Shown one piece after another: positions 1 through 64,000 of a stretch of 64,000 nucleotides of DNA. The notes under the pieces are model-generated. The model saw only the letters and a program-made list of their open reading frames with translations, searched no databases and was not told the origin of the DNA. Positions within the stretch are counted from its first letter, which is position 1. Each line of letters starts with the position of its first letter. Position numbers and translations under genes: made by a program. Source of the stretch: Desulfarculaceae bacterium (lineage in GTDB: Bacteria > Desulfobacterota > Desulfarculia > Desulfarculales > Desulfarculaceae); the NCBI GenBank assembly GCA_020444545.1, contig JAHLKT010000004.1, positions 620,001 to 684,000 on the forward strand, in the 5' to 3' direction.

Positions 1-1388
1 GCCTCGTACTGGTTGAGGTCGTCGATGACCATGGTCCCGTTTTCCATGTCCGGGATCATGCCCTCGTAGCCCTTGAACTCCAGGCCGGACTCGGCCAGGG
101 CCTTGAGCTCATCCTCGCTCTTGCGCGGGGAGTAGAGGCTCTCGTCGGCCTCCACCTCCAGCTCCTCGATGTTGCGGCTGTCCGCGTCCACCTTGAGGTT
201 GGGGATCACGTGGCGGCCTTCGTAGTCGTCGCGGTGGGCGAACTCGTAGCCCGCGCTGATGGTCTTCATGCCCAGTTCCTTGAACAGTTCCTGGTAGTGA
301 TGGGCCCGGGAGCCGCCCACGAAGAGCATGGCCGTCTTGCCATCGGTGCGGGGGCGCACCTCCTTGGCCACCGCTTCCACGGCGGGCATTTCCTCGGCGA
401 TCACCTCCTCCACCCGGTCGATGAGCTCCTGGTCGCCGAAGTACTGGGCTATCTTGCGTAGGCTCTTGGCCGCGGCGCCCGCGCCGATGAAGTTCACCTT
501 GATCCAGGGGATGCCGTACTTCACCTCGAGCATGTCGGCCACGTAGTTGATGGAGCGGTGGCACATCACCGCGTTCAGGTCGCTGGTGTGGGCACTGGCG
601 AACTGGTCGTAGGAGCTGTTGCCGCTGAAGGTGGCGTTGTTGGTGATGCCGCACTTGTTCAACAAGCGATCGATCTCAAAGCCGTCGCCGCCGATGTTGT
701 ACTCGCCCAAGAGGTTGATGCGGTACTTGCCCGGCTTGCCCTCGTCCTTGTTGCCCACCAGGTGCCTGAACACCTGGTTGTTGGCGATGTGGTGCCCGGC
801 GGACTGAGAAACGCCCTTGTAGCCCTCGCAGGAGAAGGCGAAGACGTTGCAATCGCCCAGCTTCTTCTTCATCTTGGCGGCCACGGCGTGGATGTCGTCG
901 CCGATGAGCCCCACCGGGCAGGTGGCGAACACGCAGATGCCCTTGGGGTGGAACAGGTCGTAGGCCTCCTGGATGGCCGCTTCCAGCTTTTTCTCGCCCC
1001 CGAAGATGATGTCCTTGTCCTGCATGTCCGTGCTGAAGCAGTAGGTCATGTAGTTCTGGGCATCCGGGGCGGTGGCGTCGGTCTGGTTGCGCCGGGTGAG
1101 CCAGGAGTAGAAGCCGCAGCCGATGGGGCCGTGGGTGATGTTCACGATGTCCCGGGTGGGGCCCATGATCACGCCCTTGCAACCGGCGTAGGTGCAGCCC
1201 CGCATGGTGATGATGCCCGGGATGGTGCGCACGTTGGCGGTGATCTCCGGGGTCTCGTTCTGCAAGGCCTCGTTGATCAGAATCTGCTTGGCGCGCTTGC
1301 GGGCCACCTTGGGGGGATACTTGGTGAGTATCTTTTCCTTGATGACCGCCGGGTCCGCCGGCGCCTTGTTGTCATGGGCTGAAATCAT
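1..1388 (-). CDS. nifD: Nitrogenase molybdenum-iron protein alpha chain, partial (C-terminus lies beyond the window)
   Basis: Alpha subunit of the MoFe protein, which with NifK carries the P-cluster and FeMo-cofactor that reduce N2. About 462 residues are visible; the 3' end runs off base 1. The ATG at 1388 follows a GGGGAG ribosome site. P-cluster cysteines lie in RGCTYAGCKGV, GPIGCGFYS and ATCPVGLIGDD. The cofactor-region motifs GVSQSAGHHIANN and VMCHRSINY are intact, so it looks functional. The N-terminal segment with FYSWLTRRNQ and YMTYCFSTDMQ resembles the Clostridium/Methanosarcina type rather than the Azotobacter type; this is a family-level judgement from memory. The gene follows nifI2 by 21 bases and is the last visible member of the nifH-nifI1-nifI2-nifD operon. 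nifK would be expected just outside the window. Confidence 0.96.
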   Translation of the reverse strand, partial: MISAHDNKAPADPAVIKEKILTKYPPKVARKRAKQILINEALQNETPEITANVRTIPGIITMRGCTYAGCKGVIMGPTRDIVNITHGPIGCGFYSWLTRRNQTDATAPDAQNYMTYCFSTDMQDKDIIFGGEKKLEAAIQEAYDLFHPKGICVFATCPVGLIGDDIHAVAAKMKKKLGDCNVFAFSCEGYKGVSQSAGHHIANNQVFRHLVGNKDEGKPGKYRINLLGEYNIGGDGFEIDRLLNKCGITNNATFSGNSSYDQFASAHTSDLNAVMCHRSINYVADMLEVKYGIPWIKVNFIGAGAAAKSLRKIAQYFGDQELIDRVEEVIAEEMPAVEAVAKEVRPRTDGKTAMLFVGGSRAHHYQELFKELGMKTISAGYEFAHRDDYEGRHVIPNLKVDADSRNIEELEVEADESLYSPRKSEDELKALAESGLEFKGYEGMIPDMENGTMVIDDLNQYE

Positions 1389-1409
1389 TTCTGCTGTCTC
1401 CCCGCCGTA

Positions 1410-1784
1410 CTAGACGATTGCCTTGGGGCCGATTTCTCCGGTGCGCACCCGGGCCGCGTTGCTGATGGGCAAAACGAAGATCTTGCCGTCGCCGGGCTTG
1501 CCGGTCTGGTTGGTCTCGATGATGGTCCTCACCGCCGGCTCCACGTTGTGATCCGAGACCACCATGGTCAGCATGCGCTTGGAGTAGAGCTTGCCTTTTT
1601 CGCCCAACAGGGCGATGGCCTCCTCGTAGCCCTCGCTGGCCCCGGCCAGGATCTTCACGTCCACCAGCCCCTTGCCGCGTCCCTGACACTCGTGGGCAAA
1701 CATGGAGTCGATGCCGATCTTGGTCAGGGCCTGCTTGGTCTGGTTCATGGTGTTCATGCGCACCACGGCGATGATCTCTTTCAT
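1410..1784 (-). CDS. nifI2: PII-family nitrogen regulator NifI2 (GlnB-like, nif operon)
   Basis: A 124-residue PII-like protein between nifI1 and nifD. It starts MKEIIAVVRMNTMNQT and has the PII fold signatures, with the glycine-rich T-loop region near HECQGRGKG and the C-terminal DGKIFVLPISNAARVRTGE strand. In organisms with this gene order, NifI1 and NifI2 form a hetero-oligomer that senses 2-oxoglutarate and ATP/ADP and binds dinitrogenase to switch it off when ammonium is present. Its ATG overlaps the stop of nifI1 in an ATGA arrangement, indicating translational coupling. The NifI2 rather than NifI1 assignment rests on position next to nifD and the longer C-terminal tail. Confidence 0.93.
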   Translation of the reverse strand: MKEIIAVVRMNTMNQTKQALTKIGIDSMFAHECQGRGKGLVDVKILAGASEGYEEAIALLGEKGKLYSKRMLTMVVSDHNVEPAVRTIIETNQTGKPGDGKIFVLPISNAARVRTGEIGPKAIV

Positions 1785-2140
1785 GCCGTGGCCTCGGCTT
1801 CCTCCAGCGGCGCGGTGTCGCAGACCCCGGAGCTGATGGTGTAGACCTCTTCCACCGGGCTTACGAAGATCTTGCCGTCGCCGAAGGCTCCCTTGCCCTT
1901 GGTGCGGGCCGCCTCCATGATGGTCTTGATCACGAACTCCACGTCCTCGTCCTTGACCACGCTCATCAAGAGGGTCTTGGGGATCTCGTCGTAGGTGATC
2001 TGGCCGATCTTGATGCCCCTCTGCTTGCCGCGCCCGGCCACGGAGTACTTGGTCACCGAGGGGAAGCCCGCGTCCATCAGGGCCTTCAGCACCTCGTCGG
2101 CCTTCTCCGGCCTCACGATTGCTCTCACCATAGTCATCAT
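1781..2140 (-). CDS. nifI1: PII-family nitrogen regulator NifI1 (GlnB-like, nif operon)
   Basis: A 119-residue PII-family protein, first of the NifI pair, lying 34 bases after nifH. MVRAIVRPEKADEV matches the PII N-terminal strand. SVAGRGKQRGIKIG is the T-loop region, and KGAFGDGKIFVSPVEEVYTI is the conserved C-terminal nucleotide-binding part. It should work with NifI2 in post-translational control of the MoFe protein by 2-oxoglutarate. ATG codons occur at 2140, 2137 and 2131; I use 2140, which has an AAGGGATGG-like ribosome site about 12 bases upstream. The tyrosine that GlnB-type PII proteins uridylylate is not evident in the T-loop, as expected for NifI proteins. Confidence 0.93.
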   Translation of the reverse strand: MMTMVRAIVRPEKADEVLKALMDAGFPSVTKYSVAGRGKQRGIKIGQITYDEIPKTLLMSVVKDEDVEFVIKTIMEAARTKGKGAFGDGKIFVSPVEEVYTISSGVCDTAPLEEAEATA

Positions 2141-2174
2141 GTCGTTAATCCATCCCTTGACCGGTTAAGGTTGA

Positions 2175-3234
<1,060 letters not shown>

Positions 3235-3241
3235 AAACAAT

Positions 3242-3300
3242 GGCCCTTTATCCATGCGCCTTGCCGCGTGTCCGCTCGCGGGGCGCATGAATAAAGGGCC
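3242..3300. repeat. Long inverted repeat (19-bp stem, one mismatch) between nifA and nifH
   Basis: GGCCCTTTATCCATGCGCC at 3242-3260 pairs with GGCGCATGAATAAAGGGCC at 3282-3300, with a single mismatch, around a 21-base loop. On the minus strand it follows nifA and is followed by ATTGTTTTGTG, a weak T-rich run, so it may serve as the nifA terminator. The stem is much longer than a standard terminator, so a protein-binding or other structural role is possible. Confidence 0.6.
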
Positions 3301-3507
3301 TATGAGGAGACAACATCTCCCCTAGGTTTTAAGCTGTCTTCAGTAGGCACGTAGGCGTAAAGCCAGGCAATGCCTTTCCCGCGGCACAGCCAGGCGGCGG
3401 CAGGCAAGGCGCGGGCTAGCGAGTTCCGCAGGCGTATATGCCAATACGCCGAGGAAGCGAGCGACGCACGCAACGCCGCATCCCGCCGTCTGGCGAAGCC
3501 GCCCAAT
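3301..3507. repeat. REP-like non-coding element downstream of nifA
   Basis: No credible gene. A 68-codon frame spans it on the minus strand, but its arginine/alanine-rich composition and lack of a ribosome site argue against coding. The DNA holds a short palindrome GGCGTATATGCCAATACGCC (3431-3450) flanked by GC-rich segments rich in GCGAG and GCGAC words. This texture is typical of small interspersed repeats (REP or MITE-like). Only one copy is visible, so the repeat nature is an inference. Together with 3003-3300 it fills a 505-base gap between nifH and nifA. Confidence 0.4.
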
Positions 3508-5055
<1,548 letters not shown>

Positions 5056-5067
5056 GCAGTTACAGAA

Positions 5068-5083
5068 TGCAAGGATGGTGCCG
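5068..5083 (-). promoter_or_regulatory. Sigma-54-like site abutting the nifA start codon
   Basis: The minus strand reads CGGCACCATCCTTGCA. It differs from the RpoN consensus TGGCACGNNNNTTGCA at two positions and keeps the required 12-base GG-to-GC spacing. Initiation would fall near 5057, almost on the nifA ATG at 5055, giving a nearly leaderless message. It could be a real autoregulatory promoter, a repressing RpoN site or chance. Confidence 0.35.
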
Positions 5084-5202
5084 CCAAATGCTATGATGGC
5101 AAAAGGCCGATATTACACACTATTTTAATGCCGGTTGCCAGAAGGGTCGGATAGCCCCGCCTATAAACATACTTACGTGAAGCGTTAAAGCGCTATTCAT
5201 AC

Positions 5203-6126
5203 CTAATTGTATGCTTGATCTGTCTTAAACACCTTTCCGTAGGACAATAGGGTGATTAGTCCGCCCCCGGCGGCGGCCAGTTTGGCCGGGTCCAATTTGG
5301 GCCCCAGGCCCCGCTGGGCCAGGAACTCCCCGGCCTGGCGCAGGCTCAGGTTATTTGGCGGCTGGCCGGGCAGGAAGGGGCAGCCGCCCCGCCCGCCCAA
5401 GGTGGCGTCCAGCCAGGCGGCCCCGCCCTGGGCCGCGGCCTCCAACACCGGCTCCAGCCGCTCCGGCTGGCCGTGCAGATGTAGGCCCAGCTCCGCGCCG
5501 GGCATCTGTTCGCGCAAATACTCCAAGGTATCGCCCACGCCCTGGGGAGTGGCCCGTCCGGCGGTGTCGGCCAGGGCCAAACGCCTCACCCCCAGGGCAT
5601 GGAACGGGGCCAGATGGCGGGCCAAATCCTTTGGCGTAGGGGGCTTGAGCATGGGGCCGCCAAAGGCGCATTGCAAGCCCATGCGCACCCGGAGGCCGGC
5701 GTCCAGAGCCTCGCGGGCCAATGATTCCGCCCTCTTGAGGCCATCCCTCACCCCCCGGCCCAGGTTGCGCAAGCTGTGGCGCTCCGAGAGCGAGGCCGAC
5801 AAGGCCACGCCGGTGAGGCCGCAGGCCAGGGCCCGCTCCAGGCCCCGGCGGTTGAGCACCAGGGCCCAAAGCTCCACGCCCGGCCGGGGGCCGATGGCCC
5901 GGATCAGCTCGTCGGTGCCCTGCATTTGGGGCATACGGTCGGGCCGCACCAAGGAGCCCACTTGGAAGCGGCGCAGGCCTGCTTTGAGTAATTGCTCGAA
6001 AAGTTGCAACCGGGCCTGCCAGGGGGTGAGGCGCGGGTACATCTGCAAGGCCTCGCGCAGGGTCTGGTCCTCTAGCCCCATCTTTCGGCGCGGGCCCTGC
6101 CCGGGTTGTGTGTGGTGCGGGTTCAT
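5203..6126 (-). CDS. HMG-CoA-lyase-like DRE-TIM metallolyase
   Basis: A 307-residue TIM-barrel enzyme of the pyruvate carboxyltransferase/HMG-CoA lyase family. Visible motifs are DQTLRE (the DRE-type active-site start, with E where HMG-CoA lyase has D), ALADTAGRATP, the metal-binding HLH (GLHLHGQPE) and GGRGGCPFLPGQPPNN. The cysteine in GGCPF is the catalytic cysteine of HMG-CoA lyases and is not typical of homocitrate or isopropylmalate synthases, so NifV is unlikely despite the nif neighbourhood. The ATG at 6126 is preferred because GGGAGG lies about 7 bases upstream; an in-frame start at 6231 has no ribosome site. It ends 148 bases before nifA in the same direction. Natural substrate unknown. 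Confidence 0.8.
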   Translation of the reverse strand: MNPHHTQPGQGPRRKMGLEDQTLREALQMYPRLTPWQARLQLFEQLLKAGLRRFQVGSLVRPDRMPQMQGTDELIRAIGPRPGVELWALVLNRRGLERALACGLTGVALSASLSERHSLRNLGRGVRDGLKRAESLAREALDAGLRVRMGLQCAFGGPMLKPPTPKDLARHLAPFHALGVRRLALADTAGRATPQGVGDTLEYLREQMPGAELGLHLHGQPERLEPVLEAAAQGGAAWLDATLGGRGGCPFLPGQPPNNLSLRQAGEFLAQRGLGPKLDPAKLAAAGGGLITLLSYGKVFKTDQAYN

Positions 6127-6203
6127 GCTTGCGCCTCCCTGGCGGTTTCGCTGCGGCCGGGCGGATGGCCCATCCTGCGGACCCGGCCCTCGCCTTGTAA
6201 CAA

Positions 6204-6219
6204 TGCAAAGGCCGGACCA
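6204..6219 (-). promoter_or_regulatory. Possible sigma-54 promoter of the HMG-CoA-lyase-like gene
   Basis: The minus strand reads TGGTCCGGCCTTTGCA, with correct 12-base GG/GC spacing, a perfect TTGCA half and two mismatches in the TGGCACG half. Transcription would begin near 6193, about 67 bases before the ATG. Since nifA lies directly downstream, this could tie the gene to nitrogen control. The match is weaker than at nifH. Confidence 0.35.
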
Positions 6220-6351
6220 GCCCGCCGCCACGCAGGATCAACAGCAAGGTTGTCTTTTAAAACAGACTGTTATGGCAAACAAGACAAGGCGAGCCGGCCG
6301 AGGGGCCAGAGGAGGCCTTTCCCTGGGGGTAGGAAAATCTTCCCAAAAGGA

Positions 6352-6383
6352 AAGGCGGGCCTTGCCGAAGCAGGGCCCGCCTT
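6352..6383 (-). terminator. Rho-independent terminator of the efflux operon
   Basis: AAGGCGGGC (6352-6360) pairs with GCCCGCCTT (6375-6383). On the minus strand the stem is followed by TCCTTTTGG, and it lies 18 bases after the RND gene stop. The loop is 14 bases. Confidence 0.7.
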
Positions 6384-6400
6384 GTTGGGGTTGGTCGGTT

Positions 6401-9400
6401 TTACTTGGGCTCGATCTTGCCCTGGCTGGTGTAGCCCTCCTCGGGCGCGGCCATGAAGCGGCCCTTCACCTTGCGCAGCAGGCGCCAGTTGGCCAGCTGG
6501 TCCAGGTAAGAGTAGATCACCGGCACCACCACCAGAGTAAGCACCGTAGAGGAGATCATGCCGCCGGCGATGGCCACCGCGATGGGCTGGCGGCTCTCGC
6601 TGCCCACGCCGAAGGCCAGCACCACCGGGATCACGCCGCCGATGGTGGACACCGCAGTCATCAGGATGGGCCGGAGGCGGGTGGCCCCGGCCTCGATGAG
6701 CGCGTCATGGGCGTCCATGCCCTCAAGCCTGAGCTGCCTAGTGTAGTCGATGAGCAGGATGCCGTTCTTGGTGGCCAGGCCCACCAGGAGAATCAGGCCG
6801 ATCATGGAGAACAGGTTGAAGGTGTTGCCCAGCAGATAGAGCAGGCCGAAGGCCCCGATGAAGGACAAAGGCAAGCCCATCATGATGGCGAAGGGGTGCA
6901 CGAAGCTCTCGAACTGGGCGGCCAGCACCATGTAGGTCAGCAGGATGGCCAGCACGAAGGCGAAGAAGATGTAGCCCACCGTCTCCTGCATGGCCTCGGC
7001 CCGGCCCGCGAACTTGGTGGTGTAGCCCTCGGGCAGCATCTGGTCGGCCATGGCCTGCACCTCGTCCATGGCCTCGCCCATGAGCTTGCCGTCCAGGCTG
7101 CTGTAGACGGTGGCCGAGCGGCTGCGGTCCAGACGGTTGATCACGCTGGGCCCCACCCCCTGCTCCAGGGTCACGAAGCTCGACACGTCCAGCAGGCGGC
7201 CGTCGGCGGCGCGCAGCCAGATGCGCTGGATGTCCTGGGGCAGGTTGCGCTGCTCCTCTGCCAGGCGCACCCGCACGTCGTAGCTCTTGCCGCCCTCCTT
7301 GAATTCCACGGTCTTCACGCCGCCCAGGAGGGCGCCCACCGCCGTGGCCACCTCGCGCACGCTGATGCCCGCGTCGGCCGCCCGGTTGCGGTCGATCTTC
7401 ACGCGCACCTCGGGCTTGCCGATCTCCAGGTCGCGGGTGATGCCCACGAAGCCCGGCGTGGCCCGGAGCTTCTGCATGAGCTCCTCGGAATACTTGTCGA
7501 TGCCCTCGATGCTGGGGCCCTGGATGACGAACTGGATGTCCTCGTTGCGCGCGGCGCCACCCAGGGGCGAGATGGCCACCGCGCCGCCGCGCACGTCGGG
7601 CATTTTGCTCAGCAGGCCGCGCACTTGGTTCTGCACCTCGATCTGGCCGCGGGTGCGCTTATCCTTCTCCATGAGGTTGACGAAGGCCAAGGCCTTGTTG
7701 GATCCCTCGTATCCCGAGACCGAGAAAAAGCTCTTGACCTCGGGGATCTTGATGAGCTGGTCCTCCAGGCGCATGAGCACCGAGTCGGTTTTTTCTAGGG
7801 AGTAGGACAGAGGCATCTCCAAGCTCACCATGAAGCGGCCCTGGTCGTCCTCGGTGATGAACTCCTTGCCCAGCAGGGTGAAGACCCAGCCGCCGGCCAC
7901 CAGCATGGCCATGGCCAGGGCGATCACCGAAAGCCGGTGCTTGAGGCACCAGTCCATGAGCCCGCGATAGAAACGGCTGGTGGCGTCCATGGCCCGGTTG
8001 AACAGGTTGAAGACGCCGCCGCCGCCTTCGCTCACGGTGAGGAAGCGGGCCGAGAGCATGGGCACCACGGTGAGGGCCACGAAAGTGGAGCAGGCCACGG
8101 CAAAGGCCAGGGTGATGGCGAACTCGTAGAAGAAGCGCCCCACCATGCCGCCCATGAAGGCCACGGGCAAGAACACCCCGCCCAGGGCCACGGTGGTGGC
8201 CACCACCGCGAAGGCGATCTCCGAGCTGCCCTCCAGGGCCGCCTGCATGGGCCCCTTGTGCAGGGCGGTGCGGTGCCGGAAGATGTTCTCCACCATGACG
8301 ATGGCGTCGTCGATGACCAAACCCACCGCTGTGACCAGGGCCAGCATGGACATGTTGTTCATGGTGAAGTCCAGCCAATACATGCAGGCAAAGGTGGACA
8401 CGATGCTGGTGGGGATGGCCACCGCGCTGATCAGGGTGGTGCGGATGTTTTGCAGGAACAGGAAGATGACCAGGGCGGCGATGATGGCGCCCAACAGCAG
8501 CTGGAAGCGCACCTCCTCGATAGAGTCCTCGATGAACACGGTGGAGTCGGTGGCGATCTGCACCAGCACGCCCTCGGGGGCGATGCGTTGCAGCTCGGGC
8601 AGGATGGCCTTCACTTTCTGGGCGATGGCCACCTGGTTGGCCCCGGACTGGGGCGAGACGCCCAGCCCCACGGTGCGCTCCCCGCCGTTCTTGGTGGTGA
8701 AGCGGGCCACGCCCACGCTTTCCTCGCGGGCGCTCTTGGCGTAGCCCAGATCCTTCAGGCGCACCGGGGCGCCCTTGTGATAGGCCACGATCATGTCGTT
8801 GAAGGCCTCGGGAGTGGCGAACTCACCCACGGTGCGGATGAGGAACTCCTTCACCTTGGAGTCGATCTTGCCGCCGGGCACCTCCACGTGCTGGGCCTTC
8901 ACCGCCCGGATCACGTCGTTGACCCCCAGGCCGTAGGCGGCCAGGCGCTCCCGGTATAGCCACAGGTGCACCTCTTTCTTGCGGGCCCCTCCCACGCGCA
9001 CCTCTCCCACGCCCTGGATCTTCTGCACCAGGGGCCGAAGCTGCTCGTCGGCGATCTTGGTGAGCTGTTCGATGGCCTGAGGCCCGCTGATGGATATCCA
9101 GATGATGGGCTGGGCGTTGATGTCCAGCTTGTCGATCACCGGGGCCTCGGCTTCGTCGGGCAGCTCCCGGAGCTTCACCGAGACCTTGTCGCGCACCTCC
9201 TGGGCCGCGACGTCCACGTTCTTGTCCAGGTCGAACTCCACCACGATGCGGCTGACGCCCTGCATGCTCTTGGAGGTGATGTGCTTGATGCCGCTCACCC
9301 CGCTGATGGCGTCCTCCAGCTTGTCGGTGATGTCGTTGTCCACCTCTTCTGGCCGCGCGTTCTCCCACACCGTGGTCACGGTGACCATGGGGAAGTCCAC

Positions 9401-9517
9401 GTTGGGATAGAGCGCCACCCCCAGGCGGAAGAAGCCGATGATCCCGAAGACCACCAGCGCGGCGACCATCATGGTGGAGGCCACCGGCCTCTTGATGGAA
9501 AAGTCGGTTAAAAACAT
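6401..9517 (-). CDS. RND family multidrug efflux transporter, inner-membrane pump (AcrB/MexB-like)
   Basis: A 1038-residue proton-driven pump of the hydrophobe/amphiphile efflux family. It begins MFLTDFSIKRPVASTMM, the usual N-terminal membrane helix, with two periplasmic porter halves and 12 expected membrane spans. The proton-relay aspartate pair lies in GLVIDDAIVMVENIFRH. Length is normal for the family. It is the last gene of the tetR-tolC-MFP-RND operon, 7 bases after the membrane fusion protein, and is followed by a terminator. It would span the inner membrane and export drugs, solvents or similar compounds; substrates cannot be predicted from sequence. Confidence 0.95.
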   Translation of the reverse strand: MFLTDFSIKRPVASTMMVAALVVFGIIGFFRLGVALYPNVDFPMVTVTTVWENARPEEVDNDITDKLEDAISGVSGIKHITSKSMQGVSRIVVEFDLDKNVDVAAQEVRDKVSVKLRELPDEAEAPVIDKLDINAQPIIWISISGPQAIEQLTKIADEQLRPLVQKIQGVGEVRVGGARKKEVHLWLYRERLAAYGLGVNDVIRAVKAQHVEVPGGKIDSKVKEFLIRTVGEFATPEAFNDMIVAYHKGAPVRLKDLGYAKSAREESVGVARFTTKNGGERTVGLGVSPQSGANQVAIAQKVKAILPELQRIAPEGVLVQIATDSTVFIEDSIEEVRFQLLLGAIIAALVIFLFLQNIRTTLISAVAIPTSIVSTFACMYWLDFTMNNMSMLALVTAVGLVIDDAIVMVENIFRHRTALHKGPMQAALEGSSEIAFAVVATTVALGGVFLPVAFMGGMVGRFFYEFAITLAFAVACSTFVALTVVPMLSARFLTVSEGGGGVFNLFNRAMDATSRFYRGLMDWCLKHRLSVIALAMAMLVAGGWVFTLLGKEFITEDDQGRFMVSLEMPLSYSLEKTDSVLMRLEDQLIKIPEVKSFFSVSGYEGSNKALAFVNLMEKDKRTRGQIEVQNQVRGLLSKMPDVRGGAVAISPLGGAARNEDIQFVIQGPSIEGIDKYSEELMQKLRATPGFVGITRDLEIGKPEVRVKIDRNRAADAGISVREVATAVGALLGGVKTVEFKEGGKSYDVRVRLAEEQRNLPQDIQRIWLRAADGRLLDVSSFVTLEQGVGPSVINRLDRSRSATVYSSLDGKLMGEAMDEVQAMADQMLPEGYTTKFAGRAEAMQETVGYIFFAFVLAILLTYMVLAAQFESFVHPFAIMMGLPLSFIGAFGLLYLLGNTFNLFSMIGLILLVGLATKNGILLIDYTRQLRLEGMDAHDALIEAGATRLRPILMTAVSTIGGVIPVVLAFGVGSESRQPIAVAIAGGMISSTVLTLVVVPVIYSYLDQLANWRLLRKVKGRFMAAPEEGYTSQGKIEPK

Positions 9518-9524
9518 GGCCGCC

Positions 9525-10652
9525 CTACTTCTTGTCCGCCGGAGCCTTGGGGGCCTCCTGCTTTGTGCTGACCTCGCTGCCCGGCTTCACCTGGAACTTG
9601 CCCTCCAGGATCACCTCCTGGCCGGGCTTGATCTCCGCGCCGATCACCTCGGCCCACTGGCTGGTGATCTTGCCCAGCTTCACCGGCACCTTCTTGGCCT
9701 TGCCGTTTTCCAGCACGTAAATGTAGGTCTCGGTCTCGGTCTGGATGACCGCGGCCCAGGGCACGGTCATGGCCGCGTCCTTCACCTGGGTGATCACGTG
9801 CACCCGCGCGAACATGCCCGGGTTTAACAGGCCCTGGCTATTGTCCACCCGGGCCTTCACCCGGAAACTGCGGGTGGCCACGTCCACCACCGGGGAGATG
9901 AAGTAGATCCGGGCCTTGAAGTCGCGCCCGGGGTAGGCCGCCATCATGAGTTGGACCTCCTGGCCCACGCTGATGCCCGCCTTGTAGCGCTCGGGAATCG
10001 TGAAGCCCATCTCCAGGGGATTCAGGCTCACCACGGTCACCACCTTGTCGCCCACCTTGAGGTAGTCGCCCACCGAGATGTCCTTGGACCCGGCCACCCC
10101 GTCAAAGGGCGCGCGGATGTCGGCGTCCTCCATGAGGTCCTTGTGCCGGGTCAGGTCGGCCTGGGCCTGGCTCAGGGTGGCCTCGGTCAGCTTGATCTCG
10201 GTCTCCAGGTCGTCGTACTTGAGCTTGGAGACCAGGTTGTCCTTCACCAGGGGCTTGTTGCGCTCCAGGATGCGGTTCTGGTGGGCCATGCGGATCTTCA
10301 GCTGATGGATGCGCTGCTCAAGGTTCTGGGCCGTGGCCTTCAGCTTGGCCGTGTCCTGCTTCACCAGGATCTGGCCTTCTTTCACCGGCTTGCCCTCATG
10401 GAAGAGTATCGCGGTGATGGGCGCGGCGGTCTCGGCCCGGAGCGTCACCATCTTGGGCGACTCCAGGGTGCCCACCTGGTCCAGGGTGTAGACCACCTTG
10501 CGCACGCTGGCCTTGCCCAGGGTCACCGGAGTGGCGGTCTTGGCCTTGGCCGTGGCCTTCTTGTCCTTCTGGCCGCAGCCCGCGGCGCCCAGGGTGAGCG
10601 CCGCCACCGCCATGAGCAGCGCGCCGGTCAGCAGCAGTTTTCTAGCGGGCAT
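9525..10652 (-). CDS. RND efflux periplasmic adaptor lipoprotein (AcrA/MexA-like)
   Basis: A 375-residue membrane fusion protein linking the RND pump to the outer-membrane channel. The lipoprotein signal MPARKLLLTGALLMAV ends in a lipobox with acylated cysteine at residue 26 (GAAGC). Biotinyl-lipoyl halves (ITAILFHEGKPVKEGQILV and APFDGVAGSKDISVGDYLKVGD) flank a helical hairpin (about 85-145), followed by the beta-barrel domain. The start at 10652 is chosen because it gives the complete lipoprotein signal. It overlaps the upstream tolC-like gene by 11 bases, implying coupled translation. Confidence 0.93.
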   Translation of the reverse strand: MPARKLLLTGALLMAVAALTLGAAGCGQKDKKATAKAKTATPVTLGKASVRKVVYTLDQVGTLESPKMVTLRAETAAPITAILFHEGKPVKEGQILVKQDTAKLKATAQNLEQRIHQLKIRMAHQNRILERNKPLVKDNLVSKLKYDDLETEIKLTEATLSQAQADLTRHKDLMEDADIRAPFDGVAGSKDISVGDYLKVGDKVVTVVSLNPLEMGFTIPERYKAGISVGQEVQLMMAAYPGRDFKARIYFISPVVDVATRSFRVKARVDNSQGLLNPGMFARVHVITQVKDAAMTVPWAAVIQTETETYIYVLENGKAKKVPVKLGKITSQWAEVIGAEIKPGQEVILEGKFQVKPGSEVSTKQEAPKAPADKK

Positions 10653-12231
10653 CGGCCTTCTCCTTGGGCCCCATTTCGGGCACGATGTTATAGCGCGAGA
10701 GATTGTCCCCAATGGCCCGGTGCAGATCGGCCAGGCCGGAGTTGAAGTCGGCCACCGCCGCGGCCTTGCGAATGCGGGCGTTGATGACCGAGTTCTGGAA
10801 GTCCAGAATTCTGAAGGAGTCGCTGAGCCCCTCGTCCAGGCGGCGGTTCTCCTGCTTCAGGGTGGTCTCGGCCAGGCGCACGAAGCGCTCGGCCACCTGC
10901 ACCCGCTCCCAGGAGCGCCTGAGGGTGACCAGGGCGTTTTTCAGCTCGGTCTCGGCGTTGGTCTCCAGGCGGCTGAGGCGGTAGATGCCGCGCTTCTTTT
11001 CCCAGGCCGCCTGTTGGTAGCGGGCCTTGGCCGCCCGGTTGCCGATGGGATAGTCCATGTCCAGGCCGATGTACCAGGAGTAGCCGTCCGCTCCGGCCAT
11101 GGAGCCCCAGGAGTCGCCGTAATCGCCGGCAAAGGGGCTGTTCACCCGGGTGCCGTTGTAGGCGTACTCGCGCTCGGTGCCCGCGAGGCCATTGGCCGCG
11201 ATGGAGCCCAGCGCGTCCAGGCGGGGCAGCTTCTGGTTATCGAAGTACACCAGCCGGATGTCCAGGTTCTTCAGCTCCAGGTGCTGGCGCAGCAGATCGG
11301 GCCGGCGCTTGAGGGCGATGGCCATGGCCTTGGCGAAGCTGGGATAGGCGGTGTGCACGTCGCTCAGCGGCTGGGGGATGATGGTCACCTCGTAGAGCGG
11401 ATCACCGGGGCGAATCTCCAATAGATTCTTGAGGTGGTTGGAGACTGTCTCCATCTGCTGCTTGGCGTAGACGATCTGCTCGTCGCGGGAAGCCACCGCG
11501 GTCTCGGCCTCCTGCACCTCGGTGATGGGCACCACCCCGGCCTCGAACTTGCGCCGGTTGCCGTCCAGCAGTCCCCGGGCCAGGTTGCGCGACTCCACCC
11601 GGTGCTGCAAGACCTGATAGGCCAGGGCCAGGAGGTAATAGGTGTTCTCCACCTGTTGGGCCACGCCCTGGGCCCGATTGAGGTAGTCGTAACGCGACTG
11701 CATCACCCGGTTCTGGGCGATCCTGAGGTTAGCCGTGTTCACCTCGGTGCCCATGCCCTTGAGCAGGGGCTGGGTCAGGTCCAGGCGAAGGGCGGTGCGG
11801 TAGCTGGGGTTGAGCCCCACGACGGTGGAATTGCTGTCCGTGCCCAGGGTTTCCACCCCCACCCGGGAGCGCAGGCCGGTCTGGAAGCGCTTGGACACCC
11901 CCACCGTGCCGCCGGTGGTGCCCAGGTCCTCATGATCGCCGCCGGCCAGGGCCGAGGCGCTGGGCAGGTGGTCCTGGGCGTTGTACACCGAGGCGTCCAA
12001 CACCGGGTCGAACTGGGCGTCCTCCACCGTCCGCTGCTCCTGGCTGACCGGGATGTTCACCTCGGTCATCTTGAGCTCCAGGTTGTGCTCGATGCCCCTC
12101 ACCAGGGCGTCGCGCAGGGGCAGCCGCACCCCGGGAGGCTGGCCCTGGTCCTCGGCGGCCCGGGCGGGCGCCGTGGGCGCGGCCGCCATGGCCAGCACGG
12201 CTAAAGCGATGATGATACGCAAGATTGGCAT
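10642..12231 (-). CDS. TolC-family outer membrane efflux protein
   Basis: A 529-residue outer-membrane channel of the tripartite pump. A signal peptide of about 25 residues ends in APARA. Two repeated outer membrane efflux protein domains contain the long coiled-coil helices, seen as alternating hydrophobic stretches such as YDYLNRAQGVAQQVENTYYLLALAYQ (split here only for description: residues about 190-215) and the C-terminal repeat around VQVAERFVRLAETTLKQE. The ATG at 12231 is preceded by GAGGAGAG. It lies 25 bases after tetR and overlaps the adaptor gene. Confidence 0.92.
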   Translation of the reverse strand: MPILRIIIALAVLAMAAAPTAPARAAEDQGQPPGVRLPLRDALVRGIEHNLELKMTEVNIPVSQEQRTVEDAQFDPVLDASVYNAQDHLPSASALAGGDHEDLGTTGGTVGVSKRFQTGLRSRVGVETLGTDSNSTVVGLNPSYRTALRLDLTQPLLKGMGTEVNTANLRIAQNRVMQSRYDYLNRAQGVAQQVENTYYLLALAYQVLQHRVESRNLARGLLDGNRRKFEAGVVPITEVQEAETAVASRDEQIVYAKQQMETVSNHLKNLLEIRPGDPLYEVTIIPQPLSDVHTAYPSFAKAMAIALKRRPDLLRQHLELKNLDIRLVYFDNQKLPRLDALGSIAANGLAGTEREYAYNGTRVNSPFAGDYGDSWGSMAGADGYSWYIGLDMDYPIGNRAAKARYQQAAWEKKRGIYRLSRLETNAETELKNALVTLRRSWERVQVAERFVRLAETTLKQENRRLDEGLSDSFRILDFQNSVINARIRKAAAVADFNSGLADLHRAIGDNLSRYNIVPEMGPKEKADAR

Positions 12232-12256
12232 GCCGAATCTCTCCTCGGAGGCTTGA

Positions 12257-12835
12257 TTACGGGGTTGGAGCCAAGGCGCGGTGCACGAAATCCAGGGTTT
12301 CCGTCAACAGGTCGCCCTCGGGGGTAAGGTTAAAAATGTCGAAACGGGGGATGCTGCTGAGCAGGCCGATGAGCATGCAGGCCGTCTCCCCCAGGGGGCA
12401 GGGCCGCAGGCTGCCGTCTTTGGCGCCCCGTTCCAGGGCCTCTTTCACCAGCTTTACCAACCGGAAGTGATAGGCGCGGATGTCCTCCCGGTGCTGCGAA
12501 CCCGGGTTGGTTATCCCGATGGGGAAATCCCGCACCAGGCAGGCTATCTCCGTGGAGCGCTCCATCCGCAACTTAAAGTGGACCTCCACAAAGGCCTTGA
12601 TGGCCTCCCAACCGGTGTCCACCCTCTCCATGGCCTCGTAAATAGCGACCAGGTATGCCTCGAAAATATCTTCGAGGATGCCCATCAAGATGTGGTCTTT
12701 GGTCTTGAAGTAGTAGAAGATGATGCCTTCGGAGAGCTCGGCCCTTTCCGCGATCTCGTGGGTGCTGGTGACGTGGTAGCCCTTGGCGGCGAACAGCTCG
12801 GCCGCTGCCTTGAGAATGTCTGGTTTGCGCGACAT
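12257..12835 (-). CDS. TetR/AcrR family transcriptional regulator of the efflux operon
   Basis: A 192-residue repressor. The N-terminal helix-turn-helix is ILKAAAELFAAKGYHVTSTHEIAERAELSEG followed by the recognition helix with IIFYYFKTKDHIL (residues about 7-55); the rest is a variable ligand-binding helical domain. The ATG at 12835 has GGAGG upstream. It is the first gene of the efflux operon and probably represses itself and the pump until a toxic ligand binds. The palindrome upstream at 12917-12936 is the likely operator. Confidence 0.92.
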   Translation of the reverse strand: MSRKPDILKAAAELFAAKGYHVTSTHEIAERAELSEGIIFYYFKTKDHILMGILEDIFEAYLVAIYEAMERVDTGWEAIKAFVEVHFKLRMERSTEIACLVRDFPIGITNPGSQHREDIRAYHFRLVKLVKEALERGAKDGSLRPCPLGETACMLIGLLSSIPRFDIFNLTPEGDLLTETLDFVHRALAPTP

Positions 12836-12916
12836 GCGGGCCTCCCGTCCGGCCAAACATGGCAGGCGGGCCGCTTTGTGCCCGCCTGATCCACCGAATT
12901 TGGGTCACTCGATAAA

Positions 12917-12936
12917 ACTGAGTGAGTACTCAATTA
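12917..12936. promoter_or_regulatory. Probable TetR operator upstream of the efflux operon
   Basis: CTGAGTGAGTACTCAATTAA contains the perfect palindrome TGAGTACTCA (12923-12932) and a second GAGTG half that pairs with CACTC at 12906-12910. It lies about 80 bases upstream of the tetR start in a locally AT-rich patch, resembling AcrR-type operators with GAGT/ACTC arms. Binding is inferred. Confidence 0.6.
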
Positions 12937-13010
12937 ATATCATTGCCAGGGTTTTTGTCAAGACCCGGGCGGGGCGGGTGTCGGCATTTTTTACGGCAAT
13001 TAGGAGACAA

Positions 13011-13024
13011 CCCCGGAATCGGGG
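13011..13024 (-). terminator. Weak hairpin after the MBL hydrolase gene
   Basis: CCCCG-GAAT-CGGGG forms a short stem 9 bases after the stop of the leftward MBL gene, followed on the minus strand by TTGTCTCC. The poor T-run makes terminator function uncertain. Confidence 0.3.
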
Positions 13025-13032
13025 CCGCATGG

Positions 13033-14004
13033 TCAGGCGGCCGGGTGGTAGACCCGCCGCCCGTTCTCTTCCACCACCCGGGCCCGGCCCTGGTTTTCCA
13101 GGTAGCGCAGATGGGCCATGGCCTCGCCGGTGGCGAACCACTTCTGAGGCACCGGAAACTCCTCCCAGGAGCGGCACTTGAGGTCCCAGCTCATGCGCAT
13201 GGCGGTCTGGTAAGCGTCGCGGGGCTTTTGGGCCAGGATGTCCTCCACCTCGGCCAGGCGCTGTTGGTGGTGGCCCTTCAGCTGGGCGATGCGCCCCGGG
13301 CAGTCGGTGATGATCCTCCGGTGGCCGGGCAGCACCAGGCGGGCCCCCAGGGTGGCGGTCTGGTCCAGGCTGTCCAGATACATGGCCAGAGGGTCGAAGC
13401 CGTCTTTCCAACATTGGATATTGGGGGTGATGTCGCCCAGGATATGGTCCCCGGCGATGAGGATGCGGTGCTTGGCCTCCCAGAGGCAGGTGTGGCCCAG
13501 GGTGTGGCCCGGGGTGAGCAGGCTGGTGAAGCGGTAGGGGCCCACCTCCAGGGGCTGGCCCGGCTCTATCAGGTTGAAGCGGGGCACCCAGGAGGAGCCG
13601 TGCTTGTAGCCCGGATGGTTGCGCAGGGCGTCCCCCAGCGCGTCGGCCGGGAAGCCGTTGAGCCCGCCGAAGGCGAAGATCAGCTTCCAGTCAAAGCCCG
13701 CCTCGATGATCTCGGCCTCGGGACGGTTGAAGAAAATCCGGTTTTGCGGCCCGCTGATCTCGGAGATCAGGGCGAAATGGTCCGCGTGCAGATGGGTGAT
13801 GAAGAAATCGGTGCGCTCCAGGTCCACCTCCAGCTCATTGATGCCTTGGCGCATGGCCTCCAGGCACTCGGGCATGTTCAGGCCCGTGTCCACGATGAGG
13901 TTGCGCTCCTCGCCCAGGACAAAATAGCTGTTCAGATACTTCAGGGGGCTATTCGGCAGGGGGATCTGCACCCGGTACAGGGACGGCGCGACTTTCTCGA
14001 TCAT
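13033..14004 (-). CDS. Metallo-beta-lactamase-fold hydrolase (glyoxalase II-like)
   Basis: A 323-residue cytoplasmic MBL-fold enzyme. The zinc-binding THLHADHFAL motif is at about residues 70-79, with further ligands in LLTPGHTLGHTCLW and the later LPGHRRIITDC segment. The C-terminal extension (about 220-323) with a conserved-looking winged-helix-like part (PQKWFATGEAMAHLRYLENQGRA region) is seen in MBL proteins annotated as LACTB2-like or glyoxalase-related. ATG at 14004 is used; a TTG at 14013 is also in frame. The ribosome site is weak (AAAGG). Substrate unknown. It is a single-gene unit between the efflux operon and a divergent CPBP gene. Confidence 0.82.
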   Translation of the reverse strand: MIEKVAPSLYRVQIPLPNSPLKYLNSYFVLGEERNLIVDTGLNMPECLEAMRQGINELEVDLERTDFFITHLHADHFALISEISGPQNRIFFNRPEAEIIEAGFDWKLIFAFGGLNGFPADALGDALRNHPGYKHGSSWVPRFNLIEPGQPLEVGPYRFTSLLTPGHTLGHTCLWEAKHRILIAGDHILGDITPNIQCWKDGFDPLAMYLDSLDQTATLGARLVLPGHRRIITDCPGRIAQLKGHHQQRLAEVEDILAQKPRDAYQTAMRMSWDLKCRSWEEFPVPQKWFATGEAMAHLRYLENQGRARVVEENGRRVYHPAA

Positions 14005-14196
14005 GTTGAGCAACCTTTGCGCGGATCAACGGCTCCCACCGGGGGCGCCTGAACAATGTACAAGGGCCCATGCCGGGCCCTCGCTATGTGACAAATTAAC
14101 CTTTTACACCTTTTGGGCCCGGAAAACCTTCCCATCCTTAGGCGCTTTGATAAACTAGTTTTTATTACAAACAAGTTAAGTTTCGGTGTCCGCAAG

Positions 14197-14862
14197 ATGA
14201 CCACCAGCGCCGCGCGCAAACAACCTGCTCCCCTCCTCCTTTGGGCGGAATGCCTGGGCCTGTTCTTCGCGGCCCCGCTGGGGCTCTATTTCCTGCGCCA
14301 CCAGCTGGCCCACAAGGTCATCCCCCTGGTGCTCGTCCTGGCCGCGGCCTGCGCCTGGCATCTTTGGCGCTTGCGCGACTTTGACCGCCGCTCCCTGTGG
14401 CGGGTGGAGGGCCTGGGCCGACACCTCAAGGAGATGCTAGTGGCCCTGGCCCTGCCCGCCCTGCCCATCGCCCTGGCCACCTACCTGTTCATGCAGGACC
14501 AGTTTTTGGCCATGCCCAGCGGCCAGACCGGGGCCTGGCTGCTCCTGTTGGTGCTCTATCCCCTGCTCTCGGCCTATCCCCAGGAGGTGGTGTTCCGGGG
14601 GTTCTTCTTCCAGCGCTACCGCCGCCTGTTCCCCGACCCCCGGGTCATGGTCCTGGCCAGCGGGGTCAGCTTCGGCCTGGCCCACATCTTTTACGGCAAC
14701 TGGGTGGCCCCCTTGGTGGCCGGCCTGGGCGGGGTGCTCTTCGGCTACCGCTACCTGGCCTCGCGCTCCCTGGTGGCGGTGGGTGTGGAGCACGGCCTGT
14801 GGGGCAACCTGCTCTACACCATCGGCCTGGGCTGGTTTTTCCTCAGCGGCTCCATCTCCTGA
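14197..14862 (+). CDS. CPBP-family intramembrane protein (CAAX protease-like)
   Basis: A 221-residue inner-membrane protein with about six or seven hydrophobic spans. It carries the CPBP/Abi signatures: motif 1 as QEVVFRGFFFQR (residues about 131-142; usual form EExxxR, so the first Glu is Gln), motif 2 as GLAHIFYG and motif 3 as GVEHGLWGN. These form the metal site in Rce1-like proteases, so activity may be altered or the protein may belong to a QE subfamily. ATG at 14197 is chosen because the longer form from 14113 adds a non-conserved polar leader; no strong ribosome site is seen at either. Stands alone between a divergent MBL gene and the radical SAM cluster. Confidence 0.8.
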   Translation: MTTSAARKQPAPLLLWAECLGLFFAAPLGLYFLRHQLAHKVIPLVLVLAAACAWHLWRLRDFDRRSLWRVEGLGRHLKEMLVALALPALPIALATYLFMQDQFLAMPSGQTGAWLLLLVLYPLLSAYPQEVVFRGFFFQRYRRLFPDPRVMVLASGVSFGLAHIFYGNWVAPLVAGLGGVLFGYRYLASRSLVAVGVEHGLWGNLLYTIGLGWFFLSGSIS

Positions 14863-15059
14863 GGGCCGCTTCCCGGCCCGGCCCCGCCCGCTCAAGCGCC
14901 CATGAATACTGCCAATACGGCGCAAGGGTTTCATTTTTCCCTTGGTGCGTTATTATAGTCATTCAGTAATGGTCACTGATTGGTAATCCCAATGCAAAAC
15001 CCGGCCGCCCCTGTCCGGCCTTTCACCAGCCACCGCCACAGCTTTTAGGAGAGCCCCGA

Positions 15060-16127
15060 TTGAACCCGGCCAAGCCCTTTGATCCCAAGGTAACGGAGAT
15101 ACTGAACAAAGCGGAAGACATGGCCGGAATAAGCCATGACGAGGCGGTGTACTTGCTGCGTTTGGAGCTTTGCTCGGCCGAATCCTACGCGCTCATGGCC
15201 GCGGCCAACCGCATGAGCCGCGTCAGCTTCGGAGGCAAGGCGGAGCGCCACTTCCACATCGGCCTCAACGTGGAGGGCTGCGTCTTCAACTGCAAGTTCT
15301 GCTCGCTCACCAAACAGGCGGGCATCTTCCAGGGCAGCGAGGAGTTCAGCCGGGAGCAGCTTTTGGCCTGGGCCAAGGAGGGCGAGGCCCAGGGGGCCGA
15401 CGGCCTGAACCTCATGACCACGGGCCGCTATCCCTTTGCAAAGCTCTTGGAGCTGGGGGCCTGGCTCAGCCAAGAGGTGAGCGTGCCCCTGGTGGCCAAT
15501 ACCCGCGACATCAACCACCAGGAAGGCGAGGCGCTCCTGGCCCACGGCTTCCAGGGCTTCTACCACGCGGTGCGCCTGCGCGAGGGCGTGGACACCCCCT
15601 TCCCGGTGGAGAACCGCATCAACACCATCAAGGTGATCACCGACGTGGGCCTCATGTGGGCCAACTGCATCGAGCCGGTGGGGCCGGAGCACACCCCCGA
15701 GGAGATCGCCACCTTGATGATCCTGTCCCGGGAGCTGGGGGCCACCTACTCCGGGGTGATGCGCCGCATCAACTTCCCGGGCTCGCCCCTGGGCCATCAC
15801 GGCATGATCAACGAGCTGGAGATGGCCCGCATGGTGGCGGTGAGCCGCCTGGTCATGGGCGACGTGGCCAAGGCCCACTGCACCCACGAGCCCAACACCG
15901 CCGCGCTCATGGCCGGGGCCAACCTGTTCTTCCCGGAGGTGGGCTCCAGCCCCCGCGACGCCGAGGCCGACACCGGCAAGGGCCGGGGCAAGGACCTGGA
16001 GGCCTGCGCCCGCATGATGCGCGAGATGGGCCTGGACCCGGCCCTGCCCTCCAACTGTTTCGGAGCGCCCCTCCCGGAGGGGGAGCCCGCCCCGCTCTGC
16101 CCCTCGTCCTTTCACGGCCTGCCCTGA
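15060..16127 (+). CDS. BioB-like radical SAM protein
   Basis: A 355-residue radical SAM enzyme related to biotin synthase. The [4Fe-4S] cluster motif CVFNCKFC is at residues about 77-84, followed by LTKQAG. The N-terminal segment (ILNKAEDMAGISHDEAVYLL) matches the helical lead-in of BioB/HydE/ThiH-type proteins. The 2Fe-2S-binding cysteines of true BioB cannot be placed with confidence, and no other bio gene is near. The start is a TTG with AGGAGA about 7 bases upstream. It precedes an ABC importer by 39 bases on the same strand, suggesting it modifies or uses the imported molecule. Reaction unknown. Confidence 0.85.
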   Translation: MNPAKPFDPKVTEILNKAEDMAGISHDEAVYLLRLELCSAESYALMAAANRMSRVSFGGKAERHFHIGLNVEGCVFNCKFCSLTKQAGIFQGSEEFSREQLLAWAKEGEAQGADGLNLMTTGRYPFAKLLELGAWLSQEVSVPLVANTRDINHQEGEALLAHGFQGFYHAVRLREGVDTPFPVENRINTIKVITDVGLMWANCIEPVGPEHTPEEIATLMILSRELGATYSGVMRRINFPGSPLGHHGMINELEMARMVAVSRLVMGDVAKAHCTHEPNTAALMAGANLFFPEVGSSPRDAEADTGKGRGKDLEACARMMREMGLDPALPSNCFGAPLPEGEPAPLCPSSFHGLP

Positions 16128-16166
16128 GCCGCGCCGCCCGCCAACCGGCGGCCGAGAGGAGACACC

Positions 16167-17117
16167 ATGCGCAAGTTCTTCGGCCCGGCCACGCTCTTGG
16201 CCCTGATCCTCGCCCTGCTCCTGGCCTGGGGCGGCCCGGCCACGGCCCGGGAGCCCTGGAAGGTGGGCACCTGGAAGACCGCCCAGACCATCCAACCCTT
16301 TTTCTATCAGCAGTTCCTTACCCATCAGCCGGTGAAAGTCTTCCCCTTCACCAACCCGGCGGACCAGAAGATGGCCTTGTTGGCCGGCAGCCTGGACCTA
16401 TGCGGCACCACCCTGGCCCACGCCATCCACGCCGCCTCGCGGGGAGAGCCGGTTGTGGTGGTGGCCGCCCTGTGCAACAAGTGCTCGGCCTTGGTGGTTC
16501 GTAAAGACGGCCCCATCCAGAGCATCAAGGACCTGGCGGGCAAGAAGATCGGCTACGTGCCCGGCACCATGCACGAGATCCTCCTGCGCGAGGCGCTCAC
16601 CAAAAACGGCCTCAACCCCAATAAGGACGTAAAGCTGGTCCGGGTGGACTTCTTCGACATGGGCCTGGCCCTGGCCCGGGGCTCCATCGACGCCTTCCTC
16701 TCGGGCGAGCCCTTCCCCACCCTGGCGGTGCTGGAGGGCTATGGCCGCATCCTGGCCTATCCCTATTACGGCCAAGGCATTGGGACCATCAACGCGGGCA
16801 TGCTGGTCAAGCGCGAGACCATAGAGAAATCGCCCGCCAAGGTCGCGGCCCTGGTGAAGGCTCACGCCCAGGCCACCCAGTGGCTGCAAGCCCATACCCA
16901 AGAGTGGCTGGCAAAGGCCGCCACCTTCGGCACCCCGCTCCCGGTGCTGGAGAAAGCCGCTCCCAACATGGAGCTGGCCTGGGACATGGACGCGGAGTTC
17001 GTCCGGCGGGTGGCCACCTTGGGCGGGCGCATGAAGGCCCTGGGCATCATCAAGCGCGAGCCGGACTATAATAAGCTCATCGACCTGAGCTTCGTGGAGC
17101 GGATCAAAAGCAAGTAG
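16167..17117 (+). CDS. ABC transporter substrate-binding protein (NMT1/SsuA/TauA-like)
   Basis: A 316-residue periplasmic solute-binding protein. A signal peptide of about 26 residues (MRKFFGPATLLALILALLLA, cleavage after ATA) precedes an NMT1/THI5-like two-lobed domain, with KVFPFTNPADQKMALLAGSLDLCG and IKDLAGKKIGYVPGTMHEILL as family hallmarks. Relatives bind alkanesulfonates, taurine, nitrate, or thiamine precursors; the ligand cannot be chosen from sequence. GAGGAG precedes the ATG. It is followed by the permease after 2 bases, making a compact SBP-permease-ATPase operon. Confidence 0.9.
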   Translation: MRKFFGPATLLALILALLLAWGGPATAREPWKVGTWKTAQTIQPFFYQQFLTHQPVKVFPFTNPADQKMALLAGSLDLCGTTLAHAIHAASRGEPVVVVAALCNKCSALVVRKDGPIQSIKDLAGKKIGYVPGTMHEILLREALTKNGLNPNKDVKLVRVDFFDMGLALARGSIDAFLSGEPFPTLAVLEGYGRILAYPYYGQGIGTINAGMLVKRETIEKSPAKVAALVKAHAQATQWLQAHTQEWLAKAATFGTPLPVLEKAAPNMELAWDMDAEFVRRVATLGGRMKALGIIKREPDYNKLIDLSFVERIKSK

Positions 17118-17119
17118 GC

Positions 17120-17938
17120 ATGAACAGCACCAGCCCAGAGACCGGCCAGGCCCGGCGCAGAACCCCGGCGGCGATGCTGCTGCCCTGGGTGCTGCCCGCC
17201 TGCGCCCTAGGCCTGTGGGCCTTGCTCAGCCTGGGGGGCTTGGTGCCGCCTTACCTCCTGCCCTCGCCGGCCCAGGTCTGGGACACCGCCCGGGAATACA
17301 TCTTCGCGCCTCCGGGCAGCGCGCCCCATGCCGGGCGTTTTGTGGGCGATGCCCTGGCCAGCCTGGGGCGGGTGGGCGGCGGTTTCGCCTATGCCGTGGC
17401 CCTGGGGCTCCCCCTGGGCCTCATCTCCGGCCGCCTGCGCTTCATGCGCCTGTTTTTGGACACCTTCATCAACGGGGTGCGGGCCGTGCCGGGCATCGCC
17501 TGGCTGCCCCTGGCCCTGGTGTGGTTCGGTATCGGCTATCAGACCACCGTGTTCCTGGTGGCCCTGGCCGCCTTTTTCCCCATCTACCTGGGCGCGGCCG
17601 CCGGGGCCATGTCCATCAACCCGCTCTACCTCCAGGCCGGGGCCATGATGGGCCTGGGCCGGGGCCAGCTCATCTTCTCGGTGCTCATCCCCGCGGCCAT
17701 GCCCCACGTGGTCACCGGCTTGCGTTTGGGCCTGGGCATCGCCTTTGCCTATCTGGTCCTGGGCGAGCTCACCGGAGTGCCCGACGGCCTGGGCGCGATA
17801 ATCATGGACGCGCGCATGTTGGGCCGGGTGGACATCATCATCATGGGCATATTGCTCATCGCGGTGATCGGCCGCCTCTGCGACCTGGCCATGGTGGGCG
17901 GGCTCAAGCTCTTCAAGAGCGTGCGGAGGCTCTCATGA
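17120..17938 (+). CDS. ABC transporter permease (SsuC/TauC family)
   Basis: A 272-residue inner-membrane protein with about six spans. It has the BPD-transport inner-membrane domain, seen in SLGRVGGGFAYAVALGLPLGLISG and the EAA-like cytoplasmic loop around AGAMMGLGRGQLIFSVLIPAAMP (positions about 173-195), which docks on the ATPase. It starts 2 bases after the binding protein gene and its TGA overlaps the ATG of the ATPase gene (ATGA). Confidence 0.92.
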   Translation: MNSTSPETGQARRRTPAAMLLPWVLPACALGLWALLSLGGLVPPYLLPSPAQVWDTAREYIFAPPGSAPHAGRFVGDALASLGRVGGGFAYAVALGLPLGLISGRLRFMRLFLDTFINGVRAVPGIAWLPLALVWFGIGYQTTVFLVALAAFFPIYLGAAAGAMSINPLYLQAGAMMGLGRGQLIFSVLIPAAMPHVVTGLRLGLGIAFAYLVLGELTGVPDGLGAIIMDARMLGRVDIIIMGILLIAVIGRLCDLAMVGGLKLFKSVRRLS

Positions 17939-18708
17939 GCCGCGCCGGGGAAGCTTGCCTAACCCTGGAAGGCGTGACCAAGAGCTTCGGGCTCAACGGC
18001 ACCCGGGTGCGCGCCCTGGAGGGCATCAGCTTCGCGGTGCGCCCCGGCGAAGTGCTGGGCATCCTGGGGCCCAGCGGCTGCGGCAAGACCACGCTGTTGA
18101 ACATCATCGCCGGCTTCTTGCCCCAAGACGCGGGCCGGGTGCTCATGCACGGCCAGCCGGTGAGCCGCCCCGGCCCGGAGCGCGGGGTGGTGTTCCAGGA
18201 AGACGCCCTGTTCCCCTGGCTCACCGTGGCCGAGAACGTGGGCTTCGGCCTGCGCAACGGCGACGGCAAGGCGGGCCGCCGGGCCAAGGTGGCGCGCATG
18301 TTGGAGCTGGTGGGCCTGGAGGGCTTTGAGCGCTATTTGCCCCGGACCATCTCCGGGGGCATGAAGCAGCGGGTGGCCCTGGCCCGGGTGCTGGTGCTGG
18401 AGCCCGCCGCCTTGCTCATGGACGAGCCCTTCGCCGCCCTGGACGCCCAGACCCGGGCGGACATGCATGGCCTGCTCATTTCCTTGCAACAGCAGCTGAG
18501 GCAGACCGTGGTCTTCGTGACCCACGACCTGGAAGAGGCGGTGAAGCTGGCCGACCGGGTGCTGGTCATGGGCAAGTCGCCGGGCCGTTTGCGCCAAGAG
18601 TTCGCGGTGGAGCTGCCCCGTCCCCGCCGTTTGGACTCGCCCGAGTTCCTGGCGCTCAAGCGGGCCATGCTGGCCAGCCTGAGCGGCGAAACTCCCGAGC
18701 CTGCCTGA
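17935..18708 (+). CDS. ABC transporter ATP-binding protein (SsuB/TauB family)
   Basis: A 257-residue ATPase energising the importer. Walker A is GPSGCGKTT, the signature is ISGGMKQRVALARVL, and Walker B is LLMDEPFAALD followed by the H-loop FVTHDLEEAVKLADRV. The start is the ATG that overlaps the permease stop. Length is typical of the nitrate/sulfonate/taurine group. It is the last gene of the radical SAM-ABC cluster; a terminator-like hairpin lies 95 bases downstream. Confidence 0.94.
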   Translation: MSRAGEACLTLEGVTKSFGLNGTRVRALEGISFAVRPGEVLGILGPSGCGKTTLLNIIAGFLPQDAGRVLMHGQPVSRPGPERGVVFQEDALFPWLTVAENVGFGLRNGDGKAGRRAKVARMLELVGLEGFERYLPRTISGGMKQRVALARVLVLEPAALLMDEPFAALDAQTRADMHGLLISLQQQLRQTVVFVTHDLEEAVKLADRVLVMGKSPGRLRQEFAVELPRPRRLDSPEFLALKRAMLASLSGETPEPA

Positions 18709-18802
18709 GCCGCCCCGTCACCCCTCGCGCACCCAAAAATCCGCCCCGGAAACTTGTAGCGCCCCAGGGAACTGGCTCATACTAGGAGCACAAGGCGGCG
18801 TC

Positions 18803-18831
18803 CGCCCCGGAGCAACCGGGGCGCTTTTCTT
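18803..18831 (+). terminator. Rho-independent terminator just upstream of cydA
   Basis: CGCCCCGG-AGCAA-CCGGGGCG (18803-18823) followed by CTTTTCTT. It lies 95 bases after the ABC operon and 33 bases before cydA. A promoter-like TTGTAG-17-TCATACT lies just upstream (about 18753-18782), so the hairpin could sit inside a cydAB leader and act as an attenuator rather than only ending the ABC operon. Confidence 0.75.
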
Positions 18832-18863
18832 CCTCCGCTGCCGGGGATGGGGATCGTAGCCAC

Positions 18864-20240
18864 ATGGACCTGGTCTTTGACAGCACCTTGCTCTCGCGAT
18901 TGCAATTCGCCCTGACCACCATGTTCCACATTATCTGGCCGCTTTTGTCCATCGGCCTGAGCATCTTCCTGGTGGTGCTGGAAGTGCTGTGGATGCGCAG
19001 CAAAGACCCGCTCTACTACCGCCACTACCGCTTCTGGAGCAAGCTGTTTGTGCTCAACTTCGCGGTGGGGGTGGTCTCGGGCATCCCCCTGGAGTTCCAG
19101 TTCGGGGCCAACTGGGAGCGCTTCTCCGTGGCCACCGGCGGCTTCTTCGGCTCCATCCTGGGCTTCGAGGCCACCATGGCCTTCATGCTGGAGGCGGCCT
19201 TTCTCTATCTCATGCTCTTCGGCTGGAAGCGCCTGCCCCCAAAGGCCCATTTGTTCTCCACCTGCATGGTGGCCCTGGGCGCTTCGCTCAGCGCCTTCTG
19301 GATCATGGTGGCCAACTCCTGGATGCAGACCCCGGCGGGCGGCCATTTCGCGGGCGGCAAGTTCGTCACCACCAGCTACTGGCAGGCCATCTTCAACCCG
19401 GACCTGCCCTGGGGCTTTTCCCATATGTGGGTGGCCTGCCTGGAAACCACCCTGTTCGTGGTGGGCGGGGTCAGCGCCTGGTATCTCCTGCGCGGGCGTC
19501 ACCGCGAGTTCTTTTTGAAGAGCTTCAAGCTGGCGGTGCTGGCGGCGGTGTTCATCGCGCCCTTCCAGGTATGGCTGGGCGACGGCTCGGGCCGGGCGGT
19601 GGCCGAGTATCAGCCCACCAAGCTGGGGGCCATCGAGAGCCATTGGGTCACCAACCCGCCGGGAGAAGGCGCGCCTTGGCACGCCCTGGCCTGGCCCCAG
19701 CCCGAGCTGCAACGCAACGCCTGGTCCATCGACATCCCTTACGGCCTCAGCCTGCTCATCACCCGCAGCTTCACCGGCCAGGTGAAGGGGCTCAAGGACT
19801 TCCCCCGCCAGGACCAGCCGCCGGTGATCATCCCCTACTTCGCCTTCCGGGTGATGCTGGGGGCTGGCTTCGGAATGCTCTTCCTGATGCTCTGGACCCT
19901 GTGGCTTTGGCGAAAGGGCCGTCTGGCCCTCGATGAGATAGGCAACCAGAAATGGCTGCTACGCGCCTGGCTCCTGGCCATCCCGGCCGCCTACGCGGCG
20001 GTGGAGACCGGCTGGATCATCCGGGAGATGGGCCGCCAGCCCTGGGTTATCTTCGGCCATTTGCGCACCGCCGACGCCTCCAGCCTCCTGGCCACCGGGC
20101 AGGTGGCCTCCACCCTGGTCATGTATCTGCTCATCTACGGAGCGCTCCTGGGCGTGTTCCTGTTCTTCGCCTGGCGGCTGATCAAGAAAGGCCCGGACCT
20201 GGAGGCCGTACCACCCTATTACCAGGAGGCCGCGTCATGA
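18864..20240 (+). CDS. cydA: Cytochrome bd ubiquinol oxidase subunit I
   Basis: A 458-residue integral membrane protein carrying hemes b558, b595 and d and the quinol-oxidising site. Hallmarks are the N-terminal RLQFALTTMFHIIWPLLSIG with the heme-ligand histidine, GFEATMAFMLEAAFL, the HMWVACLETTLF segment, and GRQPWVIFGHLRT near residues 395-407. Length fits the short Q-loop type. It reduces O2 to water at high affinity, protecting anaerobes and nitrogenase from oxygen. Its TGA overlaps the cydB ATG. Confidence 0.96.
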   Translation: MDLVFDSTLLSRLQFALTTMFHIIWPLLSIGLSIFLVVLEVLWMRSKDPLYYRHYRFWSKLFVLNFAVGVVSGIPLEFQFGANWERFSVATGGFFGSILGFEATMAFMLEAAFLYLMLFGWKRLPPKAHLFSTCMVALGASLSAFWIMVANSWMQTPAGGHFAGGKFVTTSYWQAIFNPDLPWGFSHMWVACLETTLFVVGGVSAWYLLRGRHREFFLKSFKLAVLAAVFIAPFQVWLGDGSGRAVAEYQPTKLGAIESHWVTNPPGEGAPWHALAWPQPELQRNAWSIDIPYGLSLLITRSFTGQVKGLKDFPRQDQPPVIIPYFAFRVMLGAGFGMLFLMLWTLWLWRKGRLALDEIGNQKWLLRAWLLAIPAAYAAVETGWIIREMGRQPWVIFGHLRTADASSLLATGQVASTLVMYLLIYGALLGVFLFFAWRLIKKGPDLEAVPPYYQEAAS

Positions 20241-21247
20241 GCCCAGCGCACGCCGACCTGGCCCTGGTGTGGTATCTGCTGCTGGCCCTGGTGCTGGCTC
20301 TCACCCTGCTCCTGGACGGCCTGGACCTGGGGGTGGGCATCCTATCCCTGTTCGTGGGGCGCGAGGAGCAGCGCGGCCAGATGATGGCCAGCGTGGCCGG
20401 GGTGTGGCACGCCAACCAGACCTGGCTGGTGGTGCTGGGCGCGCTGTTGTTCGGGGCCTTTCCCCTGGTCTACGGTCTGGCCCTGTCGGCCCTGTACCTG
20501 CCCGTGGCCCTGATGCTCCTGGGATTCATCCTGCGCGGGGTTTCCATCGAATATTACGAGCACGCCGACCGGCCGCGCCGCTGGAGCCTGGCCTTCGGCC
20601 TGGGCAGCCTGCTGGCCGCCGTGGCCCAGGGGCTGGGCCTGGGCGCGCTCCTGGCCGGGCTGCCTCTATCGGCGGGGCGCTACCTTGGCGGAGCCTGGGC
20701 CTGGCTCAGCCCCTTTGCCGTGGCCGTCTGCCTGGGCCTCTTGGGCTCCTACCTTCTCCTGGGCGCGGCCTGGCTGGTGCTCAAGACCGGCGGCGAGCTG
20801 CAAGCCAAGGCCCGCCGCGCCGCCCGGGCCGTGGCCTTTTTCCTGCTCATCGCCGCCCCGCTGCTCATCCTCTGGTCGCGGGGCCTGCATCCCTTCCTGA
20901 GCGCCCGCTGGCTGGCCTGGCCCGGCCTGCTGGTCAGCTCCCTGCCCCTGGCCCTGGCCGCGCCCTGCTTCGTGGCCCTGGTGGTCTGCCTGGCCCGCAG
21001 CTGGGACGCGGGCTGCTTCTGGTTCGCCCTGCTCCTTAACCTGCTGCTCCTGCTCTCCCTGGCGGGCAGCATCTACCCGGTGGTGGTGCCGCCCGGCCTC
21101 ACCGTGTTCCAGGCGGCAGCCGGAGCCATCAACCTCAAGTTCATGCTCAGCGGAGTGGCCGTGGTGCTGCCCTTGATGCTGGCCTACAACGCCTACCAAT
21201 ATTGGGTTTTCCGGGGGAAGGTGGAGCCGGGCGCGGGCTACGAGTAG
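20237..21247 (+). CDS. cydB: Cytochrome bd ubiquinol oxidase subunit II
   Basis: A 336-residue membrane subunit with about eight spans that stabilises the heme site of CydA. LLDGLDLGVGILSLFVGREEQRG and GVWHANQTWLVVLGALLFGAFP are characteristic of the family. The ATG overlaps the cydA stop in an ATGA arrangement, so the pair is co-translated. No cydX-like small gene is evident in the 25 bases before the convergent nuoN stop. Confidence 0.95.
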   Translation: MSPAHADLALVWYLLLALVLALTLLLDGLDLGVGILSLFVGREEQRGQMMASVAGVWHANQTWLVVLGALLFGAFPLVYGLALSALYLPVALMLLGFILRGVSIEYYEHADRPRRWSLAFGLGSLLAAVAQGLGLGALLAGLPLSAGRYLGGAWAWLSPFAVAVCLGLLGSYLLLGAAWLVLKTGGELQAKARRAARAVAFFLLIAAPLLILWSRGLHPFLSARWLAWPGLLVSSLPLALAAPCFVALVVCLARSWDAGCFWFALLLNLLLLLSLAGSIYPVVVPPGLTVFQAAAGAINLKFMLSGVAVVLPLMLAYNAYQYWVFRGKVEPGAGYE

Positions 21248-21272
21248 GCCGCCCCGCTCTCCGGGAAAAGGC

Positions 21273-22703
21273 TCAGCCGCCCAGGGTGGCCACCGCCGCG
21301 CGCGCCAGGCCGTGGAGCCAGCCCGGGAAGATGCCCAGCCACAACAGCCCCGCCGCGATGATGCCCAAGGCTAGCACCTCGGCGGGCCCGGCCGTTGGGG
21401 GCTCCTCCGCGCCGGGGGGCGGCTCCTGCAAGTACATGGCCGCCACCACCTTGAAGTAGTAGTAAAAGGCCGCTGCCGCGCCCAGCGCGCCCAGCAAGGC
21501 CAGCCCCAGGTAGCCGGCCTTGATGGCGGCGGTGAACAGGAACAGCTTGCCCACGAAGCCGCCGGTGGGCGGCATCCCCGCCAGGGACAGCACGCACAGC
21601 ACCAGGAATCCCGCCCGCCAAGGATGGCGACGGGCCAGGCCCGCCAACTCGCCCAGGCGGCCCAGGTCGCGCCTCACCGGGGAAAGCACCCCCAGCATGC
21701 CGAACACGCCCAGGTCCATGAGCGCGTAGGCCACCAGGAAGAACAGGGCCGCGGACAGGCCGCCGGAGCGCGCCCCTACCAGGGCCATGACCAGATAGCC
21801 CATCTGGGCTGCGCTGGAATAGGCCAGCAGGCGCTTGGCCTTTTCTTCGCGCAGGGCGCTTAGGTTGGCCGCCAGCATAGTCAGGGCGGCCAGGCCCCAG
21901 AGCGCCAGCACCCAATAGGGCCACAGCCCGTTGGGCAGCAAGGCGCAAAGACGGATCAGCGCGGCCATGACCGCCGCCTTGGACCCGGCGGCCAAAAAGG
22001 CGGTTATGGGCGCGGGCGCTCCCTCGTACACATCCGGGGCCCACACGTGCAGGGGGGCCAGGGAGAGCTTGAAGGCCAGGCCGGTGAGCACCAGGCCCAG
22101 GCCCAAAAGGGTCAGGCCGCCCGGCGCCTGCCCGGCCGGGGTCAGGCTGGGGCCCATGAGCAGGCTGCCGCCCGCCGCGTAGATCAGGGCGATGCCGAAC
22201 ACCACCAGCGAGGAGGCCACCGCGCCCAGGATGAAATACTTGAGGCCCGCCTCCATTGACTGGTCCGCGCCCTTGCGCATGGCCAGCAGGATATACAGGC
22301 AGATGGAGAGCATCTCCAGGCCCAGGAAGAAAGCCAACCAGTGCATTGCCCCGGCGGTGAGGGCCATGCCCAACGCGGCCAGGAGCATCAGGCCGTAAAG
22401 CTCCTCGCCCGCGAAACCCCGGGCCAGGGCGTAGCGCCGCACCAGCAAGAGAGCCAGCAAACACACCAGGGCCAGGAGCCCGGTGAACAAGCGGCCGTAG
22501 AGCCCCACGTCCAGCAGGCCCTGGTACACGCCGGTGGCCGGGCCGCTTAGGGCAAAGAGCCCGGCGGCCAGCGAGGCCAGTACGGCCAGCCACCACAACA
22601 AGCCCGAGGGCCGCCCGGCCCAGAAGGCGCCCAGGCAGAAGATGAGCCCGCCGCCCAGGGCCAGGATGGCCAAAGGCGCTATGACCGGCCAGCCGTCAAG
22701 CAT
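21273..22703 (-). CDS. nuoN: NADH-quinone oxidoreductase subunit N
   Basis: A 476-residue antiporter-like membrane subunit of complex I with about 14 hydrophobic helices. The family core is present in GLAFKLSLAPLHVWAPDVYEGAPAPITAFLAAG, including the conserved lysine, and in AYSSAAQMGYLVMALV. Last gene of the 12-ORF nuo operon, 36 bases after nuoM. It ends 25 bases from the convergent cydB gene, with no terminator hairpin visible in the gap. Confidence 0.95.
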   Translation of the reverse strand: MLDGWPVIAPLAILALGGGLIFCLGAFWAGRPSGLLWWLAVLASLAAGLFALSGPATGVYQGLLDVGLYGRLFTGLLALVCLLALLLVRRYALARGFAGEELYGLMLLAALGMALTAGAMHWLAFFLGLEMLSICLYILLAMRKGADQSMEAGLKYFILGAVASSLVVFGIALIYAAGGSLLMGPSLTPAGQAPGGLTLLGLGLVLTGLAFKLSLAPLHVWAPDVYEGAPAPITAFLAAGSKAAVMAALIRLCALLPNGLWPYWVLALWGLAALTMLAANLSALREEKAKRLLAYSSAAQMGYLVMALVGARSGGLSAALFFLVAYALMDLGVFGMLGVLSPVRRDLGRLGELAGLARRHPWRAGFLVLCVLSLAGMPPTGGFVGKLFLFTAAIKAGYLGLALLGALGAAAAFYYYFKVVAAMYLQEPPPGAEEPPTAGPAEVLALGIIAAGLLWLGIFPGWLHGLARAAVATLGG

Positions 22704-22739
22704 TTGTGTCTCGCTTGCCCGTCATGATCATGCCTATGC

Positions 22740-24236
22740 CTAAAACACCGCCAGGGCCACGCGGGGCCCGGGCGCCAAGAGAGCCCGCACCGGGCCCTCG
22801 ATAAGCTCCAGCACCGGGCCGGGATGCAGCCCGATGTACAACACCGCCGCGGCCAGCACGCCCAGCACCAGCATCTCGCGGGAGTTCAAATCCGGCGCGG
22901 CCAGATCCTCCCGCGCGGGGCCGAAGATGGTGGCCTGCACCATCCTCAGCACGTACATCACCCCCACCGCCAGGCCGATGAACCCGGCCACCGCCGCCAC
23001 GGGCGAGGCCCGGTAGGTGCCCAGGAGGACCAAGAGCTCGCCCACGAAGTTGTTCAGGCCGGGCAGGCCCAGGGAGGCCATGGCGAAGAACAGGAAAAAA
23101 GCGCTGAAGCGGGGTAGAGCCCCCCACAGCCCGCCGAAGTCGGCCAGGCGGCGGGTGCCCAGGCGCGCTTGCAGCAGCCCGGCCAGGATGAACAGGGCCG
23201 AGGTGGACAGGCCGTGGTTGATCATCTGCAACACCGCCCCGCTCACGCTCATCAGGTCCCAGGCGGCCAGGCCCAGCACCACCAGGCCCAAATGGGTGAT
23301 GCTGGAGTAGGCCACCAGCCGCTTCAGGTCTTCCTGGGCCCGCGCGATCCATCCGGCATAGAAGATGCCCGCCAAGGCCAGCACCATGAGCACCGGCGCG
23401 GCCGGGACGGCAGCCCAGGGCAGCAGGGGCAAGGCCACCCGGAAGATGGCGTAGGCCCCGGTCTTTAGGAGCACGCCGGCCAACAGCACGCTGCCCGCAG
23501 TGGGGGCCTGGGTGTGGGCCTCGGGCAGCCAGGTGTGCAGGGGCACCAGGGGCACCTTCACCGCGAAGCCGATGAGCATGGCCGCCAGGATCCAGCCCTG
23601 CACTCCCGCCGCAGGTGGCGTGCCCGCCAGGGCGGCCAGGGAGAAGGTGTAGCTGCCGGTGGCCGCGCCGTGAGAGGCGTAGAGCCCCAGGATGCCCAGG
23701 AGCAGAAGCAGGCTGCCCGCCAGGGTGAACAGCACCAGCTTGAAAGAGGCGCGCACCCGGTCCTCATGCCCCCACATGCCCACTAGGAAGAACATGGGGA
23801 TGAGCTGCAACTCCCAGAACAAATAGAAGAGGAACAGGTCCTGGGCCAGGAACAGCCCGTTGACCCCGCCCTGTATGACCAGCAAGAGGAAGTAGTACAA
23901 GCCGGGCCGGTCGTCGATCTGCCGCCAGGAGACCAGCACGCAAAGCACCTGCAAGAGCGCGGTCAGGAGCACCAGGAGCAGGCTCACCCCGTCCAGGCCC
24001 AGGCTGTAGGAGATGCCCAGGGCGGGTAGCCAGGGGGCGCTCTCGGTCAGAAGCCAGGGGCCTTGCGCCGCGCCGCCGGTCAGGGTGAGCAGCCCACTGG
24101 CCAGGGCCAGCTCCACCAGGGCCGTGATCAGGGCGGCGCCCCGGGCCAGCCGCAGCCGCCCGCCGCAGGCCAGCGCCAACAGGCCTCCCGCCAGGGGAAG
24201 CAGGATCAGCAGGCTGAGCAGCGGCACGCTTAACAC
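22740..24236 (-). CDS. nuoM: NADH-quinone oxidoreductase subunit M
   Basis: A 498-residue proton-pumping membrane subunit of complex I. LFYLFWELQLIPMFFLVGMWG contains the key glutamate of the helix-5 motif, and FAVKVPLVPLHTWLPEAHTQAPTAGSVLLAG the conserved lysine region. GTG start at 24236 with GTGAGG about 10 bases upstream; it begins 10 bases after nuoL. Confidence 0.95.
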   Translation of the reverse strand: MLSVPLLSLLILLPLAGGLLALACGGRLRLARGAALITALVELALASGLLTLTGGAAQGPWLLTESAPWLPALGISYSLGLDGVSLLLVLLTALLQVLCVLVSWRQIDDRPGLYYFLLLVIQGGVNGLFLAQDLFLFYLFWELQLIPMFFLVGMWGHEDRVRASFKLVLFTLAGSLLLLLGILGLYASHGAATGSYTFSLAALAGTPPAAGVQGWILAAMLIGFAVKVPLVPLHTWLPEAHTQAPTAGSVLLAGVLLKTGAYAIFRVALPLLPWAAVPAAPVLMVLALAGIFYAGWIARAQEDLKRLVAYSSITHLGLVVLGLAAWDLMSVSGAVLQMINHGLSTSALFILAGLLQARLGTRRLADFGGLWGALPRFSAFFLFFAMASLGLPGLNNFVGELLVLLGTYRASPVAAVAGFIGLAVGVMYVLRMVQATIFGPAREDLAAPDLNSREMLVLGVLAAAVLYIGLHPGPVLELIEGPVRALLAPGPRVALAVF

Positions 24237-24246
24237 GGCATCATCC

Positions 24247-26124
24247 TCACCAGGCGAACCAGGACCAGGCCAGGACCACCAGGATCAAGGCCAGGGCCAA
24301 AAGAATCATGAGCAAATACACCGACAGCCGCCCTCCGGCCCAGGCGGCCAGACCCCGCGAGAAGATGCCCAGCCCCTGCCCCAGGGTGGTGAAGCCCAGG
24401 TCCAGGCCGCCATCGTCGAACTGCTTCCACAGGAAATCGGCCGTGGCCCGGTAAGGCCGCACCAGCACGCGCTCATAGAGGCGGTCCACATAGAACGCGT
24501 GGAACAAGGCCTCCCGCCAGACGGCGGGCTTGGGCTCGGTGCCCACTCCCCGGTAGAGCCAGACCGCCAGACCGATGGCGGACAGCACCCCGGCCGCGCT
24601 GGCCAGGGCCATGCCCAACTCCAGGCCGCCCGAGGCGGGCAGCTCCATGCGCGCGCCGGGCACCGAGGCCATGAAAGAGGACAGCCAGCGCTTGCCCGGC
24701 CCGAAAGGCAGGTTCAACAGGCCGTCGCCCAGGGCCAGCACCGCCAGGGGCCACAGCACCCAGGTCAGCAGACGGGCGGGCTGCCGCACTTGGCTGGCGG
24801 TGCGCCCGTTGTCCCGCTTGCCAAAGGCGATGAAGTACAAGCGGAAGGTATAGAGCGGGGTGAGCAAGGCGGCCAAGAAGCCCGCCGCCCAGAAGAACTT
24901 GTAGGACGCGCCCGGGGCGATGAAGGCGGCCAGCAAAATGCGGTCCTTGCTGAAGTAGCCGCCAAGCAAGGGGAAGGCGCTCAGGCACAGCGCGCCGATG
25001 AAGAACAAGGCCCCCACACTCGGCAGCAAGCGCCGCAGGTTGCCCATCTTGAAGATGTCGTGCTCCTCGTCCAGGGCCTTGATCACGCAGCCCGCCGCCA
25101 AGAACAGCAGCGACTTGAAAAAGGCGTGGGAGAGCAGGTGGAACATGCCGGAGACAATGTCCGCCGCGCCCACGGCCAGGAACATGTAGCCCACCTGGCT
25201 GATGGTGGAATAGGCCAGCACCCGCTTTATGTCCCGCTGGGCCAGGGCGGCCAGGGCGGCCCACAGGGCGGTGAGAGCCCCCACGGCCGCGATGAGCTCC
25301 AGCACCGGCGGCGAGGCGGCCAGCACCGGGAACAGGCGCATGAGCAGGTAGACCCCGGCGGTGACCATGGTGGCGGCGTGGATCAGGGCCGATACCGGCG
25401 ATGGGCCGGCCATGGCGTCGGGCAGCCACACGCTGAGCGGCAGCTGGGCCGACTTGCCCGCCGCCGCCCAAAAGAGCAGCAGCCCCAGCACCAAGGCCGC
25501 GCCCGGAGCCAGGGAGGCCGCCTTGGCGTTGACCCCGGTGATGGACACATCGCCTAACCACGCCAGGCACAGGGCCAGGAGCACCCCAAAGGCGATGTCG
25601 CCCAGGCGGGTGAAGAGAAAGGCCTTGCGACCGGCCGAGGCGTTGGCGCTCTTGCCGTACCAAAAGCCGATGAGGGCGTAGGAGCAGAAACCCACCCCCT
25701 CCCAGCCCAAATACATGAACACCAGGCTGTCTGACAGAGTGACCACCAGCATGGCGAAGACGAACAGGTTCAGATACACGAAGTAGCGCACCAGGCCGGC
25801 GTCGTCCTTCATGAAGCTGGTGGAGTACACGTGGATGATGCTGGCCACGAAGGTGACCATCAGGGCCATGAGCGCGGCCAGGGCGTCGTAGTGCACGTCC
25901 ATGGCCGTGTTGAGCGGCCCCAGCTTGATCCAGGCGAAGAGCGCGAAGTCGTGCGCCCCGCCGCCGCGCAGGGCCAGGGCGATGACCGCCATGACCAGCG
26001 AGACCAGCACCGCCGCGCAGGCGGCCACGCTTACCCCGCGCCGCCCCAGGGCCCGCCCGGCCAGGGCATTGAGCGCGGCCCCGGCCAGGGGCGCTAGCAG
26101 CATTATGAGGATCAGCCCCTTCAT
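24247..26124 (-). CDS. nuoL: NADH-quinone oxidoreductase subunit L
   Basis: A 625-residue antiporter-like subunit of complex I with the long lateral helix at the C-terminus. LVFMYLGWEGVGFCSYALIGFWY and GKSAQLPLSVWLPDAMAGPSPVSALIHAATMV are the hallmark stretches, with the lysine and glutamate of the proton channel present. The ATG at 26124 is one base past the nuoK stop. In-frame upstream sequence to 26289 lies inside nuoK and is not coding in this frame. Confidence 0.95.
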   Translation of the reverse strand: MKGLILIMLLAPLAGAALNALAGRALGRRGVSVAACAAVLVSLVMAVIALALRGGGAHDFALFAWIKLGPLNTAMDVHYDALAALMALMVTFVASIIHVYSTSFMKDDAGLVRYFVYLNLFVFAMLVVTLSDSLVFMYLGWEGVGFCSYALIGFWYGKSANASAGRKAFLFTRLGDIAFGVLLALCLAWLGDVSITGVNAKAASLAPGAALVLGLLLFWAAAGKSAQLPLSVWLPDAMAGPSPVSALIHAATMVTAGVYLLMRLFPVLAASPPVLELIAAVGALTALWAALAALAQRDIKRVLAYSTISQVGYMFLAVGAADIVSGMFHLLSHAFFKSLLFLAAGCVIKALDEEHDIFKMGNLRRLLPSVGALFFIGALCLSAFPLLGGYFSKDRILLAAFIAPGASYKFFWAAGFLAALLTPLYTFRLYFIAFGKRDNGRTASQVRQPARLLTWVLWPLAVLALGDGLLNLPFGPGKRWLSSFMASVPGARMELPASGGLELGMALASAAGVLSAIGLAVWLYRGVGTEPKPAVWREALFHAFYVDRLYERVLVRPYRATADFLWKQFDDGGLDLGFTTLGQGLGIFSRGLAAWAGGRLSVYLLMILLALALILVVLAWSWFAW

Positions 26125-26125
26125 G

Positions 26126-26431
26126 CTAATCCCCCAGCCCACGGTAGTCGTCCGGGTCCAGGCTGCCCCGCCGTGACCAGGCGTACACCGCCAGGGCCAG
26201 GCCCACCGAGACCTCGGCCGCGGCCACCGCGAAGATGAACAGCACCAGGGACTGGCCGTCCAGGTTGTGCCACCGCAGGGACCCGGCAACCAAGGCCAGC
26301 CCGGCCGCGTTGAGCATCACCTCCACGCCGATGATGATCATGAACAGATTGCGCCGGGCCACCACGCAGGCCGCGCCCAGGATGAACAGCAATGCGGCCA
26401 AGACCAGCACATGCGACAAGGGAGCGATCAT
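26126..26431 (-). CDS. nuoK: NADH-quinone oxidoreductase subunit K
   Basis: A 101-residue subunit with three membrane spans. FMIIIGVEVMLNAAGLA carries the first conserved proton-channel glutamate and FAVAAAEVSVGLALAV the second. ATG at 26431 overlaps the nuoJ stop by 4 bases. Confidence 0.94.
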   Translation of the reverse strand: MIAPLSHVLVLAALLFILGAACVVARRNLFMIIIGVEVMLNAAGLALVAGSLRWHNLDGQSLVLFIFAVAAAEVSVGLALAVYAWSRRGSLDPDDYRGLGD

Positions 26432-26949
26432 GCGTCGCCCCCTTTGCGCCGCCCAAAGGCGTGGCGGCCCAGATAGAGCGCGCCCACCAGGGCCACGAAC
26501 AGCAGGAAGGAGACGATCTCCACGGCCAGCCAGTACCTGGAGAACACGAACTTGCCGAAGGCCCGGGGCGACACCGAGGCCAGGGGCAGCATAGGCCGCC
26601 CGGCCGGGTCGCTTAGGATCATCGCGGCCATGGCCGCCAGCAGCACCAGGCCCAGCAACGCGGCCGGGGCCCATTGCCGCAGATAGCGCCACTTTTCCCC
26701 GCCGCTTACCGGCACGGCCAGAGTGACCACGATGAACACGAAGAGCACCATGATGGCCCCGGCGTAGATGATCACCTCCAGCGCGGCCAACAGCGGCGCG
26801 CCCAGGAGATAGACCAGCATGGCCGTGCCCACGAAGGAGATCACCAAGTGCACCACCGCGTGCATGAGGTTGCGGCTGGTCACCGCCAGCAGGGTGGCCA
26901 ACAGCACCACCAGAGCCAGCAGATAGAATATGGCGCCCGGTACGGTCAT
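26428..26949 (-). CDS. nuoJ: NADH-quinone oxidoreductase subunit J
   Basis: A 173-residue membrane subunit of complex I with five expected helices. AALEVIIYAGAIMVLFVFIV is the distinctive helix-3 region near the quinone-coupling channel. It starts 7 bases after nuoI and its stop overlaps nuoK. Confidence 0.94.
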   Translation of the reverse strand: MTVPGAIFYLLALVVLLATLLAVTSRNLMHAVVHLVISFVGTAMLVYLLGAPLLAALEVIIYAGAIMVLFVFIVVTLAVPVSGGEKWRYLRQWAPAALLGLVLLAAMAAMILSDPAGRPMLPLASVSPRAFGKFVFSRYWLAVEIVSFLLFVALVGALYLGRHAFGRRKGGDA

Positions 26950-26956
26950 AACCTTC

Positions 26957-27535
26957 CTAGATATGGTTGCTGAGCACGTCCACCGGCTCGTCTTCGCCGA
27001 TGTGCTCGCCCTTGCCGCCCGCCACGCTCACCCCGGCGTGACGGTAGAAATCGTAGTCCGGATGCTTGCCCCCACCCTCGACGAGCAAGTCTTCCTTTTC
27101 GGCCACCAGAGTAAGCAGGTCGTAGGAGCACAGCTCGAAATCAGGCGTCAGCTGGATGGCCAGGGTGGGGCAGGCCTCCTCGCAGAGCCCGCAGAAAATA
27201 CAGCGCGAGAAGTTGACCCGGAACCAAGCGGCCCAGCGCCGCCCGTCCTCGCGCTGTTCGCTCTGCATGGATATGCAGTCCACCGGGCAGGCGGCCGCGC
27301 AGAGATAGCAGGCCACGCAGCGCTCCTGGCCGTCCGGATCGCGGGTCAGCACGATGCGCGCCCGGGTGCGCTCGGGCAGGGTGCGCTTTTCTTCGGGGTA
27401 CTGGAAGGTGATGGGCTTGCGGAACAAATGGCGCAGGGTCATGGCGAAGCCCTGCACCAAGCCCCAGGCCTGGCGCAGCCCGGAGGCCACCTCGCGGCGG
27501 ATGTGCCCGCCGCTATTGTTTGGCGCGTCGTTCAT
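26957..27535 (-). CDS. nuoI: NADH-quinone oxidoreductase subunit I (2 x [4Fe-4S])
   Basis: A 192-residue peripheral subunit carrying clusters N6a and N6b. Two ferredoxin motifs are seen, [15 protein letters not shown] and [12 protein letters not shown]. The ATG at 27535 overlaps the end of nuoH by 4 bases. The C-terminal tail beyond residue 150 is somewhat extended and rich in Gly, Asp and Glu. Confidence 0.95.
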
Positions 27536-28530
27536 GGCCACAGCACCATCACCCCGGCGGTGATCACGATGTTGATCAGGGCCAGGGGGGTAAGCACCTT
27601 CCAGCAAAAGCCCATGAGCTGGTCCCAGCGCAAACGGGGCAGCGTCCCCCGCGACCAGATCATGAAAAACACCAGGGCCAGGACCTTGATGAGGAACCAC
27701 AGCAAGGGCGGCAGCAAGGGGCCGTGCCACCCGCCCAGGAAAAACACGGTGACCAGCGAGCCCAGCACGACCATGTTCACGTACTCGCCCAGGAAATACA
27801 GGCCGAAACGCATGCCGCTGTACTCGGTGTGGAAGCCAGCCATAAGCTCGTTCTCGGCCTCGGGCAGGTCGAAGGGAATGCGCTTGGCCTCGGCAAAGGC
27901 GGCGATCAGGAAGATTACGAACCCCACCGGCTGCACCAGCACAAAGGGCAGCCGCGCCTGGGCCTCCACGATGTCCACCAGACGCAGCGACCCGGCCAGC
28001 ATCACCACCGGCACCAGGGACAGGGCCAAGGGCAGCTCGTAGGAGATCATCTGGGCCGCGGCCCGCACCGCGCCCAGGAGGCTGTACTTGGAGTTGCTGG
28101 CCCAGCCGCCCAGGGTCACGCCGTACACCCCCAGGGAGGAAAAGGCCAAGGCGTAGAGCACTCCCACGTTGAGGTCGATGACCATGGGCTCGATGCGATA
28201 GCCCAAGAGGGTGAAGCCCGGGCCGAAGGGCACCACCGCCGCGATCATGAAGGCGGTGCAGGCGGTGACCGCCGGAGCAAAGAGGTATAGGAACAGATCC
28301 ACACCGCGCGGGTGCACGTCCTCCTTGGTGATCATCTTGATCACGTCGGCGATGGGTTGCAGCGAGCCGTGGAAACCCGCCCGGTTGGGCCCCAAGCGTA
28401 TCTGCAAACGGCCCAGCAGCTTGCGCTCGGCCAGCACCAGATAGGCCGCGATCATCAACAGCGCCACCAGGGACACGGCCAGCTTGATGAACAGCAGGAG
28501 CAGCTCTATGACCCAGGCGGGGATGATCAT
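27532..28530 (-). CDS. nuoH: NADH-quinone oxidoreductase subunit H
   Basis: A 332-residue membrane subunit that forms much of the quinone chamber. [20 protein letters not shown] near residues 33-52 and [27 protein letters not shown] are diagnostic of the family. The ATG at 28530 overlaps the nuoG TGA (ATGA). Confidence 0.96.
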
Positions 28531-31025
28531 GACCCGCCTCCGACCCGCAGGTTGGCCACGGGCAACACCTGGCGGCGGCCCCGGAGCATTTGCCAGGCGT
28601 GGCCCGGACCGGGCACCAGCCAGGCCATGCGCGGGTGCAGGCCCTCGGCCAGGCGCAGGGGAAGCTCCAGCTCGCCTTGCTCCAGGCGCAGGCGCACCCT
28701 TCCCGGCGCGGCCAGGCCCAGGCCTTCGGCCGTGGCCGGGTGTAAATACAGCACCGCCTCCTCGGCCACCTTGGCCAGCACCGGCGAATAGGAGGCCAGC
28801 TCCTCGCCGGGCATGAACCCCGGACTCACCAGAATCTCCAGGGCGTCCTCGCCGGGCATGGCGGCCAGGGGCTCGTCCTCGGCCTCGTGCGGCCCCAAGC
28901 TCAGGGGCAGCAAACGTTGGCCATAGGGCGGCCGCCCATGCTCGAACAAATGTGCGAAGCCGGGATGGCGCTCGGCCAGCCATTCCCATCCGCTTTGGCG
29001 GGGCAGCTTTTCGCTGTGCGTGGATAACTCCCGGGCCATTTGCTCCAGCAGCGCAGCCGAAGAAAGCAGGCCGCCGCCGGGCGCGTCCAGGGAATAGACC
29101 CGGGGCGGGTGTCCGCCGCCGGACACCTGATCCAAAGGCGTGCCCACCTCGCCGGCCGAGAGGGCCCGTTGCAAACGGCCCTCCTGGTTGACCAGGCTGG
29201 CGCCCTGGCCTTCGAAGAGGTTGGCCACCGGGAGAAAGACCCCGGCCTTGGCCTCGCAGGGATTGGGCAGGTGGTCCAGCACCACCAACAGCTCCAGACC
29301 CTCCAGGGCGCGGGCCAGGCGGGCGCGGTCCGGGAAGCTGAACAGGGGGTCGCTCTCCACGGCCAGCAGGGCCTTGACCTCGCCCGCTTCCACGGCCTCC
29401 AGAAGATTGTCTTCAGCCCCCTCGTCAGGGTTGACCAGCGCCGCGCCCATGGCGTTGGCCCCGGGCAAGACGTAGAACAACCCCGCTTCCTGGCCATGCT
29501 CGCCGAGCACCCCGGCCAGGCCCGCCGCGCGGCCGGGCAGGCCCTGGGGCACCAGGTCCGTGCCGCAGACCAGCACCGGCCGCTCACTCTTGGCCAGGGC
29601 GCGGGCCAGGCGCTTGAGCTCGCGCAGCTCCGGCTTGCTCAAGCCCGCCGCGTCGTCCGGGCCCATGAGATGCGGGTGCTCGGCCTCCAGCTTGCGCCGT
29701 TCCTTGGCCCGGAAGCTCTGCTTCACCAGCCAGGCCAAAGCGTTCTCCAACACCCCGGGAGCGAGAGGAAGGTGCTTTACCGTCAGGGGCAGCTCGCTGG
29801 GGCGGGGGTCCAGACGGCCTACCGTGGCCCCGCTCCGCCAGGCCTTGCGCAGGGCCAAGGCCAGCATGGGGGCCTCGCCCAGGGGCTCCACCCCCACGGC
29901 CAGGATGAAATCGGCCCGCTCCAGCTCGCGCAGGGACACGGCCAGCTGGGGTGTAAGGCCCTGGGCCACCGCCCGCACCCGCAGGGCCAGGTCCGGCTCC
30001 AGGAAGAAGCGGGCCCCGCTCCATCCCTGCTCCGCGCAGAGCCGCTGCAAGGCGATCATGCCCTCCAGGCCCAGGCGGGGCGAGCCCAGGGCGGCCACCG
30101 CGCTTGGGCCGTGCTCCCGGGCGATGAACCCCAGGCGCTTGGCCGCCTTGCGCAGGGCCGCGTTGGTTTCGACCTCCTGGCCGTCGATGCGCGCCGTGCG
30201 GGGCCTGCGGTGGTGGTCGGCAAAGCCGTAGCCATAGCGCCCCCGGTCGCAGATGAAGTGGCCGTTGACCTCGAGCGAAGGGCGGGCCTCCTGGCGCACC
30301 ACCCGGCGGTAGCGCACGTTTAGCGTGGTGGCGCAGCCCAGGGAGCAATGGGGGCAGATGCTCTCGGCCCGCGCGAAGTCCCAGTAGCGCCCCTCATAGC
30401 GCGAGGGCTTGTCCGTGTACACGCCGGTGGGGCACAGGTCCACCACGTTGCCCGCGAAGGGGCTTTGCAAACGGCCGCTTTGCTGGCGGCCGAAATAGGT
30501 GCGCCAGCCTATCTGCATTGCTCCCAGGTCGCGCCCGCCCGCGTACTCTTGATAAAAACGGCGGCAGCGCCAGCAGTGGATGCAGCGGTTCATCTCGTGG
30601 GACACGAAGGGCCCCAGGTCCTGGTCGCGGTAGGTGCGCTTGGGCCCGTCGTAGCGCCGGATGCCGTGGCCGCTGGACACGGTCATGTCCTGCAGCAGGC
30701 ACTGGCCGCCCTCGTCGCACACCGGGCAGTCGTGGGGGTGGTTGAGCATGAGCCACTCCACCACGTGCCGCCTAAAGGCCTGGGCCTCGGGGTGCACCGT
30801 GGAAACCACCATGCCGTCCCGCGCCTCGGTCATGCAGCTCATCTCCAGGCCCTTGACCGGGCCCTCCAGGAACATCACCGCGCACATGCGGCAGGCCCCC
30901 ACCGAGCCCAGGGCCTCGTGATAGCAGAAGCGCGGGATATAGATGCCCAGCTGCTCCGCGGCCGCGATGACCTTGGTTCCCTTGGCCACCTCCACGGGCC
31001 GGTTGTCTATGGTCAGGCGCGGCAT
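28527..31025 (-). CDS. nuoG: NADH-quinone oxidoreductase subunit G
   Basis: An 832-residue iron-sulfur subunit of the NADH-oxidising arm. The N-terminal [2Fe-2S] ferredoxin domain has [16 protein letters not shown]. Next come [10 protein letters not shown] with the His-Cys3 cluster, CIHCWRC, and the extra N7-type motif CPHCSLGC with a later cysteine in GHFICDRG. The C-terminal molybdopterin-oxidoreductase-like domain is catalytically inactive in this family. ATG at 31025, four bases after nuoF. Confidence 0.94.
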
Positions 31026-31029
31026 GGCG

Positions 31030-32295
31030 TCAATTGCCCTTAAAGGGACAGCAGCCCTGGGCCACGTGCTCCAAGAGCTCGTCCCGAAAGTTTTCCAGCA
31101 GTCCGATGACCGGCGCGGCCGCGCCCGGCGCGAAGCCGCAGTAGGAGTGGTCCATGGCCTTGGCCAGCTCGCCCAGGCGGTCGATGCAGCCCTCGTCCGC
31201 CTCGCCCAGCTCGATCTTGAGCAACAGATGGCGCATGTAGGGCAGGCCCTCGCGGCAAGGGGTGCACCAGCCGCAGGACTCGCGGGCAAAGAAGGTGACC
31301 AGGTTCAGGCAGGCCGAGACCAGGCAGGCCCCCTCGTCGAAGACGATGATGGCCCCGGTGCCCAGGCGATGGCCGATGGCGGCCAGGGCCTCGAAGTCCA
31401 TGGCCACGTCCAGATCCTTGGGCGCCAACAGCTTGGTGCTGGCCCCTCCCGGCAAACAGGCCTTGAACGCGCCGCCCTTCATGCCCCCCGCGTGCTCGAA
31501 GATGATCTCCCGAAGCGGCGTGCCGATGGGCAGCTCGTAGCAGTCGGGCTTGGCCACCATGCCGCTGACCCCGAAGAGCTTGGTGCCCGCCCCACCTTTG
31601 CTCACGGCCAGGCCCTTGAACCAGTCGGGCCCGTTGCGCAAGATGTGGGGCAGACAGGCCAGGGTCTCCACGTTGTTCACGATGGTGGGCCGGCCCCACA
31701 GACCGCTGTCGGTCATGTGGCCTTCCTTGTCCGGCCGGGGGCGCTCGCCCTGGATGGCCCGCACCTGGGCCGAGGCCTCGCCGCAGATGTAGCGGCCCGC
31801 GCTGCGGTGCAGGGCGATGTCGAAGTCGAAGCCGCTGCCCAGGATGTTCTCGCCCAAGAGGCCCTCATCCCGCGCCCGGGAAAACTCGCGCTCAAAGAGC
31901 TCGGCCTCTGGCTCGTAGGAGGGGCGGATAAAGATGATGGCCCGCTGGGCCTGATTGGCATAGCCCGCCAGGATGGTGCCCTCGATGATCTGATGGGGAT
32001 CGCAGCCCACCAGGATGCGGTCCTTGAAGGTGCCCGGCTCCATCTCATCGGTGTTGGGGATGATGTAGCGCGGGTGGGGCGCGTCGGCCCGGAGGAAGCT
32101 CCACTTGCGGCCGGTGGGGAAGCCGGCCCCACCCCGCCCCTTGAGGCCGGAGTCCAAGACCGCCTGGGTCAGCTCGTGGGGCTGCATCTCCCCGAGCACC
32201 TTGGCCAGGGCCTGGTAGCCGCCGGAGGCGCGGTATTCCTCCAGGGTGGCGGGCCGGTCGGGCCGGCGGTTTTGCAGCAGCACCTTCTCGCTCAT
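31030..32295 (-). CDS. nuoF: NADH-quinone oxidoreductase subunit F (NADH- and FMN-binding)
   Basis: A 421-residue subunit that oxidises NADH. The glycine-rich GLKGRGGAGFPTGRKW loop binds NADH/FMN, and ESCGWCTPCREG plus a later cysteine bind cluster N3. Its presence with NuoE and NuoG shows a full NADH-dependent complex I, not the truncated 11-subunit form found in many related anaerobes. It starts 2 bases after nuoE. Confidence 0.96.
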   Translation of the reverse strand: MSEKVLLQNRRPDRPATLEEYRASGGYQALAKVLGEMQPHELTQAVLDSGLKGRGGAGFPTGRKWSFLRADAPHPRYIIPNTDEMEPGTFKDRILVGCDPHQIIEGTILAGYANQAQRAIIFIRPSYEPEAELFEREFSRARDEGLLGENILGSGFDFDIALHRSAGRYICGEASAQVRAIQGERPRPDKEGHMTDSGLWGRPTIVNNVETLACLPHILRNGPDWFKGLAVSKGGAGTKLFGVSGMVAKPDCYELPIGTPLREIIFEHAGGMKGGAFKACLPGGASTKLLAPKDLDVAMDFEALAAIGHRLGTGAIIVFDEGACLVSACLNLVTFFARESCGWCTPCREGLPYMRHLLLKIELGEADEGCIDRLGELAKAMDHSYCGFAPGAAAPVIGLLENFRDELLEHVAQGCCPFKGN

Positions 32296-32297
32296 GC

Positions 32298-32819
32298 CTA
32301 ACGGTCCAACACCAGATGGCCGGGGGGCTGGTTTCTCAGTTCGTCCAAAACCTTGTCCAGGGACTGCGGGGTCAGGGGGCCATAGGGCTTGCCGTTGACC
32401 AGCATGGCCGGGGCGTACTCGCAGTAGCCGATGCAGGCCGAAGGCAAGACGGTGAACATGCCGTCCGGCGTGGTCTGGCCCACCTCCACCCCCAGACGGG
32501 CGCAGAGGTAGGTGACGATGCTCTCCTCCTCGGCCAAACAGGCCCAGCCCTCATGGCACATCCAGCACACCACCCCGTCGCACACGTGCAACACGAAGCG
32601 CCCCACCGGGCGGCGGTAGATGTAGTCGTAAAAGGTGGCCAGCTCCTCCAGCTCCAGCTCGCTCATGCCCAGCAAGGACGCGGCCTCGGCCAGGCCCTCG
32701 TCGGAGAGGTAGCCGTAGTGCCGCTGCACCGCGTACATCACGTCCACCGCCTTTTCGCGCGGGTGCTCGCTGGCCCTCACGTCCCGTTGCAATTCCTTTT
32801 TCAGCTTGGCTGGCAACAT
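32298..32819 (-). CDS. nuoE: NADH-quinone oxidoreductase subunit E ([2Fe-2S])
   Basis: A 173-residue thioredoxin-fold subunit with cluster N1a. Ligand cysteines are in HVCDGVVCWMC (residues 80-88) and ACIGYCEYAP (129-133). ELEELATFYDYIYRRPVGRF is the family's conserved lead-in. ATG at 32819, 8 bases after the nuoBCD stop. Confidence 0.94.
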   Translation of the reverse strand: MLPAKLKKELQRDVRASEHPREKAVDVMYAVQRHYGYLSDEGLAEAASLLGMSELELEELATFYDYIYRRPVGRFVLHVCDGVVCWMCHEGWACLAEEESIVTYLCARLGVEVGQTTPDGMFTVLPSACIGYCEYAPAMLVNGKPYGPLTPQSLDKVLDELRNQPPGHLVLDR

Positions 32820-32827
32820 GGCGGTCC

Positions 32828-35188
32828 CTAGCGGTCGATGTCCGGCAAGATGTAGTCCCAGGAGCCCAGCACCGCCACCAGATCGGGCAGGCTCAGACCC
32901 CGGCACATGTCCGGCAGCACCTGCATGTTGGCGAAGCCGGGCGCGCGGATGCGCAAGCGATAAGCCGCGTTGCTCCCGTCGCTGATCACATGGTAGCCCT
33001 GCTCGCCCCGGGGCGTCTCCACCGCGTGGTACACCTCGCCCGCGGGAATCTTGGGGCCCCGGGTGGCGTTGACGAAATGATGGATCAGGCTCTCGATGTC
33101 CTTGAGCGTGTCCTTCTTTTCGGGCAGATGATAGCGGTAGTCCTCGCTGAGCCAGCGCCCCGGGGGCATGCCCTCCATGGCCTGTTTTACGATCTCCAGG
33201 CTCTGGCGCATCTCGGCCACGCGCACTTTGTAACGCGCAAAGCAGTCGCCGCCGGTGGCGGTGGGCACTTCGAAGTAGAAGCGATCGTAGCCCGCGTAGG
33301 GCATCTTGTGGCGCAGATCCCACTCCAGGCCGCAGGCCCGCAGGTTGGGCCCGGTGACCCCCCACTCCTTGGCCCGCTCCAGTTCCAGCACGCCCACTCC
33401 CTCGGTGCGCCGCCGGAAGATGGGGTTTTCGCGCACCATCTTTTCATACTCTTGCAGGCGCTCTTCGAAAATCTCCACGAAGTGCCGCACCGGCTCGCGC
33501 CAGCCCTCGGGCAGGTCCAGAGCCACCCCCCCCAAGCGGAACCAGGAGGGATGCAGGCGGCCGCCGGTGATCATTTCCACGATGTCCATGATCATTTCGC
33601 GCTCGCGGAACTGGTAGAAGATGGGGGTCATGGCCCCCAGGTCCTGCACAAAGGTGCCGTAATAGAGCAGGTGGTTGCTCAGGCGGTAGAGCTCGGTGAG
33701 CATTATCCGGATGAACTGGGCCCGCTCGGGCACCTCGATGCCGGCCAGGGCCTCAACCGAGCAGAGGTAGGCCAGGTTGTTGCCCGCGCCGGAGAGATAG
33801 TCCACCCGGTCGGTGTAGGGGATGAACTGGTGCCAGGACTGGCGCTCGCCCAGCTTCTCCACCCCGCGATGATGGAAACCGATGTCCAGAGCCATGTCCT
33901 CGATGGTCTCGCCGTCCAGGGCCAGGACCACCCGCAGCAGGCCGTGGGTGCTGTAGTGGTGCGGCCCCAGGTTGAGCACCATGAGCTCGCCGCCCCGGCT
34001 GTCCACCAGGGCCCCGCCGTCCAGGGGCTCGTGGCGCTGGACGTCGTTCAGGCCGTAGGGCGCGTGCTCGGTGGCCCGGCCCGCGTAGTCCTTGCGCAGG
34101 GGGTGGCCCTCCCAGTCGTGGGGCAAGAGGATGCGCCGCAGGTCAGGATGGCCGCTGAACTCGATGCCGAACAGGTCGTACACCTCGCGCTCGTACCAAT
34201 CGGCCGAGGGCCACACGCCGGTGAGGCTGGGCGCAATGGGGTGCTCGCGGTCCAACGCGGCCTTCACCCGCACCCGGCTGACCGCGTCGAAGCTCAGCGC
34301 CTGGTAGCTCAGGGTGAAGCCGCCGCGCTGGTCCGGGTCGCGGCGGGCCGACTCGTCAATGGCCGTAAGGTCGTCCAGGCGCTGGTGGCGCGGCTGGCTG
34401 TGATGCTTGAGAAAATCCATCACCTCGGGCACCCGGGCCGCCTCGGCCCAGAGGGTGAGGTGGTCGTTGCTCTCCGGCTGCACCCGCACCACCTCGCCGA
34501 AGCGTTCGTGCACCTGAGCCCCCAGGCTGCGGTCTCCGTGGCTGGGCTCCACCCGCGCGGCGGGCGGGGTCCACATGTGCTCGGTGCGGCTGTCCGCGAA
34601 CCAGGGCGGGGTCACCGAGGTGCCGCGCACCGGCACCGCCGAGTAGCCCGGCCCCCGGGGGTCGCGGTCCTTGTCTTGGCCCAGGCGCAGGTGGTCGCGG
34701 CGGCCGCCCTGGCTACCCCCGGCCAGGTGCAGGATGCTCTTGGTGGGGCGCTCCTTTTTGATCTTTTCCTGCAACAAGACCAGGGCTTCCATAACCGCCT
34801 CGGGGCGGGGCGGGCAGCCGGGTATGTACACATCCACCGGCAAGAGCTGGTCCAGGCCCTGCACCACGCTGTACACGTCGTACATGCCGCCGGAGTTGCA
34901 GCAGGAGCCCATGGAGATGACCCACTTGGGCTCGGGCATCTGGTTGTAGAGCCGCACCACCGCCGGAGCGATTTTCTTGAAGACAGTGCCCGAGACGATG
35001 AGCAGGTCCGCCTGGCGGGGCGAGCCCCGAAACACCTCGGCTCCGAAGCGGGCCAGATCGTAACGCGCGGTGAAGACCGTGGCCTCCTCCACGAAGCAGC
35101 AGCTCAGCCCGAAGAACAGGGGCCACAGGCTGTAGGAGCGGGCCCAGTTGATCACCGCGTCCACCGCGCCCAGGGCCGTGCCGCTCAC
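32828..35188 (-). CDS. nuoBCD: NADH-quinone oxidoreductase subunit B/C/D fusion protein
   Basis: One 786-residue frame encodes three complex I subunits in series. NuoB (about 1-190) has the N2-cluster cysteines in LSCCFVEE (30-31), GSCCNSGG (96-97) and IPGCPPRPE (125). NuoC (about 215-375) has [15 protein letters not shown] at about 330. NuoD (about 395-786) has [13 protein letters not shown] and the quinone-pocket DRVDYLSG. No stop or frameshift interrupts it. The GTG start at 35188 overlaps the nuoA TGA (GTGA), so translation is coupled. An in-frame upstream extension to 35440 lies within nuoA and is ignored. NuoCD fusions are common; the triple fusion is known but less so. Confidence 0.93.
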
Positions 35189-35592
35189 TCCGCGTGGTTG
35201 CCGGGGGAGCGTCTTCCCCAAGTCAAACCTCCTTTGGCCCACACGTAGAACAGGCTCAGCAACAGAACGAAGATGAATAGGGTCATTTGCAGCCAGCCCA
35301 GGAAGCCCAGGCCCATGGCCGCCACCGCCCAGGTGAAGATGAATACGCCTTCGATATCGAACACCAGGAAGAACACCGCCACCAGGTAGAACACCGCCGG
35401 AAAGGCGAAGCGGGCCGATCCGGTGGGGATCAGGCCGCACTCATAAGGCATGTCCTTGTCCCGGGCGTGGCGCTTTTCCCCCAGCCACCAGGCCAGAAAA
35501 AGAAAAGAAGCCAGCAGGCCCAGCACCATCCCCGTGAAGATGAGCCAGCCCAACAGCTGCATTTGCCACGGCTGAAATACGGCGGAATCCAC
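35185..35592 (-). CDS. nuoA: NADH-quinone oxidoreductase subunit A
   Basis: A 135-residue membrane subunit with three spans, first gene of the nuo operon. [31 protein letters not shown] shows the conserved loop cysteine and second helix, and the following IEGVFIFTW the acidic residue. GTG start at 35592 with AAGGAG 6 bases upstream. Downstream order is A-BCD-E-F-G-H-I-J-K-L-M-N with gaps of at most 36 bases. Confidence 0.94.
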
Positions 35593-35630
35593 GCGTGCTC
35601 CTTCGGGCTCCCCCCCGGGGGGCCTATCCT

Positions 35631-35661
35631 AGTGTAGGCGCTTTTAGCGGGTGGATGTCAA
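35631..35661 (-). promoter_or_regulatory. Putative sigma-70-type promoter of the nuo operon
   Basis: On the minus strand a perfect TTGACA (35656-35661) is followed after 19 bases by TACACT (35631-35636), about 40 bases upstream of nuoA. The spacer is long by one or two bases; an 18-base alternative (CTACAC) exists. Confidence 0.5.
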
Positions 35662-35782
35662 CGTTGGCCGCAATTATGGGTAAAAATCGGGTCCGGTGTT
35701 GCCATGCGCAACATTCCGGAAACTCTTCCGGCCTAACAACCGCACCCGTGGCAGTTTTTGCACACAATGACGGCCGCCTCCC

Positions 35783-35813
35783 TTGCATCGCGGGCAAGGG
35801 CGGTCCGTATAAT
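35783..35813 (+). promoter_or_regulatory. Putative promoter for the UbiA/pentose phosphate genes
   Basis: A perfect TATAAT at 35808-35813 preceded at 35783 by TTGCAT with a 19-base spacer. It lies about 110 bases upstream of the UbiA gene. The 35593-35921 gap between the divergent nuoA and ubiA genes otherwise holds no gene or clear riboswitch. Confidence 0.4.
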
Positions 35814-35921
35814 AGGAACCAAGCCGAGGGTTTTGGGGCCGGATGTGGCCGGCCCGGGAGGGGCTCCACGGTTCGCCGCCCCGTTGATTCAGGACCGCGC
35901 CAAGGCCCCCGGCCGGGGAAA

Positions 35922-36875
35922 ATGACAGCTAACGCTCTGAATATCGAAGTTTGGCGGCAGAGGCTGGGCCTGTTCCTGGCCCTGTCGCGCACCCCGCACG
36001 GCATTTTGGACCTGGCCACCCCGGCGGTGGCCGCCCTGCTTTGGCTGGGGGCCTTCCCGCCCCTGTCCACCACCCTGCTGGGCCTGATCACCGCCTTTGC
36101 GGGCTACACCTCGGTCTACGCCCTCAACGATCTGGTGGACGTGGCCAGCGACCGGGACAAGCTGGCCGCCTCGCCAACGCGCGGCGCGGAAGGCTATCTG
36201 GACGCGGTGGGGGTCCGCCATCCCGTGGCCCAGGGCCTGCTCAGCCTGCCGGCGGCGGTGGGCTGGTTCGCGCTGTGGTCATTGGTGGCCATGACGGGGG
36301 CCTATCTGCTCAACCCGGTGTGCCTGGTGTTGTTCTTGGCCGGGGCGGGGCTGGAGATTTTCTATTGCCTGCTCCTGAAGATCACCCACCTGCGCACCTA
36401 CGTCAGCGGCCTGGTCAAGACGGTGGGCGGGGTGGCGGCGGTCTTCGCGGTGGACCCGGCCCCATCGCCCTGGTTTTTGCTGGCCCTATGGGCCTGGCTC
36501 TTCTGTTGGGAGATCGGGGGGCAGAACATCCCGGCCGACTGGCACGACATCACCGAGGACCGGGGCCTGGGGGCGCGCACCCTGCCGGTGGTCTACGGCG
36601 CGCGGCGGGCCAGCCTGCTGGTGCTGCTCAGCCTGGGCCTGGCCGTGGTGCTGAGCCTGGTGGTGCTGGCCCTGGCTCCCTTGCGCACGCCCTGGCCCTT
36701 CGCCCTGCTGGCCTGGGTGGCGGGGTTGTATTTGCTGATCCTGCCGGCCTGGGACCTTTGGCAAAGCCAGGCCCGCGGCGGCGCCACCCGCCTGTTCAAC
36801 CGGGCCAGCTACTACCCTTTGACCATGCTGACCCTGGCTCTGTTGAGCCTGCTGGCCCGCACCCCGGCTCCCTGA
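35922..36875 (+). CDS. UbiA-family prenyltransferase
   Basis: A 317-residue membrane enzyme with about eight or nine helices that transfers a prenyl chain to an aromatic acceptor. Both metal/diphosphate motifs are seen: NDLVDVASDRD (about 65-75) and DWHDITEDRGLGARTLP (about 206-222). With ubiE/menG at 43152 in the neighbourhood it may act in quinone synthesis, but hydroxybenzoate, DHNA and tetrapyrrole prenylation cannot be told apart here. ATG at 35922 follows GGGGAA. It is 36 bases ahead of tkt on the same strand and may be cotranscribed with it. Confidence 0.88.
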   Translation: MTANALNIEVWRQRLGLFLALSRTPHGILDLATPAVAALLWLGAFPPLSTTLLGLITAFAGYTSVYALNDLVDVASDRDKLAASPTRGAEGYLDAVGVRHPVAQGLLSLPAAVGWFALWSLVAMTGAYLLNPVCLVLFLAGAGLEIFYCLLLKITHLRTYVSGLVKTVGGVAAVFAVDPAPSPWFLLALWAWLFCWEIGGQNIPADWHDITEDRGLGARTLPVVYGARRASLLVLLSLGLAVVLSLVVLALAPLRTPWPFALLAWVAGLYLLILPAWDLWQSQARGGATRLFNRASYYPLTMLTLALLSLLARTPAP

Positions 36876-36911
36876 ACCAAAACAGCCAATCTACTTTAAA
36901 GGTCTTGTAAC

Positions 36912-38966
36912 ATGAGCGACCCACGCAACGATCCCCTCCGGCCCGCTTCTCCCCTGGACGAGCAGTGCATCAACACCATCCGCTTTTTGGCGGTGGACGC
37001 GGTGGAGAAGGCCAACTCGGGCCACCCCGGCATGCCCATGGGCAGCGCGGCCAAGACCTACACCCTGTGGGACCGCTTTTTGCGTTTCAATCCCCGCGAT
37101 CCGGACTGGCCCGACCGCGACCGCTATGTGCTCTCGGCCGGGCACGGCTCCATGCTGCTCTACGCCCTGCTCCACCTCACCGGCTACGACCTGCCCTTGG
37201 AGCAGATCAAAAACTTTCGCCAGTGGGGCAGCATCACCCCCGGCCACCCGGAAAACACCCACACTCCGGGGGTGGAGGCCACCACCGGCCCCCTGGGTCA
37301 GGGGATCAGCAGCGCGGTGGGTATGGCCATCGCCGAGCAGGCCCTGGCCGCGCGCTACAACCGGCCGGGACACGAGATCGTGGACCACTTCACCTACGTG
37401 GACGCCAGCGACGGCGACCTAATGGAGGGGGTAGCCTCGGAGGCGGCTTCCCTGGCCGGGCATCTGCGTCTGGGCAAGCTCATCGTGATGTACGACGACA
37501 ACCACATCTCCATAGAGGGCGACACGGCCATCTCCTTTGACGAGGACCGGGGCGCGCGCTTCGCGGCCTACGGCTGGCAGGTGATCCGCGTGGCCGACGG
37601 CAACGCCGTGGCCGCCGTGGCCGCCGCCCTGGAGCAGGCCCGGGCCGAGGGTGAGCGTCCGACCCTCATCCAGGCGCGCACCCACATCGGCTTCGGCAGC
37701 CCCCACAAGCAGGACAGCGCCGACGCCCACGGCAGCCCCCTGGGCGCGGAGGAGGTGAAGCTGACCAAGGAGAACCTGGGTTGGCCTCTGGAACCCGCCT
37801 TCTTGATCCCGGACGAGGTGGGCGAGCACATGGGACAAGCCGTGGAGCGGGGCGCGGCCTGGCAGGCGGAATGGGACCAGAAGTTCGCGGCCTATGAGAA
37901 GGAGTTCTCGGAGCTGGCCGCCGAGTTCCGCCGCACCCAGGCGGGCCGCCTGCCCGAGGGCTGGGAGCGCGATCTGCCGGGGTTCGCGCCGGGCGACGGC
38001 CCCCTGGCCACGCGCAAGGCCAGCGGCAAGGTGATCAACGCGCTCTCGCCCCATCTGCCCGAGCTCATGGGCGGCTCGGCCGACCTCTCGCCCAGCACCA
38101 ACACCATCATGAGCGGCAAGGGCGATTTCGAGCCGGGCACCCCCGAGGGGCGCAACATGCACTTCGGGGTGCGCGAGCACGGCATGACCGCGGTGCTCAA
38201 CGGCATGGCGCTGCACAAGGGGCTCATCCCCTACGGGGCCACCTTCATGATCTTCAGCGACTATCTGCGCCCCTCCTTGCGCGTGGCCGCTCTGAGCAAA
38301 ATCAAGATCATTCTGGTGCTCACTCACGACAGCATCGGCCTGGGCGAGGACGGCCCCACCCACCAGCCGGTGGAGCAGCTTTTGGGCCTCAGGTCGGTGC
38401 CCAACCTGCTGCTCCTGCGCCCGGCCGACGCCAACGAGACCGCTGCCGCCTGGCGCGCGGCCCTGGAGCACCAGGGCGGTCCGGTGTGCCTGGTGCTCAC
38501 CCGCCAGAAGCTGCCCATCCTGGACCCGGCCGCGTATCCCGGCCTGGCCGAGGGCGTAGCCAAGGGCGGCTACGTGCTCAGCGAAGCCGAGGGCGGCTCC
38601 CCGGCCCTGGCCCTGGTGGCCACGGGATCGGAGGTGTCGCTGGCCCTACAAGCCCAGGCCCAACTGGCCGGGGAAGGCTTGGCCGCGCGAGTGGTGAGCC
38701 TGCCCGCCTGGGAGCTGTTCCGCGACCAGCCCGAGGCCTACCGCCGCGAGGTGTTGCCCCAGGGCCTGCCCCTGTTGGTCATCGAGGCCGGGGTGAGCCT
38801 GGGCTGGCGGCCCTATCTGCGGCCCGATCCCCTGGTGGAGGTCATCGGGGTGGACACCTTCGGGGCCTCGGCCCCGGGGCCCGAGGTCATGGCCCACTAC
38901 GGCTTCAGCCTGGACAACGTGGTCTCGCGGGCCCGCGAGCTGCTGGCCCGGGCCAAGGGCGCCTAG
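36912..38966 (+). CDS. tkt: Transketolase
   Basis: A 684-residue thiamine-diphosphate enzyme moving two-carbon units between sugar phosphates in the pentose phosphate pathway. GHPGMPMG near residue 37, GPLGQG, the ThDP/Mg motif DGDLMEG (about 167) and the pyrimidine-domain FGVREHGM with catalytic Glu are intact. Followed by HAD, gnd and zwf with gaps of 11-12 bases, forming a pentose phosphate operon. Confidence 0.96.
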
Positions 38967-38978
38967 GGAGGAGCGGGC

Positions 38979-39596
38979 ATGAAACCAAGCATAGACACGC
39001 TGCTGTTGGACATAGGCGGGGTGCTGCTGACCAACGGCTGGGACCGGCACAGCCGCAAGGAGGCCTGCGCCAAGTTCGGCCTGGACCCGGAGGACACCGA
39101 CGAGCGCCACCACCTGACCTTCGACACCTACGAAGAGGGCAAGCTCAGCCTGGACGAGTATCTGGAGCGGGTGGTGTTTCACCAACCGCGCCCCTTCGGG
39201 CCCGCCGAGTTCAAGGAGTTCATGTTCGCCCAGTCCGAGGCCCTGCCCGACATGCTGGATTTCATCCGCCGCCTCAAACAGGCCCACGGCCTGCACGTGG
39301 TGGCGGTGAGCAACGAGGGGCGTGAGCTAACCGAGCACCGCATCGCCAAGTTCCGCCTGCACGAAGTGTTTGATTTCTTCGTGAGCTCCTGCTTCGTGCA
39401 CTACCGCAAGCCGGACCAGGACATGTACCGCCTGGCCCTGGACGGGGTGCAGAGCGCGGCGCACAAAACGGTGTACATTGACGACAGGCTGATGTTCGTG
39501 CAAGTGGCCCAGAGCCTGGGGCTGCACGGCATCCATCACCAGGGTTACGCCTCCACCCGGCAACAGCTCGCCGAGCTGGGCCTGGCGGACCAATAG
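38979..39596 (+). CDS. HAD-family hydrolase (YihX-like phosphatase)
   Basis: A 205-residue HAD superfamily protein. Motif I is LLDIGGVL: the nucleophile Asp is present and the +2 acid is Gly, as in the YihX/epoxide-hydrolase-N subgroup. Motif II is VAVSNEG, motif III the lysine in HYRKPDQDMYRLAL, and motif IV YIDDR. All catalytic positions except the +2 acid are present. Set between tkt and gnd, it may act on a sugar phosphate; YihX of E. coli acts on glucose-1-phosphate. GGGAGGAG precedes the ATG. Confidence 0.86.
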   Translation: MKPSIDTLLLDIGGVLLTNGWDRHSRKEACAKFGLDPEDTDERHHLTFDTYEEGKLSLDEYLERVVFHQPRPFGPAEFKEFMFAQSEALPDMLDFIRRLKQAHGLHVVAVSNEGRELTEHRIAKFRLHEVFDFFVSSCFVHYRKPDQDMYRLALDGVQSAAHKTVYIDDRLMFVQVAQSLGLHGIHHQGYASTRQQLAELGLADQ

Positions 39597-39608
39597 CGGA
39601 CGGGACAT

Positions 39609-41021
39609 ATGAGTAAAGACAAGTGCGACATAGGGGTCATCGGCCTGGGCAACATGGGCCGCAACCTGGTGCTCAACCTGGCGGACAAGGGCTTCTCCGT
39701 GGCGGTGTACAACCGCACCACGGAAAAGACCGACGAGTTCATGAGCTCGGACGCGGGCGGCCGCGCCATCCAGGCGGGGCGCACCCCGGCCGAGTTCGTT
39801 GAGCTCTTGGCCAAGCCGCGCGCGGCCCTGCTCATCGTGTCCGCCGGCAAGGCGGTGGACGCGGTGATCGGCGAGCTGACCCCGCTCATGGAGCAGGACG
39901 ACCTGATCATCGACGGGGGCAACTCCCACTTCATCGACACCGACCGCCGCGCCGGGGAGGTGGAGGCCAAGGGCCTGGCCTACCTGGGCATGGGCATCTC
40001 CGGCGGCGAAGAGGGCGCCCGGCGCGGGCCCAGCCTCATGCCCGGCGGGCACCAGGCGGCCTATGAGCGGGTGGCCAACATTCTGCGCAAAACGGCGGCC
40101 CAGGTGGAGGGCGATCCCTGCGTGGCCTATTTGGGCAAGGGCTCGGCCGGGCACTACGTGAAGATGGTGCACAACGGCATCGAGTACGCCTTCATGCAGC
40201 TCATTTCCGAGAGCTACGACCTGATGCACCGGGGCCTGGGCCTGGCCCCGCCCGAGCTGCACCAGGTTTACCAAGGATGGAACGAGGGCGAGCTGGGTTC
40301 TTATCTATTGGAGATCACCACCGACATCTTCACGGTCAAGGACCCGGATACGGGTAACTATTTGGTGGACATGATCCGCGACCGGGCCCGGCAAAAGGGA
40401 ACCGGCAAGTGGACCACCGACGACGCCTTGGATTTGCAGGTGCCCACCCCGGCCATCGACGCGGCGGTGATCATGCGCAACCTCTCCACCCACGACCGCC
40501 TGCGCGGGGAGCTGGCCAAAAGCCTGGGCCCGGCCGGCAAGCTGGCGGCCGGGCGGGACGAGTTCGTGCCCCTGCTGGGCGAGGCGCTCTACGCCGGGCT
40601 GATCCTGGCCTTCAGCCAGGGCATGTCGCTCATGGCCGCCGCCTCGGCTCAGCGCGGCTACGGCCTCAACCTGGAGGACGTGTGCCGCATCTGGCGGGGC
40701 GGCTGCATCATCCGGGCGCGCCTCTTGGAGCGCCTGCGCCAGGCCTACTCCGCCCGCCCCGCCCTGGAGTCGCTGCTCTTGGACCCCGAGCTGGGGCCCG
40801 AGGTGATGCGGCGCGCCCAGGGCCTCCGGGCCGTGGTGAGCGCCGCGGCCCAGGCCGGGCTGCCCGCGCCGGGCTTCATGGCCTCGCTGGGCTATCTGGA
40901 CGCCATGCGCTCCGGCCGCCTGCCCACCAACCTGGTGCAGGCGCAGCGCGACTTCTTCGGCGGGCACACCTTCGAGCGCATCGACCGCGAGGGGATCTTC
41001 CATCACATTTGGCAGGATTGA
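39609..41021 (+). CDS. gnd: 6-phosphogluconate dehydrogenase (decarboxylating)
   Basis: A 470-residue enzyme converting 6-phosphogluconate to ribulose-5-phosphate with NADP reduction. The Rossmann loop GLGNMGRNLVLNLADKGF is at residues about 12-29 and the next strand reads NRTTEK. The active-site region has GGEEGARRGPSLMPGG and GKGSAGHYVKMVHNGIEY with the catalytic lysine. The C-terminal NLVQAQRDFFGGHTFERID tail completes the neighbouring subunit's site. Full length for the long decarboxylating form. Confidence 0.96.
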   Translation: MSKDKCDIGVIGLGNMGRNLVLNLADKGFSVAVYNRTTEKTDEFMSSDAGGRAIQAGRTPAEFVELLAKPRAALLIVSAGKAVDAVIGELTPLMEQDDLIIDGGNSHFIDTDRRAGEVEAKGLAYLGMGISGGEEGARRGPSLMPGGHQAAYERVANILRKTAAQVEGDPCVAYLGKGSAGHYVKMVHNGIEYAFMQLISESYDLMHRGLGLAPPELHQVYQGWNEGELGSYLLEITTDIFTVKDPDTGNYLVDMIRDRARQKGTGKWTTDDALDLQVPTPAIDAAVIMRNLSTHDRLRGELAKSLGPAGKLAAGRDEFVPLLGEALYAGLILAFSQGMSLMAAASAQRGYGLNLEDVCRIWRGGCIIRARLLERLRQAYSARPALESLLLDPELGPEVMRRAQGLRAVVSAAAQAGLPAPGFMASLGYLDAMRSGRLPTNLVQAQRDFFGGHTFERIDREGIFHHIWQD

Positions 41022-41032
41022 CGAGGCAGGGC

Positions 41033-42586
41033 ATGAGCACGCGGGAAATACCGGAACCGACCATCTTCACCATCTTCGGCGCGGCCGGCGATCTGGCCTG
41101 GCGCAAGCTTATCCCGGCCCTCTACGACCTGTTCCTGGACGGCTGGCTGCCCGACAAGTTCAGCATCCTGGGCATGGGGCATCTGCACACCCCGGTGGAC
41201 AAGTACATGGCGCATCTGCGCGAGGGGGTGGATCAGAACTCGCGCCTGGGCAAGAGCAAGAAGGGCGACTGGACCAAGTTCGCGGCGCATCTGGATTTCC
41301 TGGAAGCGGACCTGGGCCAGAAAAAGGCCTACGCCGAGCTGAGCCAGCGCCTGGACCAGATCGAGGAGAAATGGGAAGCCTCGGCCCAGCGGGTGTTCTA
41401 TCTTGCCATGCCGCCCTCCATGATCGGGCCCATCAGCCAGGGCCTGGCCAAGGCCAAGCTGAACCAGAACCGGGAGCGCGCCCGCATCGTGGTGGAGAAG
41501 CCCTTTGGCTCGGACCTGGCCTCGGCCCGCAAGCTCAACCAGCTCCTGGCCAAGATATTCGACGAGAACCAGATCTTCCGAATAGACCATTTCCTGGGCC
41601 GCGAGACGGTGCAGAACATTCTGGCCTTCCGCCTGGCCAACACCATGTTCGAGCCCATTTGGAACCAGCACTACATCGACCATGTGCAGATCAACGTGCC
41701 CGAGGAGCTGGGCGTGGAGCACCGGGGGCATTACTACGAAAAGGCCGGAGCCCTGCGCGACATGATCCAGAACCACCTGTTGCAGATACTCTGCCTGGTG
41801 GCCATGGAAGCGCCCATCACCTTTGACGACAACGAGGTGCGCAACAAGAAGGTGGACGTGCTGCACGCCATCCGGCGCATCCCCCACGACCAGGTGCACG
41901 AGTACGCGGTGCGCGGCCAATACGGCGGCGGCTGGCTGGAGGGCGAGCACGTTGAGGGCTACCGCCAGGAGCCCAATGTGGACCCCGAGTCGCTCACCGA
42001 GACCTACGCGGCGGTGAAGCTATACGTGGACAATTGGCGCTGGCAGGGGGTGCCCTTTTATCTGCGCACCGGCAAGCGACTGGCCAAGCGGGTCACCGAG
42101 GTCTCCATCCAGTTCCGGCCGGTGCCCCATCAGACCTTCCCGCCCCGCGCCTTGCAGGGCCGCCAGCCCAACCGGCTGATCATCGCCATCCAGCCCGAGG
42201 AGGGAATCCTGCTGCGCTTCGAGTCCAAGCAGCCCGGCCCCTCCCTGCACCTGGCGCCGGTGATGATGCAGTTTTTCTATAAGGAGGCCTTCCACGCCAA
42301 GCCGGCCGCGCCCTATGAGACCCTGCTGTTGGACATCATGCGCGGCGACGCCACCCTGTTCATGCGGGCCGACCAGGCCGAGGCCGCCTGGCAGGTGATC
42401 CAGCCCATCCTGGACGCCTGGGGCGAGCAGCGGCCCACCGACTTTCCCAATTACCAGGCCGGTTCCTGGGGGCCCGAGGAGGCCGAGGTGCTCATCGCCC
42501 GCGACGGCCGCACCTGGGCGATGCCCACCATCCTGCAATGTCAGGAAGACCTGGCCACCTGCCGGGTGCACTCGGTTGACGATTAG
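41033..42586 (+). CDS. zwf: Glucose-6-phosphate 1-dehydrogenase
   Basis: A 517-residue NADP-linked dehydrogenase, first oxidative step of the pentose phosphate pathway. The coenzyme loop GAAGDLAWRKL is at residues about 15-25 and the substrate motif RIDHFLGRETVQN at about 184. EKPFG and DMIQNHLLQ are also conserved. ATG at 41033 follows GAGGCAGG. It closes the tkt-HAD-gnd-zwf operon, and its TAG interleaves with the TAA of the convergent methyltransferase gene. Confidence 0.96.
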   Translation: MSTREIPEPTIFTIFGAAGDLAWRKLIPALYDLFLDGWLPDKFSILGMGHLHTPVDKYMAHLREGVDQNSRLGKSKKGDWTKFAAHLDFLEADLGQKKAYAELSQRLDQIEEKWEASAQRVFYLAMPPSMIGPISQGLAKAKLNQNRERARIVVEKPFGSDLASARKLNQLLAKIFDENQIFRIDHFLGRETVQNILAFRLANTMFEPIWNQHYIDHVQINVPEELGVEHRGHYYEKAGALRDMIQNHLLQILCLVAMEAPITFDDNEVRNKKVDVLHAIRRIPHDQVHEYAVRGQYGGGWLEGEHVEGYRQEPNVDPESLTETYAAVKLYVDNWRWQGVPFYLRTGKRLAKRVTEVSIQFRPVPHQTFPPRALQGRQPNRLIIAIQPEEGILLRFESKQPGPSLHLAPVMMQFFYKEAFHAKPAAPYETLLLDIMRGDATLFMRADQAEAAWQVIQPILDAWGEQRPTDFPNYQAGSWGPEEAEVLIARDGRTWAMPTILQCQEDLATCRVHSVDD

Positions 42587-43155
42587 TCTCTCCGCGCCGC
42601 GCCCACCATGCCCCACCAAGGTTTCTCCTGGCAGGCCACAAGGCTGAGGCCTGATTGGGCCAGGCCCTGGCGCAGCTCCGCACTGCGGAAGCGGTCTTCA
42701 GTGGGGTGGCGCAGGATGTGGCGCACCAGGGGGTTCAGATAGGTGGCGGGGTAATACTCTTCTATATAGTAGATGCCGCCGGGCTTGAGCACCCGGGCCA
42801 CCTCGTGGAGAGCCCTCCGCCAGTCGGGCACGTGGTGCAAGAAGCCGAAGCCGAACACCGCGTCCAGGCAGGCGCTGCGTAGCGGCAGGGCCTCGGCGTC
42901 GCCCACCAGGGCCAGGTTGCCGCGTTGCCGGGCCAGGCGGGCCATGGCCAGGTCCAGGTCCAGCAGGTATAGCCGGCCCGGCGTGAAAGCGGCCCGCAAC
43001 AGCTTGGCCCCCTCCCCCCGGCCGCAGCCTATCTCCAGAACCTCCGCGCCCGGCGGCAGCGCGGCCATGGCCCTCATGCGGCCCAGCACCCGGCGCTGCA
43101 AGGCCAGGCGCAGCGGGCTGTTGACCATCCAGCGCTCGGCCAGGTTGAGCTTCAC
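42583..43155 (-). CDS. Class I SAM-dependent methyltransferase
   Basis: A 190-residue methyltransferase with motif I EVLEIGCGRGEGAKLL (about residues 36-51), an acidic LLDLDL at motif II, and post-motif HHVPDWRRALHEVARVLKPGG. The GTG start at 43155 overlaps the stop of ubiE (GTGA), so the two are coupled. Product unknown; coupling to ubiE suggests a lipid or quinone substrate. An in-frame extension upstream to 43407 is inside ubiE and not credible. Confidence 0.85.
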   Translation of the reverse strand: MKLNLAERWMVNSPLRLALQRRVLGRMRAMAALPPGAEVLEIGCGRGEGAKLLRAAFTPGRLYLLDLDLAMARLARQRGNLALVGDAEALPLRSACLDAVFGFGFLHHVPDWRRALHEVARVLKPGGIYYIEEYYPATYLNPLVRHILRHPTEDRFRSAELRQGLAQSGLSLVACQEKPWWGMVGAARRD

Positions 43156-43904
43156 GGTTTCACCGCCTGGTGGATGCAGGCAATGCCCAGGCTGAGCCGT
43201 TGCCAGGACACCCGCGCGAAGCCGGCTTCCTCGATTATGCGGCCCAGCCCTTCCGGGCCGGGAAAGCGCCTTATGGTGCCGGTCAAGTGGGAGTAGGTGC
43301 GCCAGGAGCCGGTGAAGACCCGCCCCACCAGGGGCATCATGAGCGCCGAATATAAATCGTAGAGCCGGGCGAAGCCTTCCGGCCTGGGCCGCGAGAACTC
43401 CAGGCACACCAGGCGGCCGCCGGGCTTGAGCACCCGGGCCATCTCGCGGAAGCCTTGGGCCATGTCCCCCAGGTTGCGCACCCCGAAGCCCACCATGACC
43501 CCGTCCAGGCTCGCGTCGGCCAGGGCCAGGCGGTGGGCGTCCCCCCGCGCGAATTGCACCCCGCGCCCATGCGGGCTGCGCGCGGCCTTGGCGCGGCCCA
43601 AGGAGAGCATGGCCTGGTTGAGGTCGTAGACCACCACGCTGCCCGAGGAGCGGCGGCGCTGGGCCAAGAGGGCCAGGTCCGCGGTGCCCCCGCAGATATC
43701 GGCCAGGCGCTGGCCGGGGCGCGAATCCAGGGCGGCCACGGCCCGGATTTTCCAGGCATGGTGCAGCCCCAGGCTCATGATGCTGTTGGCCAGGTCGTAG
43801 TGCTTGGCCACCGCGTCGAAGTGGGCCTGCACCAGGGCGCGGTGCTCCCGGGGGCCGGGGTCCGCCGCAGCTGGGGGCCGTATGAATGAAACTGGGCTGG
43901 CCAT
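43152..43904 (-). CDS. ubiE: Demethylmenaquinone/ubiquinone C-methyltransferase (UbiE/MenG)
   Basis: A 250-residue methyltransferase for the last step of menaquinone (or a C-methylation of ubiquinone). HFDAVAKHYDLANSIMSLGLHHAWK and the SAM loop ADICGGTADLAL match UbiE, as do VGFGVRNLGDMAQGFREMARVLKPGG and the C-terminal GIACIHQAVKP. In an anaerobe menaquinone is the likelier substrate. Starts 3 bases after the GH63-DUF547 gene. Confidence 0.92.
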   Translation of the reverse strand: MASPVSFIRPPAAADPGPREHRALVQAHFDAVAKHYDLANSIMSLGLHHAWKIRAVAALDSRPGQRLADICGGTADLALLAQRRRSSGSVVVYDLNQAMLSLGRAKAARSPHGRGVQFARGDAHRLALADASLDGVMVGFGVRNLGDMAQGFREMARVLKPGGRLVCLEFSRPRPEGFARLYDLYSALMMPLVGRVFTGSWRTYSHLTGTIRRFPGPEGLGRIIEEAGFARVSWQRLSLGIACIHQAVKP

Positions 43905-43907
43905 GGC

Positions 43908-46082
43908 CTAACGGTTCAGGTGCCAGTCGTGGAAAAGATACTCCACCCGCATCTTGTCCAAGTTGGCCAACAGATAGGTCTTGCGATCGCTATCGGGCAT
44001 GAGCCCGGCCACGAAGGAGAGCAGCCCCGCCTGGCCGCCGAAATCATCCACGTACCAGGAGAACACCTCGGCCATGGCCACCCGGTTCTCTTCCGGGTCC
44101 ACCAGCACCTCGGAGCTCACATAGGACGTGGCCGCCTCCTTGAGCTGCTCCTCCAGGTTAGCTGCTTGGTAAAAGCTGAGCTTGGGGCAGGAGCGGGCCC
44201 CGCAGGCCAGGGTGAAGTGCACCCTGAGGTCCGGGGGTTCCAGGCAATAGCGCCGCCGCGCGTCCCAGGGCAGGAAGGGCGGCAGCAAATGATGGGGCGC
44301 GCGCCGGTTGCCCCGCAGGATGCCGTGGGCCATGTCGGTGAGGCTGTAGCGGCGGCCGCCTACCTGGTAGGCCAGGCGGTCGAAGAAGTCGGGCACCTCG
44401 CGCACCGAGTTCTTGGGCTTCAGCTCGATCACCCCGTGGATCACCAGCATGTTGAACAGGTTGATCCAAAAGGCCTTGGCCTGGTCGCCCTTGCCCAGGG
44501 AGGCGGGGTCCAGCCCGGGCAGCAGGGACACCGCTTCCAGGTAGCGCCGGAACTGCTCTGAATGGGCGATGCCCGCGTAGTCCACCGTGCCGCGAATGCC
44601 GTCGAAATAGGCTTCGGCCAGCTCGCCGATGGCCCGGTTCACCGCCTTGGCCGGGTCGTCGTTGGTCTGTCGCGGTGCCTGGCCCGTGTGGTTGAGCACC
44701 CGGGTGTGGCCCAAACGGCCGCCCAGCACGATGCCCGGCAAATGGGGTTCCGCGTCATCCTGGCGATAGTAGTCGCTGAGCACGTCGATGAACAGGGCCG
44801 CGCTCCAGGAAAACTGCTTGGAGCCCAGGCCCTGGCCCTTGCGCGAATCGTAATACTCCCTAAAGCCGAAGCGGGCGGCCAGCTCCAGGATGTCCTTGCG
44901 CATGAGCTGAGCCTCGAAGAAAAAGCCGTACTCCTCCAGGCCCTGGGCCAGCATCCAGTTGATGTTGAGCCACACCGGGCCGCGCCAGTAGTTGACCTCG
45001 CTGTAGCCCTCGGCGGTCATGTCGTAGTCCGGGATGGTGAAGCAGTTGCCCTGGCGCAGGCCGCAGAAGCTCACCGAGTCCATCTGCTGGAAAAGGCGTT
45101 CGCTCTTGTCGCGGCTGATCACCCCGGCGTAGAGCGGCATGAAGCCCATGGCCGTGGGGCTGTCCAAAAAGCGCCCGGCCCGGAGATCGTAGGACTCGAA
45201 GCGGCCGTAGTCTTGCGACCACAGCTTTTCCCGGATGCCCTTTCCGGTCTGCTGGAACCACTCCTCGATCTCGCCCTGGTCCTGGCCCAGAATGCCCGCG
45301 ATCTCCTTGAGGGCCCGGTTGTCGCGGCACAGGATGCTGTTGAAGCCGATGTCCTGCACCAGAAAGGGGCACTCTTGCTGGATGGCCTTCTCGTCGTACT
45401 TGAGCCGCCGGAAGAGGTCCACCAGATAGACGTAGCGGTCGTAGTCCTGGTCCGTGGGCCGCTGCTTGGCGTCCACCCCCTTGTCCAGGTCCTTGCGCTG
45501 GAAAGGCGGCAGGGAAACCTTGCTCAGGTCGATGGCCTCCAAGGGAACGTCCCAGGCCGGGGCATTGTCCCGCCCCGACTCCCAGGGATGGCGAATGTAG
45601 ACCAGGCCCTCGCGGCCGGGGTCGCGCTCCCGGTAGAAGTAGCGGTGCCCGGCCAGGAGCTTGGGGAACATCTCGGCCAAAAAGCGGCGGCTGTCCTCGC
45701 GGTCCTGGCTGAGGCGGTGCAGACGCAGGCAGGCCACGGCGTGCAGGGGCGGCATGGTGATGCCGCTGGTCTGGCGGCCGCCGGGGCACTGCCAGAAGTC
45801 CGGCTCCGGGAAGTAGCCCCCCAGGCGTTGGGGGTTGAACACGATGTGGGGCACCATGCCGTCCGGCCACTGCCCGGCGAACAAATGCCGCAACTCCTCC
45901 CGGCCCCGTTGGGGATCGTAGTTGGCGTAGCCGATGGCGATGAAGGCCGAGTCCCAGTTCCACTGGTGGGGGTACAGGCCCCTGGCCGGGCGGGTGTAGC
46001 CCTGCATCCAGTTGCCCGCCAAAACCTCCTTGGCCTGGTCCAAATGCTCCTCAAAGGGTCGTTGCGGCGAAAATAAACTCAT
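43908..46082 (-). CDS. GH63-like glycosidase fused to a DUF547 domain
   Basis: A 724-residue two-domain protein without a signal peptide. Residues about 1-445 form an (alpha/alpha)6 glycosidase of the GH63 type like mannosylglycerate/glucosylglycerate hydrolases: PHQWNWDSAFIAIGYANYDP, WESGRDNAPAWD with candidate acid D172, and REYYDSRKGQGLGSKQFSWSAAL with candidate base E409. Residues about 490-724 are DUF547, with DQAKAFWINLFNMLVIHGVI at 533-552 and TLACGARSCPKL around 624-635. DUF547 is normally a separate protein. The ATG at 46082 is preceded by GGGAGAGG. First gene of an operon with ubiE and a methyltransferase. A compatible-solute glycoside is a plausible substrate. Confidence 0.85.
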   Translation of the reverse strand: MSLFSPQRPFEEHLDQAKEVLAGNWMQGYTRPARGLYPHQWNWDSAFIAIGYANYDPQRGREELRHLFAGQWPDGMVPHIVFNPQRLGGYFPEPDFWQCPGGRQTSGITMPPLHAVACLRLHRLSQDREDSRRFLAEMFPKLLAGHRYFYRERDPGREGLVYIRHPWESGRDNAPAWDVPLEAIDLSKVSLPPFQRKDLDKGVDAKQRPTDQDYDRYVYLVDLFRRLKYDEKAIQQECPFLVQDIGFNSILCRDNRALKEIAGILGQDQGEIEEWFQQTGKGIREKLWSQDYGRFESYDLRAGRFLDSPTAMGFMPLYAGVISRDKSERLFQQMDSVSFCGLRQGNCFTIPDYDMTAEGYSEVNYWRGPVWLNINWMLAQGLEEYGFFFEAQLMRKDILELAARFGFREYYDSRKGQGLGSKQFSWSAALFIDVLSDYYRQDDAEPHLPGIVLGGRLGHTRVLNHTGQAPRQTNDDPAKAVNRAIGELAEAYFDGIRGTVDYAGIAHSEQFRRYLEAVSLLPGLDPASLGKGDQAKAFWINLFNMLVIHGVIELKPKNSVREVPDFFDRLAYQVGGRRYSLTDMAHGILRGNRRAPHHLLPPFLPWDARRRYCLEPPDLRVHFTLACGARSCPKLSFYQAANLEEQLKEAATSYVSSEVLVDPEENRVAMAEVFSWYVDDFGGQAGLLSFVAGLMPDSDRKTYLLANLDKMRVEYLFHDWHLNR

Positions 46083-46275
46083 CCCTCTCCCGGCATGTCT
46101 GGAGTGCGAACCTGGCCTTATTATGCCTGTCCCGTGCGCCTCAAAGCCAATCCAGCCCGGCGGGAAGGGACTAAGGCGCGATTTTTTGCCCTTAAATACC
46201 CTAAGCCCGGCGCGGACGGGGGGCTGGCCGCGGCTGAACCGCGTTCATTACCCGGCCCGATGTGTAACATTTATT
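46083..46275. other. Non-coding gap upstream of the GH63-DUF547 gene
   Basis: Together with the promoter and leader to its right this makes a 379-base space between divergent genes. I see no gene, RNA or strong promoter in this part. It is more AT-rich than its surroundings and contains ATTTTTTG and TTAAATA runs. Confidence 0.5.
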
Positions 46276-46304
46276 TTGCCTCTTAAATACGCTTTCCTTA
46301 GAAT
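46276..46304 (+). promoter_or_regulatory. Probable sigma-70-type promoter of the small secreted protein gene
   Basis: TTGCCT (46276-46281), a 17-base spacer and TAGAAT (46299-46304). Transcription would start near 46311, leaving a leader of about 150 bases. Confidence 0.6.
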
Positions 46305-46310
46305 TAATAA

Positions 46311-46461
46311 ATAAAGAGTGATCCGCCATCGAGCGGCCGTGCCCGGCGGGCCGCGCGAGACGGAGTGAAATAGTCTGCCATGTTTAACGGTTTTCTTAAG
46401 TACCAGCTTTATCGAAAAGCTGGAGCAACTCAACCAGCGGTAGTAAAGGACGGATGAATCG
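46311..46461 (+). promoter_or_regulatory. Long structured 5' leader, possible cis-regulatory RNA
   Basis: About 150 bases between the predicted start and the ATG. It can form GCGGCC/GGCCGC (46333-46338 with 46349-46354) and CCAGCTTT/AAAGCTGG (46403-46410 with 46416-46423, 5-base loop). The ribosome site AAAGGA is about 12 bases before the ATG. No T-run follows either hairpin. It does not match a riboswitch consensus I can recall. Confidence 0.35.
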
Positions 46462-46899
46462 ATGAAAAAGAGCTTTTTGGTATTTGCCTTGATCGCGGTG
46501 ATGGCTTTGGCGATTCCTCTTATGGCTCAGGCTGAAGCCAAGCCCGATGCCACGGTGCAGTTCAAGACCCACAACGTGGCGGTGGGCGTGGGCGTCAGCT
46601 GGGGCGACGGCACCCTGACCTACAAAGGCAAAGAGTACAAGTTCAGCATCGATGGCCTTAGCCTGGTGGACCTGGGCGTGGGCGACGTGGAGGCCAAGGG
46701 CAACGTCTACAACCTGAAGAAGGTGGAAGACTTCGCGGGCACCTACTCCTCGGTCAAGGCCGGCGCGGCCTTTGGCAAGGGCGTGGCCGCCGAGCAGCTG
46801 ATCAACGATGCCGGCGTGAAGATGAACCTGACCGCCAAGCAGCAGGGCGCGCGCCTGACCCTGGCCCCCGGCGGCATGAAGATCAAGCTCAAGAAGTAG
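46462..46899 (+). CDS. Small secreted protein of unknown function (DUF1134/EipA-like)
   Basis: A 145-residue protein with an N-terminal signal peptide (MKKSFLVFALIAVMALAIPL, cleavage after AQA at about 24). The mature part is rich in glycine and beta-strand patterns: GVGVSWGDGTLTYKGKEYKF, GDVEAKGNVYNLKKVEDFAG and GGMKIKLKK at the end. The GTLTYKGKxYxF and VYNLKxxxDFAGTY pattern resembles a family of small exported proteins around DUF1134/EipA, an assignment from memory. Likely periplasmic. A monocistronic unit with its own promoter and a strong terminator, consistent with high expression. Confidence 0.8.
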   Translation: MKKSFLVFALIAVMALAIPLMAQAEAKPDATVQFKTHNVAVGVGVSWGDGTLTYKGKEYKFSIDGLSLVDLGVGDVEAKGNVYNLKKVEDFAGTYSSVKAGAAFGKGVAAEQLINDAGVKMNLTAKQQGARLTLAPGGMKIKLKK

Positions 46900-46938
46900 C
46901 GTCCGGGGCCCTGCGGCCCTTTTCCCAAGCCTGATCAG

Positions 46939-46984
46939 GCCGGGACCGCAACACCCGCGAGGGTAGTGCGGTCCCGGCTTTTTT
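46939..46984 (+). terminator. Strong Rho-independent terminator after the secreted protein gene
   Basis: GCCGGGACCGCA (46939-46950) pairs perfectly with TGCGGTCCCGGC (46967-46978), followed by TTTTTT. The loop holds a small inner ACCC/GGGT hairpin. Confidence 0.92.
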
Positions 46985-47008
46985 CTCCCGCCCCGGCGGC
47001 GCGGCCAC

Positions 47009-47047
47009 GAAAAAAGAGCGGCCGGGGCTGTCACCCCAACCGCTCTT
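47009..47047 (-). terminator. Rho-independent terminator of gdhA
   Basis: On the minus strand AAGAGCGG pairs with CCGCTCTT followed by TTTT, with an inner GGGG/CCCC pair extending the stem. It lies 46 bases beyond the gdhA stop and faces the terminator of the convergent gene. Confidence 0.88.
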
Positions 47048-47049
47048 GA

Positions 47050-47085
47050 ATGCCGGCCGCCGCGCCCAAAAACGGCGGCCGGCAT
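47050..47085. repeat. 13-bp perfect inverted repeat between gdhA and its terminator
   Basis: ATGCCGGCCGCCG (47050-47062) pairs with CGGCGGCCGGCAT (47073-47085) around a 10-base loop. It lies directly after the gdhA stop and before the T-run terminator, so the gdhA message would end in two tandem hairpins. Confidence 0.7.
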
Positions 47086-47093
47086 GTATCCCC

Positions 47094-48359
47094 CTACGGG
47101 AAGACGCCGCGCACCCGCTTGGCGTCGGCCACCCGCTCGATGGCCAGCATGTAGGCGGCGGTGCGCATGTTCACCTTGTGCTTTTGGTAGATGTCGTACA
47201 CGTCGTTGAAGGCCTGAGCAATGACCCGCCGCAGCTGGCGGTTCACGTCGTCCTCGGTCCAGAACAGCTTTTGGATGTTCTGCACCCACTCGAAGTAGGA
47301 GACGGTGACCCCGCCCGCGTTGGCCAGGATGTCGGGCAGCATTATGACCCCGTTGTCAAAGAGGATGTCGTCGGCCAGGGGGCTGGTGGGGCCGTTGGCC
47401 CCTTCCACCACGAACTTGGCCTTGATGCGCCCGGCGTTGTCCTGGTTGATCTGCCCTTCGATGGCCGCGGGCACCAGGATGTCCACGCCCAGCTCCAACA
47501 GCTCGGCGTTGCTCACCGCGTCGCTGCCGGGGAAGCCCTCCAAGGCGCCGGTGCGCTGGTGGTGCTCCTTGAGGGCCGTGAGGTCCAGGCCCTTGGGGTT
47601 GTACACCCCGCCCCGGCTGTTGCTGATGGCCACCAGCTTCATGCCCGCCTCGGCGAAGAGCTCGGCCGCGTAGTAGCCCACGTTACCGAAGCCCTGCACC
47701 GCCACGCTCTTGCCGCTCAGGTCCACGCCCAGGGCCGCGGCCGCCTCCTGCAAGGCGTAGAGGCAGCCCATGGAGGTGGCCTTGAGCCGCCCCAGGGAGC
47801 CGCCGATGGACAGGGGCTTGCCGGTGACCACGCTGTTGCAGGTGAAGCCCTTGAACACGCTGTAGGTGTCCACGATCCAGGCCATGGTCTGGGGGTTGGT
47901 GTTCACGTCCGGGGCCGGGATATCCTGCTCCGGGCCGATGATGGGCGATATCTCCCAGATGTAGCGCCGGGTCATGCGCTCCAGCTCATGGGGAGACATG
48001 CTCTGGGGGTCGCAGGTCACTCCCCCCTTGGCCCCGCCAAAGGGAATGTTGACCACCGCGCACTTCCAAGTCATCCAGGCGGCCAGGGCGCGCACCTCGT
48101 CCAAGTCCACCTGGGGATGGTAGCGGATGCCGCCCTTGCCCGGCCCGCGCAGGGTGTTGTGCTGCACCCGGTAGCCGTTCAGGATCACCGTCTCGCCGTT
48201 GTCCAGGCGCAGGGGAAACTTGACCGAAAGCTCGCGGCGGGGGGCCTTGATCTTGTCCAGGATCCAGGGCTCCACCTCCAGCTTTGCCGCCGCCAGATCG
48301 AACTGGAGGTCATGCATCACCAGGGGCTTGCTCTCGTCGTACTGCTTGTTCTCGCTCAT
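47094..48359 (-). CDS. gdhA: Glutamate dehydrogenase (Glu/Leu/Phe/Val dehydrogenase family)
   Basis: A 421-residue NAD(P)-dependent enzyme interconverting glutamate and 2-oxoglutarate plus ammonium. The substrate region is [28 protein letters not shown] with the catalytic lysine, then PFGGAKGGV. The Rossmann segment is [21 protein letters not shown]. Family length is normal. GGGAGAGG precedes the ATG. It lies 126 bases after the aminotransferase gene, which makes glutamate from 2-oxoglutarate, so the two can cycle amino groups. Confidence 0.95.
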
Positions 48360-48440
48360 AGCACAGTCCTCTCCCTTTCAGGCCAGGCGGTCCTTTGCCC
48401 GGCCCTCGAACGAGTGCCTTGATTAGGGGAAGCAGGCTGC

Positions 48441-48469
48441 CCCGGAGCCGGCCCCTCGCCGGCCCCGGG
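48441..48469 (-). terminator. GC-rich hairpin between the aminotransferase gene and gdhA
   Basis: A 12-bp stem with a 5-base loop, fully paired on the minus-strand RNA with one G-U wobble. It starts 16 bases after the aminotransferase stop. It has no T-run, so it may be a weak terminator, an attenuator that lowers gdhA read-through, or an RNA stabiliser. Confidence 0.4.
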
Positions 48470-48485
48470 ACGCCTTGGGGATCGC

Positions 48486-49790
48486 TTAGGCCTTGGTCAC
48501 CTCTTCCAGGCCCTTGGCCAAGGTGTCCATGCCCTGCTGTAGCTGCTCGTCGGTGATGACCAGGGGCATGAGGGTGCGCACGTTGTTGCCCAGGGTGCCG
48601 CAGTCCAAGACCAACAGGCCGTGGGCGTGGCAATAGGCGGTGAGCTTCTTGGCCAGCTCGGGCGCGGGCTGCTTGGTCTTGGGATCGCTCACCAGCTCCA
48701 TGGCCAGCATGGGCCCCAGGCCGCGCACCTCGCCGATGATGGGGAAGCGCTCTTGCAGGGCGTCCAGGGCCTGCTTGGCCTTTTGGCCCAGGGCCTCGGC
48801 CTTGGCCAGGATGCCCTCGCTCTCGACCACCTCCAACACGGCCAGGGCCGCCGCGCAGGAAACCGGGTTGCCGCCGTAGGTGCCGCCCAGGCCGCCGGGA
48901 TGCACGCTGTCCATCAGCTCGGCCTTGCCGCAGATGGCGCTCAGGGGCATGCCCCCGCCCAGGCTCTTGGCCATGGTCACGATGTCCGCCTCGACTCCGA
49001 AGTGGTTCATGGCGAACATCTTGCCGGTGCGGCCGACGCCGGTCTGCACCTCGTCGGCGATAAGCACGATGCCCTTGTCATCGCAGAGCTGCCTGAGCTG
49101 CTGCATGTATTCGATCGGCGGTACGATGAAGCCGCCCTCGCCCAGGATCGGCTCCAGGATGATCGCGGCCACCTCGTCCGGGTTCACGTGGTATTTGAAG
49201 AACTCCTCGAAATAGGCCGAGCCGCAGTGCACCCCGCAGGAGGGGTACTCCTTGCCCCAGGGACAGCGGTAGCAATAGGGATAGTGGGCCCGGTAGATGC
49301 CGGGCAGATGGGCGCCCAGCTTGTACTTGTAGGGCATCACCTTGCTGGTCAGGGCCATGGTCAAGGTGGTGCGGCCGTGGAAGGCGCCGTCGAAGCAGAC
49401 CACGGCGGGCTTGCCGGTGGCGTAGCGCGCGATCTTCACCGCGTTCTCCACCGCCTCGGCCCCGGAGTTGCCGAACATGGTCTTGGTCTCGCCCGCCACA
49501 GGGGCGATGGCGTTGATCTTCTCGGCCAGGGCCACGTAGGGCTCGTACATGGAAACGTGGAAGCAGCCGTGCAGGTATTGGTCGGCCTGTTCCTTGATGG
49601 CCGCCACCACCTTGGGGTGCCGGTGGCCGATGTTGTTTACCCCGATGCCCCCGGCGAAGTCGATGTACTGGTTGCCTTCCGGGTCCCAGATCAGGGCACC
49701 CTCGGCCTTGGCCATCACGATGGGGGTTATGTTGCCCACGCCACGGGGAACCGCTTGCTGCCTTCTCTGAACGATCTTTTCACTGCTCAT
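48486..49790 (-). CDS. gabT: Class III aminotransferase, 4-aminobutyrate aminotransferase-like
   Basis: A 434-residue PLP enzyme transferring an omega-amino group to 2-oxoglutarate. FGNSGAEAVENAVKIAR, FDGAFHGRTTLTMALTSK, LIADEVQTGVGRTGKMFAMNHF and TMAKSLGGGMPLSAI with the PLP lysine are all present. A cysteine-rich insertion (YPYCYRCPWGKEYPSCGVHCGS) lies at about 170-190. GABA is the likeliest substrate, but beta-alanine or 5-aminovalerate are possible. ATG at 49790 with AGGGA upstream. It has a consensus sigma-54 promoter and a PAS-type activator gene directly upstream. Confidence 0.9.
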   Translation of the reverse strand: MSSEKIVQRRQQAVPRGVGNITPIVMAKAEGALIWDPEGNQYIDFAGGIGVNNIGHRHPKVVAAIKEQADQYLHGCFHVSMYEPYVALAEKINAIAPVAGETKTMFGNSGAEAVENAVKIARYATGKPAVVCFDGAFHGRTTLTMALTSKVMPYKYKLGAHLPGIYRAHYPYCYRCPWGKEYPSCGVHCGSAYFEEFFKYHVNPDEVAAIILEPILGEGGFIVPPIEYMQQLRQLCDDKGIVLIADEVQTGVGRTGKMFAMNHFGVEADIVTMAKSLGGGMPLSAICGKAELMDSVHPGGLGGTYGGNPVSCAAALAVLEVVESEGILAKAEALGQKAKQALDALQERFPIIGEVRGLGPMLAMELVSDPKTKQPAPELAKKLTAYCHAHGLLVLDCGTLGNNVRTLMPLVITDEQLQQGMDTLAKGLEEVTKA

Positions 49791-49884
49791 GACGCTAATC
49801 CCTAGCCCGGCCTCTCGCGCGGCGCGGTTGAAGGTTGACGGCTCAACGGCCGATAGGCTGGCCGTGCTTGTTGCCCTCATAATT

Positions 49885-49900
49885 AGCAAGCGCCGTGCCA
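49885..49900 (-). promoter_or_regulatory. Consensus sigma-54 promoter of the aminotransferase gene
   Basis: The minus strand reads TGGCACGGCGCTTGCT, a perfect match to TGGCACGNNNNTTGCW. Transcription would start near 49874, 84 bases before the ATG. The neighbouring activator gene at 50059-51798 is the obvious regulator. Confidence 0.9.
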
Positions 49901-49952
49901 CGGGCTAAGCGATTGATTTGACTGAAATTGTTAAACACAGAGGAATCGACGG

Positions 49953-50058
49953 CATTGCAAATATGAACCAATGGCGGGCTGTATTGACGGGGTGTGGCAG
50001 CTTTATTTATTTATTACAGATATTTATATTGCTGGCTCAACATTGCAACGTGGTTCAT
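49953..50058 (-). promoter_or_regulatory. Candidate activator-binding sites upstream of the gabT sigma-54 promoter
   Basis: An AT-rich stretch holding two copies of CATTGCAA (49953-49960 and 50041-50048). Each is followed by a GAACCA or TGGTTC word in opposite orientation. They sit about 80 and 170 bases upstream of the predicted start, a usual enhancer distance. The right copy is close to the end of the activator gene. Confidence 0.4.
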
Positions 50059-51798
50059 TTATGTAACAACGATACCCAGGCGAGCGATCTTGCGGCTCAG
50101 GGTGGCGTGGCTCACGCCCAAATATTTGGCCGCCTGGCGCTGGCTGCCGTAAATCTTGAGCGCCCGGATGATGAGCTGGCGCTCCACGCTGTCCACCGCC
50201 CGGGCCAGGTTCAGGTCGTCCTGGCCGGCGGCCTCGGCCAGGGCCAGGTCCGGGTTCTGGACGGCGGGCGGCAGGTCGGCCAGCTCGATGCGGGCGCCCG
50301 GGGTGAGCACCGCCAGCTGTTCCACCAGGTTGGCCAACTCGCGCACGTTGCCCGGGAAGGCGTAGCGCCGGAGGCATTCCAGCACGGCGGGAGCGAAGTT
50401 TTTGAGCGGCTGATCCGGGGTTTCCAAGCGGCGCAGGAAAAAGTTGACCAAAGGCGGGATGTCCTCGGGCCGCTCGCGCAGGGGAGGCAGGGCCAGGGGC
50501 ACCACGCTTAGCCGGAAGAAAAGGTCCTTGCGAAAGGAGCCCTGGGCCACCATCTCCTTGAGGTTGCGGTTGGTGGCGGCCAGGATGCGCACATCCAGCA
50601 CCAGGGGAGCGGTGGAGCCCACCCGCACCACCTCTTTCTCGTCCAAAAAGCGCAGCAGTTTGGCCTGCACGTTCAGGGGCAGCTCGCCCACCTCGTCCAA
50701 AAACAGGGTGCCGCCCCGGGCCATCTCGAAGTAGCCCGGCTTGCCCGCGTCCAAGGCCCCGGTGAAAGCGCCCTTTTCGTAGCCGAACAACTCGGCTTCG
50801 ATGAGCGAGGCGGGGATGGCCCCGCAGTCAACCCGCACCAGAGGCTCGCGGCGGCGGGCGGAGGCTTCGTGGATCACCTTGGCCACCAGGCCCTTGCCCA
50901 CCCCGGACTCGCCGGTGATGAGCACGTTGGACTCGGTGCGGGCCACGCGCAGAGCGGTCTCCAGGGTCCGGCGCATGGGCGCGGAGCGCACCACCAGCTT
51001 GGAGTCCAGGTCCTGGCTTATCTGGGAGCGGATCAGCTCGGAGCGGAACTGCTGGGTGTGGGCCCGGCTCTCCTTGAGCAAAGCCCTGAGCTCCTCTATG
51101 GAGGTCATGTCGCGGTCGTTGACCACCACCAGGCTCAGCTCGCCCTTGTCGTCGAACACCGGGGTGCCGGTGACCAGGGCCTGGCCGCCGTCCTTGAGGT
51201 TCTGTTGCAAGGTCACCGGCTGGCCGGTGCGCAGAACCTCCAAGGTGGCCGAGAAATCGAAGAAGCCCTCCTCCACCAGCTCCCGGACGTGGCGGCCCAC
51301 GATGGCCTCGGCGGGCAGACCCATGCGCCGGGCCGAAGCCGCGTTGACCTTGATCACCACGCCCTGGGCGTCGTTTATCCACAGGCCGTCGTGAGAGGAT
51401 TCGATGATCATATCCAGGCGCTCGGAGAGCTCCTTGGACACGGCCAGCTCTTGGGCCAGGCGCTCGCAATCCGCGCCCGGGCGCAGCAGGCAGAATACCC
51501 CGGCCGTCTCGCCGTGCTGGGCAAAGGGCGAAAGGCCAGCGCTTATCACGCCTCCGTCGGGCGTAGTCTCTTCGTATTGGCAAGCTTCACCCGAGGAGAT
51601 CACCGCGCGGGCCCGATCCCACAGCGCGGGGTCGATCTCGGCCAGATTGCGGCCCGTGGGGTCGCCCCCGGCCACGCCAATCATGTGGCGGGCGGCAAGG
51701 TTGCAGACCAGCACCACGCCGTCACGGTCCACGGCCAGCACGCCCTCGCGCGCGGCCTCCACCATCTGGCGCATCAATTTTAGTCGTGCTGGGTCCAT
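50059..51798 (-). CDS. PAS-domain sigma-54-dependent transcriptional activator
   Basis: A 579-residue enhancer-binding protein. Two PAS-like sensor regions (about 10-105 and 120-235), a short coiled linker, an AAA+ domain with Walker A GESGVGKG, the GAFTGA loop and LFLDEVGELP, then a C-terminal Fis-type helix-turn-helix (RQAAKYLGVSHATLSRKIARLG). No receiver domain, so it probably senses a small molecule through PAS. ATG at 51798 with GGGGAG just upstream; a TTG at 51813 is an alternative. It lies immediately upstream of the sigma-54-driven aminotransferase gene and most likely controls it. Confidence 0.92.
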   Translation of the reverse strand: MDPARLKLMRQMVEAAREGVLAVDRDGVVLVCNLAARHMIGVAGGDPTGRNLAEIDPALWDRARAVISSGEACQYEETTPDGGVISAGLSPFAQHGETAGVFCLLRPGADCERLAQELAVSKELSERLDMIIESSHDGLWINDAQGVVIKVNAASARRMGLPAEAIVGRHVRELVEEGFFDFSATLEVLRTGQPVTLQQNLKDGGQALVTGTPVFDDKGELSLVVVNDRDMTSIEELRALLKESRAHTQQFRSELIRSQISQDLDSKLVVRSAPMRRTLETALRVARTESNVLITGESGVGKGLVAKVIHEASARRREPLVRVDCGAIPASLIEAELFGYEKGAFTGALDAGKPGYFEMARGGTLFLDEVGELPLNVQAKLLRFLDEKEVVRVGSTAPLVLDVRILAATNRNLKEMVAQGSFRKDLFFRLSVVPLALPPLRERPEDIPPLVNFFLRRLETPDQPLKNFAPAVLECLRRYAFPGNVRELANLVEQLAVLTPGARIELADLPPAVQNPDLALAEAAGQDDLNLARAVDSVERQLIIRALKIYGSQRQAAKYLGVSHATLSRKIARLGIVVT

Positions 51799-51891
51799 GC
51801 TCTCCCCGGCCAAGCCTCCCCCCGCATCCAGGGGGCGCTTGAATCATACCAAAGCCGCGCGGCCGGAGTCATGGCCGGGGGCCGAGCAAGG

Positions 51892-52815
51892 CTAGGGCAG
51901 GCTAAGAGTCATGCCCACCGAGGTGAAGGGGCAGCGCTCGCCCAGGGCCTGGCGCAGCATCTGCTTGGCCAGGGCCCCGGTGCAGTGCATGGGCACCAAA
52001 TAACGCAGCCCCTGTTCGGCCAAGCGATCCACCACCTTGCCCAAGGCCTCCTCGCCCAGGAAGTTGAGGTGGAAGCCGCCCATCAGGGTGTGCAGCGGGG
52101 TCTCGGGGAACAAGGCCCGGGCCGCGGCCAGGGTGTTGAACACGCCGGCATGGCAGCAGCCGGTGATCACCACCAGGCCCGCGCCTCGCAGGTTCACCAC
52201 CAGGGCCTGGTCGTCATCAATGGCGTCGGGGGCCCACTGTTCGCCTTCGCGGCGCAGCCCCGCCTTCCACAGCACGTCGTGGCTGGACTGGTGGGGGATG
52301 CCGCCGGTGAGCCACAGGCCGGGGGCCAGCTCGCGGGGGCCCGGGGCCATCAGGGGAACGGAGCCGAGGGCGGCTTCCACCTGGCTGCTTTCCAGGTTCC
52401 AGGGTCCGGCCACTCCGCCGTCGGGCCGCCGCACCCCGCGCACCCCGAAGGCCTGGGGATGGGCCAGCAAGGGGGCGCGCAACTCGTATTGCCGGGCCAA
52501 AGACTCCAGGCCGCCGTAATGGTCGATGTGCCCGTGGCTCAGCGCCAGCCAGTCGGCCTGGGAGGGGTCGATGCCCAGAGCGCGCAGGTTGAAAGGCAAC
52601 ACCGCCTCGCCCCGGCCGAAGTCATACAGCACCCGGGTCACTTTGCCGTCGGTGTCTTCCACCTCCAGCCACATGGACATGCCCTGCTCGGCCAGCAGGA
52701 TGGAGCCCGGCCCGGGCAGGGGATAGCCGAAGGGGCCCGAAGCGGGCAAAAAGATGTCCACCGTGTTGTCCACCACCACGGTGATTTTGAGTTTGGCGGC
52801 AATGCTGTGGTTCAT
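51892..52815 (-). CDS. Metallo-beta-lactamase-fold protein (dihydropterin phosphate synthase-like)
   Basis: A 307-residue MBL-fold protein. The metal motif is LSHGHIDHYGGLESL (about 93-107), with later ligands in TGCCHAGVFNTL and PMHCTGALAKQ. This pattern, with GCCHAG and MHCTG, is typical of the group named 7,8-dihydropterin-6-yl-methyl-aminobenzene phosphate synthase-like; the true reaction in bacteria is unsettled. No signal peptide. It follows the TAXI binding protein on the same strand after a strong hairpin. Confidence 0.85.
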   Translation of the reverse strand: MNHSIAAKLKITVVVDNTVDIFLPASGPFGYPLPGPGSILLAEQGMSMWLEVEDTDGKVTRVLYDFGRGEAVLPFNLRALGIDPSQADWLALSHGHIDHYGGLESLARQYELRAPLLAHPQAFGVRGVRRPDGGVAGPWNLESSQVEAALGSVPLMAPGPRELAPGLWLTGGIPHQSSHDVLWKAGLRREGEQWAPDAIDDDQALVVNLRGAGLVVITGCCHAGVFNTLAAARALFPETPLHTLMGGFHLNFLGEEALGKVVDRLAEQGLRYLVPMHCTGALAKQMLRQALGERCPFTSVGMTLSLP

Positions 52816-52828
52816 GGTGTCTCCGGTG

Positions 52829-52862
52829 ACGGGCGGGGCCGCTGGCGCGCGGCCCCGCCCGT
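52829..52862. terminator. 14-bp perfect GC-rich hairpin after the TAXI gene
   Basis: ACGGGCGGGGCCGC (52829-52842) pairs perfectly with GCGGCCCCGCCCGT (52849-52862) around a 6-base loop. It is between the binding protein gene and the MBL gene, both leftward. No T-run follows on the minus strand, so termination may be partial; it may also stabilise the upstream message. Confidence 0.55.
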
Positions 52863-52879
52863 TTGGATAAAGGCCGATG

Positions 52880-53851
52880 CTACTTGAGCCAGCCCTTTTC
52901 CTTGTAGTACTTGATGGCCCCCGGATGCATGGGAATGCCCACGTCCTTGGCCATGTCCTGGCGCTTGCCCAGGCGCATGGCGCGCACCATCTTGCCGTAG
53001 CGTTCGAAGTTCTGGTCGATGCTCTTGACGATGGCGTAGGCCACCTCGTCGGGCATGTCCTTGCTGCCGATCACCACCACGTTGGCGATGATGCCGGGCA
53101 TCTCGCGGTCGATCCCGGCGTAGCAGCCCTTGGGCAAGGTGTAGGGCTCCAGGCCCTTGTGCTCCTTGACCAGCTTGGCGATGGCCTCCTGGGACAGGGG
53201 CAGCATCTTGATCTTGCGCTGGCTGGCCGCGTTGACGATGGGCGGGGCGGGATAGGCCATGGCGCCGTAGGCGATGGCGTCGATGTGCCCGTCGATGAAC
53301 TGCTTGCCCGCCTCGGCGAAGCTCAGGAAGCGGGTGTCCATGTCCTTGAAGGTCATGCCGTAGGCGCCCAGCACGTAGCGCGACACCACCGAGATGGCGC
53401 TGCCCTTGGGGCCGGGGGTCACGCGCTTGCCCTTGAGCTGCTCGATCTTGTCGATGCCCGAGTCGGCCCGCACCACGATCTGGCTGGGCTCGGGGAAGAT
53501 CACCGCCAGCTCGCGGATGTTGTTGAGCTTGCCGAACTTCTTGAAGTATCCGATGCCCTGCCAGGCCTCGGCGGCGGTGGTGGAGAAGGAGAATGCCGCG
53601 TTGATCTTGCCGGTGTTGGTGGCGATGACGTTGGCCGCCCCGCCGATGGGCATGGTGGAGCCCTTGATGGCCGGGTTGGCCTTGATGGTGTCTTCCACCA
53701 TGGCCGCGCCCAAGGCCTGCCAGACGCCTCCGGCCGGGGCGGTGCCCCAGCGGATGTCGTAGGCCTGGGCCGCCGGCGCCACGGCCAGGGCGCCCATGGC
53801 CGCAAATAAGCCGGCCAGCATGATAACGGTCAAAACTTTCTTACCCAACAT
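52880..53851 (-). CDS. TAXI-family TRAP transporter solute-binding protein
   Basis: A 323-residue periplasmic binding protein with a signal peptide of about 30 residues ending in AQA. TAPAGGVWQALGAAMVEDTI is the TAXI-type start of the mature domain, and RVTPGPKGSAISVVSRYVLGAYG a conserved core region. The ligand is probably an organic or aromatic acid, judged by the neighbouring UbiD and Mo-enzyme genes. GGGAGG precedes the ATG. It follows the fused TRAP permease by 24 bases. Confidence 0.93.
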   Translation of the reverse strand: MLGKKVLTVIMLAGLFAAMGALAVAPAAQAYDIRWGTAPAGGVWQALGAAMVEDTIKANPAIKGSTMPIGGAANVIATNTGKINAAFSFSTTAAEAWQGIGYFKKFGKLNNIRELAVIFPEPSQIVVRADSGIDKIEQLKGKRVTPGPKGSAISVVSRYVLGAYGMTFKDMDTRFLSFAEAGKQFIDGHIDAIAYGAMAYPAPPIVNAASQRKIKMLPLSQEAIAKLVKEHKGLEPYTLPKGCYAGIDREMPGIIANVVVIGSKDMPDEVAYAIVKSIDQNFERYGKMVRAMRLGKRQDMAKDVGIPMHPGAIKYYKEKGWLK

Positions 53852-53875
53852 ATAAAGCCTCCCTTGTCTGGCGGT

Positions 53876-55771
53876 TCAGGCCCGCAAACTCCTGCGTTGA
53901 CGGACTTGCATTACTATCAAAAGGCCCAGCAATCCCAGCCCCACCAGGCTGTAGATTTTGGCGGGCATTATCAACAGGACGCCCACGCCGAACAGCAGCA
54001 GGCGCAGGTATGACGGCAAGGGGGCCAAGAGGTAGCCCACCCCGGCCGCCGCGAAACTGGCCGCCCCCAGGCAGGCGGTGAACATGTCCATGACCACCTT
54101 GCCCATGGGCCCTTCCAGGAGCAGGCTCTGGTCATAGGCGAACATGAAGGGCACCACGAAAGCCACCATGCCAATGCGGGTGGCGGTCCAGCCTGTTTTC
54201 CAGCCGTCGGACTCGGCAATGGCCGCGGCGGTGAAGGCGGCGGCGGCCACTGGCGGCGAGATCAGCGACAGGCAGGAGAAGTAGAAGGCGAACAGGTGGG
54301 CCACATGCGGAGGCAGGCCCAGGGCGACCAGGGCCGGGATCACCGTGGCCACCTGCACGATGTAGGCAGGGGTGGTGGGCATTCCCGCGCCCAAGACCAA
54401 CGCGATGATCATGGCCATGAACAGGCCCAGGAACAGATGCCCCCCGGCCAGGTCCACGAAGGCGGTGCCCATACGGGTGCCCAGGCCGGTCATGTCCACG
54501 CTGCCCACGATGATGCCGGCCGCGGCGGTGGAGATGGTCACGATGAGCATCCCCCGGCAGCCCGCCTCCAGGGCGTTTAGTATGCCCGCCAGGTTGAGCC
54601 GCGTGGTGGGCCGGAACTGGCAGATGATCAGGGCCGAGACCACGCCCACCCCGCCGGCCAGGCTGGGGGAGTAGCCGCCCACCAACATATAAATAAGCAG
54701 GGCCAGGGGGATGAGCATGTGGCCGTAGTCGCGCATGGTCTGGCGCGGGGTCACGTTCACCTTGAGACCCGGCAGTTTAAGCTTGCGCGCCTCCAGGTCC
54801 ACGGTGACGAACACGCTGAGGAAGTAGAGCACCGCCGGGAACAGGGCGTAGTAGATGATGGTGGAGTAGGGAATGCCCGAGAAGGCGCTCATCACAAAGG
54901 CGGCCGCGCCCATCACCGGGGGCATGAGCTGCCCGCCGCAGGAGGCCACCGCCTCCACCGCGCCGGCGAACTCGGGCTTGTAGCCCGCCTTTTTCATCAT
55001 GGGGATGGTGACCACCCCGGTGGTGGCCACGTTGGCCGCGCCGCTGCCGGTGATGGTGCCCATGAGCGAGCTGGCCACCACCGCCACCTTGGCCGGGCCG
55101 CCCACCATGTTGCCGGTGAGCGAGGTGGCCAGGTTGCTGAAGAGCATGGCCCCGCCGGTGTGCAGCAGTATGGCCCCGAAGATCACGAACAGGGCGATCT
55201 CCGTGGCCGAGACCCCCAGGGGGATGCCGAAGATGCCGCCCAGGGAGAGGTAGTTGAAGTCCAGCATGTCGCTGGGGGTGATGGGCACGGTGTGGAACAC
55301 GCCCCACAAATAGGGCCCCACGAAGGGATAGACCAAGAAGGCCAGCACCACGAAGAACAGGCCCTTGTTGAACATGCGCCGGGTGGCTTCCAGGACCACC
55401 ACCACCGAGCCCAGGCCCAGTATGATCTCCCATACCGAGAGCTTGGTGATCAGGGGGAAGCGGTCTTCCATCACCCATTGGTAGTTGAACACCAAATAGC
55501 CGGTGGCCACGCCCGAGATGAGCGCGAAGCACCAGTCCAGCCAGGAGGGGCCGGGTCCGCCCTTTTTGCGCACCAGGCCGGGCCGCACCAAAAACAGGAG
55601 CATAAGCCCCAGGCCCAGGTGGATGGCCCGCTGGATCAGGGCGTCGAAGGCCCCGAACAAGGCGGTGTAGACCTGAAACAAGGCCAGAACCACGGCCAGC
55701 AGGGTGGCTGTCTTGGCCTGCCAGCTCTTGGTCCCCCAATATTCGCGCCAGGTTTTGCGTTCCGTGGTCAC
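53876..55771 (-). CDS. TRAP transporter fused permease (DctQM-type, 4TM/12TM)
   Basis: A 631-residue membrane protein that fuses the small and large TRAP permease subunits, the usual partner of TAXI binding proteins. Small-subunit-like helices occupy about 15-160; the DctM-like part follows with VVASSLMGTITGSGAANVATTGVVTIPMMKKAG (about 255-287) and a long run of helices, including GMPTTPAYIVQVATVIPAL. GTG start at 55771 overlaps the TGA of the Mo-enzyme gene (GTGA), showing coupling. It uses an ion gradient, not ATP. Confidence 0.92.
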   Translation of the reverse strand: MTTERKTWREYWGTKSWQAKTATLLAVVLALFQVYTALFGAFDALIQRAIHLGLGLMLLFLVRPGLVRKKGGPGPSWLDWCFALISGVATGYLVFNYQWVMEDRFPLITKLSVWEIILGLGSVVVVLEATRRMFNKGLFFVVLAFLVYPFVGPYLWGVFHTVPITPSDMLDFNYLSLGGIFGIPLGVSATEIALFVIFGAILLHTGGAMLFSNLATSLTGNMVGGPAKVAVVASSLMGTITGSGAANVATTGVVTIPMMKKAGYKPEFAGAVEAVASCGGQLMPPVMGAAAFVMSAFSGIPYSTIIYYALFPAVLYFLSVFVTVDLEARKLKLPGLKVNVTPRQTMRDYGHMLIPLALLIYMLVGGYSPSLAGGVGVVSALIICQFRPTTRLNLAGILNALEAGCRGMLIVTISTAAAGIIVGSVDMTGLGTRMGTAFVDLAGGHLFLGLFMAMIIALVLGAGMPTTPAYIVQVATVIPALVALGLPPHVAHLFAFYFSCLSLISPPVAAAAFTAAAIAESDGWKTGWTATRIGMVAFVVPFMFAYDQSLLLEGPMGKVVMDMFTACLGAASFAAAGVGYLLAPLPSYLRLLLFGVGVLLIMPAKIYSLVGLGLLGLLIVMQVRQRRSLRA

Positions 55772-58014
55772 GGCTGTTTTCCCTCGCGGCGTCGGCGGTG
55801 CAGGATGTCCCAAAGGGTTTCGGCGGATACCGGGTTGCGGAAAGTATGCTCGCCCAGGGCGGCGGCCACCGCGTTGTGCACCGCCGGGGCGGTGGACAAC
55901 AAGGCGGGCTCGGCCACCCCCTTGGCCCCATAGGGGCCGGTGGGCTCGGGCTCCTCCACCAGGCGCGTGAGCAGCTCGGGGGCGGGCCAGGAGTGGGGGA
56001 GCTTGTAGTCCAGGAAATGGGGATTGATGATGCGCCCCTGGTCCAGGAGCACCTCTTCGCTCACCGCGTAGCCCAGACCCATCATGGCCGCGCCCTGGAT
56101 CTGGGCCTCCAGGTTAACCGGGTGGATCACCTTGCCCACGTCATGGGCGGCCACCAGGCGCAGCACCTCCACCCGGCCGGTGAGCTTTTCCACCGCCACC
56201 TGAGCGGCGTGCACCGCAAAGGCGTAGGTGGCGTAGGGCACTCCTTGGCTGGTATCCGGGTCCAGCTTGGTGGTGGGCGGGTCGAAGCGGCCTTCCACCT
56301 CCAGGGGCTGGTTCAAAAAACGCCGGGCCGCCTGGGCCAGGTCGAGGGCCTCGCCGCCGACAACCAAACGGCCTTCCTCCCAGCTTGCCGGCTCCCCGAG
56401 CGCGGCGGCCAGCTTGAGCAGGTTCTCGCGCAGCTTGATGCCGGCCTCGCGCACCGCGTTGCCCACCACGTAGGTGAGGCGGCTGGCGGTGGAAGGCCCG
56501 CTGTTGGGGCAGGTGGTGGTGTCTCCGGCCACGATCGCCACCTGGTCCGGCTCCAGGCCCAGCTCCTGGGCGGCGATCATCTTCATGGTGGTGGAGGCCC
56601 CCTGCCCGCCGTCGCCGCTGCCCACCAGAAGGGTCACCTCGCCCTGGGGGCTCAGCACCAGGCGGGCCGCGCCGGGGTTGGGCAGGCCGGTGAGGCCGAT
56701 GCCGTAGTAGGTGGCCCCCAAGCCCCAGCCGGTGAGCCACTCGGGGTCGGCCTCGCGGGGATGGGAGGGCAGGCCGTCAATGGCCTCTTGGGCCTGATTC
56801 AGGCATTTGGTGATGCCCACCGAGGCGACGAGCTTCTGCCCGGCGGCGGTGCGGTCGCCCACCTGGAGAAAGTTGAGCCGGCGTATCTGGGCCGGGGTCT
56901 TGCCGCAGGCCTCGGCCAGGAGGTCCATCTGGCACTCGTGGGCAATGGCCACCTGAGGCACCCCAAAGCCGCGCATGGCCCCGCCCACCGGGTTGTTGGT
57001 GTAGGCCAGGCGGCCGTGCGATTCCACGTGGGGCACCTCGTAGGGCCCGGCCGCGTGCACCACCGCGCGGGTCACGATGGAAGGCCCGTAGGAGGCGTAG
57101 CACCCGGTGTCGGCCAGTATCTCGGTCTTCACCGCCACCAGGCGCCCTTCGGCCGTGGCCCCGGTGGTCATGGTGACTACCATGGGGTGGCGCTTGTTGC
57201 TTACCTGGAAGGACTCCTCGCGGCTGTAGACCATGCGGGCCGGGCGGCCGGTGAAATAGGCGGCCAGGGCGCTGTAGTAGCCGGGCGAGACCCCCTGCTT
57301 GTCCCCGAAGTACCCGCCGATGGTGGCGCAGATGATGCGCAGGCGCTCGGTAGGCAGCGAAAGGATATGGCTCAGGTGGGTCAGGTCCAGGTGGGCGTGC
57401 TTGGTGGGCAGCTTCACCACCAACACCTCGTCTTCCCACCAGGCCAGCCCGGCCTCGGGCTCCAGGTAGGCGTGCTCGATCATCTGGGTGCGGTAAGTGC
57501 GCTCGATGACGATGTCGCACTCGGCCAGGGCCTCTGCCCCCCGGCCCCGGCGCAGGGTGCGCTCGAAGACCAGGTTGCTCTCGCCGTTGACCAGCGGCGC
57601 GCCAGGGGCCAGGGAGTCCTCGGGGCTGAACACCCCGGGCAGGGGGTTCAGGTCGGGCGCGATCAGCCCGGCCGCGGCCTGGGCCTGCTCCGGGGTCTCG
57701 GCGGCCACCAGGGCCAGGGCGTCGCCCACCCGGCGCACCTTGTCAGTGCACAGGATCGGCTCGTCATGGACGCGCGGGCCCAGCATGATCTCGCCGGGGA
57801 CGTCGGCGGCGGTCCACACCCCCACCACCCCGGGCGCGGCCTGGGCCGCCGCGATGTCGATGCCCTTCAGCTCGGCATGGGCGATCTTGGAGCGGGCCAC
57901 GGCCAGGTGCAGCGCGCCATCGGGCTGGTGATCCCCGGCGTAGCGCTCCACGCCGCGCACCTTGTCCCAGGCGTCGAACTTGAGAACCGGACGGCCGATG
58001 CTGTCGCTGGCCAT
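55768..58014 (-). CDS. Xanthine dehydrogenase-family molybdenum-binding subunit
   Basis: A 748-residue large subunit of the Mo-hydroxylase family. The aldehyde oxidase/xanthine dehydrogenase a/b-hammerhead domain is at about 15-120, then the Mo-cofactor domain, with YSREESFQVSNKRHP, GGAMRGFGVPQVAIAHE, GSGDGGQGASTTMKMIAAQELG, and near the end GPYGAKGVAEPALLSTAP with the catalytic glutamate. The [2Fe-2S] and FAD subunits needed by such enzymes are not encoded nearby. The ATG at 58014 overlaps the small CxxC gene's stop by one base. The neighbours are UbiD and a TAXI-TRAP importer, suggesting an N-heteroaromatic or aromatic acid as substrate. Confidence 0.92.
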   Translation of the reverse strand: MASDSIGRPVLKFDAWDKVRGVERYAGDHQPDGALHLAVARSKIAHAELKGIDIAAAQAAPGVVGVWTAADVPGEIMLGPRVHDEPILCTDKVRRVGDALALVAAETPEQAQAAAGLIAPDLNPLPGVFSPEDSLAPGAPLVNGESNLVFERTLRRGRGAEALAECDIVIERTYRTQMIEHAYLEPEAGLAWWEDEVLVVKLPTKHAHLDLTHLSHILSLPTERLRIICATIGGYFGDKQGVSPGYYSALAAYFTGRPARMVYSREESFQVSNKRHPMVVTMTTGATAEGRLVAVKTEILADTGCYASYGPSIVTRAVVHAAGPYEVPHVESHGRLAYTNNPVGGAMRGFGVPQVAIAHECQMDLLAEACGKTPAQIRRLNFLQVGDRTAAGQKLVASVGITKCLNQAQEAIDGLPSHPREADPEWLTGWGLGATYYGIGLTGLPNPGAARLVLSPQGEVTLLVGSGDGGQGASTTMKMIAAQELGLEPDQVAIVAGDTTTCPNSGPSTASRLTYVVGNAVREAGIKLRENLLKLAAALGEPASWEEGRLVVGGEALDLAQAARRFLNQPLEVEGRFDPPTTKLDPDTSQGVPYATYAFAVHAAQVAVEKLTGRVEVLRLVAAHDVGKVIHPVNLEAQIQGAAMMGLGYAVSEEVLLDQGRIINPHFLDYKLPHSWPAPELLTRLVEEPEPTGPYGAKGVAEPALLSTAPAVHNAVAAALGEHTFRNPVSAETLWDILHRRRREGKQP

Positions 58015-58241
58015 CAACCGTTCTCCTCTCCCGGACGGTAGATGCTCTCCTTGGTCAGGCCGCCGGGCACCCGGGCCACCGCCGCGGAGTTGGCGCTGCC
58101 GGTGACCACCTCGGGGCTGTCTTCCTTAAAGAAATAGAGCCCGCAAAAGGGGCAGTGCAGCTCCACCTTCAGCGAGTAGAGCAGCATGTCGGCGTAGAAG
58201 GACTCCTTGCAGGAAGGGCAGCGCACGTTGAATATGTCCAT
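58014..58241 (-). CDS. Small CxxC zinc-ribbon protein, BsdD/VdcD-like decarboxylase D subunit
   Basis: A 75-residue protein with two CPxC knuckles, RCPSCKESF and HCPFCGLYFF, 20 residues apart, then a polar tail. It starts 3 bases after ubiD and overlaps the Mo-enzyme ATG. Hydroxyarylate decarboxylases (BsdBCD, VdcBCD) pair a UbiD-type C subunit with a D subunit of this same size and cysteine pattern. The resemblance is by length, CPxC spacing and context from memory, so identity is probable rather than proven. A rubredoxin-like electron carrier is the alternative. Confidence 0.7.
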   Translation of the reverse strand: MDIFNVRCPSCKESFYADMLLYSLKVELHCPFCGLYFFKEDSPEVVTGSANSAAVARVPGGLTKESIYRPGEENG

Positions 58242-58244
58242 GGC

Positions 58245-59624
58245 CTATTGCTCCAGGTATTGGCTCAGGTCCAGCCCTTGGCGCACCCTCTCGGGCACCT
58301 CTCCCTTGCGGGGGAAGGGGCGGTCCAGGGGCTTGGTGGCGTCGATGATCATGCCCGCGCTCTTTATCTCGTGGCGCAGGGAGGGGTCGAGCACCTGGCC
58401 TTGCAGGTTCTTGAGGATGGTCAGGTCCTGATCGGCCTGCACCCGCGAGGACAGGGCCCACATCACCTGGTTCAGGTCCTCGGGGTCCACGTCGTCGTCC
58501 ACCACGATCACGTGCTTGATGAAGTTGGAGGCGCTGATGGCGGCCATGGCCGCGCGCATGGGCTCGCCCTCGGTCTTCTTGGCCAGGCTGAGGATCAGGT
58601 TGAAAGGCCCGCCCGAGCCAACCCAGCAGGTCTTGACCACGCCGGGCACCGCCTGCTTGGCCCGCTGGTAGATGGAGGCCTCGATGGGCAGGTGGGCGTT
58701 GATGTGCTCGGTCATGCAGGGGAAAATGTCGATGAAGGTGGGGGCCGGTCGCGAGTACATGGCGCTGATCTCCACCACCCAGCTCAGGCGCTGGGGCCCG
58801 GCATAGCCGGTGAACTCGCCGAAGGGCCCTTCCACGCAGCGGCGGCCCGCCAGGATGCGGCCCTCCAACACCATCTCCGCGTCGGCCGGCACCATGAGCT
58901 GATCGCCCCAGGTGACCGAGGGGGTGATGGCCAGGGGCTGGCCCATGACCCCGCCCGCGGCCGCGAACTCGTCCGCGTCGTTGGGGGTGAGCAGCGCGCC
59001 GGTGAGGTGGAAGGCCGGGTGGTGGCCCAGCACCACCGCGATGGGCAGGTCCCTGCCCTCTTGTTCGGCCGCCGCGAAGTAGGACCACAGATGCCGGGGC
59101 GACATGTAGATGGCCAGGTGGGTGGGGTCCAGATACTGCATGCGGTTCCAGGAGACGTTGTAGCGCCCCTGGGGGTTGCGGCTGACCACGATGGGGGTGA
59201 AAAAGGGCCCGCCGTCCAGCTCGGTGTGGCGCACGATGGGCAGGCGGGTGAGGTCCATCTCCCAGGCGCGCCGGCGCACCGGGGCCTGATCCGGCGGCAC
59301 CACCTCCGGCTCCAGGGTGGCGCCAGAGAGGCTCAGGATGCGCTCCAACAGGGGCATGCGCTTGCCGGTGTCCAGGCCCAGGGCCAGGCCGATCTTGCGG
59401 AAGGTGCCAAAGGTGTTGTTGAGGATGCGGCAGTCACAGGGGCGGCCCTCCAGGTCCAGGACCTTCATGAACTGCACCGCGGGCACCCGGCCCTGGCGCT
59501 CCAGGGCGTCCACCACCGCGGCGCTTTCAAAGGCGGCCGGGGCCACCTCCTTGTTCACCCGGACCAGCTCGCCGGGGGCTTGTTGCCCCAGCAGGTCGAG
59601 CCAATCTTGCAGACAAAGACCCAT
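58245..59624 (-). CDS. UbiD-family (prenylated-FMN) decarboxylase
   Basis: A 459-residue decarboxylase of the UbiD family, which acts on aromatic or alpha,beta-unsaturated acids with prenylated FMN. NVSWNRMQYLDPTHLAIY, EGPFGEFTGYAG (265-276) and HVIVVDDDVDPEDLNQVMWAL are the conserved cofactor and active-site blocks. No ubiX (flavin prenyltransferase) is in the window, so it must lie elsewhere. Good ribosome site (GGGAGTAGG). Situated between the FadR-type regulator and the BsdD-like gene. Could run as a carboxylase in anaerobes. Confidence 0.92.
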   Translation of the reverse strand: MGLCLQDWLDLLGQQAPGELVRVNKEVAPAAFESAAVVDALERQGRVPAVQFMKVLDLEGRPCDCRILNNTFGTFRKIGLALGLDTGKRMPLLERILSLSGATLEPEVVPPDQAPVRRRAWEMDLTRLPIVRHTELDGGPFFTPIVVSRNPQGRYNVSWNRMQYLDPTHLAIYMSPRHLWSYFAAAEQEGRDLPIAVVLGHHPAFHLTGALLTPNDADEFAAAGGVMGQPLAITPSVTWGDQLMVPADAEMVLEGRILAGRRCVEGPFGEFTGYAGPQRLSWVVEISAMYSRPAPTFIDIFPCMTEHINAHLPIEASIYQRAKQAVPGVVKTCWVGSGGPFNLILSLAKKTEGEPMRAAMAAISASNFIKHVIVVDDDVDPEDLNQVMWALSSRVQADQDLTILKNLQGQVLDPSLRHEIKSAGMIIDATKPLDRPFPRKGEVPERVRQGLDLSQYLEQ

Positions 59625-59654
59625 GGTGATTCCTACTCCCTTTGCGCGATGCGC

Positions 59655-60350
59655 TTATTTCCAGAAGGTGGCCATGCGGGTGATGTGGTCCCGCATCAGC
59701 TCGCGGGCCCGGCCGGGGTCTCGTTGGCGGATGGCGTCCAGCATCCCCTGGTGGTCGGCGATGCCCCTGCCCCGGTCCTTGGGCGCGAACTCGTGCACCC
59801 GGACGCTGTGGTAGATCATGGGCACCAGGCCCTTGAGGGACAGGTTGAGCACCATGTTGTTGCAGGCGTCGCCCAGGCGCAGGTGGAAGTCCATGTCCGA
59901 AAAGGTGCGCGGCTCCCCCCGCTCCAGGGAGCGGCGGTATTCCTCGATGGTCTCCTCCAAGGCGGCGATTTCCTCTTCCTGGGCCCGCTGGGCGGCCAGG
60001 TAGGCCACCTCGGTCTCTATGATCAGGCGGGCCTCGGTGAGCTCCTCGATGCTGGCCCTGGCCAGGCGCAGCATCAGCGTGAGCACCTCGCCCATGGGCT
60101 CGGTGCTGGGCTCGGCCACGAAGATGCCCCCGCCCGCGCCCCGCTTGATGGTCAAGAGCCCGGCCTGCTCCATGCCGATGATGGCCTCGCGCACCGGGAC
60201 TTTGCTCACCCCGAATTCCGCGGCCAGGGCGGCCTCGGAAGGGAGCTGGTCGCCCACCTTGAGCTGGCCGGAGAAGATCATCTCGGTGACCTTCTCGCGC
60301 ACCTGGTCCGAGACCCGGGCCTTGTTCAGTTTGCCTGCCGCTAAAACCAT
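59655..60350 (-). CDS. GntR-family (FadR/FCD) transcriptional regulator
   Basis: A 231-residue regulator with an N-terminal winged helix (VSDQVREKVTEMIFSGQLKVGDQLPSEAALAAEFGVSKVPVREA, residues about 12-57) and an all-helical FCD ligand domain holding metal-binding-type DMDFHLRLGDACNN and later histidines (ADHQGML, RDHITRM). ATG at 60350 has GGGAGC just upstream; an ATG at 60398 has none. First gene of the UbiD-Mo enzyme-TRAP operon and probably its repressor, released by an acid or acyl-CoA ligand. Confidence 0.92.
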   Translation of the reverse strand: MVLAAGKLNKARVSDQVREKVTEMIFSGQLKVGDQLPSEAALAAEFGVSKVPVREAIIGMEQAGLLTIKRGAGGGIFVAEPSTEPMGEVLTLMLRLARASIEELTEARLIIETEVAYLAAQRAQEEEIAALEETIEEYRRSLERGEPRTFSDMDFHLRLGDACNNMVLNLSLKGLVPMIYHSVRVHEFAPKDRGRGIADHQGMLDAIRQRDPGRARELMRDHITRMATFWK

Positions 60351-60430
60351 GGGCGCTCCCTTGGCTGGGGGCCGGACCGCCGCGCCGGGCGCGGACATCG
60401 GCCGGGCTAAAACCTAACATTAGCTTTTTG

Positions 60431-60459
60431 ACCTTAGAACAACCGAACCCGTCAGTCAA
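60431..60459 (-). promoter_or_regulatory. Putative promoter of the GntR-UbiD-TRAP operon
   Basis: On the minus strand TTGACT (60454-60459), a 17-base spacer and TAAGGT (60431-60436). It lies 80-110 bases upstream of the regulator's ATG. The flanking AT-rich bases from 60412 to 60500 are the likely place for an operator. Apart from this and the terminator at 60575, the 341-base gap 60351-60691 holds nothing recognisable. Confidence 0.5.
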
Positions 60460-60574
60460 GCACTTAATAAAACAGACAAAATTGTAAACCAACCGACGGG
60501 CGGAGCCTGTGAATGTCCGAATTTACTGGGTAATTAGGCGGCTACGGGAGTCAGTCACCGAGCAAGGCCCGGCC

Positions 60575-60611
60575 AAAAAAAGCGAGGGCTGGCCGCGTCC
60601 GGCCAGCCCTC
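60575..60611 (-). terminator. Rho-independent terminator of the DctQM-acyl-CoA ligase operon
   Basis: On the minus strand GAGGGCTGGCC pairs perfectly with GGCCAGCCCTC around a 6-base loop and is followed by GCTTTTTTT. It lies 80 bases past the ligase stop. Confidence 0.9.
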
Positions 60612-60691
60612 TTGCTATGTTTTGACGGCCCCGGGGCGAAAGGGAGGAACGCTTCCGGGGCGCGCTTGTAGTCAGGTTTGCGCTTCGGGTC

Positions 60692-62185
60692 TCAGCTTTC
60701 GATGAGTCCCTTTCTGATCTCCCGCTTGAATATCTTGCCGGCCGCGGTCTTGGGCAGGTCGTCCTGGATGATGAACTCCTTGGGCACCTTGAAGGGGCTC
60801 AGCCTGGTCTTGAGCAGGGCGCGCATCTCCACCGGGTCCAAGGCCTCGCCCGGGGCCAGCACGCAGACCGCCACCACCCGCTCGCCGTATTCCGGGTCGG
60901 GCAGGCCGATCACCGAGCATTCGGCGATCTGGCGGAACTCGAAGAGCACCTCTTCCACCTCGCGGGGGTACACGTTCTCCCCGCCGGTGATGATCATCTC
61001 CTTGAGGCGGTCCACGATGAACAAATAGCCCTCTTCGTCCAGGTAGCCCACGTCGCCCGAGCGCAGCCAGTCACCATAAAAGGAGTCCTGGGTGTCGCGG
61101 GGGTTGTCCAGATAGCCCTGCATCACGTTGCGGCCCCGGATGCAGATCTCGCCGCTCTGGCCGGTGGGCAAGGGGCGGCCCATCTCGTCGCGGATGCTCA
61201 CCTCGGTGGTGCCCACCGGCTCGCCCACCGAGCCCACCCGGTGCTTGCGGTGGTGGTTGAAGGTGACCATGGAGGCGGTCTCGGTCATGCCGTAGGCCTC
61301 GTGGATGGCCAGGTCGGTGGCTTCTTGCCAGCGAATCACGTGCTCCCGGGCCAGGGAGGCCGCCGCGCTGAAGCAATAGCGGATATTGCCGAGCTGGGCC
61401 TTGAGTTCCGGCATCTGCAACAGGCGCACGTAGACCGTGGGCACCGCGTAGAGCTTGGTGACCCCGTGCTTGGCGATGGCGGCCAGGGCCTCGTCCTGGT
61501 TGAAGCCGGGCATGAGCACCAGGCAGCCGGCCGAGAGCACGGTGGCGTTCATGATGTGCATCTGGCCGAAGACGTGGTTGAAGGGCAGGAAGCACAGCAC
61601 CCGGTCGTCCTGGGTGGACTGTTCCATGCGCACCACGTTGTGGATGGCGGTGTTGATGTTCTCGTGGCTGAGCATCACCCCCTTGGGCGTGCCGGTGGTG
61701 CCCCCGGTGTAGAGCACGCAGGCCAGATCGTCGCGCTCGCGCTCCACCGCGGCCATGGGCCCGGCGGCCGCGGCCATCAGCTCGTCCGGCTCGTGGTCGC
61801 CGCCGCGTCCGATGAGCCAGCTTATGCCCGCCGAGGAGCGCAGGGTGTCCAGGGTGGGGTAATGGGCCGGGTCGGCGTAGATGGCCTTGGGCTTGGCGTG
61901 CCCGGCCAGCAGGGCCAGCTCCTTGGGCGATAGCTGGTTGGACAGGGTGACCGCCACTGCGCCCAGCTTGAGCGCGCCGAAGTAGACGTAGAGCCACTCC
62001 ACCGAGTTGGGCGCGCAAAGGGCGATGCGGTCGCCGGCTTTGAGGCCCAGCCCGGCCAGGGCCGTGGCCAAGCGGCCGGCCCGCCGGTCCAGCTGGGCAT
62101 AGGTTACGCTATGGTCTCCCTGGATCACAGCCGGGTTGTCCGGGAAAAACAGGGCGCTGCGTTCCAAGTTGCAGGCTAGGTTCAT
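60692..62185 (-). CDS. AMP-dependent acyl-CoA ligase (long-chain fatty acid-CoA ligase-like)
   Basis: A 497-residue ATP-dependent CoA ligase. The AMP-binding motif LYTGGTTGTPKGVMLSHE is at about 165-182, the A5-type EAYGMTETAS follows, then GDVGYLDEEGYLFIVDR and the C-terminal KTAAGKIFKREIRK with catalytic lysine. Length and motifs fit class I acyl-CoA synthetases that activate fatty, cyclohexane or aromatic acids. It is 42 bases after dctM, so the acid brought in by the TRAP system may be what it activates. GAGG precedes the ATG. Confidence 0.92.
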   Translation of the reverse strand: MNLACNLERSALFFPDNPAVIQGDHSVTYAQLDRRAGRLATALAGLGLKAGDRIALCAPNSVEWLYVYFGALKLGAVAVTLSNQLSPKELALLAGHAKPKAIYADPAHYPTLDTLRSSAGISWLIGRGGDHEPDELMAAAAGPMAAVERERDDLACVLYTGGTTGTPKGVMLSHENINTAIHNVVRMEQSTQDDRVLCFLPFNHVFGQMHIMNATVLSAGCLVLMPGFNQDEALAAIAKHGVTKLYAVPTVYVRLLQMPELKAQLGNIRYCFSAAASLAREHVIRWQEATDLAIHEAYGMTETASMVTFNHHRKHRVGSVGEPVGTTEVSIRDEMGRPLPTGQSGEICIRGRNVMQGYLDNPRDTQDSFYGDWLRSGDVGYLDEEGYLFIVDRLKEMIITGGENVYPREVEEVLFEFRQIAECSVIGLPDPEYGERVVAVCVLAPGEALDPVEMRALLKTRLSPFKVPKEFIIQDDLPKTAAGKIFKREIRKGLIES

Positions 62186-62227
62186 GCTTACCTCGCTGGG
62201 GCTTTAAGAGGGGCAACCCCCTTGATG

Positions 62228-63535
62228 CTACTTCATATGCGACGGGATATAGGTCGCTATCTCCGGGAACAATATGAGCAGCACGATGGCCAGGGTGCTG
62301 GCCGCGATAAAGGGCCCGATGCCCTTGAAAATGGTGTTGAGCGAAAGATCCGGCGCCACGCCCTTGATCACAAACACGTTGAGCCCCACCGGCGGGGTGA
62401 TGAGCCCGATCTCCAAAACCACCACCATCAACACACCGTACCAAATGGGGTCGAAGCCCAGGGTCTGGATCACCGGGAAGAGGATGGGGGTGGTGAGGAT
62501 CATGATGGCGAAGCAGTCCATCACGCATCCCAGGATCAGGTAGAGCACCAGGATGCCGCAGAGGATCACGTAGGGCGAGAACGGCAGGGCGCCCAGGAAG
62601 TCGGCCAGTTGCATGGGCAGCTGGGTGACCGCCAGAAAGCGGCTGAACAGCTCGGCCCCGATGATGATCAAAAAGATCATGGCCGTGGTCTTGCCGGTGG
62701 CCAGCAGGCACTCCAGGACGCCGCTGAAGGTGAGCTTGCCCCTGAGCAGCGCGATGATAAACGCCCCGAAGGCGCCCACGCCCGCGGCCTCGGTGGGGGT
62801 AAACACGCCGGCATAGATGCCGCCGATGACCACGGTGAACAGCACCAGCATGCCCCAGATGCCGGCCAGGGAACGCCAGCGCTCGGCCATGCTGGCCTTG
62901 GGGCGGGTGGGGCCCAGGCCGGGCCGCAGCAGGCACTGGATGTACACGGTCAGGATGAAGATGCCGGCCAGCATCAGGCCGGGCAGGATGCCGGCCATGA
63001 ACAGCTTGCCGATGGATTCCTCGATGAGGATGCCGTAGATGACAAAGCCGATGCTGGGCGGGATGAGGATACCCAGGGTGCCGCCGGCGGCCACCGAGCC
63101 CGAAGCCAGGGAGGGGTCGTAGCCGTATTTGCGCATCTCGGGCATGGCCACGGTGCCCATGGTGGCGGCGGTGGCCAGGGAAGAGCCGCTGATGGCCGAA
63201 AAGCCCGCGCAGCCCAGGATGGTGGCCATGGCCAGGCCGCCCCGGGTGTGGCCGATCCAGGAATGCACCGCCTTGAATATCTCGCCGCTGATGCCCGAGA
63301 CGAAGGCGAACTGCCCCATGAGCACGAACAGGGGGATGACGCTCAGCATGAAGCTGGAGCCGGAGGAATAGGGAGTCATCCCCAGGATGGGCAGGGCCGA
63401 CTCCAGCCCCACCACCATGCCGTAGCCCACGAAGCCCACCAGGGCCAGGGCCAGGCCGATATGCATGCCCAGAGCCAGGAGCACGAACAACACCGCCGTG
63501 CCCAACAGCCCCAGGGTCAATGGGTCCATCATCAT
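62228..63535 (-). CDS. dctM: TRAP transporter large permease subunit (DctM)
   Basis: A 435-residue membrane protein with about 12 spans. SVIPLFVLMGQFAFVSG, CAGFSAISGSSLATAATMGTVAMPEMRKYGYDPSLASGSVAAGGTLGILIPPS (starting at about 115) and PVGLNVFVIKGVAPD are diagnostic. It begins with three consecutive ATG codons and overlaps the dctQ stop by 4 bases. The matching DctP binding protein is not in the window and probably lies beyond base 64000. Confidence 0.93.
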   Translation of the reverse strand: MMMDPLTLGLLGTAVLFVLLALGMHIGLALALVGFVGYGMVVGLESALPILGMTPYSSGSSFMLSVIPLFVLMGQFAFVSGISGEIFKAVHSWIGHTRGGLAMATILGCAGFSAISGSSLATAATMGTVAMPEMRKYGYDPSLASGSVAAGGTLGILIPPSIGFVIYGILIEESIGKLFMAGILPGLMLAGIFILTVYIQCLLRPGLGPTRPKASMAERWRSLAGIWGMLVLFTVVIGGIYAGVFTPTEAAGVGAFGAFIIALLRGKLTFSGVLECLLATGKTTAMIFLIIIGAELFSRFLAVTQLPMQLADFLGALPFSPYVILCGILVLYLILGCVMDCFAIMILTTPILFPVIQTLGFDPIWYGVLMVVVLEIGLITPPVGLNVFVIKGVAPDLSLNTIFKGIGPFIAASTLAIVLLILFPEIATYIPSHMK

Positions 63536-64000
63536 GCGTCACCTCCCCTCAGGGCGGCGATGAGCTGCCTGGCCAGCTCTATGCACATGGCCAGGCAGCC
63601 CAATCCCACCATCCAATAGAAAGGCGACTTGGGTATGTGCAGGATGCTGGAGTACTCGCCGATCTCGGCGGTCTCCATGGCCTGCAATCCGGTCATCCAA
63701 GTGATCATGGCCATGATGGCCAGCGATAGCGCCAGGGTGAAGACCTTGGCCCCCCGGCGCATGCCCTGGGGCAGCGTGGAGACCACCAGATCCACCTTCA
63801 CATGTGCCCCCTCGCGCTCGGAGATGGGCACAAAGAAGAAGACCACCAGCACCACCATAAACTCGATGATCTCCAGCGAGCCCAGGATGGGGCTGTTGAA
63901 CAGGTAGCGGAAAGCCACGTCGGCGCTGGTGAGCAGCATCATGCAGAAGAGCACCACCGCGCCGGCCAGGCTAAGCAACCCGCTCAACCCCCCTTGCTTG
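63532..64000 (-). CDS. dctQ: TRAP transporter small permease subunit (DctQ), 5' end cut by the window
   Basis: At least 156 codons of a four-helix membrane protein. DVAFRYLFNSPILGSLEIIEFMVVLVVFF and EREGAHVKVDLV are DctQ hallmarks. A TTG at 63987 is in frame, but the reading frame stays open to the window edge and family members usually have a further 10-20 residues, so the true start is probably outside. Pairs with DctM through an ATGA overlap. Confidence 0.9.
   Translation of the reverse strand, partial: KQGGLSGLLSLAGAVVLFCMMLLTSADVAFRYLFNSPILGSLEIIEFMVVLVVFFFVPISEREGAHVKVDLVVSTLPQGMRRGAKVFTLALSLAIMAMITWMTGLQAMETAEIGEYSSILHIPKSPFYWMVGLGCLAMCIELARQLIAALRGGDA

Follow-up and report, generated by a model that had tools for sequence, protein, structure and literature searches.

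Several described systems resemble parts of the locus reported here. The hmf clusters of Cupriavidus basilensis HMF14 and Pseudomonas umsongensis GO16 bring together the UbiD decarboxylase HmfF, a UbiX-type partner, the Mo-containing furoyl-CoA oxidase HmfABC and dedicated heteroaromatic-acid transport (PMC12064950); they use CoA activation, transporters of other kinds and LysR/AraC regulators, and the accessible text names neither a zinc-ribbon protein that partners UbiD nor TAXI-TRAP. In denitrifiers such as Aromatoleum, Azoarcus and Thauera, anaerobic o-phthalate clusters combine TAXI-TRAP genes, which mediate o-phthalate uptake, with a CoA transferase, an adjoining UbiD-like phthaloyl-CoA decarboxylase that needs CoA activation, and UbiX; the accessible text on these clusters mentions neither a Mo hydroxylase nor a small protein like the one described below (PMC13040137). 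Finally, the vanillate and 4-hydroxybenzoate decarboxylases VdcBCD and BsdBCD pair a UbiD enzyme with a small zinc ribbon carrying two CxxC motifs, and VdcC requires VdcD as an integral subunit (PMC8379154).

We analyzed a locus within a window of 64,000 nucleotides, the whole stretch of DNA under study, to whose positions all coordinates refer. A minus-strand run at 52880-60350 encodes a GntR/FCD regulator, a UbiD decarboxylase, a 75-residue protein designated D75, the large subunit of a molybdenum hydroxylase (MoL), a fused TRAP permease and a TAXI protein. The preliminary description of this locus had reported these six tightly packed genes, which are indeed present at these positions, and its classes (UbiD, Mo-hydroxylase large subunit, TAXI-TRAP, FadR-type regulator) agree with the Pfam and NCBIfam matches; it had nevertheless missed a seventh gene, encoding a metallo-beta-lactamase (MBL)-fold hydrolase with an HGHIDHYGG motif (51892..52815, minus strand), which is the last gene of every complete copy of the module. 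Spacing computed from the sequence confirmed the coupling claimed earlier, that is, a 3 bp gap between UbiD and D75, a 1-base overlap between D75 and MoL (TGATG) and a 4-base overlap between MoL and TRAP (GTGA); the remaining gaps are 30 bp (GntR-UbiD), 24 bp (TRAP-TAXI) and 64 bp (TAXI-MBL).

The operon set is present in seven of the eight genomes of the genus, whose members are bacteria of the sulfate-reducer type. Because the seven genes follow the same order in six complete copies (the window, L015, L016, L019, L020 and L074), the arrangement is well beyond chance, and the seven genes form a real, self-contained and conserved operon. At E<=1e-80, this UbiD was found in 7/8 genus genomes and in none of the 55 other genomes of the class. 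Two more distant metagenome-assembled genomes (MAGs) carry fuller versions: L018 has the order GntR-FAD-FeS-UbiD-D75-MoL-TRAP-TAXI-MBL, with overlaps between FAD and FeS, FeS and UbiD, and UbiD and D75, and L154 has FeS-UbiD-D75-MoL-TRAP-TAXI in a locus cut by the contig. The preliminary description had envisaged that the Mo-enzyme, UbiD and TRAP genes might occur independently in relatives; instead, UbiD-D75-MoL-TRAP-TAXI are kept together in eight complete or nearly complete loci. Partial combinations also exist: UbiD-D75 with TAXI-TRAP (L067, L107, L110, L157), UbiD with TAXI-TRAP and a D75 match (L104, L108), and UbiD-D75 with a Mo hydroxylase (L066, L068, L156). The parts of the operon are of known kinds, and what is new is their combination, the small D75 protein, and a hydroxylase without its usual electron-carrying partners. 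A search of the open-access literature found no operon with this exact content, as had been claimed, such an absence being weak evidence; the general kind, however, is already described in the hmf and phthalate clusters.

The UbiD family, prFMN-dependent decarboxylase (459 aa; 58245..59624, minus strand) matches the N-terminal, Rift and C-terminal UbiD domains (PF20695, PF01977, PF20696) and scores above the curated cut-off of TIGR00148 (262 bits against 244.85). Its E-R-E catalytic network (R161, E265, E270) lies in conserved motifs and is invariant across all orthologues. It falls below the cut-off of the VdcC model (249 bits against 650), and membership of the phthaloyl-CoA decarboxylases, which are distant UbiD proteins, was rejected at only 63 bits. 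Unlike VdcBCD, the operon has no UbiX (VdcB) gene; two UbiX genes are present elsewhere in the genome.

D75 (58014..58241, minus strand) is a zinc-ribbon-like protein with invariant cysteines at positions 8, 11, 30 and 33, arranged as two CxxC knuckles. In 395 genomes from across the phylum, all 14 matches to its profile at E<=2.3e-10 directly adjoin a UbiD. The label 'BsdD-like' given earlier holds for its size, position and CxxC...CxxC layout but not for family membership: VdcD and BsdD models were not among its matches to curated families even at E<=10, and generic zinc-ribbon matches were weak. The AlphaFold model of D75 is of low confidence (pLDDT 68), and a fold search with it, which returned nothing below E 0.39, was uninformative. 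The knuckles are spaced differently, by 18 residues (Cys11 to Cys30) against 21 in ShVdcD (Cys6 to Cys28). D75 represents a family of zinc-ribbon UbiD partners that recurs and that VdcD models do not match, and by analogy with VdcD it may act as an activating UbiD subunit.

Both transport genes score above their cut-offs: the fused permease of DctQ-DctM type (53876..55771, minus strand), whose GTG start overlaps the MoL stop, reaches 609 bits with TRAP_fused (cut-off 320.65), and the TAXI family solute-binding protein (52880..53851, minus strand), which has an N-terminal signal-like segment, reaches 223.7 bits with TRAP_TAXI (cut-off 84.35). Since one characterised TAXI protein binds glutamate (PMC11574862), TAXI alone does not imply an aromatic acid.

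MoL (748 aa; 55768..58014, minus strand) belongs to the xanthine-dehydrogenase family, with matches to Ald_Xan_dh_C, MoCoBD_1 and MoCoBD_2 (PF01315, PF02738, PF20256). It is full length, and both the cofactor-binding regions and the catalytic Glu702, in GAKGVAEP, are retained. Its closest solved relative is nicotinate dehydrogenase (3hrd; 357 bits, over both halves of MoL), with which it shares an RGFGVPQ motif. It differs from that enzyme in being a single chain, in lacking FAD and FeS genes in cis, in having Lys205 at the place of the usual active-site Gln, and in reading GGYFGDK for GGGFGGK. All MoLs of the genus and of L018 have this Lys together with GGYFGDK, and that of L154 has Lys with GGYFGGK. 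The substitution was considered as a mark of lost redox partners and rejected, as L018 and L154 keep the FeS gene yet have Lys. Module MoLs form one tree group, L018 (100/99) and L154 (93/97) included.

Neither the window nor any complete genus copy of the operon contains genes for the [2Fe-2S] and FAD subunits. Because the distant MAGs carry fuller operons, MoL most likely descends from a normal three-subunit Mo hydroxylase whose FAD and FeS genes were subsequently lost in the genus of the window. A search of the genus for relocated orthologues of these genes found none, the top match to the FeS protein of L018 being at 56% identity; as the subunits are also missing in cis, hydroxylase activity of MoL is only putative in the genus. 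Several paralogous FAD/FeS pairs are nevertheless present in the same cell and available in trans. The subunit census in the window's own assembly is incomplete, two Mo-hydroxylase loci being cut at contig ends. These UbiX-FAD loci were examined as orphan small subunits and discarded: at the corresponding place, the complete genome of the relative G045 reads UbiX-FAD-FeS-MoL, so that they are probably whole enzymes severed by the assembly.

The reading that we prefer, with a probability of roughly 60%, is that the genes make up one catabolic operon that regulates itself and serves a single (hetero)aromatic carboxylic acid, covering uptake, decarboxylation and hydroxylation, with MoL sharing the subunits of its paralogues. 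The TAXI protein would bind the acid in the periplasm and the permease would import it. UbiD would remove the carboxyl group; its prFMN would come from a UbiX whose gene lies outside the operon, and D75 would be attached to it as an activating subunit, in the manner of VdcD and VdcC. The Mo hydroxylase would put a water-derived hydroxyl group on the ring, probably with FAD and FeS subunits borrowed from a paralogous Mo hydroxylase of the same cell. The analogy with VdcCD slightly favours hydroxylation before decarboxylation, and the MBL-fold hydrolase probably works on a downstream intermediate. As to the dedicated (hetero)aromatic-acid pathway put forward in the preliminary description, the genes do form a conserved unit, with one promoter/operator, and import followed by decarboxylation and hydroxylation is still the best inference, but the proposed hydroxylation is uncertain in this organism, whose Mo enzyme has no electron-transfer subunits in cis. 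The operon is a candidate compact uptake-plus-conversion unit for an aromatic acid in anaerobic deltaproteobacteria; together with D75, it opens the ligands of TAXI-TRAP and the biology of UbiD partners to direct tests. MoL is a naturally occurring Mo hydroxylase large subunit that is maintained although its electron-transfer genes are missing, and tests whether paralogues can share small subunits.

It is also conceivable, although unlikely, that the core is a UbiD-D75-TAXI-TRAP decarboxylation module and that MoL of the genus is a relic, now non-redox or structural, or disappearing. The loss of genes that L018 (FAD and FeS) and L154 (FeS) retain is in line with this, as are the loci with UbiD-D75-TAXI-TRAP but no MoL (L067, L107, L108, L110) and the complete genome G045, whose detected FeS genes each have their own adjoining MoL. 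Against a relic, besides the intact catalytic and cofactor regions and the paralogous pairs available in trans, MoL identity between close members of the genus is 76-81% (L020, 63%), and its pN/pS of about 0.48 among the close members, not unlike that of neighbouring genes, indicates constraint.

A further possibility, which we find quite improbable, is that UbiD-D75 works in the carboxylating direction on a hydroxylated (hetero)aromatic for its anaerobic activation, the TRAP system handling a different acid. UbiD enzymes can work in both directions, and there are carboxylating relatives with which anaerobes attack benzene, naphthalene and phenylphosphate (PMC8988006, PMC7500099). However, dedicated high-affinity acid uptake and an FCD regulator suit a pathway that starts from an acid, the operon has no partner genes of the carboxylase type (kinase, Ppc subunits), and the lowest scores of UbiD are those against phenylphosphate carboxylase models.

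No more probable is an already-known hmf-type furan-carboxylate or nicotinate pathway. The closest solved relatives do point that way, HmfF (6h6v, 226 bits) for UbiD and nicotinate dehydrogenase for MoL. The module nevertheless has no CoA ligase or furoyl-CoA steps and no small Mo-enzyme subunits; the UbiD residue aligned with Arg304 of HmfF, the furan-carboxylate-binding residue, is not Arg; and MoL departs from nicotinate dehydrogenase at the Lys and GGYFGDK positions noted above. Still less probable is that the genus MoL acts as a stand-alone enzyme or as part of a UbiD-D75-MoL complex, with no FeS/FAD chain of its own, the Gln-to-Lys change at the molybdenum site then reflecting another kind of chemistry carried out on that aromatic substrate. 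That the genes are neighbours by chance and share no pathway, a view for which we found no supporting point, is refuted by the identical order in six genus copies, by L018 and L154, by the coding overlaps and by the shared operator-like site.

That site lies upstream of the regulator gene (59655..60350, minus strand), whose product has both a GntR winged helix (PF00392) and an FCD ligand domain (PF07729), as expected of the FadR type. Orthologues of 231-233 aa indicate that translation most likely starts at the ATG at 60350, giving 231 aa, in agreement with the start assigned earlier. The operator-like palindrome AAGCTAATGTTAGGTT (60411..60426, minus strand; consensus of relatives AACCTAATATTAGGTT) is even, was first spotted by eye and tested afterwards; it sits at the module promoter in 5/5 genus genomes searched and is near-unique in each. 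The sole other site in the window's own genome is inside a coding gene, and on that basis we dropped the idea that the regulator also acts in trans, for instance on a small-subunit locus far from the module. A scan for odd-length palindromes and a search with the FCD operator pattern gave no useful result. The palindrome is just downstream of a candidate -35 box, TTGACT (60454-60459), which was read by eye and was not called by a promoter scan. From its position alone, we infer that the palindrome is bound by the FCD regulator, which would repress there until it binds the acid or its product. Further upstream, an intrinsic terminator-like hairpin with a 12-bp stem and a T-run (60584..60611, minus strand) separates the module from the AMP-ligase/DctQM genes.

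Throughout the known copies of this module, which comprises genes for an FCD-type GntR regulator, a UbiD decarboxylase, a small cysteine protein (D75), a Mo-hydroxylase large subunit (MoL), a fused TRAP permease, a TAXI protein and an MBL-fold hydrolase, gene order is strongly kept. Scanning a collection of one genome per species (about 85,000 species) with the window UbiD, we found six relatives with 73-79% identity. The preliminary description had proposed searching for the gene set in other genomes; the order GntR-UbiD-D75-MoL-TRAP-TAXI-MBL is indeed retained in all five relatives whose contigs are sufficiently long, including L018, which falls outside the genus set and has two extra genes; a contig end cuts the sixth after D75. 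A further copy (L074) resides in G045, a single-contig genome of the genus. In whole-genome searches, the module UbiD was present in seven of eight genomes of the window's genus, and in none of 55 other genomes of the class at E<=1e-80.

The six genes initially described are positioned as claimed, all on the minus strand, and their classes agree with domain calls. Distances computed from the window sequence, from GntR to TAXI, are 30, 3, -1, -4 and 24 bp; the seventh gene, encoding the MBL-fold hydrolase (51892-52815), follows 64 bp after TAXI. A strong terminator-like hairpin (60584-60611) separates the regulator gene from the AMP-dependent ligase, DctM and DctQ genes directly upstream (60692-63987), and the module therefore probably has a transcript start of its own. 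This upstream block is not among the genes conserved together with the module; neither its ligase nor the window's flanking sigma-54 regulator was found as a conserved neighbor of the relatives' copies. An ARAGORN tRNA-Val(cac) call at 62092-62183, antisense to the start of the ligase gene, is probably a false positive.

Upstream of the regulator gene lies a conserved palindrome, AACCTAATATTAGGTT, with the form AAGCTAATGTTAGGTT in the window (60411-60426). In genome-wide searches of five genus genomes, every one had it at the module promoter, G046 with two mismatches, and the only other match in the window's own genome falls within a coding gene. This distribution fits a pathway-specific, autoregulating FCD regulator, and from the position of the palindrome we infer that GntR binds it.

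The best-supported account of the module is that a (hetero)aromatic acid is taken up, decarboxylated and hydroxylated. The prFMN of UbiD can come from either of two UbiX enzymes, both encoded outside the module in the own genome. Among solved proteins, HmfF is nearest to UbiD, and nicotinate dehydrogenase and 4-hydroxybenzoyl-CoA reductase are closest to MoL; the resemblance to HmfF and nicotinate dehydrogenase points weakly to heteroaromatic acids as the substrate class. The specific known substrates of these two enzymes are unsupported, because the equivalent of HmfF Arg304, a furan-carboxylate-binding residue, is not conserved in the alignment, and the active-site motifs of MoL differ from those of nicotinate dehydrogenase.

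D75 has 75 residues and four invariant cysteines forming two CPxC knuckles, and matches no Pfam or NCBIfam family above cut-off. Across 395 genomes of the phylum, its profile gave 14 matches at E<=2.3e-10, all 14 immediately adjacent to UbiD; weaker matches mixed further UbiD neighbors with unrelated proteins. By analogy, D75 probably serves UbiD as VdcD serves vanillate decarboxylase, of which this zinc-ribbon protein is an integral and indispensable subunit (PMC8379154).

By its domains, MoL is a complete Mo subunit, and the genus MoLs are intact (pN/pS about 0.48 among closer members). XDH-family large subunits are normally accompanied by FAD and FeS partners, of which no genes occur within the module copies of the window's genus. 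In L018, a locus of a more distant MAG, the genes run regulator, FAD subunit (PF00941, PF03450), FeS subunit, UbiD, D75, MoL, TRAP, TAXI, MBL, with FAD/FeS, FeS/UbiD and UbiD/D75 overlapping; in L154, from another distant MAG, UbiD, D75, MoL, TRAP and TAXI follow an FeS gene that is truncated at the contig end. Since such partners are the norm, the simplest reading is that the genus lost both genes. In the MoL tree, the L018 and L154 proteins group with those of the genus; L020 joins L018 (89/86), so the tree accommodates one loss or two. All module MoLs, including L018 and L154, carry Lys at the active-site Gln position (Gln in most related enzymes compared) and GGYFG in place of GGGFG, changes that we read as substrate-related rather than as a sign of lost redox partners.

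Small subunits may be supplied in trans, and a candidate donor is the DctPQM-FeS-FAD-MoL-ferredoxin locus (L070 6080-12984), which holds the own genome's nearest MoL paralogue (45-46%) and is conserved in G045 (L168). Five FeS genes were found in the own genome, each adjoining a MoL other than the module's, and all those found in G045 adjoin a MoL or are fused to one. The own genome's census is not closed, as two UbiX-FAD loci (L028, L027) are truncated at contig ends; these copies are 82% similar and both stop at an identical position within the FAD gene, a pattern resembling a repeat at which the assembly broke. In this genus, UbiX genes immediately precede a Mo hydroxylase locus, the arrangement in G045 being UbiX-FAD-FeS-MoL (C1, about 999000-1002000; L162/L051). 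One of the Mo hydroxylases that account for the G045 FeS genes has a shortened MoL and is flanked on both sides by IstB-like insertion-sequence genes, which are nearly identical to each other (L169, about 4300-6200).

UbiD-D75 pairs recur beside TAXI and fused TRAP genes (L067, L107, L110, L157) and beside Mo hydroxylase genes (L066, L068, L156); in L104 and L108, UbiD accompanies TAXI and fused TRAP, and D75 was located by profile only. The window module thus belongs to a wider set of transporter-decarboxylase-hydroxylase combinations. It is a variant within cluster kinds already described, with no category of its own: hmf clusters likewise combine a UbiD with transporters and a Mo-containing oxidase (PMC12064950), and anaerobic phthalate clusters likewise join TAXI-TRAP to UbiD, together with UbiX (PMC13040137). 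An aerobic phthalate operon also includes a TAXI-TRAP system (PMC6362003). L107 and L108 represent a second, different UbiD cluster of the same genus (TAXI-TRAP-UbiD-D75), which in G045 is some 13 kb away from the module and additionally includes genes for an MFS transporter, UbiX and GntR. Next to the module, the L018 contig encodes a BadF-type ATPase and a 2-hydroxyacyl-CoA dehydratase, neighbors in keeping with aromatic metabolism, though no proof of it. In two genomes of the phylum, G096 and G253 (loci L065, L068, L069, L101-L106), first-look UbiD candidates number more than 60 each and D75-like proteins four to five, which suggests that UbiD has expanded greatly there.
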